From contig JACRGP010000110.1 in the NCBI GenBank assembly GCA_016217765.1, positions 1-45,453 of the forward strand: DNA of 45,453 nucleotides, written 5' to 3'. The position numbers and the translations under genes are program-made. Shown piece by piece: positions 1 through 45,453 of this stretch. The DNA comes from Nitrospinota bacterium (GTDB lineage Bacteria > Nitrospinota > Nitrospinia > Nitrospinales > JACRGP01). How positions within the stretch are numbered: position 1 is the first letter of the stretch; each line of letters opens with the position of its first letter. The notes under the pieces are model-generated. The model had not been told where the DNA came from, did not search any database, and was given only the letters and a program-made list of their open reading frames with translations.

Positions 1-156
1 GGAGGGAGTTATGGGGCTTCATTTTGTTAGGCGCCCTTTAAAGTGAAAGAAAGATGAAAACTAGCATACCCCATAAAAAACTGCAATCGGTTTCCCCCTT
101 GACGCTAGCGGACTTCGGGCGGGTCCGCCGTAATTTCTCCGGCCGGGTTTGAATCC

Positions 157-534
157 ATGATCGCGCCAAACGGCTCCGCCGTGCAAACCGGCCCGGCGGT
201 GGGGAAAAAGTTCCGCCAGGCCGGATACGGCTTTTTCGCCTTGAATATGGTTTACCTGGTCCTGGTCTACGCGTTTCTGCCGCCGTTTAATCTGGGCGCG
301 AAGGGTTTTGTCTACGCCGGGGCGTACGTCCTGTTCATGGCGGCGCTGGCGTATTTCGTCTACCGGGGGTTTAGAAAATTGACCCTGATCTTGGCCGTCA
401 TCTATGGCCTGCGCTCGGTCGTCTCCGTATATACAATGATTAGGGGCGAAGCGTTCATGGCGGTCCCATACGTACTCCCCTGCCTGATCATTACGTTTTA
501 CGTTCTTGCCCGGGCCGTGTGGGAATGGCCGTGA
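157..534 (+). CDS. small multi-pass membrane protein of unknown function
   Basis: 125-aa ORF with several hydrophobic segments (GYGFFALNMVYLVLVYAFL, GFVYAGAYVLFMAALAYFVY, VPYVLPCLIITFYVLA). Confidence 0.6.
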   Translation: MIAPNGSAVQTGPAVGKKFRQAGYGFFALNMVYLVLVYAFLPPFNLGAKGFVYAGAYVLFMAALAYFVYRGFRKLTLILAVIYGLRSVVSVYTMIRGEAFMAVPYVLPCLIITFYVLARAVWEWP

Positions 535-585
535 TGTTTCTCCAGGTGGCCGGTTCCAGGCGCTTATTGAATTCGAGATGAAATC

Positions 586-2112
586 ATGAAGACGGTCGTA
601 TTGGACGGCGAGACGCTCACCCTGGAAAAAGCCATGTCGGCGCTGGACCCATCCGTTGCCGTCAAGATATCCCCGCAGGCCAGAAAAAACATCCGCGCCG
701 CGCGTTCGACGGTCGAGGCCGCCGCGCGCGAAAAGAAAGTTGTCTACGGCATCACCACGGGGTTTGGCGCGTTCAGCAACGTGGTCATCTCCCGTTCGCG
801 GTGCCAGGAGCTACAGAAAAACGTGGTCATGAGCCACGCCGCCGGGGTCGGCGAGCCGTTGCCGGACGAGATCGTCCGCCTCGTCATGCTCCTGATGGCC
901 AACGGCAAGGCCAAGGGGTATTCCGGTCTGCGGTGGTCCACCCTGCAAGTCCTTCTCAGCCTGATCGAAAAGGAGGTCTACCCCTACGTCCCCGAGAAGG
1001 GTTCCGTGGGGGCGAGCGGCGACCTCGCGCCGCTGGCGCACCTGGCCTTGACGCTGATCGGAAAGGGCAAGGCCCGTTACCGGGGACGGTGGATGTCCGG
1101 AGCGCGCGCCCTGCGTCTCGCGAAGATCCAACCCGTAACCTTGGCGGAGGGCGAAGGGCTGGCCCTGATCAACGGTACGCACGTCATGACCGCCATCGGC
1201 GCGTGGACGGTCCACCGCGCCCTGCGGCTGGCGAAGACCTGCGATATCGCCGCGTCGATGAGCCTGGAGGTCCTCCTGGGGACGAACACCCAGTTGCACA
1301 AGCGCATCCACCGCGTCCGCCCCCACCCGGGGCAGTCGGAGTCCGCGGCCAACATACGCCTGATCACCGACGGGAGCGAGATCATCTCCTCGCACAAGGA
1401 CTGCGACCGCGTACAGGACGCCTACTCGCTCCGTTGCTCGCCGCAGGTCCACGGCGCCAGCAGGGACGCGTTGCGGTTTGTCAAACAGACGATAGAGACG
1501 GAGATGAACTCCGCCACGGAGAACCCCCTGGTTTTTCCGGACGGGCAAATTTTTTCCGGCGGGAACTTCCACGGCCAGCCCGTGGCGCTGGCCATGGATT
1601 ACCTGGCCATCGCCCTGGCGGAGCTGGCGAACATCTCCGAGCGGCGGACCGAACGCATGGTCAACCCCAACCTCAGCGGCCTGCCGTCGTTCCTCATCGA
1701 GGGCGGCGGCGTGAACTCCGGGTTCATGATCGCCCAGTACACCGCCGCCGCGCTGGTTTCCGAGAACAAGGTCCTGGCGCATCCCGCCTCGGTGGACTCC
1801 ATCCCCACCTCGGCGAACAAGGAGGACCACGTGAGCATGGGGACCATCGCCGCCCGGAAAGCCCGGCAAGTCCTGGGCAACGCCAAATACGTATTGGCCA
1901 TAGAGTTGTTGTGCGGCGCCCAGGCGCTCGACCTGTTCACCAACCTCAAGCCGGGAAAAGGCACGATGGCCGCGTACCAGGTCCTGCGCCAACACGTTTC
2001 GCATCTGGAGCGCGACCGCGAACTGGCGCCCGACATCGAGACCGTCGCGGGCCTGATCGACAGCGGCGCCATCCTAGACGCCGTCGAGCGGGCGGCGGGG
2101 CCGTTGCATTAG
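586..2112 (+). CDS. hutH: histidine ammonia-lyase / MIO-family aromatic amino acid lyase
   Basis: 508 aa; MIO-forming ASG in GSVGASGDLAPLAHL; YGITTGFGAF; TSANKEDHVSMGT motif typical of HutH. Confidence 0.88.
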   Translation: MKTVVLDGETLTLEKAMSALDPSVAVKISPQARKNIRAARSTVEAAAREKKVVYGITTGFGAFSNVVISRSRCQELQKNVVMSHAAGVGEPLPDEIVRLVMLLMANGKAKGYSGLRWSTLQVLLSLIEKEVYPYVPEKGSVGASGDLAPLAHLALTLIGKGKARYRGRWMSGARALRLAKIQPVTLAEGEGLALINGTHVMTAIGAWTVHRALRLAKTCDIAASMSLEVLLGTNTQLHKRIHRVRPHPGQSESAANIRLITDGSEIISSHKDCDRVQDAYSLRCSPQVHGASRDALRFVKQTIETEMNSATENPLVFPDGQIFSGGNFHGQPVALAMDYLAIALAELANISERRTERMVNPNLSGLPSFLIEGGGVNSGFMIAQYTAAALVSENKVLAHPASVDSIPTSANKEDHVSMGTIAARKARQVLGNAKYVLAIELLCGAQALDLFTNLKPGKGTMAAYQVLRQHVSHLERDRELAPDIETVAGLIDSGAILDAVERAAGPLH

Positions 2113-2147
2113 GCCGGATATTGCATGACGAAAAGACTGGAATTTCT

Positions 2148-2320
2148 CCCCCTTGTAAAGGGGGCCGGGGGGATTCGCGCTACTCGCCGTAGGGGCGGCA
2201 TGGCTCTGCCCGGATTGCCCTCGATGATACCTTGGGCGCGGTTCAAGCCTTGCACGCTGGATCCAGCGGCACGCTGGCGAGCGAAAACTTCAAATCCCCC
2301 TATCCCCCTTTGCAAGGGGG
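2148..2320. repeat. MITE-like dispersed element, copy A
   Basis: Imperfect terminal inverted repeats: left CCCCCTTGTAAAGGGGGCCGGGGGGATTC; right end read on the minus strand CCCCCTTGCAAAGGGGGATAGGGGGATTT. Related copies at 21418-21501 and 45010-45184. Confidence 0.75.
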
Positions 2321-2629
2321 GACAAAACAAAAGCGCTTTTTGCGCCGGGTATTTTTCGTCTCCAGGAGACCGGCAAGCGCCGTTCCCAAAACCCGAAGCG
2401 CCGCCATGGATCATTCCGGGGTAGGCCAGATAGCGCTTGAGTAAAATCAAAAGGAACATCTTGTCACCCTCTCCCTTGACGGGGGAGGTCAGGTGGGGGT
2501 GAAAAGCCGATCTCACCCTCCCCCAGCCCCCTCCCTCAAGGGAGGGGAGTGATTTGAGCGTCGAGTTAATCGGTTCATTTTGTCAGACGTTCTCAGTCCG
2601 TTACTACGCCGCGAAAGCTTGCTGAAACC

Positions 2630-3754
2630 ATGAACGATTCGCATTCCTCCTTCATCACGCAATCAACCGGCCGACTGCCCCTCGTGATCGACCGGGACTA
2701 CCTGGGTTTGAAAAGGTCCAACTCGCCGGAACTGGCCCGGCGCGTCCGGGACGTGTTCGAGCGCCTGAACGCCCTCGTCGGGTTTCCCGACTCGGCGCAA
2801 GGAAGGGAATCCCAGCGGATTTTCAACTCCGTCCTGCGCTACGCCTATTCCGAAACGTTGATCGACCTGGCCGACATGATCTACGTACAGCACGAACGTC
2901 CCATGGTCTTCCTCCACTTCGACCACATCAACGCCAACCTTCTCGGCGAACGGCACATCGACCCCGCGTCCCTGGAAAACCTGAACCGGCAAATGGAGTC
3001 CCTTTTTCGCGAACTGGCGCAAACGGTCCGTAGCGCCTCTCATATATGCGGCGACGCCGAGGTTGTCCGGCTCCTCGGCGAGGGCTATGCGCGGTATATC
3101 TACGAAACGGGGAACTTCCCCTGGGAGGAACCCCTGCACGACGCCATCGAGACCGGCGGCCAACCCGTCCTCGACGTCGCCACCGGCCTGGCGGGCTTCA
3201 GCCTGGTCCATGCATGGCCGGAGAGCTTTCCGAAACTGGTTTTGACGGACCGGATGCCCTTCATCGTGGAAGGGCTTTCGTTTTACAAGGAGCTGGCGGG
3301 AAAGCGCAACGTGGAGATCGTCGCCTACGATTTCTCCGGCGGGAAATTTCCGGAGCCGGCGTTCGGGCGCGTCTGGGCCAACAAGTTTCTGCACCACCTG
3401 CGCCGGGTCAACCGCGCGCAGTTTCTGCGCTGGGCGTCCGAACGGCTCGGGCCCGGAGGAAAACTCAGCGTCGTCGACACCGACCTGGAATACCGGATTT
3501 TGCGGAAAGCGGCGACCGACCCCGCCTTCAAGGAAAAACTGATCCCCGGCTACCTCGACACGCTCGTGGAGATCGAAAGAGACTTTTGCAAGAACCTGGT
3601 GGAGGACATCGTCCAGAGCGGGCTCCAGGTGACGGGGTTCGACTACAACGAATACCTGGACGAAACCGACGCCTACAGCCAGTTCCCCGGCGACGTCTTG
3701 CCGATCCGCTTCATCGGCGTGGAAATCACGGCGGAGAAAACCCAATCCCTATAG
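2630..3754 (+). CDS. class I SAM-dependent methyltransferase with a long uncharacterised N-terminal domain
   Basis: 374 aa; PVLDVATGLAGFSL (motif I-like), LVLTDRMPFIVEGL, FGRVWANKFLHHL, LGPGGKLSVVDTD. Confidence 0.65.
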   Translation: MNDSHSSFITQSTGRLPLVIDRDYLGLKRSNSPELARRVRDVFERLNALVGFPDSAQGRESQRIFNSVLRYAYSETLIDLADMIYVQHERPMVFLHFDHINANLLGERHIDPASLENLNRQMESLFRELAQTVRSASHICGDAEVVRLLGEGYARYIYETGNFPWEEPLHDAIETGGQPVLDVATGLAGFSLVHAWPESFPKLVLTDRMPFIVEGLSFYKELAGKRNVEIVAYDFSGGKFPEPAFGRVWANKFLHHLRRVNRAQFLRWASERLGPGGKLSVVDTDLEYRILRKAATDPAFKEKLIPGYLDTLVEIERDFCKNLVEDIVQSGLQVTGFDYNEYLDETDAYSQFPGDVLPIRFIGVEITAEKTQSL

Positions 3755-3836
3755 GAATCCACTCCTCTTGAGACTTCCATGAACATAGCGCGAGTCGTTT
3801 GGATGGAAAAAAGTCGGAAAGAGGTCATACGGAGAA

Positions 3837-4523
3837 TTATTTGAAAAGAGTTGTTTGTTGATACTTTGCGGTCCTGGTTCTGGACTGGCTGTGGTTCGTA
3901 TATGTATCCCATTTCGGAAAATAATCCTCGGTTTCATTTCCCCAAGCGTCCCACCCCGGGCGTCGTCCCCGCGCGAAAAGTTCCAAAAACGGCCCCGGAC
4001 TGCATTGCTCAATAACATCGTAAAGCTCGTCCGGTTTCCGCGAATGTTCGCGCTTCATCGTTTTGATGATATTGACCTGCCTTCTGCCTGGCGATAACGT
4101 CCTAAGATTGCCCTTTATGCCGAATAGAATCAATTCCGTCACGTTGCGGAAATAAAAGCCCACGCCCCTTCCGTCGGGGCCGCCGTCTTTTCTGATTTTA
4201 TGCCAGACCATGTTGGTTTTATACGCAAACCCCCAAGCCTCCATCACGGCCAATCCTTCTTTTAAAAGGGCATTTGGAACCCAGAGATACAGATGGCTGT
4301 TTTCCGCTACCGCAAGACCGACGGGAATTTCTTTAATCTCTTTCAATGCTAGAGTAGCGTATCTGTTCAACCTTTTATGCTCGGGGGCCATTTTCCCCGT
4401 ACGGTTTTGAAACATCCACGGCGGGTCGGCAAGGACGGTTTTATATTTCTTGCCACTAATAGCCTTTGCAAAATCTTGCGCCACCGGGTCTTTCATGCTT
4501 ATTATTTTAGCATTTTTCGTCAT
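3837..4523 (-). CDS. MT-A70 family DNA N6-adenine methyltransferase (restriction-modification associated)
   Basis: DPPW catalytic motif (KYKTVLADPPWMFQNRTGKM), SHLYLWVPNALL, REHSRKPDELYDVIEQCSPGPFLELFARGRRPGWDAWGNE. The tracked ORF starts at 4583; ATG at 4523 or 4496 is more likely. Confidence 0.85.
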   Translation of the reverse strand: MTKNAKIISMKDPVAQDFAKAISGKKYKTVLADPPWMFQNRTGKMAPEHKRLNRYATLALKEIKEIPVGLAVAENSHLYLWVPNALLKEGLAVMEAWGFAYKTNMVWHKIRKDGGPDGRGVGFYFRNVTELILFGIKGNLRTLSPGRRQVNIIKTMKREHSRKPDELYDVIEQCSPGPFLELFARGRRPGWDAWGNETEDYFPKWDTYTNHSQSRTRTAKYQQTTLFK

Positions 4524-5098
4524 ACGATTTTTTGGAAATCCCGAATACGAGGATCGGGCAACCGGCCCCGCCGCCGCCTTCAATCCGCGGAAGCAGTTTC
4601 GACATGTGCGTTGTGGAGGCGCCGTAAGACGATCCCCGTCCTAGATCGACAAAGATATCCTGAAGATCGTCACAGCGGGTAATTATTATGCCGATGCTGA
4701 TAGCGCGCAGGTCAAAGAGCAGACGGAAATTGTTCAAATCCCTGTCAAAGAAAGGGTCTTTGTTATTCCACTCAATTTCCAAGGCTACGCGATTTTTGTA
4801 GCAGTCAACCTTAGTGTGTGGGAGAATCCATCGCCTTGTCATCGACGTGAACAGACGTGGAAAACTCTTTTTCGACCCAACCGCGTTTTTCCAGAAATTC
4901 GTCGATAGCGTGTGCCACCTTCGATTTGCTTCCGCCACCTTCCGAAATCCAGCTTTTGCAAAACCGGAACTGCTCAAGCAAATCGATAACGTCTTTCCAT
5001 TCCAAGGGAAAATCATTTTTCAGAATTGCGCAAGCATGTTTCCATTCGCGAACCTCATATTTCTCTAGAATGGATTTTGGTAATAACTCGGTTCCCAT
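4507..5098 (-). pseudogene. BglII/BstYI-family type II restriction endonuclease, interrupted by a one-base frameshift
   Basis: ORF 5098-4811 (95 aa, ends ...DDKAMDSPTH*) and the 3' part of ORF 5016-4507 (...KVDCYKNRVALEIEWNNKDPFFDRDL...) join into one protein of about 196 aa if one base is skipped at 4811-4814. D-x8-E spacing in DCYKNRVALE matches the BglII/BstYI active-site layout as I recall it. Confidence 0.72.
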
Positions 5099-5249
5099 GA
5101 CCGGGCAATTTTAATAAAACAGAAATGAGATGTAAATGGAATAAAAAAACGGTTTAATCGAAATGATTATTTACCTGGTAGTTGAAGTCCTTGGGAAACA
5201 GGTTGCCGTTTTCTTGCCGATTGCCCATTCGACTTGCGCCTGGCTCTGT

Positions 5250-6248
5250 TCACCGATAAATCACGTAGGCGAAGAAGGCGGCGTAGAACAGGCCGCCGAG
5301 GGCGAAGACCCCGTAGGGGAGCCGGTTTTTCTTGCCGAGGAACAGCAGGATGCAGATGGACGAGGCCAGGGTGATCGCGATGCTGACATGCTCCACCGTC
5401 CCCAATTTCCATTCGGTCAGCAGGATGCCGACGATGGGGATAACGGACGACTGGAACACCATGGCCCCGGTGATGTTGCCCACCGCCAGGGTGTCCTTCC
5501 TCACTTTCAGCCAGATGACGGAATTGAGTTTTTCCGGAAGCTCCGTGGCCAGGGGCGCGATGATCAGGGCCAGGACCATCGCGGAGACGGCGAAATGGGC
5601 GGCGATGCTCTCCACCTGGTTCACGAACACCTTGGCGCCCAGGATCATCAGGGCGAGGGCGGCGAACACTTGAACGGCCACCAGGGCCATATTGGGGTTG
5701 TCGTTCTTTTTCGCGATGTACAGCGGGGCGAGGTCTTCGACGCCTTCTCCCGGATGTTTCAGGGTCTGATACACATAAACCGCGTAAATGCCCGCCAGCG
5801 CCAGGGCGACCAGCCACTTGAGCGCGGCCGATTGCAAAAACGAAGCGGACACCGCGACGGAAAAGGCGACGAGAAAAAAGACCAGGTCCCGTCTCATGTG
5901 CGGGTTATTGATCTCCGCCGCCGGCGAGTCCCGCCGGCCCATTTTATGGAACGTGAATATGGACGCGCCCACCACGGCCATGGCGATGGTGGACAGCATC
6001 AACGGCGCGCCGAGGATGGCGCCCGTGCTGATCTCGTGCCCCAGCGTCTTGTCGCGCGCCAGGAATATGGCGAGGATGGGGATGATGGTTTCCGGGAGCG
6101 CGGTGCCGATGGCCGCCAGGATACTGCCCACCGCCCCTTGCGTCAGGTTCAATTTATCGCCCAGCCACTCGACGCCGTTGGTGAACAGCTCCGCCGCCAG
6201 GAGGATCAGGACGAAGGACGCTATGAGGAGGATGAAGGTAAGAGTCAA
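5250..6248 (-). CDS. calcium/sodium:cation antiporter, YrbG-like
   Basis: 332 aa polytopic protein with duplicated motifs GSILAAIGTALPET and LALIIAPLATELPEK. Confidence 0.8.
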   Translation of the reverse strand: MTLTFILLIASFVLILLAAELFTNGVEWLGDKLNLTQGAVGSILAAIGTALPETIIPILAIFLARDKTLGHEISTGAILGAPLMLSTIAMAVVGASIFTFHKMGRRDSPAAEINNPHMRRDLVFFLVAFSVAVSASFLQSAALKWLVALALAGIYAVYVYQTLKHPGEGVEDLAPLYIAKKNDNPNMALVAVQVFAALALMILGAKVFVNQVESIAAHFAVSAMVLALIIAPLATELPEKLNSVIWLKVRKDTLAVGNITGAMVFQSSVIPIVGILLTEWKLGTVEHVSIAITLASSICILLFLGKKNRLPYGVFALGGLFYAAFFAYVIYR

Positions 6249-6278
6249 GAGATTATTCCTTTACCGGGAAATGGGCCG

Positions 6279-6653
6279 CTATTTTAAAGCGTCCGGTTTT
6301 TGTTTGAGCGTTTTTTGGATTTGTTCCCACTCCGCGCGGGAGGCGTCCTTCGCCCTCGCTTCCATGGCGCGGTAGAGTTCCGCGACTCGCAGGCCCATGC
6401 CGGACAAGCGGGCGCCGCCGCCTCTTTTCCCTCCCGCGGCGCAGGTCACGAGATGTTCCTTGAAGCAACGGTTCATCGTATCGACCATGGACCAGGCCCG
6501 GCGGTAGCTGAGGCCCATGTCGCGCGCGGCGGAGGAAATCGAGCCGCTACGCTGGATGGCCTCCAGCAGGTCGATCTTGCCCGGGCCCAGGGCGATCTCC
6601 TTTCCCACCATGATCCTGATCCGGGGCTTGCAAGCGATTTGCGGGTTTTTCAT
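6279..6653 (-). CDS. ModE-like winged-helix regulator (HTH domain only)
   Basis: LGPGKIDLLEAIQRSGSISSAARDMGLSYRRAWSMVDTMNRCF is a typical ModE N-terminal domain; no MOP domain. ATG at 6653 chosen inside the longer tracked ORF. Confidence 0.75.
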   Translation of the reverse strand: MKNPQIACKPRIRIMVGKEIALGPGKIDLLEAIQRSGSISSAARDMGLSYRRAWSMVDTMNRCFKEHLVTCAAGGKRGGGARLSGMGLRVAELYRAMEARAKDASRAEWEQIQKTLKQKPDALK

Positions 6654-6678
6654 ATTCGCGCGCCGAAACCGGTCCGCG

Positions 6679-7530
6679 TCACGGTTTCTTGCCGTTGACG
6701 CGGACGACCCCCACCACGTTGGGCACGGGCCAGGAGATGGCGTTGTTGTCGTTCTCGTTGGACCCCGTCGAATAACTTCCCAGAAACTCGAACTCCTTGT
6801 CTCCGGACCGCGCGTAAAGCTGGGCGACGGGGCCGCCTTCGACATACATGGCGTTCCTGAGGTCGATCGAAAGCTGGAGCAGGACGTCGATCAGGTCGTG
6901 GGTCGAGTGGGGGGAGCGGGAGTGAATGAACAGGACCCGCCCCCGCTTGTCCATCCCGATCGCCGCGACGCTCCATTTCTTGGACTGCGGGGCCCACACG
7001 TTCTGGCCGTCGCAAGAGACCATGCGGATGCTCTGGACCAGCGTCTGGTATTGCTTGTTCAGCGCGTCGAAATCCTGGCATTCCCGGTCGATGATTTGCA
7101 CCTTCGGCAGAGAGGGGTCCAGGGGGTCGAACGCCAGGATGGTTTTGTCCTTGGACAGCCTGCGGTTGTTGACGTGGTCGCGCGTCCTCATGAGCGACGC
7201 GCTGGTCCTGTTATCGGCTTGGTAAAGGCTGGCGTTGATGGCGGCGACCAGCCCGTTGTTGAGGGCCCATTCCCGGGCGGACTGTCTTCTGGACTGGTCC
7301 GGGGCGGAGGCGTTGAGGAGCCGCAGTTCGAAATACCCCGGGTCGATCCGCAGAATATGGACCAGAGAGTCGCCCACCTCCGACGGCTGGGGGGAGACAA
7401 AGGTCCCCAGTTCCAAACCCTTTTCCAGTTGGAGCCAGGGGGCCTTGGCATCGGCCTGAGGCTCGACGACTGCCGCGACGGCCAGGACGAGCGCCAGGAG
7501 AAAGCTGAATTTGAAATGGCGTGGCGTCAT
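6679..7530 (-). CDS. phosphodiester glycosidase (NAGPA-like) domain protein, probably secreted
   Basis: Signal peptide-like N-terminus (FKFSFLLALVLAVAAVVEPQADA), VAAINASLY, AMYVEGGPVAQLY. Confidence 0.65.
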   Translation of the reverse strand: MTPRHFKFSFLLALVLAVAAVVEPQADAKAPWLQLEKGLELGTFVSPQPSEVGDSLVHILRIDPGYFELRLLNASAPDQSRRQSAREWALNNGLVAAINASLYQADNRTSASLMRTRDHVNNRRLSKDKTILAFDPLDPSLPKVQIIDRECQDFDALNKQYQTLVQSIRMVSCDGQNVWAPQSKKWSVAAIGMDKRGRVLFIHSRSPHSTHDLIDVLLQLSIDLRNAMYVEGGPVAQLYARSGDKEFEFLGSYSTGSNENDNNAISWPVPNVVGVVRVNGKKP

Positions 7531-7699
7531 CTCTCCGGTTCTCTTTCAAGCTTGCGAGAGCGGAACGCGGTTTCGGGACCGCGCCGGGAATTTTCGTCCG
7601 GCCCGGAAAGGCCCAAAAGCAAGCTTCGCGGCGGAACCGGGAAGCCGATTCCCCGAGCGAAAAAAGGCATAACCTATCATCGCTCAATTATTTTATCAA

Positions 7700-7728
7700 T
7701 AGACAAGAAATGCAAATGTTTTTATACT
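7700..7728 (+). promoter_or_regulatory. putative sigma-70-type promoter upstream of the CheY-like gene
   Basis: TAGACA - 17 bp - TATACT, about 90 bp upstream of the ATG at 7817. Confidence 0.5.
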
Positions 7729-7816
7729 GTCCGCGCTTCGGCAAAGACTTTGGCGATTATTGGGTCCTGGCTGAATTTCGGAAATCGAATAACGGCGAAT
7801 TCGTCGCCCCTTCAAA

Positions 7817-8206
7817 ATGGATAAAGCGAAACTTCCCCACAGAATCCTGGTCGTCGACGACCTCAATGTCATGAAGCGGTTGATGACCCAGTTTTTAAAC
7901 AACATGGGTTTTGAAAATGTCCTTCAGGCCGACAACGCCCGCGACGCTCTCGTGATCCTGAAATCGGAGAAGGTGGATTTGGTCATCTCGGACTGGATGA
8001 TGCCCGATGTGGACGGCTTGATGTTCTTGAAGGAAATCCGCAACGACGAGAAATTGAAGGACCTTCCGTTTTTGATGGTGACTCTTCTGGACCAGAAGGA
8101 AAACATCGTGAAGGCGGCGCAAGCCAGGGTTTCGGACTACCTCATCAAGCCCCTCAATTCCGAGGTCTTCCAGGCCAAGGTCAAGAAATTGCTCGGCCTG
8201 CCATAA
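7817..8206 (+). CDS. single-domain CheY-like response regulator
   Basis: ILVVDD, DLVISDWMMPDVDG, and YLIKP: all canonical receiver residues present. Confidence 0.85.
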   Translation: MDKAKLPHRILVVDDLNVMKRLMTQFLNNMGFENVLQADNARDALVILKSEKVDLVISDWMMPDVDGLMFLKEIRNDEKLKDLPFLMVTLLDQKENIVKAAQARVSDYLIKPLNSEVFQAKVKKLLGLP

Positions 8207-8261
8207 TCCTTTCCCGAATAAGACCGGCGCGATTTTTCCCGCCTTCCTCGATCCCCCGCGA

Positions 8262-8918
8262 TCAGAGCAGAGAGATCAATTCGGCAATGTTGGACGCCAC
8301 CAGGTCGGCCCCGGCGAAGTCGATGTTTTGGTTGAGCCGGTTGCGGACGATGACGCAGGCCATCCCGCCCTCCTTCGCGGCCTGAAGCCCTTTCAAGGCG
8401 TCTTCCACCACCACGCAGTTTTTGGGGTCGCGGTCCATCGCCGCCGCGGCGTTCAGAAAAATGTCCGGATGGGGTTTCTCGCGGCCGGCGGCCTCTTTCC
8501 CGAGGATGATGGGGAACAGGTCCTGGGCGTTGGCGTGGCCCAGGATGGCGCGGATGTCGTGCCCCCACGACCCGGACGCGATGGCGATGGGAAACCTGGC
8601 CCGCAGGATTTCCGCCAGCCGCGGGGCGTCGGGGAACAGCTTGATCTCCCCGCTTTGGCAATACCGGGAATAAATCTCGAACTTTTCCCGGCGCATGACT
8701 TCCGGCTTGACGTCGATTTTCAGGTTGTAGCGTTCGATTTCTCCGGCGATGCCTTTCCCTTTCGAGGTGAACTCGATCCAGTATTCCTCGGGGTCGATGG
8801 TGTGTCCGTATTTTTGGAACACCTCGTTATAGGCGCGGTAGTGGAAGGGCTCGGAGTCGGCGATCAGGCCGTCGAAGTCCAGGATCGCCCCCTGGCAGTT
8901 TTCAAGAATGGCTTGCAA
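8262..8918 (-). CDS. HAD-superfamily hydrolase (beta-phosphoglucomutase/phosphatase-like)
   Basis: ILDFDGLIADSEPFHYRAYNEVF, IAIASGSWGHDI, GREKPHPDIFLNAA, CVVVEDALKGLQAA. Start uncertain; TTG at 8918 with an AGGAAG just upstream is proposed. Confidence 0.75.
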   Translation of the reverse strand: MQAILENCQGAILDFDGLIADSEPFHYRAYNEVFQKYGHTIDPEEYWIEFTSKGKGIAGEIERYNLKIDVKPEVMRREKFEIYSRYCQSGEIKLFPDAPRLAEILRARFPIAIASGSWGHDIRAILGHANAQDLFPIILGKEAAGREKPHPDIFLNAAAAMDRDPKNCVVVEDALKGLQAAKEGGMACVIVRNRLNQNIDFAGADLVASNIAELISLL

Positions 8919-8944
8919 TTTCTTCCTCGCCGCGTTTGACGTGT

Positions 8945-9616
8945 TCAATGCAATAGCTTGCCGATACGGCCAAACCGCGCCCAGCCGTCCTCGCCGTCCC
9001 ACGACCAGTAGATCATGAGGGCCTTCCCTTTGATGAGGTCGGCGTTCAGGAAACCCCAATAGCGGCTGTCCTGGCTGTTTTCGCGGTTGTCCCCCATGAC
9101 GAAGAGGTGTCCTTCCGGGACCCGCGTGGGCCCGAAATCGTCGCGGGGCGGGAGGTAGTCCCCCGACGGAGGTTCCTGGTGGTTGACGTAGGCGTCCTCG
9201 GCGATGGGTTTGTCGTTGATGTAAACTTTCTGCCGCCGGATTTCAAGCTTGTCGCCCGGCAGGCCGATCACGCGCTTGATGAAGTCCCGTTGCTCGTCCC
9301 TGGGATATTTGAAGACGATGATGTCCCCGCGTTCCGGCATTTCGGCCAACATCCGGTAATCGGGAAACAACTTGACGCTGGTGAACAGGATTTCGTTGGG
9401 GATATGGATGCCGTAGGAAAACTTGTTGACCAGGATGTGGTCGCCCACCAGGAGCGTTTTCTCCATCGACCCGGAGGGGATCTTGAAGGCTTGGACGATG
9501 AAGGTGCGGATGAACAGCGCCAACGCCAGGGCAATGACGATGGCCTCGGCATATTCCCGGAATGCGGTTTTGGACTGTTGGGAAACCTGGGCGTCTTTCT
9601 TGGAGTTATTTGGCAT
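8945..9616 (-). CDS. lepB: signal peptidase I
   Basis: [63 protein letters not shown]. Confidence 0.93.
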
Positions 9617-11408
9617 CGGTTCTTAAAACGGCCAGGAAGGCTTCCTGCGGGATTTCCACGTTGCCGATCTGTTTCATTTTTTTCTTGCCGGCCTTCTGTT
9701 TTTCCAGCAACTTCCGCTTGCGGGTGATGTCGCCCCCGTAGCATTTGGCGAGCACGTTCTTTCTGAGGGCCTTGACGGTTTCCCGGGCGATGACTTTACT
9801 GCCGATGGCCGCCTGGATGGCGATTTCGAACATCTGCCGGGGGATCTGCTCCTTCAGTTTTTTCGCCAGGTCGCGCCCCTGGGAGAACGCCTTGTCCTTG
9901 TGGACGATCATGGAGAGCGCGTCGACCAGGTCGCCGTTGAGCAAGATATCCAACTTTACCAGATTCGAGGGGCGGAAATCGATAAATTCATAATCGAACG
10001 ACGCGTATCCCTTGGTGCACGATTTCAACTGGTCGTAGAAGTCCAGCAGTATCTCGTTGAACGGCAATTCGTATTCTAGGAGGACCGTTTTGGGGTTGAG
10101 GTATTCCATCTTCTTCTGCGTCCCCCGCTTTTCCCGGGTGAGGGCCATGATGGCGCCGATGTATTCCTCGGGCGTGATGATCGTGCCCCGGACGATGGGC
10201 TCTTCGATGCGGTCTATCCGGGTCTGGTCCTTCATTTGCGCCGGGTTGTCGAGCATGATCGTCTTGCCGTCGACGGTGTGCAATTTGTAGACCACGGTGG
10301 GGGCGGTGGTCAGCAGATCGACGTTGTACTCTCTTTGCAGTCGCTCGCGGACGATCTCCATGTGGAGCAGGCCGAGAAAGCCGCAACGGAAACCGAAACC
10401 CAGGGCGGTGGAGGTCTCCGGCTCGTACGTGAAGGAGGCGTCGTTGAGCCGCAGTTTCTTCAGGGCGTCCCGCAGGGGCTCGTACTGGTCGCCGTTGATG
10501 GGATAAAGGCCGCTGAACACCATCGGCTTCACCTCCTTGTAACCGGGAAGCGGATGGGGCGTGGGGCGTCCCGCTTCCGTGACCGTGTCGCCGATCTTGG
10601 AATGGTCGAGGTCCTTGATGGTGGCCGTCAAATAACCCACTTCCCCGGCGCGCAAGCGTTCCAAGGGCTTGGGGACGGGGGTGAACGCGCCGAGCTCCTC
10701 CACCTCGAATTCGCCGCCGGTCGCCATCATCCGTATCCGGGCCCCTACCTTGAGGACGCCGTCAATGACCCGGACGAGGACTACGACGCCCTTATACGAG
10801 TCGTACCAGGCGTCGAACAGCAGGCACTTGAGCGGCTTGCTTTCGTCTCCGGCGGGAGGCGGGATCAGCCGGACCGCCGATTCCATGATCTCCTCGATGC
10901 CAATGCCCTCCTTGGCGCTCGCCAGGACGGCGTCGCCGGAGTCGATCTGGAGGACGTCCTCCAACTGTTCCTTCACGAACTCCGGGTTGGCGCTGGGGAG
11001 GTCGATCTTGTTGATGACCGGGACGATGGCGAGGTTGTGTTGCATCGCCAGGTTGAGGTTGGCGATCGTCTGGGCCTGGATCCCCTGGCTGGCGTCGATG
11101 ACCAGCAGGACCCCCTCGCAGGCCGCCAGGCTCCGGCTGACCTCGTAGGTGAAATCGACGTGGCCCGGGGTGTCGATGATGTTGAACAAATACCGTTCGC
11201 CCGATTTGCCGGCGTAATTCAGACGGACCGTCTGCGCCTTGATGGTGATGCCGCGCTCGCGCTCCAGATCCATGTTGTCCAGCACCTGGTCCTTCATCTC
11301 CCTCTTATCCAGCCCGCCGGTGAACAAAATGAGCTTGTCCGCCAAAGTCGACTTGCCGTGGTCGATATGCGCGATGATCGAAAAGTTACGGATGTTTTTC
11401 TGGTTCAT
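9606..11408 (-). CDS. lepA: translation elongation factor 4
   Basis: 600 aa GTPase: [42 protein letters not shown]-terminal [28 protein letters not shown]. Confidence 0.96.
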
Positions 11409-11564
11409 TTTTTAATTTCACGCGATCCAAATGATTGTTGCCATGGTTTCGAGCCTTCCGCCGGGGGAGCCGTTTTACGATCGTGGGTCTGCTGGGTCCG
11501 CAAGGCGTTCGGAACGTTCTTTTCGGCGGGGAGTCGTTTCCGGGGACGGGTCCCGGTTTTTATT

Positions 11565-12575
11565 TCATGCCTTGTTATATGCCGCCGACTCGCTACGGAT
11601 GGGAAGGGGGACCGACCGGTCCAAACGGGCCAGATATTCCCGCCATTCCTTGAACCGGACCTTGATCGTTTCGTAGTCCCGGTCGTTGTCGATGTCCAGG
11701 GCCGCCCCGGGGAATGGCGTTTCAAGCCCCACGAACCGGGTTTTCATGATCCTGGAAATGCATTGCTCGAACTCCCGCTTCGGCGTCCAGTCGCGGAAGT
11801 AGTCGACCATGGGCCTCATGCCGAGACTGGCGAACAGGAGACACGCCTCCAGCCCGAGGTAGTATTTGAACCGCTCCAGCCGGTCCTTTCCGATCAATTT
11901 CAAGCCGAAGAGGATCACGTTCTTGATGTTTCTCTGGTAACGGTACTGATACATGTCCCGGATGTATTCCCGGTTCAAAATCCTCAGGGGCTTGACCAGG
12001 TGAAGGTTATTGATCCGGCAACTCTTTTCCTTGAGGTGCAAATAGGCCATTTTGATTCCGGGACGGTTGTCCCGGGGGTAAAAATATTCCAGGTTCCGCT
12101 CGGACACCAGGCCGAGGACATGGTCGTAGTTTTCCAGGTCGCAGTTCGCGATGAAATAGTCCACCTCATCGGGGGCGATCAGCGGCGCGTCGCAGGGGAC
12201 GATCAATACCGCCGTGTCTTTATGCTCGGAGTTCGCCAGGTCCGGCGGATTTCCCTCGTTGGGGAGGGTCTTTAAAAACGTGCGCCAGATGTTTTCGTAC
12301 AGGTTGTCTCTTTGTTGGACGACGAAAATCCGTTTGGGGTAATTCAGGTCTATATTGGCTTCCTTCAGGGTCTGTTGAAGCCGGTCTTTCAGGCCGACGA
12401 TGTAGATGTCCTTGATGGATTCGACCTGCTGGAGGGTCTCCACCACGTAATTGACGATGCATTTGCCCTCCAGTTTAAGGAAAGCCTTGTGCCGGTGATA
12501 CACCTTGTAGCTGGATTCTCCCTCTCCGGCGACAAGGATGGCGTCGAATTTTTTTGGCGTTGGTTTCGAGTTCAT
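11565..12575 (-). CDS. nucleotidyltransferase (MobA-like NTP transferase fold)
   Basis: 336 aa; FDAILVAGEGESSYKVYHRHKAFLKLEGKCIVNYVVETLQ and LIVPCDAPLIAPDEVDYFI. Confidence 0.7.
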   Translation of the reverse strand: MNSKPTPKKFDAILVAGEGESSYKVYHRHKAFLKLEGKCIVNYVVETLQQVESIKDIYIVGLKDRLQQTLKEANIDLNYPKRIFVVQQRDNLYENIWRTFLKTLPNEGNPPDLANSEHKDTAVLIVPCDAPLIAPDEVDYFIANCDLENYDHVLGLVSERNLEYFYPRDNRPGIKMAYLHLKEKSCRINNLHLVKPLRILNREYIRDMYQYRYQRNIKNVILFGLKLIGKDRLERFKYYLGLEACLLFASLGMRPMVDYFRDWTPKREFEQCISRIMKTRFVGLETPFPGAALDIDNDRDYETIKVRFKEWREYLARLDRSVPLPIRSESAAYNKA

Positions 12576-12669
12576 GACGGTTTCCGAAGAAGCCTTATAT
12601 CACATCGGCGGAAATTTTTCGACCGAAACCGGACGAAGGTCCGTTTGCGGGCGGATGGCGATTTTGACC

Positions 12670-12698
12670 TTGCCATATCGCGAAAATTCCGATATACA
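12670..12698 (+). promoter_or_regulatory. putative sigma-70-type promoter of gcvT
   Basis: TTGCCA - 17 bp - TATACA, about 45 bp upstream of the gcvT ATG. Confidence 0.45.
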
Positions 12699-12742
12699 AC
12701 GGCCTTGTCGCTCATCGCTTCCAGAATACCAGATTTTTAGTC

Positions 12743-13858
12743 ATGTCACAAAACCCGCCTTTGAAAACCACGCCCCTTTGCAAGGCCCATGAAGAGTTGG
12801 GAGCCCGGATGGTCCCCTTCGCGGGTTGGTACATGCCGATCCAGTACGCCGGCGTCGTCCAGGAACATTTGTGCGTACGCGACGGCGTCGGGATATTCGA
12901 CGTCAGCCATATGGGAGAAATCGACATCTCCGGCAAGGACGCGAAAAAATTCCTGCAAACGCTCGTGACTAACGACGTGGAGAAATTATCCGAGCGGGCC
13001 ATCCTGTACACGTTGATGTGTTACGAGAATGGCGGAGTGGTGGACGACCTGCTGGTGCACCGGTTGGCGGAAGACCATTATTTTCTGTGCGTTAACGCGT
13101 CCAATGCGGACAAGGACTACCAATGGGTTTTGGACCGGGCGCGGCCTTTCCAGGTGGAGGCGCGTAACATCGGCGCCGAAACCGTCCAACTGGCCATCCA
13201 GGGTAAACACTCGGAACCGTTGCTTCAAAGATTGAGCGACGTGCCGCTGGACGATATTAAATATTACCATTTTAAAACAGGCAAAATCCACCGTGTTGAT
13301 TGTATAATCGCGCGCACGGGTTACACCGGCGAGGACGGTTTTGAAATCTATTTCAACGCGGAACACGCGGAGCGGGTTTTCGGAAAACTCATCGAGGAAG
13401 GCCGGGATTTTAGTCTTCAGCCCATCGGATTGGGGGCGCGGGACACCCTGCGGCTGGAAATGGGATACGCCCTCTATGGCAATGAAATCGGCGCCGGGTC
13501 TTCCCCTCTGGAAGCCGGGTTGGGGTGGGTGATCAAACTGCAAAAACCGGCGGAGTTCGCCGGCCGTGAAGCCCTGCGGCGCCAGAAGGAAGCGGGACTG
13601 AAACGCAAACTGGCCGGGATCAAACTCCTGGACCGAGGCGTGCCGCGGTCCCATTACCGCATACTGCGCGAAGGCCATCCGGTGGGCGAGATAACCAGCG
13701 GGACCTTTTCGCCTTCCTTGAATTGCGGCATCGCGATGTGTTATGTGTCCTCGGAATGCGCGGAAAAAGGGACCCGGTTGGAAGTCGAGATCCGGAGCCA
13801 GCGCGTTCCGGCGGAGGTCGTGCCGTTGCCTTTCGTTCCCAGCCGGGTGAAAAAATAG
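12743..13858 (+). CDS. gcvT: glycine cleavage system aminomethyltransferase (T-protein)
   Basis: 371 aa; FAGWYMPIQYAGVVQEH, FDVSHMGEIDISG, RTGYTGEDGFEIY, LGARDTLRLEMGYALYGNEI. Confidence 0.95.
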   Translation: MSQNPPLKTTPLCKAHEELGARMVPFAGWYMPIQYAGVVQEHLCVRDGVGIFDVSHMGEIDISGKDAKKFLQTLVTNDVEKLSERAILYTLMCYENGGVVDDLLVHRLAEDHYFLCVNASNADKDYQWVLDRARPFQVEARNIGAETVQLAIQGKHSEPLLQRLSDVPLDDIKYYHFKTGKIHRVDCIIARTGYTGEDGFEIYFNAEHAERVFGKLIEEGRDFSLQPIGLGARDTLRLEMGYALYGNEIGAGSSPLEAGLGWVIKLQKPAEFAGREALRRQKEAGLKRKLAGIKLLDRGVPRSHYRILREGHPVGEITSGTFSPSLNCGIAMCYVSSECAEKGTRLEVEIRSQRVPAEVVPLPFVPSRVKK

Positions 13859-13945
13859 GTTTTTCGTTGCCAGTCGCGAATTTGCTCCGGGTTGGCGGAA
13901 TCGCCCGGCGCGTTAAATTTTAAATCCATCATACAGGGAGGAACC

Positions 13946-14335
13946 ATGGAGGTCCCCAAAGATCTTCTATACACCGAGGAACACGAGTGGATCCGGGTCA
14001 AGGGAAACAAGGGGGTGATCGGCATCACCCATTTCGCCCAGGACCGGCTCGGCGACGTGGTTTTCGTGGAACTGCCGCAAAAGGGCGCAACCGTTTCCCA
14101 GAGTAAAACCTTTGGCGTGGTGGAGTCGGTCAAAACCGTGTCCGACCTTTACGGCCCCGTCGGCGGCGCCGTGACCGCGGTCAACCAGGAGTTGGAAAGC
14201 CATCCCGAACAGGTCAACAGCGACCCCTACGGGAAAGGATGGATGATCGAGGTCGAAATTTCCTCCGCCAAGGAACTGGAAACTCTCCTGTCCCCGGAAA
14301 AGTACGCCGAGCGGATCAAGGAAGAAACCCACTAA
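13946..14335 (+). CDS. gcvH: glycine cleavage system H protein
   Basis: LYTEEHEWIRV and lipoyl-lysine motif GVVESVKTVSDLYGPVGG. Start refined to 13946, preceded by AGGGAGGA. Confidence 0.95.
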   Translation: MEVPKDLLYTEEHEWIRVKGNKGVIGITHFAQDRLGDVVFVELPQKGATVSQSKTFGVVESVKTVSDLYGPVGGAVTAVNQELESHPEQVNSDPYGKGWMIEVEISSAKELETLLSPEKYAERIKEETH

Positions 14336-14356
14336 CAGAGCCACCCTACCCCGCCC

Positions 14357-15703
14357 ATGCGTTACATCCCTCATACGGAACAGGACATTAAGGAAATGCT
14401 CGCCCGTATCGGCGTCAAGTCGATCGGCGAGTTGTTCGACAGCATCCCCAAGGCCCTACGGCTGGAAAAACCGCTGGACCTGCCCGCGCCGCTGGCCGAG
14501 AGCGAACTGCTCTCCCTGATGAAGCGCATGGGCGCCCACAACCCCAACCCGGACGAGTACGCCCAGTTCCAGGGGGCGGGGGCCTACCGGCATTTCATCC
14601 CGGCGCTGGTGAACCACCTGGCGTCGCGCGGCGAATTTTCCACGTGCTACACCCCATACCAGCCGGAGGTGAGCCAGGGCACGCTCCAGGCCATATTCGA
14701 ATTCCAAAGCATGGTCTGCATGCTGACCGGCATGGAGGTCGCCAACGCCTCCATGTACGACGGCGCCTCGGCCCTGGCCGAGGCGGTCCTCATGGCGGCC
14801 CGCGTCGCCGGCAGGGAGGAAATCCTGGTCTCGCGCGCCGTCCATCCCGAATACCGCCAGACCGCGCGGACCTACGTCCAGGGCAACGGGGTCAAGCTCG
14901 TGGAAGTCCCGTTCGGGGCCGACGGCCGGACCGACGTCGATTTCATCCTGAACAACCTGGGCGAGAGGACCGCCGCCGTGGCGATCCAGAGCCCCAACTT
15001 TTTCGGCGCGGTCGAGCCGTATTCCGGATTGGCGGAGCGCCTGCGCGAACGCGGCGTCCTGTTGATCGTGGCCGTCGCCGAGGCGCTCTCGCTGGGGATC
15101 CTCAAGTCTCCCGGCGAAAGAGGCGCGGACATCGTCGTCGGCGAGGGGCAGTCCTTCGGACTCCCGGTGTCCTATGGCGGGCCGTACCTGGGATTTTTCG
15201 CCGTCCGCGAGAAGCAGTTCCGGCAGATGCCCGGCAGGCTGGTCGGCGAGACCGTCGATACCCGCGGCAACCGCGCCTTCGTCCTCACGTTGGCCGCCCG
15301 CGAGCAACACATCCGGCGCGAGAAAGCCACGTCCAACATCTGCACCAACCAGGGACTGTGCGCGCTGATCGCGGCCATTTACCTCGCCGCCATGGGCAAA
15401 CAGGGACTGCGGGAAACGGCCATGCAAAACCTGCGCAAGGCCGACTACCTGAAAAACAAACTGGCGAAACTCAAAAACCATGCCATCCGGTTTTCCGGCG
15501 AAACGTTCAACGAATTCGTCCTCGATTGCCCCATCCCCGCCCAGACCGTGCAAGAGAAACTCCTGCGGGACAAAATCGTCGCCGGGGTCCCGCTCGCGCG
15601 GTTTTATCCCGAAATGCCCAACTCCCTCCTCCTGTGCGTCACCGAGACCAACACCGCGGACGAAATGGACCGCCTCGCCGAAAAGCTGGCGGACATGGCG
15701 TGA
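14357..15703 (+). CDS. gcvPA: glycine dehydrogenase (decarboxylating) subunit 1
   Basis: 448 aa; RYIPHTEQDIKEMLARIGVKSIGELFDSIP, FSTCYTPYQPEVSQGTLQAIFEFQ, ATSNICTNQGLCALIAAIY. Confidence 0.94.
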   Translation: MRYIPHTEQDIKEMLARIGVKSIGELFDSIPKALRLEKPLDLPAPLAESELLSLMKRMGAHNPNPDEYAQFQGAGAYRHFIPALVNHLASRGEFSTCYTPYQPEVSQGTLQAIFEFQSMVCMLTGMEVANASMYDGASALAEAVLMAARVAGREEILVSRAVHPEYRQTARTYVQGNGVKLVEVPFGADGRTDVDFILNNLGERTAAVAIQSPNFFGAVEPYSGLAERLRERGVLLIVAVAEALSLGILKSPGERGADIVVGEGQSFGLPVSYGGPYLGFFAVREKQFRQMPGRLVGETVDTRGNRAFVLTLAAREQHIRREKATSNICTNQGLCALIAAIYLAAMGKQGLRETAMQNLRKADYLKNKLAKLKNHAIRFSGETFNEFVLDCPIPAQTVQEKLLRDKIVAGVPLARFYPEMPNSLLLCVTETNTADEMDRLAEKLADMA

Positions 15704-15753
15704 TCGGGGAATTCCCCAGACCGCGTACCACTTGGAAATCCGGGGATCGGTTG

Positions 15754-15777
15754 CCGCAAGGCTTGCGGATTTTTTTT
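15754..15777 (+). terminator. intrinsic terminator of the gcvT-gcvH-gcvPA operon
   Basis: CCGCAA-ggc-TTGCGG hairpin followed by ATTTTTTTT. Confidence 0.8.
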
Positions 15778-15825
15778 CGCGGCCTATTTTATAAGTATAT
15801 AGGAACCGGGAGAGAGGGAAAAATC

Positions 15826-16287
15826 ATGCCAACGACAAGACTGAAGGAGTTTTTGGAGCGCAACCACGTTCAGTACGTCACCCTGTTTCATTCGCCCGCC
15901 TACACCGCGCAGGAAATCGCCAAGGCGGCCCATATTTCCGGCAAAGCGATGGTCAAGACCGTGATGATCAAGGTCGACGGTCAAATGGCGATGGCGGTAT
16001 TGCCCGCCCACCACAAGGTGGATTTGGAGGCCCTGAGAGAAGCGGCAGGGGCCGGGAAAGTCGCCCTGGCAAGCGAACAGGAGTTCAAGAGCAGGTTCCC
16101 CGACTGCGAGGCGGGAGCCATGCCGCCCTTCGGCAACCTTTACGACATGGACGTTTACGTGGACGAAGCGCTGACGGAAGACGAGGAGATCGGGTTCAAC
16201 GCCGGGAGCCATTCGGAAATCCTGAAAATGGCCTATGGGGATTTCGAAAAGCTCGTGAAGCCGAGACACGTCAGGTTCTACAATTGA
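15826..16287 (+). CDS. YbaK/aminoacyl-tRNA deacylase domain protein
   Basis: MPTTRLKEFLERNHVQYVTLFHSPAYTAQEIAKAAHISGKAMVKTVMIKVDGQ...AGAMPPFGNLYDMDVYVDEAL. Hidden in the track within the longer ORF 14644-16287. Confidence 0.85.
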   Translation: MPTTRLKEFLERNHVQYVTLFHSPAYTAQEIAKAAHISGKAMVKTVMIKVDGQMAMAVLPAHHKVDLEALREAAGAGKVALASEQEFKSRFPDCEAGAMPPFGNLYDMDVYVDEALTEDEEIGFNAGSHSEILKMAYGDFEKLVKPRHVRFYN

Positions 16288-16525
16288 AAGAAAACATGGC
16301 GTCTCGATTCCGGCGGGGAAACGTCTCGCAAAATGACGGCGAGCCAAGTATTCCAACCGGTTCCCCACGCGCGAGGGGGTAAGCGCCAACCCCGGCATCG
16401 GGGAGCGCCGGAGAGCTGTCCGCCTTGTTTTTCAAGCTGTAAAGGGCCGTTCGCGTTTTCCGGCGGGGTTCGTCATCGGTAATTCATTGAAAGAAAAACG
16501 CATCGGGGAAATCTTTGGACGGCTG

Positions 16526-16556
16526 TTGACAAAAGCGAAGCTCGGCCCGATATTAT
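16526..16556 (+). promoter_or_regulatory. putative sigma-70-type promoter upstream of the receiver-like gene
   Basis: Perfect TTGACA at 16526-16531; GATATT (17-bp spacer) or TATTAT (19-bp spacer) as -10. Confidence 0.45.
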
Positions 16557-16612
16557 GCTGGATATCTGTTCCGTAGCCTCCTTCCTTGCTTCTTGAGACA
16601 AAGAGTATTTAC

Positions 16613-16993
16613 ATGCCCCATAATATTCTGATTGCGGATAATCCTTCCGATGGCGTTCAAAATTACAAGCGTTTTTTCGCGCAACAAGGCTATGGGGTTT
16701 ACGTTGTCTCCTCTCTGAAAGAAGTCAAGGACTTATTAATCAAAGGAGACTTTTCGGTCGCCCTGATTAGCGAGGTTTTAGTGGATAGCCTCGACTCTCC
16801 CTCCCTCCAGGCCATGAAGAAAAGCCGGGGGAAATGCAAGTTCATTTTGATGAGTTGCTCCATCGACGCGGATTTATACGTCAAGGCGGTTGACGGTCTT
16901 TTCCACGATTGTCTGGCCCACCCCTCGCGTCTTTCCGTTTTGGAGGAGGCGGTATTCAATCTCATCCATCTGGAAGATCGCGTTTTTCAATAA
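16613..16993 (+). CDS. degenerate (pseudo-)receiver domain protein
   Basis: NILIADNPSDGVQNYKRFFAQQGYGVYVVSS...FSVALISEVLVDS...FILMSCS...CLAHPS. Receiver-like pattern lacking the phospho-acceptor Asp and the Lys of the KP motif. Confidence 0.65.
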   Translation: MPHNILIADNPSDGVQNYKRFFAQQGYGVYVVSSLKEVKDLLIKGDFSVALISEVLVDSLDSPSLQAMKKSRGKCKFILMSCSIDADLYVKAVDGLFHDCLAHPSRLSVLEEAVFNLIHLEDRVFQ

Positions 16994-17145
16994 GGCGCAT
17001 CATTTCAAGAGGTTGTTGTTCCGGCCCGAACGTCCCGTTCCCCTCTGAAAGTTCCCGCGAATAGAACATGAAATTTCGAGCGACATGGGATATAATTTTA
17101 TATTCTCCAGGGCCTCTCCGTTGCGACCGGGTTTGACATAACTCA

Positions 17146-18429
17146 ATGAAATATTTGATTGTAATTGCCAATGGGTTGACGGACGACCCCATTGCCGAGA
17201 AGGACAACAAAACGCCCCTGCAACTGGCGGACACCCCGAACCTGGATCGGTTGGCCCGATTGGGCCGATCGGGAATGGTCCATACCATTCCGGAAACCTT
17301 GCACGCCGGTAGCGACGTGTCTTTTCTTTCTCTTTTGGGATACGCGCCGGAACGTTATTACGCCGGGCCGGCCTATTTCGAGGCGGCCGCGCTGAACGTG
17401 AAGCTCGACGAGGACGATTTTCCGTTGTGTTGCGATTTTGTCATCCTGCAATCCAGCCACAACGACATGGTCATGAAGGATTACGCGGCGGGCGGGATTT
17501 CCTCCGGCGACGCCAACCTGCTCCTGGACGCCTTGCGGAAGCAGATCGTCAACGTTTCCGTCGATTTTTACCCCGGAAACGGCTATCGCAATTTAATGGT
17601 CGTTAAAAACCGGTTGCTGGCCCGTACGGGCGTTTTGAAAACCGGTCCCGCGGGTCCCATGAAAAACGGCGGCGCCCCGCCGCCGGACGGTCCGGCGGCG
17701 CCCGCGAGGCTGACGCCGCCTGACGAACTGATCGGCGAGGGGATCCGCCGGCACATGCCGGCGGACGACGCGCATAAGGAACTGGCGTACATCGTCAACC
17801 AGGCGCAGATCATCCTCCATCATCACCCGCTGAATAAAGAGCGGAGAAGGAAGGGCCTGGATCCGGTGAACAGCATTTGGCCGTGGGGCAACGGCGGTCG
17901 TCCGGACCTGCCCTCGTTCGAGAGCGAAAACCGGAAAACCGCTTCGGCGGTTTCCGCTTCCTCGCTTTTCACGGGCATGGCGGTTTGCGCGGGAATGAAG
18001 GTTGTCCCGGCCCAGGGGGCCGCGGGTTCGATGGACGCCGATTATCGGGGCAAAGTCCACGCGGCCTTGGCCGAACTGGAGACCCGGGACGCGGTCTACC
18101 TGCAGGTTTCCGCCTGCGAGGAGGTTTCGTTGCACGGCAACCTCGACGATAAAATCCTGGCCATCGAGGATTTCGACCGGGAGGTCGTGGGGCCTCTTCT
18201 GAGCGCCTTGGAAGGGCAAAATGATGTTAAAATACTGCTGGTTGTGAGCCACGTCAGTTCCGCGGTACTGATGAAATACAAGAAGGACCCCGTCCCCTTC
18301 GTCGTTTATCCCGCGCGCCGGGGACCCGACGGGACGGAGCGTTTTGACGAGGACATTTTGAAGGCCGGTTCCGAACGTTTCCGCGACGGGCCGGAGTTGA
18401 TCCAGGCGTTGTTCAAGGGAGAGTTATGA
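17146..18429 (+). CDS. apgM-family (cofactor-independent phosphoglycerate mutase-like / proposed homoserine kinase family) protein with degenerate metal site
   Basis: KTPLQLADTPNLDRLARLGRSGMV, GSDVSFLSLLGYAPERYYAG, PVNSIWPWGNGGRPDLPSFE, DADYRGKVHAALAELE, DPVPFVVY are family hallmarks. ATGA overlap with lysC. Confidence 0.82.
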   Translation: MKYLIVIANGLTDDPIAEKDNKTPLQLADTPNLDRLARLGRSGMVHTIPETLHAGSDVSFLSLLGYAPERYYAGPAYFEAAALNVKLDEDDFPLCCDFVILQSSHNDMVMKDYAAGGISSGDANLLLDALRKQIVNVSVDFYPGNGYRNLMVVKNRLLARTGVLKTGPAGPMKNGGAPPPDGPAAPARLTPPDELIGEGIRRHMPADDAHKELAYIVNQAQIILHHHPLNKERRRKGLDPVNSIWPWGNGGRPDLPSFESENRKTASAVSASSLFTGMAVCAGMKVVPAQGAAGSMDADYRGKVHAALAELETRDAVYLQVSACEEVSLHGNLDDKILAIEDFDREVVGPLLSALEGQNDVKILLVVSHVSSAVLMKYKKDPVPFVVYPARRGPDGTERFDEDILKAGSERFRDGPELIQALFKGEL

Positions 18430-19721
18430 GTCGCAGGTTGATTGTGCAGAAATACGGCGGGACTTCGGTGGGCACCATCGAGCGCATCAGGAAGGTCGCC
18501 GAGAGGGTTGCCCGGGCGAAGCGGGAAGGGGTGGACGTGATGGTGGTGGTTTCCGCCATGGCCGGGGAGACGGACAAACTCCTCAACATGGCCCGGCAGA
18601 TTTCGGATTCCCCCAACCGCCGGGAGATCGATCTTTTGCTTTCCTCCGGGGAGAGGATTTCCAGCGCGCTGGTGACCATCGCCTTGAACGCCATCGGATG
18701 CCCGGCCGTTTCCCTGACCGGCAGGCAGATGGGCCTGTTGACCGACAACACCCACACCCGCGCCCGCATCAAGCAGATCGACGGCGCCCGGGCCAGGAAA
18801 TTTCTGCAGGAGAACCACGTCGTGGTGGTCGCCGGATTCCAGGGGATCAACGAGCGCGGCGACGTGACCACGCTGGGCCGGGGCGGGTCGGACACCTCCG
18901 CCGTCGCGCTCGCCGTCGCGCTGAACGCCGGCAGTTGCGAGATATACACCGACGTGGACGGGGTCTACACCTCGGACCCCAACGTCGTCCCCGACGCCCG
19001 GAAACTGGACGTCGTTTCCTACGAGGAAATGCTGGAGATGGCCAGCCTGGGGGCCAAGGTCCTGCAGATCCGGAGCGTGGAATTCGCCAAGAACTTCAAC
19101 ATGCCGCTCGTCGTCCGCTCCTCGTATAACGACGAGCCGGGCACCCTGATATGCAAGGAGGATTCGAAGATGGAACAGCCGGTCGTTTCCGGTGTGATGT
19201 ACGACAAGAACCAGACCAAGATCACCGTCTCCGGGGTCCCGGACCAACCGGGCGTCGCCGCCCGGATTTTCGGCGCGCTGGCCGCCGCCGAACTCTCCGT
19301 GGACATGATCATCCAGAACGTGAGCGCCGAGAACCATACGGACATATCGTTCACGCTGGCCGCCGCCGACGCGGGCGAGGCGGCGGAGATCATGAGGAAA
19401 GTCGCCCCCGACCTCCGCGCCTCGGGCGTCTCCTGCAACTCCGATATCGCCAAGATCTCCATCGTGGGGGCGGGCATGAGGAGCCACTCCGGCGTCGCCG
19501 CGCGCATGTTCAATGGCCTTTCCCGGGAGAACATCAACATCATGATGATCAGCACCTCGGAAATCCGCATCTCGTGCGTCATCGAGAAAAAATACGCGGA
19601 ACTCGCGACGCGCGTCCTGCACGAGGAATTCGGGTTGAGCCGGGAAGCGGTCCGTTCCGACGCAAAATCGAGGCCGGTCAAAAGCAAACCCCAGCCGAGG
19701 AGAAAAGCCGCGGGATCATGA
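18426..19721 (+). CDS. lysC: aspartate kinase
   Basis: [39 protein letters not shown], two C-terminal ACT-like segments ([40 protein letters not shown]). Confidence 0.96.
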
Positions 19722-21301
19722 GGACCATCAAACTCTACGACACCACCCTCCGCGACGGCGCCCAAGGCGAGGACGTTTCCTTCACGGTCGAGGACAAGGT
19801 CCGCATTGCCCACAAACTGGACGAACTCGGCGTCCATTACATCGAAGGCGGTTGGCCCGGCTCCAATCCCCGCGACATCGAATTCTTCAAAAAGATAAAA
19901 CGCTCCTCCTTCGCCCAGGCCCGGGTCGCGGCGTTCGGGAGCACGAGGCGCCCCGAAAAGTCCGCCGAGGACGACCCCAACCTCCAAGGCCTCCTGTCCG
20001 CGGAGACGGAGGCGGTCACCATTTTCGGCAAATCCTGGGACATGCACGTGCGCGAGGCGTTGGGCTCCACGCTGGACGAGAACCTCAGGATGGTCGGCGA
20101 TTCCGTGAAGTACCTGAAGAAACGGCTGGCGGAAGTCCTGTTCGACGCGGAACACTTTTTCGACGGTTACAAGCGAAACCCGGAATACGCCCTGAAGGTG
20201 GTCAAGGAAGCCGAATCCGCCGGGGCGGATTGGATCGTTCTCTGCGACACCAACGGCGGGTCCCTGCCTTCCGAAATCAAGGCGATTTTCGAAACCGTCA
20301 AGAAACACTGCGGGGCCAGACTGGCCATCCACACCCACAACGATTCCGAGCTGGCCGTGGCCAACGCCATTGCCGCCGTGGAAGCCGGCGCCGAGCAGGT
20401 GCAGGGCACGATCAACGGCTACGGCGAGCGTTGCGGCAACGCCAACCTCGTTTCCCTCATCCCCAACATCAAGCTCAAGTTGGGCATGGACTGCGTTTCC
20501 GGCGAACAGATGGCCCGTTTGAAGGACGTGTCGTCTTTCGTCGACGAACTCGCGAACAAGGCCCACTGGAGCCATCAGCCTTACGTCGGCAAAAGCGCGT
20601 TCGCCCACAAGGGGGGCGTGCACGTCAACGCCATCAGGAAAAACCGCGAGACCTACGAACACGTGGAGCCCGAGGCCGTGGGCAACCGGCGCCGGATACT
20701 CATTTCCGACCTTTCCGGGAGAAGCGCCATCCTCTACAAGGCCGAGGAATACGGCATCGACCTCGACGGCGAGGACCCGAAACTCAAAAAAATCCTCGAG
20801 ACGTTGAAAACCTCGGAAAACCTCGGCTTCCAGTACGAAGGCGCCGAAGCCTCGTTCGAACTGCTGATGCGCGACGCCCTGGGGGAGAAGGAAATCTTTT
20901 TCGATTTCATCGGCTACCGCGTGATCGTCGAGAAGCGGCGCGAGGACGAAACCCCCATCTCCGAGGCCACCGTGAAGATCCGGGTCAACGGCGTCCCGGA
21001 GGTCACCGCGGCCGAGGGGACGGGTCCCGTCGACGCCCTCGACAAGGCCATACGCAAGGCCCTCGGCAAATTCTATCCGGAACTGGAGGACGTCAACCTG
21101 TGCGATTACAAGGTCAGGATCCTGGACGAGAAAAAAGGGACCGGCGCGAAAATCCGCGTGCTGGTGGAGTCCGGGGACCATCATTCCAAGTGGGGCACGG
21201 TGGGTGTTTCGGAAAACATCATCGAAGCCAGTTGGCAGGCGCTGATCGACAGCATCCAGTATAAATTGAACTCCTTTTCGAAAGCCAGGGAACGCCCCTG
21301 A
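19718..21301 (+). CDS. cimA: citramalate synthase
   Basis: [50 protein letters not shown] plus C-terminal LeuA-dimer domain. Start refined to 19718 (ATGA overlap with lysC). Confidence 0.92.
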
Positions 21302-21319
21302 CCCGGACATGACATGAGC

Positions 21320-21417
21320 GGATGATCCATGGCGGCGCTTCGGGTTTTGGGAAATGAACTCGCCGGCGTCTCCTGGAGAGGAAAAATACCGGACGCGAAA
21401 AGCGCCTTGGTTTTGTC
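21320..21417. repeat. dispersed flank sequence, inverted copy of 2321-2415
   Basis: GATCCATGGCGGCGCTTCGGGTTTTGGGAA...TCTCCTGGAGA...GAAAAATACC matches the reverse complement of 2321-2410. Confidence 0.75.
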
Positions 21418-21501
21418 CCCCCTTGCAAAGGGGGATCGGGGGATTTGGACCCGTTGTCCGCGATCGCGGCTTGAATCCCCCCGGACCTCTTTACAAGGGC
21501 G
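21418..21501. repeat. MITE-like dispersed element, short copy C
   Basis: Left CCCCCTTGCAAAGGGGGATCGGGGGATTT; right end read in reverse CGCCCTTGTAAAGAGGTCCGGGGGGATTC. Confidence 0.7.
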
Positions 21502-21508
21502 CTACGCC

Positions 21509-21769
21509 ATGGAGCGCAAGAGGAGCGAAACCGCCCTCCGGGAAAGCGAGGGCAGGTACCGGCTGATTTTCAAACAGATGCAGTCCATCGTCGAGGGGAT
21601 CGGCACGGCCAAGGAGGCGGGCAAGGGACTCGGTTTGGGGCTCTCCATTTCCTTAAGCATCGTCAAGGGCTTTGGGGGGATCATACATGCGTCTAATCAT
21701 AAGGACGGCGGGGCCCTGTTCACGGTCGCCTTCCCTCGTCTTGTTTCGCCTGGGAGGGCGGAGGAATGA
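21509..21769 (+). pseudogene. internally deleted sensor histidine kinase remnant
   Basis: PAS-like start (MERKRSETALRESEGRYRLIFKQMQSIVEG) fused directly to the C-terminal ATPase G-box (GTAKEAGKGLGLGLSISLSIVKGFGGIIHAS...GALFTVAFP). No H-box, no N-box. Confidence 0.75.
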
Positions 21770-23136
21770 AGTCCAACGGCAAGGTGATTTTCATAGACGA
21801 CGAAAAGCACGTCCGCCTTGCGCGCGAGCAAACCCTGCGCCTCGCCAACTACGAGGTCACATGCCTGGCTTCCGCCGAGGAGGCGTTGAGGATCCTGACG
21901 CCGGAATGGGGCGGCGCGCTGGTCTGCGATATTAAAATGCCGGGCATGGACGGGATGACTTTGCTGAGGAAGGCGATGGAAATCGACCCGGAAATCCCGG
22001 TGGCGCTGGTGACCGGCCATGGCGACGTCGCCATGGCGGTGGAGGCCATGCGCGCGGGCGCTTACGATTTTCTGGAAAAACCCTGTCCGACGGACGTGTT
22101 TCTCGACGTCGTCAAACGCGCCGTCGAGAAACGCCGCCTGGTCATGGAAAACCGGGAGCTACGTTCCCGGCTCGACTCCCAATGCGAGCCGCTGTCCCGG
22201 ATCCAGGGGCGGTCGCCCGCCGTCGAGCGGTTGCGGACGGCCATAAATAGTATTGCCCAAACGGACGTTGACGTTCTGGTCCGGGGCGAGACGGGGACGG
22301 GCAAGGAACTGGCCGCCCGATGTCTCCACGACCAGAGCCGGCGGAGGGACAGGCGGTTCGTCGCCGTCAATTGCGGGGCGCTCCCCGAGAGCATCATCGA
22401 AAGCGAACTGTTCGGCCACGAGGCGGGGGCTTTTACCGGCGCCCATTCCCGGCGCGTCGGCAAGTTCGAATACGCCGATAAAGGGACTATTTTCCTGGAC
22501 GAGGTCGAGAGCATACCCTACCCCTCGCAGGTCAAACTCCTGCGCGTCCTGCAGGAGCGGACCGTCGAGCGGCTGGGGTCCAACGAGCCGGTCTCCCTGG
22601 ATATCCGCGTCGTCGCCGCGACCAAGAGCGACCTGAAGGAAATCAGCGTGGCGGGACGCTTCCGCGACGACCTCTACTACCGCCTCAATGTGGCGACCCT
22701 GTATCTCCCTCCTCTCCGCGAGCGCAAGGAGGACATCCCCTTGCTGTTGCAAAGTTTCGTGCTGGAGGCCTGTTCGCGTTACCGATGCCGTCCCCCTGAA
22801 TTGTCGAGAGATACGATACAAGACCTGCTTTCCCGGAATTGGGAAGGCAACGCGCGGGAACTCAAAAACGAGGCGGAACGGTTCGTCCTGAACCGTCAAT
22901 TTCAGATGGACCTCTCGGGAGAACCGCCGGCGGAGGACTTCAACCTCCGGTCGAAAGACGCGCGGTCCATGCCGCTCTCCCGGCAAGTGAACGAATTCGA
23001 GAAGGTGTTGATCGAGCAGGAACTCATCCGCCAGAAAGGGGACATCAAGAAAACCCATACCGCATTGGGTCTTCCCCGGCAAACCCTGTACGATAAAATG
23101 AACAAATACGGCCTCAAAAGGACCGATTATATTTAA
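21766..23136 (+). CDS. sigma-54-dependent NtrC/DctD-type response regulator
   Basis: Receiver (VIFIDDEKHVR, LVCDIKMPGMDG, FLEKP), AAA+ domain (GETGTGKELAAR, ESELFGHEAGAFTGA, GTIFLDEVE), C-terminal Fis-type HTH (GDIKKTHTALGLPRQTLYDKMNKYGL). Confidence 0.95.
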   Translation: MKSNGKVIFIDDEKHVRLAREQTLRLANYEVTCLASAEEALRILTPEWGGALVCDIKMPGMDGMTLLRKAMEIDPEIPVALVTGHGDVAMAVEAMRAGAYDFLEKPCPTDVFLDVVKRAVEKRRLVMENRELRSRLDSQCEPLSRIQGRSPAVERLRTAINSIAQTDVDVLVRGETGTGKELAARCLHDQSRRRDRRFVAVNCGALPESIIESELFGHEAGAFTGAHSRRVGKFEYADKGTIFLDEVESIPYPSQVKLLRVLQERTVERLGSNEPVSLDIRVVAATKSDLKEISVAGRFRDDLYYRLNVATLYLPPLRERKEDIPLLLQSFVLEACSRYRCRPPELSRDTIQDLLSRNWEGNARELKNEAERFVLNRQFQMDLSGEPPAEDFNLRSKDARSMPLSRQVNEFEKVLIEQELIRQKGDIKKTHTALGLPRQTLYDKMNKYGLKRTDYI

Positions 23137-23242
23137 GATCGTATCGCGGGTTTCTTTTGTAAAAGCCAGCGCTTCCCCTGCATTCCCTCCCACCAACCGG
23201 ATACCCCAAAAAAACGGGTTCTGTTTTTGCCTTTTGAGGCCA

Positions 23243-23310
23243 ATTGCCACATAGGCAATATTCGGAAGTTCGTATACGGGGCGTATGGATTATACGGACT
23301 ATCGTATGCG
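23243..23310. promoter_or_regulatory. cluster of palindromic sites, candidate enhancer-binding-protein sites
   Basis: ATTGCC-acata-GGCAAT; CGTATACG; CGTAT-ggatt-ATACG; CGTATGCG within 68 bp. Confidence 0.45.
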
Positions 23311-23392
23311 TCCCCTAGATTCTATTTTGTGTCCGATGCTTGATCCTCTTTGTTTATGACGGTTACAGGTCTTTTAGGAAGGACTTCGGGCT

Positions 23393-23410
23393 TTGGCAGA
23401 CTTTTTGCTG
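23393..23410 (+). promoter_or_regulatory. putative sigma-54 (-24/-12) promoter
   Basis: TTGGCAGACTTTTTGCT: GG-N10-GC spacing, close to YTGGCACGRNNNTTGCW. Confidence 0.6.
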
Positions 23411-23419
23411 GTCCTAACG

Positions 23420-23521
23420 CAAGACGCGGCCCAGGGCGCGCGCGAGACCCGGCGGTCGGCGGAAGAGCTTTCCCGCATGGCCGCCGAGCTCCAGACGATC
23501 GTCGGCCGGTTCAAGGGTTGA
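23420..23521 (+). pseudogene. C-terminal remnant of a methyl-accepting chemotaxis protein
   Basis: Frame from 23420 reads QDAAQGARETRRSAEELSRMAAELQTIVGRFKG*, resembling MCP C-termini; no start codon, and upstream in-frame stops at 23357 and 23375. Confidence 0.6.
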
Positions 23522-23623
23522 TTCGATCGCGGAAGGGGGGCAAGAGGGGGCGAAGGGGCGGCTCGCCGCTGGAAATGCCGTTGCCGGGCGGCGCGAGGAA
23601 CGGCAAATTCCGTCCCGCTACGT

Positions 23624-26600
23624 TCAGCGCGCCGTCCTGAGGAGAGAGCCCACGGTTTTTCGATAGAAACTTCGCACCGCTTGCGTTGTTTTTTCGTAAT
23701 CGGCCAGAAGCGTTTGCGCCAGCTCCTGGGTGGTTGCCTTCGGGTAACCCATCAACCGGGCGAGGGCGGCGAGGGAATCGGTTTCGCAGGGCAGGTTGTT
23801 GGCGAACGCGGGGCTGGAAATACGAAGAGCGCACTCCAGGTTGCGCAGGAAAAGGTAGTTTGCCCCGAGGCGTTCCGCGGCGTCCTGCTCGACGATTCCA
23901 TTGAGGGCCAGGAGGTTCAAGGCGTCCAGGGTGTTCGTGGCGCGTAGTTTTTTGTGCCGGTAGCCGCGCGTCAATTGCAGGATTTGGACGGCGAATTCGA
24001 TGTCGGCCAGCCCCCCGTAACCGAGCTTGACGTTACGCCCTTTCTGGACTTCCCTTGCGATCTCCAGTTCCATCCGTTCCCTGAGACGCGAAATTTCGAT
24101 CAAGTCCCCGTACTCCAGTTTTGGGGAATAGCAGAAGGCATGGGCGACGTTCAGGAATTTTTCCCCCAGACCGGCGTGTCCCGCGACGAACCGGGCCCGG
24201 GTGAGGGCCTGCCGTTCCCAGGTCCGCGCCCGGTTGTTGAAATAGTCTTCGTACCCTTGCAGGGAAAGGACCAGAAGGCCCTTGCTTCCGTCCGGCCGCA
24301 GGTCGGTGTCTATTTTATAGGCGTACCCCGCCGTCGTGACCTCGGAGGTCAACTGGACCAGCGTCTGGGAAAGCGAAATATAATGCGCGAGCGCGTCTTC
24401 CGAGGACATCCCGCGGGAACCGCCCGCCGGTTCGTCGTAGACGAAGACCATGTCCAGGTCCGACCCGAAATTGAGTTCGCGGCCCCCGAGTTTTCCCATC
24501 CCGATGACGGCAAAGTCGCATGGCGGGGGTTGGGCGAGTTTCGACTGGTTCGCGGTTTCCTCGCAGGCCAGGGCGAACGCGATCTGCAGGAACGCGTCCG
24601 CGAGGTTGGACAAGTCCGAAAGCGTTCCCCGCAGGTCGGCTTCTTGGATAAGGTATCTCATGCCGATGCGGAGCTCCTCGCCCTGCTTGAAGCGGCGCAG
24701 GAGTATTTTCTTCGCCTGAAGGTTGCCGCGGAGGCCCGGGCTTCGGCGTAACTCCTCCAGGATTTTCTCCTGCGGCTTGAAACGGTAGATCGATTCCAGG
24801 TTGAGCAGGACGTCGGTGAAAGCGGGTTGCTTCACAAGGATTTCCGACAGGTAATCGCTCCCGCCGAAAAGGACGAGGAGCAGTTCGAGGAACTTGTCGT
24901 TGTCCTTGAGGATGTCGAGATAGGTTTCCCGCGCCCTGCTGGCCTCCACGAAGCGGACCAGGTTTTCAACGGCGGAGTTGGGCTTGGGCGTTTCCCGGCA
25001 ACGCGCGAGGATTTTGGGAAGGACGAGATAAAAGTTCTGGACGCTCTTCTCCGTGGGGTGGGAGAACTCGGGGCCGTCCCTCAAGGATTGAAGGAATTGG
25101 AAGGCGCGTTGCGGGTCGGAGAAAGGGATGTCTTTCAGCGCCTCGATGGCGAACTGGGACTCGTCGAACGCCGATTTTTTTTTCTCCTCCTGGAAGGCGA
25201 TTTCCCTGGCCTCCTCCTTTTTGCTCTCGGCGAACAATCCGGCGAAAAGAGCGCCGACAAATTGAGTGTGTTTTTCGTATTCCTCGAACAGCCGCGCGAT
25301 AAGGTCCTGGGGGTTTCTTCCAGACAGGCCCATTTTTCTGGCGAGGATGGCGAGGTTAGCCGGGTCCCTGGGCAGGCGATGGGTTTGCAGGCCAAAGGAG
25401 ATCTGCACCCGGTTCTCCAGGTTGCGGAGAAAAATGTAGGCGTCCCGGAGGCGTTGACGGTCGGAATCCGGGACAAAGCCGCCTTCGCGCAACCGGTCGA
25501 GCATGTCCAGGGTATTCCGGCCTCTCAGGCGCTTGTCCCGCCCGCCAAAGAGAAGCTGGTAGCTCTGGACCGTGAACTCGACTTCCCGGATGCCGCCGAA
25601 CCCGAGCTTGATGTTTCCCTTCTCCGCTTTTTTCCGCCGCAGGTCCTGGTCGATCTTGTCCTTCATGGACTTGATTTCATCGACGGCGGCGAAATCCAGG
25701 TGTTTCCTGTAAATGAAGGGCTCGATCATGGCGAAAAATTCGTTCCCCAGGGCCTCGCTCCCGGCGGACACTCGCGCCTTGATCAAGGCTTGCCGCTCCC
25801 ATGTCCGTCCCCAGGACTGGTAATAAATTTCCGAGCTGGCCAGGGAGTTGGCGATCTCGCCGCCATGCCCTTCCGGGCGGAGGTTCAGGTCGACGCGAAA
25901 GACGTTGCCGTCCCGGTCGATTTCGTTGATGGTCCGGGTGACCGTCTGGGCCAGCTTCGTGGAATATTCGTGGTTCGTGATTTTCACGCAGTCGGGGGCC
26001 GACGGGTCCGGCCGCGTCTCGCCCATGCTGGACGAGTAGATGTAAATGAGGTCGATGTCCGAACTGAAATTCAACTCCCGGCCGCCGAGTTTTCCCATGC
26101 CCAGGATGGCGAACTCCGATTCCTTCCAGGCGCCGTCGGCGCATTGGTAAAAAGGGACGCCGTGTTTTTTCTTGAGGCGCCGGTCGGCGAATTCGTAGGC
26201 GATTTGGAGGCAGACGTCGGCGATGTTGGATATGTCCTCCGCCGTTTCCTTGAATTCAGCCAGTCCCAGCAGGTCTCGCAGTCCGACGCGGATGTACTCT
26301 CTTTTTTTGAAGAGGCGGAGGAGCCTGGGCGTCTCGTCGCCAAGGTACCGGTCCCCGGCCATTTCATGGAAATCCCGGTACAGGAGGTCCTTGGACTTCG
26401 GTTTGCTCAGGGTCTCCGGCTGTTTCAGCCAGTCGAAATAAGAGGGGTCGTTGATGAGGGCGTCGCTCAAAAACTGGCTTCCGGAAAAAAGCGCGATCAG
26501 GGCTTTCAGGAGCTCGGGCGAGCCGTGGAGGATCGTGTAAAAATAATTTTTATCGTAGAGTTTCTCCGCGAACCGCTCGAAATTGGAAAGGGCGACGTCG

Positions 26601-26809
26601 GGGTTGAAGGACCCGGCCAGGAGTTCCAGCGCCGCCGGAAAAAACGCGGGGAACAGTTCCTGAAAGTTGGCTTGCCCTGCCAGGGCCGTCAAGTTCCTCC
26701 AGGCGTTTTGAGGTTCGCTGAAACCGCTTTCCCCGAGCGATGTCTCGACCAAGGCGTCCCAAGGGCGGTTTTGATAGATCCACTGGCAGATGTCGGCGCT
26801 TTTATTCAT
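23624..26809 (-). CDS. glnE: bifunctional glutamine-synthetase adenylyltransferase/deadenylase
   Basis: 1061 aa with two nucleotidyltransferase cores: GMGKLGGRELNFSSDIDLIYIY and GMGKLGGRELNFGSDLDMVFVY. Confidence 0.95.
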   Translation of the reverse strand: MNKSADICQWIYQNRPWDALVETSLGESGFSEPQNAWRNLTALAGQANFQELFPAFFPAALELLAGSFNPDVALSNFERFAEKLYDKNYFYTILHGSPELLKALIALFSGSQFLSDALINDPSYFDWLKQPETLSKPKSKDLLYRDFHEMAGDRYLGDETPRLLRLFKKREYIRVGLRDLLGLAEFKETAEDISNIADVCLQIAYEFADRRLKKKHGVPFYQCADGAWKESEFAILGMGKLGGRELNFSSDIDLIYIYSSSMGETRPDPSAPDCVKITNHEYSTKLAQTVTRTINEIDRDGNVFRVDLNLRPEGHGGEIANSLASSEIYYQSWGRTWERQALIKARVSAGSEALGNEFFAMIEPFIYRKHLDFAAVDEIKSMKDKIDQDLRRKKAEKGNIKLGFGGIREVEFTVQSYQLLFGGRDKRLRGRNTLDMLDRLREGGFVPDSDRQRLRDAYIFLRNLENRVQISFGLQTHRLPRDPANLAILARKMGLSGRNPQDLIARLFEEYEKHTQFVGALFAGLFAESKKEEAREIAFQEEKKKSAFDESQFAIEALKDIPFSDPQRAFQFLQSLRDGPEFSHPTEKSVQNFYLVLPKILARCRETPKPNSAVENLVRFVEASRARETYLDILKDNDKFLELLLVLFGGSDYLSEILVKQPAFTDVLLNLESIYRFKPQEKILEELRRSPGLRGNLQAKKILLRRFKQGEELRIGMRYLIQEADLRGTLSDLSNLADAFLQIAFALACEETANQSKLAQPPPCDFAVIGMGKLGGRELNFGSDLDMVFVYDEPAGGSRGMSSEDALAHYISLSQTLVQLTSEVTTAGYAYKIDTDLRPDGSKGLLVLSLQGYEDYFNNRARTWERQALTRARFVAGHAGLGEKFLNVAHAFCYSPKLEYGDLIEISRLRERMELEIAREVQKGRNVKLGYGGLADIEFAVQILQLTRGYRHKKLRATNTLDALNLLALNGIVEQDAAERLGANYLFLRNLECALRISSPAFANNLPCETDSLAALARLMGYPKATTQELAQTLLADYEKTTQAVRSFYRKTVGSLLRTAR

Positions 26810-26842
26810 TAGTTCGTTCGTGTCGGAAAGGCGGGGCGGACA

Positions 26843-27631
26843 TCATAACAATTCGCCGCGGAAAACGGTGACGGCCTGCCCCGCGAGAATCGCTCTGCCG
26901 CCGTTGAGGCGGACGCGCAGGATTCCTCCGCGCGCCGACGCCTGGTAAGCCGTGAACTCTCTTTTTCGCAAGCGTTCGGCCCAGTAAGGCGCGAGGCAAC
27001 AATGGGCGGAACCGGTGACCGGGTCTTCGTCGATGCCCGCGCGCGGAGCGAAAAAACGGGAGATGAAGTCGTATTCCATGGAATCGGAAACGCAGGTGAC
27101 GATGACCCCGCGGACGGGCAGAACGCTCAAGAGTTGCAAATCCGGTTTCATGGCGCGGAGGGTTTCGGGACTTTCCACCTCGACCAGGTAGTCCGTTTGG
27201 TTGTATCCACAACTCTTCGGTTTGACGCCGAGGGCGCGGACAAGTTGTTCCGGCGGCTCTATCGGTTTTGGGGGGGTCGAGGGGAAATCCATCTCGATCC
27301 AGCCGCCCTTGCGTTCGGCGGTCAGGAGGCCGCTCCGGGTATGGAACCGCGCCTGAGAGCCGGGCGGCAACCGTCCGCTTTCCCATAGCGCGTGGGCGCT
27401 GGCGAGGGTGGCATGGCCGCACAAGTCCACTTCCGTGACGGGGGTGAACCAGCGCAGGCGGTAGTCGCCGCCTTCTTCCAGGAGGAACGCGGTTTCGGAC
27501 AAATTCATTTCCCTGGCGACGGCCTGCATCCACCGTTCCTCTCTTGGCGACGGCAACAGGCAAACCGCCGCCGGATTGCCTTGGAACGGCTTGTCGGTGA
27601 ATGCGTCTACCTGGAGTATTGGGATTCCCAC
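26843..27631 (-). CDS. PhzF-family isomerase/epimerase-like protein
   Basis: PILQVDAFTDKPFQGNPAAVCLL, MNLSETAFLL, RWFTPVTEVDLCGHATLASAHALW, DEDPVTGSAHCCLAPYWAERL. Confidence 0.93.
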   Translation of the reverse strand: MGIPILQVDAFTDKPFQGNPAAVCLLPSPREERWMQAVAREMNLSETAFLLEEGGDYRLRWFTPVTEVDLCGHATLASAHALWESGRLPPGSQARFHTRSGLLTAERKGGWIEMDFPSTPPKPIEPPEQLVRALGVKPKSCGYNQTDYLVEVESPETLRAMKPDLQLLSVLPVRGVIVTCVSDSMEYDFISRFFAPRAGIDEDPVTGSAHCCLAPYWAERLRKREFTAYQASARGGILRVRLNGGRAILAGQAVTVFRGELL

Positions 27632-27733
27632 TTTTTCGGGTTTTTCAGGGAGCGGGTTATTATCTCAACGCCGGTTGTGTTTCCGAAGGACAGTCTTAAT
27701 GATACGAAGCGCGGTTTGAGCCTGTGCGGAGGT

Positions 27734-27793
27734 TTTTGGAGTGCAAAGCCTCCCGGCTTTGCATGCAACGCGAGGACGCGTTGCGCTCCAAAA
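27734..27793. repeat. perfect three-way-junction palindromic element
   Basis: Outer stem TTTTGGAG/CTCCAAAA encloses two adjacent hairpins: TGCAAAGCC-tccc-GGCTTTGCA and TGCAACGCG-agga-CGCGTTGC. Confidence 0.85.
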
Positions 27794-27886
27794 CTTTTCC
27801 TCTCCACACTCATGCAATATCCAAGCTAAACGAAAAACGTTTTGCGGTTTGTGCCTTGCGTGGCCTATTTGGAGATAATTTACCAT

Positions 27887-27921
27887 AAAAAAAAACCCCT
27901 GGGAAATCCCAGGGGGTTTTT
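27887..27921 (-). terminator. intrinsic terminator of glnA
   Basis: CCCCTGGGA-aa-TCCCAGGGG hairpin with flanking A/T tracts, about 40 bp downstream of the glnA stop. Confidence 0.85.
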
Positions 27922-27962
27922 GCGTTGCGAGGGGTCTTGAATCCCGGCGGGAATCCGGACGC

Positions 27963-29375
27963 TTACGCGTCGTAGTAGAGATGGAATTCCATGGGATGCG
28001 GCCGCATGCGGACGGGGGTGATTTCGGCTTCTCGCTTGTAGCTGATCCAGCGGTCGACGATGTCCTGGGTGAAGACGTCCCCCTTGAGCAGGAAGTCGTG
28101 GTCTTTCTCCAGTTCGTTGAGGGCCTCGTCGAGGGAACCGGGGAGGCTGGGGATGTTGGCCAACTCTTCCGGCCCGAGGGCGTAGATGTCCTTGTCCAGC
28201 GGTTCGCCCGGGTTGATTTTGTTTTGGATGCCGTCCAAACCCGCCATGAGCATCGCCGAGAACGCCAGGTAGCCGTTGCAGGCGGGATCCGGGAAACGGA
28301 CCTCGATCCTCTTGGCCTTGGGGCTTGGCGAATACATGGGGATGCGGATGGAGGCGCTGCGGTTTCTGCTGGAATAGGCCAGGTTGACCGGGGCTTCAAA
28401 TCCGGGCACCAGGCGCTTGTAGGAGTTGGTGGTGGGCGCCACGATGGCGGCGAGGGCCTTGGCGTGTTTCAAGATGCCGCCGATGTAGTGCATGGCCATC
28501 TCGCTCATGCCGGCGTAGGCGTTGCCCGCGAACAGGGGTTTCCCGCCTTTCCAGATGCTCTGGTGCACGTGCATGCCGGAACCGTTGTCGCCGTATAGCG
28601 GTTTGGGCATGAAGGTGGCGGTCTTGTTGTGTTTCCGGGCCACGTTCTTGACGATGTATTTGAACCACATCAGGTTGTCGGCGCACTTGGTCAGGTTGGA
28701 AAAGCGCATGTCGATTTCGCATTGGCCGCCGGTGGCGACTTCATGGTGATGGCATTCCATGGAAATGCCGACCTTTTCCATCAGCAGAGTCATTTCGCTC
28801 CGGATGTCTTGCAGGCTGTCCGTGGGCGGGACGGGGAAATAGCCTTCCTTGTAGCGGGGTTTGTAGCCCAGGTTGGGGCTCTCCATCCGCCCGGTGTTCC
28901 AGTTGCCTTCCGTGGAATCGACGGAGTACATCGCGCTGTGCTGGTTCAGTTGATAACGGACGTCCTCGAACACGAAGAACTCCGCTTCCGGGCCGAAGTA
29001 GGCGGTGTCGCCGATCCCGGTCGATTGCAGGTAGGCCTCCGCCTTCTGCGCGATATTCCTGGGGTCGCGGGTGTATTTCTCCTTGGTGAGGGGGTCGATG
29101 ATGTTGCAGATCATGCTGATGGTCGGAATATTCGTGAAGGGATCCATCACGGCGGTGGCGGGATCGGGCACGATCAGCATGTCGCTGGCGTTGATGGTCT
29201 GCCAGCCGCGGATACTGGACCCGTCGAACCCTTTTCCCTCGTCGAACAGGTGTTCCACCAATTCGCTGATGGGCACCGAGGTGTGTTGCCAGGTGCCCAG
29301 CAGGTCCATGAATTTGAAATCGACTATCGCGGCGTTGTTTTTCTTTGCAAAATCCACTACCTCTCTCGGCATCAT
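27963..29375 (-). CDS. glnA: glutamine synthetase type I
   Basis: 470 aa; [68 protein letters not shown], adenylylation-type [11 protein letters not shown]. Confidence 0.97.
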
Positions 29376-29558
29376 CGAGCGGCTCCCTCCAGAAATGTTA
29401 AGTTGAAAAAAAATAAAGTTTTCCCGGTCCTCCCTCTTTCAGGAAGCCGGGGATTTTTAATCCATCGATCGAGCAATGAGTTCCCGGGCTGGTCCGGGAC
29501 CGCGCCGCGTCCGCGGAAAAAGACGTGGGAACGCAAAACGAACGGGACGCGTTTCCGC

Positions 29559-29912
<354 letters not shown>

Positions 29913-30289
29913 CTAACTCCCGACGTTTTTAATAGGGCCAAAAGCGGATCGGATAATAAGCAAAGGGTCGAGAATTTCCGCGGGACGCGGAACGTTTCCG
30001 CCGTGCAACCGGACTCCTTTGATAAAGACGCCGATTTCAAATAATCAGCCCGCCTCTATATCGCCGAATAGTTCAATAATCATGCCAATGAGGAACCGCG
30101 AAAACCGGAAAAGTATTGCGCGTTAACCAATTGTTTTTTAACGATTTGGCGCGATATCGAGGTTTGGGGCCTGGCGCGGCGGAATTCGCGCGCCGAATAT
30201 TTGCCCATCATTTCGACATTGAGTTTGCAAAGTGATAAAAAATAAAGCACTTTTATACACCATTTTTCAACCTTCGGGAAGCACAAAAA

Positions 30290-30314
30290 GGGGGTAGGGG
30301 ATGGGGGCGGGGGG
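30290..30314 (+). other. G-quadruplex-forming motif
   Basis: GGGGG-TA-GGGG-AT-GGGGG-C-GGGGGG: four runs of at least 4 G with 1-2 nt loops. Confidence 0.7.
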
Positions 30315-30340
30315 TCGAGTCCAAACCGTAAAATAGAGTT

Positions 30341-30988
30341 CTAGGAAAACTCTCCCGCCGCGGCGGTGATGTGGTTGAGCGAAGCCTCCATTTCCCGGCG
30401 TTTGGCCTGGACGGCGTCGTCGCCGGCTTCGCGGGGAACCTGGATGGGTTTGCCAAAGTTGAGTTGGCAACGGGAGAAGGGCAGGGGCAGGGCAAACCGG
30501 TCCCAACTGTTAAACTCGATTTTCCGTTCGGCGTCGTAGGTCATGGGGATCACCGGGGCGCCGGTGGCGCGGGCCAGTTGGATGCAACCGGGTTGGGCTT
30601 GGCAACGCGGGCCGCGGGAACCGTCGGCGACGACGATGATTCTTCCCTCGTTGCGCAGTACCTTGATCAGGGAGCGGGCCCCGGCCTTGGCCTGTTTGAA
30701 GGTCGAGCCGCGGATCACGGAATAACCCATGAGACGGGCCAGGCGCGCCAGGAGGTCGCCGTCCGCGCTGGGGCTGACGAGAAGGTAATAATCGGGCCGC
30801 GACCGGTAGTGGTAGAACAGGTAAAAGATCCTGCCGTGCCACAAGGTGAGGATGTATTTGCCGGGAAGGTTTTGAAAATAATTTTCTCCTTCCGGGTTCA
30901 AATTCTTTTCGCGCAGGGTCCGGCACAGGAGTTGGACGACGCCGTAAAGAAGGTAGGGCAGGACGTAATTAAATAGAAACTTTTTCAT
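30341..30988 (-). CDS. DUF374-type lysophospholipid acyltransferase family protein
   Basis: ILTLWHGRIFYLFYHYR, LVSPSADGDLLARLARLMGYSVIRGS, ADGSRGPRCQAQPGCIQLARATGAPVIPM. Confidence 0.82.
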   Translation of the reverse strand: MKKFLFNYVLPYLLYGVVQLLCRTLREKNLNPEGENYFQNLPGKYILTLWHGRIFYLFYHYRSRPDYYLLVSPSADGDLLARLARLMGYSVIRGSTFKQAKAGARSLIKVLRNEGRIIVVADGSRGPRCQAQPGCIQLARATGAPVIPMTYDAERKIEFNSWDRFALPLPFSRCQLNFGKPIQVPREAGDDAVQAKRREMEASLNHITAAAGEFS

Positions 30989-32144
30989 GGGTGGGGCTGA
31001 TTTTCAGATAGGCGAGAATGCTTTTGGCTATCCTGCGGGCCACGCCCGGTTCCCCAAGGGATTCGCGGACCCGGAGCAGGCGGGAGCGGATCGCCTGGCC
31101 GCGCGCCGGGTCTCCGAGGACGCTTAGGGCTTCCTGGGCTATGCGCTCCGCGGTCGCTTCTCCCTGGAGCAGTTCCGGCACGACCTCTTCTCCCGCGACG
31201 ATGTTGATCAGGCCGAAATTTTTCACGCGGACGAACCAGCGGCCCATCCAGAAGGTGAGCGGACGGAGTTTGTACACGATCACCATGGGGCGGCCCAGCA
31301 GACCGGCTTCGAGCGTCGCCGAACCCGATGCGACGACGAGGTAATCGCAACAACTCATCGCGTCGTAGGTTTTTCCCGCGACGCACCGGACCGCCACCGG
31401 GCTGTTTTTCAGTTTCTCCCGGATGTATCCGGGGTCGATCGAGTCGGCGATGGGGAGTATGAACTGGCAGTCGCGCAGTCCTTTCCGGATCAGGGCGGCG
31501 GCGCGGACCATGGTGTCGAGGAGGCGGTCGATTTCGCTGATCCGGCTCCCCGGCAGGAGGCCCACCGTTTTGGTCCCCGGCGCGAGCCCGAATTCGCGGC
31601 AAGCCTCCTCGGACGTAAGCGCGGGACGCACCAGCTCGACGAACGGGTGCCCGACGAACTCGACGTCCACCCCGGCATCCCGGTAGATTTGCTCCTCGAA
31701 GGGCAGGATCACGAACATTTTATTTATCCGCCGGCGGATCTTCTTGACGCGTCCCTTCCGCCAGGCCCAAACCTGCGGGCTGATGAAGAAGAACGTCGGC
31801 AGGTTGGCTTTTCTGCAGATTTTCGCCAGGAGCAGATTGAACAAAGGGTAGTGGACCAGGATGGCGGCCTGGTATTTGCCGCTCAGGATCTCCTTGCTCA
31901 GGGCCCTGTAGATTTGCCAGTGATGGCGAAGGCTTCCCAGGGATTCGAAGAAACCGATCCCTCCCATGCGGTGGTCGATATCGAACAGCGTACGCGCGCC
32001 CGCCTGGCGCATTTTTTTGCCGCCCAGTCCGGAAATTTGAAAGTCCGGCCGCATTTCCATGAGGGACGCGACCAGGCCGGCCCCCTGCAAGTCGCCGGAC
32101 TCCTCGCCCGCGCTGATGAAAATCCTGTAAGGTCCGGAACTCAT
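30969..32144 (-). CDS. lpxB: lipid-A-disaccharide synthase
   Basis: IFISAGEESGDLQGAGLVASL, VHYPLFNLLLAKICRKANLPTFFFISPQVWAWRKGRVKKI, GLLPGSRISEIDRLL. Start refined to ATG 32144. Confidence 0.94.
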   Translation of the reverse strand: MSSGPYRIFISAGEESGDLQGAGLVASLMEMRPDFQISGLGGKKMRQAGARTLFDIDHRMGGIGFFESLGSLRHHWQIYRALSKEILSGKYQAAILVHYPLFNLLLAKICRKANLPTFFFISPQVWAWRKGRVKKIRRRINKMFVILPFEEQIYRDAGVDVEFVGHPFVELVRPALTSEEACREFGLAPGTKTVGLLPGSRISEIDRLLDTMVRAAALIRKGLRDCQFILPIADSIDPGYIREKLKNSPVAVRCVAGKTYDAMSCCDYLVVASGSATLEAGLLGRPMVIVYKLRPLTFWMGRWFVRVKNFGLINIVAGEEVVPELLQGEATAERIAQEALSVLGDPARGQAIRSRLLRVRESLGEPGVARRIAKSILAYLKISPTHEKVSI

Positions 32145-32160
32145 GGTCTCGGCGGCGCCT

Positions 32161-32976
32161 CTAGACGCATAGGATGGACAACCCCGCCGCGTCGGCAAGC
32201 CGGACCGTTTCGGCCTGGTCGATCAGCATGATGCGCCCGGCCTCCAGGGCCAGGACCGACGCGCGGCCCCGGACGAGCGTACGGACCGTTTCCGGGCCGA
32301 CGCCGGGGCAGTCGTAGCGAAAGTCCTGTTCCGTTCTGCTGACTTTGATGGCGACCGCCCGGTCCCGGGCCAGCGTGCATCCCCGTTCCAGCGCGCGGTC
32401 CGTTCCCTCGATGGCTTCCACCGCGATCACGGTCTTGTTTTTTACGACGAGGGTCTGCCCGATTTCCAGGTCGGCCATTTTCCGGGCCAGGGGAATCCCG
32501 AACCCGATGTCCTCCATCTCCGCGGGGGACGGACGGTTGCGGGTCAACAGCCCCGCGCCGGGAAATATTTCCCTCATGCACTCTCTTTGGTCCAGGACCT
32601 TGAAGCCGTCGTTTTCCAGGGTTTGAATGATGCCGGTCATCACGGTTTTGTCTTCCTTGTTCTTCAAGCGGGCAAGGAACTTCAGCGCCTGGAAGTCGAA
32701 TAGCTGGAGCTTGAAGATCAGGTTCTTTTCCACCTTTCCCAGGATGATGAGGTCGGCGACGTTTTCGTCCTTCAAGGTCTGGTGGATTTTCCCGGCGCGG
32801 CCGATCGGGATGGAATAATTTTTTTCCGCGTAGGGGGCCAGGCGCGCGTCGATGTCGTCGGAAAAAGCGATGGAGACCAGCTTGATCCCCTTGTCGCGGG
32901 CCCGGCGGGCGAAGTAGACGGGAATGTCTCCCGAGCCTGCGAGGAGGCCGATGCGCTTGGGCGAAGTTTCGTTCAT
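32161..32976 (-). CDS. lpxI: UDP-2,3-diacylglucosamine pyrophosphatase, LpxI type
   Basis: 271 aa; IGLLAGSGDIPVYFARRARDKG, MEDIGFGIPLARKMADLEIGQTLVVKNKTVIAVEAIEGTDRALERG. Confidence 0.88.
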   Translation of the reverse strand: MNETSPKRIGLLAGSGDIPVYFARRARDKGIKLVSIAFSDDIDARLAPYAEKNYSIPIGRAGKIHQTLKDENVADLIILGKVEKNLIFKLQLFDFQALKFLARLKNKEDKTVMTGIIQTLENDGFKVLDQRECMREIFPGAGLLTRNRPSPAEMEDIGFGIPLARKMADLEIGQTLVVKNKTVIAVEAIEGTDRALERGCTLARDRAVAIKVSRTEQDFRYDCPGVGPETVRTLVRGRASVLALEAGRIMLIDQAETVRLADAAGLSILCV

Positions 32977-33027
32977 GGTCGCGTTCCGGTCGCGGACCGG
33001 GCCTTGGCGCGATTTCCTGGGTACAGC

Positions 33028-34008
33028 CTAGGCGTCCCGCGCACCGCGGGTTTTCCGGTCGTCGAATTGCTTCAGAATATCCAGGGCGATTTCCAGGGAA
33101 TAGAGTTCCTTCTCCGCGGCCACTTTGCGCGGGCTCCCGTTTCCGGCGCAATCCAGAAAATGCTTGAGTTCCAGCTTCAAGGGGTTGTCCTTGTGGACGA
33201 ATATCCGCTCCACCAGGGATTCCTGCTTGTAGCGGAGAAACCCCTTGCGCATGACGTTTTCCGACGAGGACTGCCGGTGGACGAAGATTTCCTGCTCCGT
33301 ATAGTCCAGGAGCACGAAAGAGTCTTTTTGCGTGACCGAGAGCGTCCGCTCCTTGTTCTGCGAAGCCCGGCTGGCGACCAGGTTGGCGACGCAACGGTTC
33401 TCGAACTCGATCTGGGCGTTCACGATGTCGTCCTTGCCGGAAAACACGGAAATCCCCATGACGTTGACGGCGGACACTTTCGATTGGATGAGGTTCAGGA
33501 CGATATCGATATCGTGGATCATCACGTCCATCACGACGCCGTCGTCCTTGATCCGGTCCGAGTAGGGGCTCGTCCTCTTGCACTCGACGAAGAGAGGGTC
33601 CGTCACCAGTTTGTGCAGTTCCTGGACGGCGCCGTTAAAGCGTTCGATGTGGCCGACGTGGAGCGTGAGCCGTTTTTTGCCGGCCAGGTCGAAAAGCTCG
33701 CGCGCGTCCTGTAACGTGTTGGCGCACGGTTTCTCCAGCAGGACGTGGACTCCCGCGGCCAGGAACTCTTTCGCCACGGAATAGTGCGCGGAAGTGGGGA
33801 CGGCGATGACGATGGCGTCCACGCAACCGATCATGTCCGCGCATCGGGCGTAATGGGGGATGCCGTATTTTTTCCCGATCGACTCGGCGCGGGTCTCGTC
33901 GATATCGGCTATGCCGACGAGTTCCGCTTCCGGCAATTCGGACAAAACCCCGACATGGTATTCGCCCATTTTCCCGATGCCGACGACGCCCGTTTTAATC
34001 GGACTCAT
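33028..34008 (-). CDS. Gfo/Idh/MocA-family oxidoreductase
   Basis: 326 aa; TGVVGIGKMGEYHVGVLSELPEAELVGIADI, HVLLEKPCANTLQDARELFDLA, DVMIHDIDIVLNLI. Confidence 0.9.
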   Translation of the reverse strand: MSPIKTGVVGIGKMGEYHVGVLSELPEAELVGIADIDETRAESIGKKYGIPHYARCADMIGCVDAIVIAVPTSAHYSVAKEFLAAGVHVLLEKPCANTLQDARELFDLAGKKRLTLHVGHIERFNGAVQELHKLVTDPLFVECKRTSPYSDRIKDDGVVMDVMIHDIDIVLNLIQSKVSAVNVMGISVFSGKDDIVNAQIEFENRCVANLVASRASQNKERTLSVTQKDSFVLLDYTEQEIFVHRQSSSENVMRKGFLRYKQESLVERIFVHKDNPLKLELKHFLDCAGNGSPRKVAAEKELYSLEIALDILKQFDDRKTRGARDA

Positions 34009-34831
34009 GATTGGAATTTCCTTTGGTTATGCCCTTGGTTATGCCGCGGGAAGAATCGTTGATGAACTGAACAAGATATCCGATTTCCTCCGCCATTTCA
34101 ATTTCGCTTTCGATTTTCTCGACGGCCTGGGCGGTGTTCAATTCGGCCCGGCGGAGCAGTTTGAAGGCGCGTTTCAGGGCGGCGCGGACCTCGGGCGAAA
34201 AACCGCGCCGGCGCAGTCCTACGGAATTGAGACCGACCAACCTGGGGGGCGGCCCGCCGACCAGGCTGTAGGGAAGGACGTCCTGCCTGACGATCATTCC
34301 TCCTGCCACCATGGCGTGTTTGCCGACCCGCGCGAATTGGTGCACGCCGACATACCCGGAAATGAACGCATGTTCGCCGACGGTCACGTGTCCGGCCAAC
34401 CCCGTGCAGTTCACGACGGTCGCGTTGTCGCCGACTTCGCAGTCGTGTCCCGCGTGGGAATAGGCCATAAACATGCAGTTTTTGCCGAGACGCGTGACGC
34501 CGTTTTCCTTTCCTCCCCGGTGGATGGTGACGTACTCGCGGATCACGCAACCGTCGCCGATCTCGACCGACGAGGGGACGTCCTTGAAATTGGATATCTG
34601 CGGCGGACCGCCGATGGCCGCGCCGTGAAAGATCCGGCAATTACCGCCTATGGTAACGCCCGGTTCGATCAGCGCGTTGGCGCCGATCTCGGTGGAGTCT
34701 CCGATGCGGACGTTGGCGCCAACGATGGAGTTGGGGCCTATGGAAACGCCGTCTCCGAGGACCGCGCTTGGGTGGACTATCGCTGTGTTGTGGATGTTCG
34801 ATGCCAAAGGCCGCAATGCCATGAGCCCCAT
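33995..34831 (-). CDS. lpxA: UDP-GlcNAc O-acyltransferase
   Basis: Left-handed beta-helix hexapeptides; HRGGKENGVTRLGKNCMFMAYSHAGHDCEVGDNATVVN; GYVGVHQFARVGKHAMVAGG. Start could be 34822. Confidence 0.94.
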   Translation of the reverse strand: MGLMALRPLASNIHNTAIVHPSAVLGDGVSIGPNSIVGANVRIGDSTEIGANALIEPGVTIGGNCRIFHGAAIGGPPQISNFKDVPSSVEIGDGCVIREYVTIHRGGKENGVTRLGKNCMFMAYSHAGHDCEVGDNATVVNCTGLAGHVTVGEHAFISGYVGVHQFARVGKHAMVAGGMIVRQDVLPYSLVGGPPPRLVGLNSVGLRRRGFSPEVRAALKRAFKLLRRAELNTAQAVEKIESEIEMAEEIGYLVQFINDSSRGITKGITKGNSNHESD

Positions 34832-34988
34832 CGTGTATTCTGGAAAATCTTCATGCGCGGAAGGCGCGTGGGGCGGACCAGGTTCGAATCGCCAGGGTTT
34901 GAAAACGCCTGGTTATCTTAAATCGTTTTCGCAAACTTTTTATGCTCTCGTTTTCGTCCGGACGTTTTGACGGTCGTCCGGGGTAAAG

Positions 34989-35447
34989 TCATTCAGGATT
35001 TGCCGTCTCCGCTTTTTCCGTCTTGCCCAGGATCGCCTGTAAAACCGCCTCGGCGGCCAGTTGATCTCCCACAAAAGCGTTGCCTTGGAACTTGAACAAG
35101 TCGCCGCGCTGTTTGATCTTCGTGAGTTCCAGGCGGAGCAGGTCTCCGGGGACCACGGGCCTGCGAAATCTGGCCTCTTCGATGCCGGTGAAATAGATCA
35201 GCGGATGGCCCTCTTTTTTCAGGATTTTCATTCCCAGGATACAACCCACCTGGCCCATGGCCTCGATGATCAAAACGCCCGGCAGAACGGGATATTCGGG
35301 GAAATGCCCTTGAAAAAAAGGCTCGTTCACGGTGATGCATTTGACGCCCACGATCCGGGACTCGTTGTCGCATTCGATGATGCGGTCCACCATCAGGAAC
35401 GGGTAGCGGTGCGGGAGAATTCTTTTGATTTCCTTGATGTCCATCAT
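34989..35447 (-). CDS. fabZ: 3-hydroxyacyl-ACP dehydratase
   Basis: IKRILPHRYPFLMVDRIIE, FFQGHFPEYPVLPGVLIIEAMGQVG. Confidence 0.95.
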   Translation of the reverse strand: MMDIKEIKRILPHRYPFLMVDRIIECDNESRIVGVKCITVNEPFFQGHFPEYPVLPGVLIIEAMGQVGCILGMKILKKEGHPLIYFTGIEEARFRRPVVPGDLLRLELTKIKQRGDLFKFQGNAFVGDQLAAEAVLQAILGKTEKAETANPE

Positions 35448-35510
35448 GGCGTTGCATTCCTTTCCTGTCTGAAAACGAAAAGGAGGGCGAAGAGACGGGG
35501 CGGCGGCGCG

Positions 35511-36059
35511 TCAGGGGTTGGCCTTGTCATAGGCCTTGATGGCCAGGTCCGTCAAATCGTCGTCGGGGGAAAAATAGAACACGGCGCTCCTCTCGAGGAT
35601 CATGGTGTATTTTTTTTCCTTGCCCATGGCCTGGACGACCTTGATCATTTTTTGCAGGAGATTGTCGGTGATTTGTTTTTCCCTCCGGTTGTATTCCTCG
35701 TTGCGGTCCTGAACGTAGCGTTCGAACTCGCGCTTGTCTTTCATGAAGCCTTCTTCCTTTTTCTTTTTCAAGTCGGGGCTGAGCACGAAACCCTGTTTGT
35801 TGAGGTCTTCCAGTTCCTGGCGGATGGATTTCTCTTTTTCGGCGATCACCGTCTTTTCTTTTTGGAAGTCGGTCTTGAAGGTAGCGAACTCCTTTTTCCA
35901 TTCCTTGGTCCCGGAAACGGCTTTTTGCAGGTCGACAAATCCGATCCTGGCGTCCTGGCCGAAGGCGAGGGACGCGGGAAGACTCAAAGCCAAAACCAAA
36001 CCCGCGAAAAGCGATCGCAAGAGGGATGTTCGGATGGGATCGGTTTTCTTCACAACCAT
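35511..36059 (-). CDS. skp: periplasmic chaperone OmpH/Skp family
   Basis: Signal peptide, RIGFVDLQKAVSGTKEWKKEFATFKTDFQKEK, charged coiled coil; adjacent to bamA. Confidence 0.85.
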   Translation of the reverse strand: MVVKKTDPIRTSLLRSLFAGLVLALSLPASLAFGQDARIGFVDLQKAVSGTKEWKKEFATFKTDFQKEKTVIAEKEKSIRQELEDLNKQGFVLSPDLKKKKEEGFMKDKREFERYVQDRNEEYNRREKQITDNLLQKMIKVVQAMGKEKKYTMILERSAVFYFSPDDDLTDLAIKAYDKANP

Positions 36060-36095
36060 GGGTCGGTACCTTTCAAGAAGTTGGGTTTTATGCGG

Positions 36096-38372
36096 CTAGA
36101 ACGCGCTTCCGGCGGAGAAGTGGAACTCGCCGGGTTTTTCGCCGTCGCGTTGGTCCAGCTTGATCCCGTAGGCTACGCCGATCGGGCCGAAGGGGCTGAC
36201 GAAACGGATTCCCGTGCCGACGCTGGAGCGCATCGCGCCCGGGTCGAAGTGTTCGGCGGTGGCCGACAGGTTTGGCCCCGTCCCGTAGACGTTGCCGCGG
36301 TCGTAGAAAAGAAACCCGCGGAAGGCCTTGGTGAACGGGTACTGGGCCTCCACGTTGATCAAGACGGATTGGTTTCCGCCCAGGGGTTCGTCCTTGTTGT
36401 TCTTGGGGCCGACGTTGCGGATGGTGTAGCCGCGAAGCGTATTGGGGCCGCCCATGAAGTAGCGCTCGAAAATGGGCAGTTTCTCGTTCCCATAGCCGTC
36501 GGCGTAGTTGACCTCGGCGTGGACCATGCCCACCACTTTCGCGATCAAGGGACGGTAATAGGTCACCTCGTAACCCGAGCGGTGAAAGTCGGTCCCGCCC
36601 AAGGGCCCGCCGGCGATCTCGAACCGGACCACATGCCGCCATCCGCTGGACGGGTTGAGGAAATCGTCCCGCGTGTCGTGGACATAGGTGGGACCGATCC
36701 GGCTGGTGACGCGGGTCTCGTTTCTCAGGAAATCGGTGACGTTTTCCGCCGTGACGTTGGAAACCTCGACATCCTCGAAGCGGTAGTTGAGGCCCAGCCA
36801 GTCGTATTCGCCCAGGTTCCTGCCGAACCGCAAACCGCTCCCCGCGCTGTCGGAGCGGAAGCTGAAGAAATTGTATTGGCGCTTGAACACGTCGACCCCG
36901 CCCAGCACCTCGCTGTCGAACAGGCGGGGGTCGGTGAACGACAGGTTGAAGTTGGTCCGCACGGATGACAAGCTGGCCATGAAGGCCAGTTTTTGCCCCC
37001 TGCCGAACAGGTTGTCCTGCGCTACCGAGCCGGTGAAGATGAAGTTCTCCACCGAGCTGAACCCGGCGCCGACGGTCACGGAACCCGTCGGTTTTTCGGT
37101 GACCGTCGTGGCGATATCGATCAATTCGGGGTTTTTCCCCCGCTTGGTGTCGATCTTCACGTCCTCGAAGAAGTTGAGGTTGTTGATCCTCTGTTTGCTC
37201 CTCTTGAGTTTCTCGCTGTCGAACTGGTCTCCCTCTTTCAAGCGGAATTCGCGGCGGATGACGTTGTCGCGGGTCCGGGTATTCCCCACGATGCCGATGT
37301 CGCCGACGTAGACCTTCTTGCCCTTTTCGATCTCCATCTTGATATCGACGGTCTTCTGCTTGTCGTTGACGCTCGTGGTGGGGTTGACGTCGGCGTAGGC
37401 GTAGCCTTTTTTGGAAAACAATTCGGTCACGGCCAGAACGTCGTTGCGGATTTGCGACTCGTTGTAGGTATCGCCTTCCTTGGTCGCGACGGCTTTGCGA
37501 AGCTCTTCCGCGGAAAGGGTGTCGTCGCCCGCCATATGGATTTTGGCGATTTTATACCGCTCGCCCTCCTCCACGGGGATGGTGATGTGGATTTCCTTTT
37601 TCTTTTTGTTGATCTCGATCTGGGGTTCCAAGACCCGGACGCGCAAAAAACCGTTGTCGTGGTAAAAGCCCTCGACCCGGAGAAGGTCGAGCTTCAATAC
37701 GTCCTTTTTATAGATCCCGGATTCGTCGAGGAAGGCGAACCAGGTTTTTTCCTGGGTCTCCATCTGTTTGCGAAGTTCCTTGTCGGCGAAGCTCTTGTTC
37801 CCGGAGAACCGGATGGTCTCGATGCTGACCTTGCCTCCCTCGACGACGCGGATGACCACGTTGACCAGGTTTTCCGGGCTGATGTCGCTTTCGACCTTCA
37901 CGTCCACGAAAAAGAACCCTTTGTCGTGGTAGACCCTGGAGACCTCGTCGGTCGAGCTCTGGACCAGGTGTTCGTTGAAGGTGGCGCCGCGCTTGATGGC
38001 TATTTTCTCGAGGATGTCCTTGGTCTCGACTTTTTCGTTGCCCACCACCTTGACCGTGCCGACGGACGGGATCTCTTCCACGATGAAGGTGATTTCCACT
38101 CCGCCGCCGGCTTCGTTGGTCTCCACCCGGATGTCCTTGAACTGTCCCAGGCTGTAGATTTGTTCGATGTCTTTCCGGACCTGGGCGCCGGCGAGGGGCT
38201 GGCCGACCTCGGACTTGATGTAATAGCCGATGGTCGAGTTGTCGATCCGCTTATTGCCCTGGATTTTTATGGAGCGGATGATCATCCCTTCCTGGGCGTA
38301 CAACGGGCAAACAAGCCACGTTGTGAAAAACAACGCCCAGAAGGCGATAAAAAGTTTTTGGCGGGTGTTCAC
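36096..38372 (-). CDS. bamA: outer membrane protein assembly factor BamA
   Basis: 758 aa with POTRA repeats followed by an Omp85 barrel; FMGGPNTLRGYTIRNVGP, C-terminal ...FHFSAGSAF. Confidence 0.95.
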   Translation of the reverse strand: MNTRQKLFIAFWALFFTTWLVCPLYAQEGMIIRSIKIQGNKRIDNSTIGYYIKSEVGQPLAGAQVRKDIEQIYSLGQFKDIRVETNEAGGGVEITFIVEEIPSVGTVKVVGNEKVETKDILEKIAIKRGATFNEHLVQSSTDEVSRVYHDKGFFFVDVKVESDISPENLVNVVIRVVEGGKVSIETIRFSGNKSFADKELRKQMETQEKTWFAFLDESGIYKKDVLKLDLLRVEGFYHDNGFLRVRVLEPQIEINKKKKEIHITIPVEEGERYKIAKIHMAGDDTLSAEELRKAVATKEGDTYNESQIRNDVLAVTELFSKKGYAYADVNPTTSVNDKQKTVDIKMEIEKGKKVYVGDIGIVGNTRTRDNVIRREFRLKEGDQFDSEKLKRSKQRINNLNFFEDVKIDTKRGKNPELIDIATTVTEKPTGSVTVGAGFSSVENFIFTGSVAQDNLFGRGQKLAFMASLSSVRTNFNLSFTDPRLFDSEVLGGVDVFKRQYNFFSFRSDSAGSGLRFGRNLGEYDWLGLNYRFEDVEVSNVTAENVTDFLRNETRVTSRIGPTYVHDTRDDFLNPSSGWRHVVRFEIAGGPLGGTDFHRSGYEVTYYRPLIAKVVGMVHAEVNYADGYGNEKLPIFERYFMGGPNTLRGYTIRNVGPKNNKDEPLGGNQSVLINVEAQYPFTKAFRGFLFYDRGNVYGTGPNLSATAEHFDPGAMRSSVGTGIRFVSPFGPIGVAYGIKLDQRDGEKPGEFHFSAGSAF

Positions 38373-38441
38373 TATTTCTCGCGGGAACTATCTGTTATTA
38401 ATCAGGTTAATGGCGATTTCTCTTGATAACGTTTCGTGGGC

Positions 38442-38493
38442 AAAAAAAAGTATTAAGCTTTCCAGCCCGAAGACCGGAAAGCTTAATACTTTT
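38442..38493 (-). terminator. strong intrinsic terminator of clpC
   Basis: Perfect 18-bp inverted repeat AAAAGTATTAAGCTTTCC (38446-38463) / GGAAAGCTTAATACTTTT (38476-38493) with a T8 tract on the minus-strand transcript. Confidence 0.92.
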
Positions 38494-38529
38494 ACCACAA
38501 AACGGCTTGAATTTGTTTAAATATTCCGT

Positions 38530-40965
38530 TTAACCCAGGGCGGAATTGAGGGCCCCGGACTTTTCGTTGAAGACCAGTTCGTCCTCGTGGAGGCTTACCT
38601 CGACCACGCCGCCGTTCTTGAACCGTCCCTTCAGCATCTCGTCGGACAGCACGTCCTCGAGGTACTTTTGGATGGCCCTGCGGAGCGGCCGGGCCCCGAA
38701 ATGGGAGTCATAGCCTTTTTCCGCGAGCCACTTCTTGGCGTCCTCGGTCATGTCCAGCGTGATGCCCTGCTGGATCAACTGTTCGTTCAACTGTTGCAGG
38801 TTGATGTCGAGGATGCACCCCATGTGCTCCATCGTCAACGAATGGAACACGACGACCTCGTTGATCCGGTTCAGGAATTCCGGGTTGAATGTCTTTTTCA
38901 AGTCCTGTTTCAGGTCCTTTTTCATCTTGTCGTAATTGAGGTCGGGGTTGTCCGAACGGAAACCCAGGCCAGCCCCTTTCTCCAGGCTCTTGGAGCTGAT
39001 GTTGGAGGTCATGATGATGACGGTGTTTTTAAAGTCCACGTGCCGGCCGTAACTGTCGGTCAACCGGCCGTCGTCCATGATCTGCAACAGCAGATGGAAC
39101 ACGTCGGGATTGGCTTTTTCGATTTCGTCGAACAGGACGACGGAATAGGGCTTGCGCCGGACTTTTTCCGTCAACTGCCCGCCTTCCTCGTAGCCGACGT
39201 ACCCCGGAGGCGCGCCGGTGAGCCGCGACACGTTGAACTTCTCCATGTACTCGGACATGTCGAGCCGGATGAGGGCGTTGCGGTCGCCAAACATGAATTC
39301 GGCCAGCGACCCGGCCAGTTCCGTCTTGCCGACGCCCGTGGGGCCGAGGAACAGGAACACGCCGATGGGCCGGCGGGTGTCCTTCAAGCCGGACCGCGAC
39401 CGGCGGATGGCCTTGGAGATCACGTGGATCGCCTCGTCCTGGCCGACGATCTTGCCGGCGAGTTCCTTGTCCATGTTCAACAGGCGGGTGCTTTCCTTTT
39501 CCTCGATGCGGGACAACGGAATGCCCGTCATGCCGGACACGACCGCGGCGATGTCTTCCTCGGCGATGCAGGGCTCGGTCTTCTCGTGCTCGGCGCGCCA
39601 TTTTTCCTTTTCCTTCTGCATGGCGGCGCGCAGGGCTTCTTCCCGGTCGCGCAGTTCGACGGCTTTCTCGAACTCCTGGTTTTCGATGCAGATCTTCTTC
39701 TCGCGCACGAGGCTGTCCACTTCCCGCTGGATGGAGCGCATTTCGGGCGACTGGGTGAGTTTGCGCAGACGGACCCGCGACCCCGCCTCGTCGATCACGT
39801 CGATGGCCTTGTCCGGCAGGAACCGGTCGCTGATGTAGCGGTCGGAATAGCGCACCGCCATGACGATCGCCTCGTCGGTGATCCTGGCCTTGTGATGCAC
39901 CTCGTAGGGGACTTTCAAGCCCTTGATGATCTCGATCGTCTCCTCGACGGTGGGCGGGTTGACGATGATCGGCTGGAACCGGCGCTCCAAGGCGCCGTTC
40001 TTTTCGATGTATTTCCGGTACTCTTCCAGGGTGGTCGCCCCGATGCACTGGATTTCCCCGCGGGACAAGGCCGGTTTGAGCATGTTGGAGGCGTCCACCG
40101 AGCCCTCCGCCGCCCCGGCGCCGACCAGCGTGTGCAACTCGTCGATGAACAGGATGATGTTCTCGTTCTGGGTGATTTCCTTCATGATGCCCTTGAGGCG
40201 GGCCTCGAACTGGCCGCGGTACTTGGTGCCGGCGATCAGCGAACCGAGGTCGAGGGAGACGACCCGTTTGTCGTACAGGGTGTCGGGGACCTCGCGTTCC
40301 ACGATCAACTGCGCCAGCCCTTCCACGATCGCCGTTTTGCCGACCCCGGGCTCGCCGATCAGGACCGGGTTGTTTTTCGTCCGGCGGCTCAGGATCTGGA
40401 TGACGCGCTCGATTTCCTTGGTGCGGCCGATGATGGGGTCCAGCTTGCCTTGGATGGCCATCTGCGTGAGGTCGCGGCTGAACTCGTCCAAAGTGGGGGT
40501 CTTGCCGCCTTCCTTGGCCTGTTCCTGGGGCTCCTTGAACATCTCGACGATTTTTTCCTTAACGTCGTCAAAATACAGGCCGAAACTGTTCAACACCCGG
40601 CACGCCACGCCCTCCTTTTCATTGAGCAAACCCAAAAGGAGGTGTTCGGTGCCAATGTAATTATGATTCAGCGAGCGAGCTTCCTCGACCGCGAACTCCA
40701 GCACTTTCTTGGCCCTGGAGGTAAACGGTATATCGCCAATAATCAATGAGTTGGAGCTTCGCGGGAGGTTCTTCTCGAGCTCTTGCTTGATCTGGTTGAT
40801 ATCGACCCCGGCCTTTTGAACGATGGCTACGGCTATGCCGCCGCCGTCTTTAAGCACGCCCTGCAAAATGTGTTCCGTCCCGAGGTATTCATGGCGGTAC
40901 AATTCCGCTTCCTCGCGCGCAAGGATGATCACTCTCCGGGCTCTCTCCGTAAATCGCTTAAACAT
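38530..40965 (-). CDS. clpC: ATP-dependent Clp protease ATP-binding subunit ClpC
   Basis: 811 aa; N-terminal Clp repeats ([34 protein letters not shown]), two AAA+ domains ([31 protein letters not shown]), UVR motif. Confidence 0.96.
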
Positions 40966-41248
40966 GATTTGCTTCCTTTATGGAAAAAAGGCGCTGGTCT
41001 TGGTTGTTCCGGAAAAAAACAAACCGCTGGCATCCCCGTGAGCCAGAAACTGGGAACCTCTTTCACTTATTCTAACAAACGAGGTCAAATTTACAAGTAT
41101 TTATTTTATATGCCCTAATCCACTTTTTCAGGCTCCCGGCGGCGCGGCGGTCTCGCGTTTTCTCCCGCGGGGGACAAGGGATGGGGAGCGTGCCCGCCTT
41201 TATGGGCGCTTCCGGGGGGTGAGTCAATTTGGGCGTCCGAAGCCGGGG

Positions 41249-44200
41249 TCAACTGTAGCCGGCGTCCTTATGGAAACAGACGGCCGCCGCGGTGACGCTG
41301 GGGGGGTGGAACTGGTTGGCGCCGGTGAGGGCGATGCCGAGGTCCTGGGCCTGCAGGATTTCATAAATGGTTTTGTTGTTGGTCAGGTCCTCCAGGGCGG
41401 CGTAACCGGGGCTGTAGCGTTGGCCGGGTTTTTCCTTCGCCAGACCCGCGCGTTGGAACAGGAGCTGGTGGATGTATTCGGCGAGGTCCTCGGCGATCCG
41501 GTCGCACAGTCCCTGCAGATACAAGGCCGATTCGGAGTCGTGCCGGGCCTTGAATTCCTCGATGGCCGGGAGGGCCTCGTCTCCCGCGGTGGCGATCAGC
41601 AGTCCGATGGCGTCCATGCGTCCGGAGGATTTGGGATAAAAATATTGCGCGACGGAAAAAACGTCTTTCCGTCCCTTGCCGACGACCGGGTTGAAGCGGA
41701 TTCTCCCCAACTCCTTCCCCGCAAGCTCCGGGTCGTAGACGATCGCCTCGTCGCCTTCCGACTGCGCGGGCAGGAGGGCGAACCGGGCCTTGGGGACGAT
41801 CCAGCGGCTGGCTTCCGCTTTTTCCATCCATTCCCGTTCCAGTTCCTTGAGCCGTTCCAGCGTCATGCCGTGCCGTTTCCACCCGGACTGTTTTCCGAAT
41901 TTCCAGTTCAGGGAATACAGGCTCTTGGAGTCCAGCGACGGTCCCAGTTTGCTCAATTTGAACTCCACGCGGTGGATTCCGAACCCTTCGCGGACCGGCT
42001 CGTGCCGCTTGAAATCGACCTTGCGCCGCGCGAGCGTGGCCAGGAGCTTCTGTTTCTCGTCCTGGATGCCCTTGGCGCGTTGGTATTCGCGGACGAGTTT
42101 GGCCTTGTTTTGTTCGAGGAAGGACGCGCGGCTCTCCTTGTCCATCAGGGCGCTCATGACGTTGACGCCCTCCATGCCGCTTTCGCAGTAAAACACGTTG
42201 TCCAGGATTTGCCCGAGGTCGTTCTGGCCGTGCATGGCCACGTATCCGGCGTGCCGGTCGTTCACGGGGGCGCCGCCGACGAGCAGGGGGATGGGGTAAT
42301 TTTGTTCCCGGGCCATGCGGGCCACCGCGATCATGTGGTTGGACGTTTGCACCAGGAGGGCGCTCATGCCGATGGCGTCGGCGTTCTCCTGGCGGGCGGT
42401 CTGGATGAACTTTTCCAGCGGGGTCTGGACGCCGAGGTCCACGACGCGGTAGCCGTAATTCTCCAGCAGGGTTTTCGCCAGGTCCTTGCCGATGCTGTGC
42501 ACGTCCTGATACACCGTGCCGATGACCACCACGCCCTTGTACGCGATCGCGCCGGGCTCGGCCCCGCTTTTAAACCGCATGTACGCCTCGAGGAAGCCCA
42601 TGACGTTGCGCATCACGTCGGCGCTCTTGAGCAGGTGCGGCAGGCTCACTTCCCCGCGCCCGAACCGGTCGCCCAGCTCGCGCATGGTCTTGACCAGGTA
42701 TTGGCCGATGAACTCCAGGGGCTCGCGCCGCTCGATGACTTGCGCCGCCTCCAGCACGATGCGGTCGTGGTAGGGGAATTCCCCGCCGTCGTGTTCGAGG
42801 ACCCCGTCCTCCTTCTGCTTGAACCCGTCCATGATTTTCCGACAGACGCTTTGCTCCGCGGACAGGCCCGCGTAGTCGGCCTTTTTCGCCGTTTCGCCGG
42901 TCTTTTTGGTCAGGGCGATCCGCTCCAGTTCCGCGAAGGCGTTCATGTCGTGGTCCAGGATCGCCTTGCGGGCCAGTTCCACGTCCTCCGGCGGGAGGCT
43001 TTCCGCGGGGACGTAATGCTGGGGGTTCAGGATGGCGCAGTCCAGTCCCTTTTCCCGGGCTTCGTGGAGGAACACGCTGGTCAAGACCTGGCGCATATAG
43101 GGTTTTTGCGCGAGCCCGTTGGTGAGGTTGCCCACGCCGATGGTCGTCATCAAATCGGGGTGGATGCCCTTGATCATGGGCAGACACTTCAGGGTCTCCG
43201 CGCAGAAATTGAGCCCCTCCACCGATTCGCTCCCGATGGGATAGGCGTTGACGTCGATCAGGATGCGGTCCGGGCCTACGCCGTGCTTGTCCCGGGCCTG
43301 GCGGACGATCTCCGCCGCCAGGGCGTATTTCTCCTCGGCGGTCTGTCCCGGCCCCTCCGGGCCGTTGACGAGCGCGATGTAGAGGGCGCCGTGGTCCTTC
43401 GTGGTTGACAGCACGGCGTCCAGTTTCGACACGCCTTCCGCGTAAGTCTCCAGGCTGATGGAATTGACGATGGGCCTCCCCGGATAGGCCTGGATGCCCT
43501 GCTCCAGGGCCTCGACGGAAAAGGAATCGATGCACATCGCGCCTTTGAAGTCCGCGGTCAAGCCGCGGATGACCGCCGGCAGGGCCTTTTCGGTTTCGAC
43601 GATGTTGCTGTCCATGCACACGTCGATGATTTCGATCCCCAGGTCCTTCACTTGTTCGGAGACGACTTCCTCCAGGACGTCCATGCGGATCTCGCCGTCG
43701 CGCTCCACCGCGTCGCGCACTTTTTTACTGCCGCGCGCGTTGAGGCGCTCGCCGATGCGCGCCAGGCCCTTGGAACTGTCCAGGAGCGCCGCCTCCTGCG
43801 GGCCGGAAACGAACACCCGCGTATCGCGGGGCCGCTCCAGCGGGACGGAATCGCCGAGCCGCCGGCGGAGGGCGCGGATGTGTTCCGGGGTGGTCCCGCA
43901 ACAGCCGCCCACGATGGCCGCGCCGGATTCCTTGACGAAGGGCGCCATGGTCTCCGCCATGTCTTCCGGCGTCAGCTTGTAGCAGGTCTTGCCGTCCTCG
44001 GAGACCGGCTGGCCGGCGTTGGGGACGACGGAGAAGGGGAGGTTGCAGAACCGCGCCATTCTTTTTACGGTTTCTTTCATCAACTCCGGCCCGACGTTGC
44101 AGTTGATCCCGAACGCCGCGATCCCCATGTGCGCGACGGCGACGTAGGCGGCGAGGATGTCGGTGTTGAATATCTGCATCTTGCCGAAGGCGTCGACGGT

Positions 44201-44863
44201 GACCTGCGCCATGATGGGCAGGGTCTTGCCTTTTTCCCGGCAGGCTTTTTTCGCCCCGAGGATGGCGGCCTTGGTCTCGAGGATGTCTTGCTGGGTCTCG
44301 AACAGCAGGACGTCCGCCCCGCCGTCGATCAGGCCCGCGACTTGGATGCGGAAGTTGTCCTCGATTTCCGCGAAGGTCGCGCGTTTGAGGTTGGCCTGGG
44401 TGCTGGACACGACGTAGTTGGACGGGCCGATGGAGCCGGCGACGAACAGCGGCCGCCCGTCGTGTTCGGGAGACGCCCGGTAGCGTTCCATCGCTCTCCG
44501 CGCGGCCCGGCAGGCCTCCACGTTCAGATGCCAGGCGATCTCGGCGAAGTCCGCCCGCGCCAGGTCCAAACCCCGAGGGATGGAGCGTATGTCGGCCGGG
44601 TCGATGCGGGAGAAGTCGAATTCCTTCAAGCGGAGCGGGGACGCGCCGAACGTGTCGGTCTCGATGATGTTGGCCCCGGCCCGCAGGTACTCGAGGTGGA
44701 TGTTTTCCAGGTCCGCGGGACGCGAGAAGGTCAGCAGGTCGGTCAGCATCTTGAATTCCGGACCGCCAAAGGCCGAATCGGGCAGGCGCAGGGACAGCGC
44801 CATGGTCCCCATGGCCCCGTCCATGATCAAAACGTGTTTCTTTAAGGCGTTTTCGAAGTTCAT
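41249..44863 (-). CDS. metH: cobalamin-dependent methionine synthase
   Basis: 1204 aa; HVLIMDGAMGTMA, IVGGCCGTTPEHIRAL, pterin-binding domain, B12-binding DVHSIGKDLAKTLLENYGYRVVDLG, activation domain RYSPGYAALEDL. Confidence 0.95.
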   Translation of the reverse strand: MNFENALKKHVLIMDGAMGTMALSLRLPDSAFGGPEFKMLTDLLTFSRPADLENIHLEYLRAGANIIETDTFGASPLRLKEFDFSRIDPADIRSIPRGLDLARADFAEIAWHLNVEACRAARRAMERYRASPEHDGRPLFVAGSIGPSNYVVSSTQANLKRATFAEIEDNFRIQVAGLIDGGADVLLFETQQDILETKAAILGAKKACREKGKTLPIMAQVTVDAFGKMQIFNTDILAAYVAVAHMGIAAFGINCNVGPELMKETVKRMARFCNLPFSVVPNAGQPVSEDGKTCYKLTPEDMAETMAPFVKESGAAIVGGCCGTTPEHIRALRRRLGDSVPLERPRDTRVFVSGPQEAALLDSSKGLARIGERLNARGSKKVRDAVERDGEIRMDVLEEVVSEQVKDLGIEIIDVCMDSNIVETEKALPAVIRGLTADFKGAMCIDSFSVEALEQGIQAYPGRPIVNSISLETYAEGVSKLDAVLSTTKDHGALYIALVNGPEGPGQTAEEKYALAAEIVRQARDKHGVGPDRILIDVNAYPIGSESVEGLNFCAETLKCLPMIKGIHPDLMTTIGVGNLTNGLAQKPYMRQVLTSVFLHEAREKGLDCAILNPQHYVPAESLPPEDVELARKAILDHDMNAFAELERIALTKKTGETAKKADYAGLSAEQSVCRKIMDGFKQKEDGVLEHDGGEFPYHDRIVLEAAQVIERREPLEFIGQYLVKTMRELGDRFGRGEVSLPHLLKSADVMRNVMGFLEAYMRFKSGAEPGAIAYKGVVVIGTVYQDVHSIGKDLAKTLLENYGYRVVDLGVQTPLEKFIQTARQENADAIGMSALLVQTSNHMIAVARMAREQNYPIPLLVGGAPVNDRHAGYVAMHGQNDLGQILDNVFYCESGMEGVNVMSALMDKESRASFLEQNKAKLVREYQRAKGIQDEKQKLLATLARRKVDFKRHEPVREGFGIHRVEFKLSKLGPSLDSKSLYSLNWKFGKQSGWKRHGMTLERLKELEREWMEKAEASRWIVPKARFALLPAQSEGDEAIVYDPELAGKELGRIRFNPVVGKGRKDVFSVAQYFYPKSSGRMDAIGLLIATAGDEALPAIEEFKARHDSESALYLQGLCDRIAEDLAEYIHQLLFQRAGLAKEKPGQRYSPGYAALEDLTNNKTIYEILQAQDLGIALTGANQFHPPSVTAAAVCFHKDAGYS

Positions 44864-44904
44864 CGATTATTTCCAATAGAAGGAAAAATGGAATTATCCG
44901 CAGG

Positions 44905-44940
44905 CGGGCGCCGCATGGCAAGAAAGATTTTCGAATTTTG
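44905..44940 (+). repeat. 36-bp perfect direct repeat, copy 1
   Basis: CGGGCGCCGCATGGCAAGAAAGATTTTCGAATTTTG, identical to 45228-45263. Confidence 0.95.
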
Positions 44941-45009
44941 CCGATTATTGAGACCTGTATAAATAATGCCTTATCCCGGATATTGCGTGAGAAAAAGAAT
45001 GGAACCGCT

Positions 45010-45184
45010 CCCCCTTGTAAAGGGGGCCGGGGGGATTCGCGCTACTCGCCGCAGGGGCGGCATGGCTCGGCCCGGATTGCCCTTGATGACGCTCATTCGC
45101 CATCCGGGTCAAGCCAGTTGGGTCCCAGCGTCACGCTGGCGCGAACGGAAGTTTCAAATCCCCCTGACCCCCTTTGCAAGGGGG
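45010..45184. repeat. MITE-like dispersed element, copy B
   Basis: Left CCCCCTTGTAAAGGGGGCCGGGGGGATTCGCGCTACTCGCCGCAGGGGCGGCATGGCTC; right end in reverse CCCCCTTGCAAAGGGGGTCAGGGGGATTT. Same orientation as copy A. Confidence 0.75.
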
Positions 45185-45227
45185 AATAAAGGCAAGGCGC
45201 TTTTTGTTACAAGGAGGATCTCTCATC

Positions 45228-45263
45228 CGGGCGCCGCATGGCAAGAAAGATTTTCGAATTTTG
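45228..45263 (+). repeat. 36-bp perfect direct repeat, copy 2
   Basis: CGGGCGCCGCATGGCAAGAAAGATTTTCGAATTTTG. Confidence 0.95.
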
Positions 45264-45453
45264 TTAAAAGCGCCTAACAAAATGAAGTCCCCGCAACTTC
45301 CTCCCCCTTCCAGGGGGAGGCGAGGAGGGGGTGAAAAGCCGGGCAAGCGCCCGGAGGCGACGCGGCGATGACGCTGACGCGATCGCCGGGACGCAATTTC
45401 CGCCTCGGCGTCAGCCTGAGGCGGCGTCGGGTCCAGCGTTCACGCTGGTCACC

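Follow-up and report, generated by a model that had tools for sequence, protein, structure and literature searches.

The 45,453-nucleotide stretch of a Nitrospinota bacterium contig analysed here (hereafter the window) carries a BstYI-like restriction endonuclease gene that is split by a single extra base in the assembly, next to an intact MT-A70-class methylase gene. In the only congener compared, the corresponding place between the same flanking genes is taken by a DpnI homologue, itself frameshifted in its assembly, beside a 3′ stump of that methylase. By gene content and synteny in this one pair of genomes, the site appears to be an exchange locus, at which two alternatives of presumably opposite methylation preference occupy one place. 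We refer to the window genome as G000 and to the congener as G001; given that G001 was the sole congener, the exchange rests on one G001 contig.

The split endonuclease and its methylase partner

The restriction-modification (RM) cassette of the window comprises the following features:
3837..4493, minus strand: MT-A70-class adenine methyltransferase, intact (PF05063, E = 9.3e-29; PADLOC MTase_II, 8.4e-92)
4507..4816, minus strand: C-terminal half of the endonuclease in the other frame (PF09195 positions 71-162, E = 3.8e-32), with catalytic D98, E107, and E109 (numbering of the joined protein)
4808..4816, minus strand: single extra base (CCCACACACTAAGG), where relatives read SPTHKVD in one frame
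4811..5098, minus strand: N-terminal half of the BstYI/BglII-like endonuclease, 95 codons with a premature TAA at 4811-4813 (PF09195 positions 1-65, E = 1.5e-08)

The N-terminal half ends in ...DSPTH followed by the TAA codon, and one base further on the frame resumes as KVDCYKNRVALEIEWNNKD... and continues until 4507; in the ORF reading of the window, the frame of the C-terminal half is open on the minus strand from 5016 to 4507. The two halves fit consecutive stretches of the PF09195 (Endonuc-BglII) profile, and the joined protein of 196 a.a matches its positions 1-162/163 at E = 2e-46 in a profile search, a match far beyond chance to a BstYI-like endonuclease that is otherwise complete. Given that relatives are continuous through the break (SPTHK(V/I)DC(Y/F)KN), the extra base can be placed within about 4808-4816. 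Residue 95 is the last one before the break, just ahead of the catalytic Asp98, and D98, E107 (a D-x8-E pair), and E109 are invariant in an alignment of 25 homologues; from this position, the frameshift is predicted to take the active site away from the window endonuclease. With a one-base frameshift and a TAA before D98, the gene is a broken member of PF09195. The coding sequence is undecayed on either side of the break, which, if real, is therefore recent.

The frame of the endonuclease is unbroken in 78 of the 80 best-scoring homologues (67-83% identity, many phyla, one-genome-per-species contigs), a set that is score-ranked and hence biased toward intact endonucleases, and SPTHK(V/I)D or a near variant stands in a single frame at the break position among these 80. 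A second sample, 369 genomes of one class, held eight endonuclease copies, all of them open. In-frame stops were seen in the endonuclease genes of loci L049 (3001-3585), with an intact methylase, and L020 (59-646), where the methylase is split too. In nearly all relatives the endonuclease is followed closely by the methylase, and the same endonuclease occurs on the Nitratiruptor phages NrS-2 and NrS-3, on a Mesorhizobium phage, and on some viral contigs. The endonuclease/MT-A70 pair as a whole is 67-83% identical over many bacterial phyla (L006-L085), a spread that would imply frequent horizontal transfer.

Sequence and profile searches of the PDB with the endonuclease returned no matches, and a structure was reached by fold search alone. 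An AlphaFold model of the endonuclease from an intact relative, L006 (pLDDT 89.5), retrieved BstYI as the best match (1vrr, 2p0j, 1sdo; E about 1e-7), followed by BamHI and OkrAI, with D98 and E107 placed on two adjacent strands. Judged from this model of a relative, the family is predicted to adopt a BstYI/BamHI-like PD-(D/E)XK fold. BstYI shares with the window family its BglII/BstYI membership, an RGATCY target (presumed for the window system), and the best fold match of the intact relative, whereas the sequence identity between them is only 18-19%.

The start of the methylase is most likely the ATG at 4493 rather than the TTG at 4583 given in the mechanical ORF list. The protein is 63-79% identical to relatives along its length, with an intact frame and a DPPW motif. 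The window pair resembles R.Nph3I/M.Nph3I of phage NrS-3 in gene order, spacing, and the combination of PF09195 with MT-A70 (69% identity for the endonuclease, 69% for the methylase); the phage pair is intact and phage-borne, whereas that of the window is chromosomal, its endonuclease is frameshifted, and its specificity is assigned by similarity. Via cell-free synthesis, R.Nph3I was characterised as cutting RGATCY and M.Nph3I as making RG6mATCY, a probe methylated by M.Nph3I was cut by DpnI in vitro, and 6mA was found to block R.Nph3I but not BstYI (PMC10734518). Since this experimentally shown specificity belongs to a pair 69% identical to that of the window, we infer RGATCY as the probable target of the window system.

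The initial annotation, made from the sequence alone, had described a BglII/BstYI-family endonuclease split by a single-base frameshift, a fused protein of about 196 a.a, a D-x8-E catalytic pair lying after the break so that activity should be lost, and an intact neighbouring methyltransferase. Each of these descriptions is borne out by the results above, including two of the comparisons it had suggested, with the Endonuc-BglII profile and with the frame in relatives.

We rejected the idea that a lack of RGATCY in the cassette signals self-protection, the cassettes of 78 relatives being richer in this site per kb than their flanks. Genome-wide avoidance of RGATCY gave no usable signal either, AGATCT being low in both G000 and G001 and GATC not. 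The two genomes also have in common an orphan-looking D12 adenine methylase (C87:223-933, L195 in G000; C133:12664-13374, L194 in G001), which matches PADLOC PD-Lambda-5_B at 147 bits and falls under the Dam cut-off.

Reality of the break

As a proxy for the indel background, we compared 651 kb of G000 with 728 kb of G001 gene by gene. The frame was intact in 65 of 66 comparisons one way and in 49 of 51 the other (114 intact against 3 shifted in total), and at that rate the chance of a hit on a 590-base gene is about 1-2%, real mutations included. This bears on whether the organism has an intact endonuclease, and hence an ordinary working RM system, with the extra base being an assembly or sequencing error. 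Such an error would fit a lone single-base event in a gene without other decay, and the assembly is a draft of metagenome type (200 contigs, 71% complete); against it stand the rarity of indels between the two genomes, a break site that is no homopolymer, and a break in the rival G001 nuclease as well, two independent errors being improbable. Both the window endonuclease and the G001 nuclease are frameshifted in their assemblies, and we presume that both breaks are real and cost activity. Because the indel background is low, we consider a real inactivation of the window endonuclease distinctly probable, and an error a good deal less so, though by no means negligible.

The frame resumes directly past one base at the stop codon, as would be seen if programmed +1 frameshifting at CAC-TAA yielded low levels of active endonuclease. 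However, relatives have the endonuclease in one frame at this very position. A CAC codon in the P site allows no re-pairing in the +1 frame, and we know of no slippery motif that matches the site, both of which count against such a mechanism; we regard it as very improbable. It is slightly harder still to credit that the halves work together as a split enzyme, or that they act as a small regulatory protein. Neither half is decayed at the protein level, but no start codon is seen in frame in the C-terminal half from the break to the first catalytic residue, the block from D98 to E109 depends on the fold of the N-terminal half, and among relatives no further example of a split endonuclease was seen.

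The proposal of the initial annotation, namely inactivation of the endonuclease with retention of its methylase, is thereby supported, given that the family, the break, the intact methylase, and the catalytic loss all hold. Of the two alternatives that it had raised, a +1 frameshift at the stop codon has the intact frame of relatives against it, and an assembly error keeps some room but is less likely in view of the rarity of indels between the two genomes. That the site is an exchange locus could be seen only by comparison with G001, beyond the reach of that annotation.

The equivalent locus in the congener

The locus aligns with that of G001 as follows:
2630..3754, plus strand: flanking SAM-dependent methyltransferase-like gene (sub-cut-off Pfam methyltransferase matches; syntenic with G001)
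3966..5251: segment replaced in G001 by 902 bp (L094 9066-9967), with homology resuming at 3965 (methylase) and 5252 (end of the exchanger)
5250..6248, minus strand: gene of the Na+/Ca2+ exchanger family on the other flank, at the same place in G001 with 96% identity

The flanking genes have the same order in both genomes at 95-97% identity, and identity between L094 and the window is 94.6% as far as 3965 and 96.3% from 5252 onward. One homology break lies inside the methylase gene, of which some 45 codons at the 3′ end survive in G001 (98% identity across window 3700-3965; the protein encoded by the stump is 82% identical over 48 residues, junction included), and the other lies at the last codons of the exchanger gene. 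No full MT-A70 gene was found in G001. A 24-codon ORF upstream of the window endonuclease (about 5230-5157) has no conserved counterpart in relatives.

The G001 insert is a DpnI homologue, with its joined protein matching PF06044 (3.7e-79) and PF17726 (4.6e-31) as well as DpnI itself over the full length (PDB 4esj, 5.5e-88). The catalytic domain, the winged-helix domain, and the methyl-pocket residues expected of the DpnI family are all present, with the catalytic residues and Leu129, Arg135, Trp138, and Gly140 of the pocket conserved. The frameshift in this gene falls between the catalytic and winged-helix domains. Among 77 genomes of the phylum, this is the sole DpnI-family copy.

The GC3 of both cassettes is 0.46-0.59, compared to 0.82-0.88 in neighbouring genes, which points to probable horizontal acquisition of both. 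No direct repeats of at least 12 bases were found around the G001 cassette and no 8-mers are shared by its two junctions, so the mechanism of exchange leaves no visible trace there. The shared site could be a coincidence, with the two cassettes having entered a general insertion hot spot independently and methylation preference being irrelevant. Horizontal acquisition of both cassettes and junctions lacking repeats that would reveal an exchange route agree with this, but G001 keeps the 3′ end of the same methylase beside its DpnI-like gene, and both systems act on a GATC core. We consider such a coincidence unlikely. Given the methylase 3′ end beside it, the DpnI cassette instead appears to sit within the former RM locus. 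Elsewhere in the window (2143-2593, 21322-21499, and 44967-45342), short sequences match the same few places of L094 repeatedly at 80-100% identity, behaving as dispersed intergenic repeats would.

No DpnI was found in 50 genomes that carry the restriction system of the window, an absence that carries no information given a base rate of about 2% (seven full-length DpnI among 396 Bacteroidota). Ten Bacteroidota DpnI loci had no remnants of a BstYI/MT-A70 cassette alongside. Two of eight full-length DpnI-like copies are broken near the interdomain region, as seen in L240 (1271-2028; the same gene in L258), where the frameshift lies near residues 177-181, close to the region broken in G001. In two Bacteroidota genomes (L241 546-2277 and L243 1264-2875), an unbroken DpnI-like gene whose methyl-pocket residues are conserved is immediately preceded, on its own strand, by a Dam-family D12 methylase gene that is also intact (TIGR00571, 291 and 258 bits against a cut-off of 115). 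Since both acting on GATC should be lethal, it is probable that one partner differs in specificity or that the pair is under control. A PF05869 phage-Dam-like methylase is convergent with, and adjoins, the DpnI-like gene in three other Bacteroidota loci (L238 1419-1898, L239 2469-2948, and L258 2540-3019).

Proposed history and known exchange loci

We consider the following history likely as a whole. The ancestor of the genus would have acquired horizontally a Type II pair, a BstYI-like endonuclease and an MT-A70 methylase with an expected RGATCY target, between the Na/Ca exchanger and the methyltransferase-like gene. In the window genome, the endonuclease would have been disabled recently by the one-base insertion ahead of its catalytic residues and the methylase kept, leaving an orphan methylase with an expected RG(m6A)TCY mark; this may serve as a guard against enzymes sharing that specificity, whether left over or newly arriving. 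In the G001 lineage, a DpnI-like nuclease, later frameshifted as well, would have taken the place of the endonuclease and most of the methylase at this site. As the DpnI family cuts Gm6ATC, this nuclease could presumably be kept only after loss of the methylase, because the mark of the M.Nph3I family is exactly what DpnI cuts. It is from the methylase stump retained in G001 that we infer the order of events, with the RM pair present first and then replaced by the DpnI cassette.

For the wider reading, we see an even chance that a slot in this genus has switched between m6A-GATC marking (MT-A70/BstYI type) and destruction of DNA so marked (DpnI type), independently of Streptococcus and Neisseria and with another class of methylase, both nucleases then being silenced, so that the locus would capture both the switch and its decay. 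Taken alone, a disrupted endonuclease gene next to an intact methylase is nothing unusual, and the interest comes from the DpnI-type exchange in the sister lineage. Phages and viral contigs carry a similar RGATCY pair and would be natural targets for a DpnI-type cell. The nuclease being broken in each lineage hints that the cutting part may not persist for long. If the history holds, such a swap in an uncultured lineage from the environment, involving a BstYI-type RGATCY system and an MT-A70 methylase, would point to opposite methylation preference as a driver of these exchanges more generally.

In the literature found, reciprocal exchange between making and cutting m6A-GATC has so far been documented for two human-associated groups, and a narrow search returned no paper joining DpnI replacement with the name of the present phylum. 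For Streptococcus pneumoniae, PMC3573125 (citing Lacks 1986) places the complementary DpnI and DpnII systems at one shared chromosomal position. The pneumococcal locus resembles the present one in placing alternatives of opposite methylation preference at one chromosomal place, whereas the DpnII system there, with its pair of methylases, targets GATC and each cassette is active, compared to RGATCY, one methylase, and two broken nucleases here. In Neisseria, the DpnI-family gene drg lies within the locus of a GATC adenine methylase (dam), which it truncates; the two genes are mutually exclusive, and frameshifted drg alleles have been reported (PMC516771, PMC4269198). The G001 locus is alike in that a DpnI-family gene truncates an adenine methylase, but the gene lost in Neisseria is a Dam-type methylase, whereas in G001, a member of an unrelated phylum, the lost methylase is of the MT-A70 class and had a BstYI-type partner.
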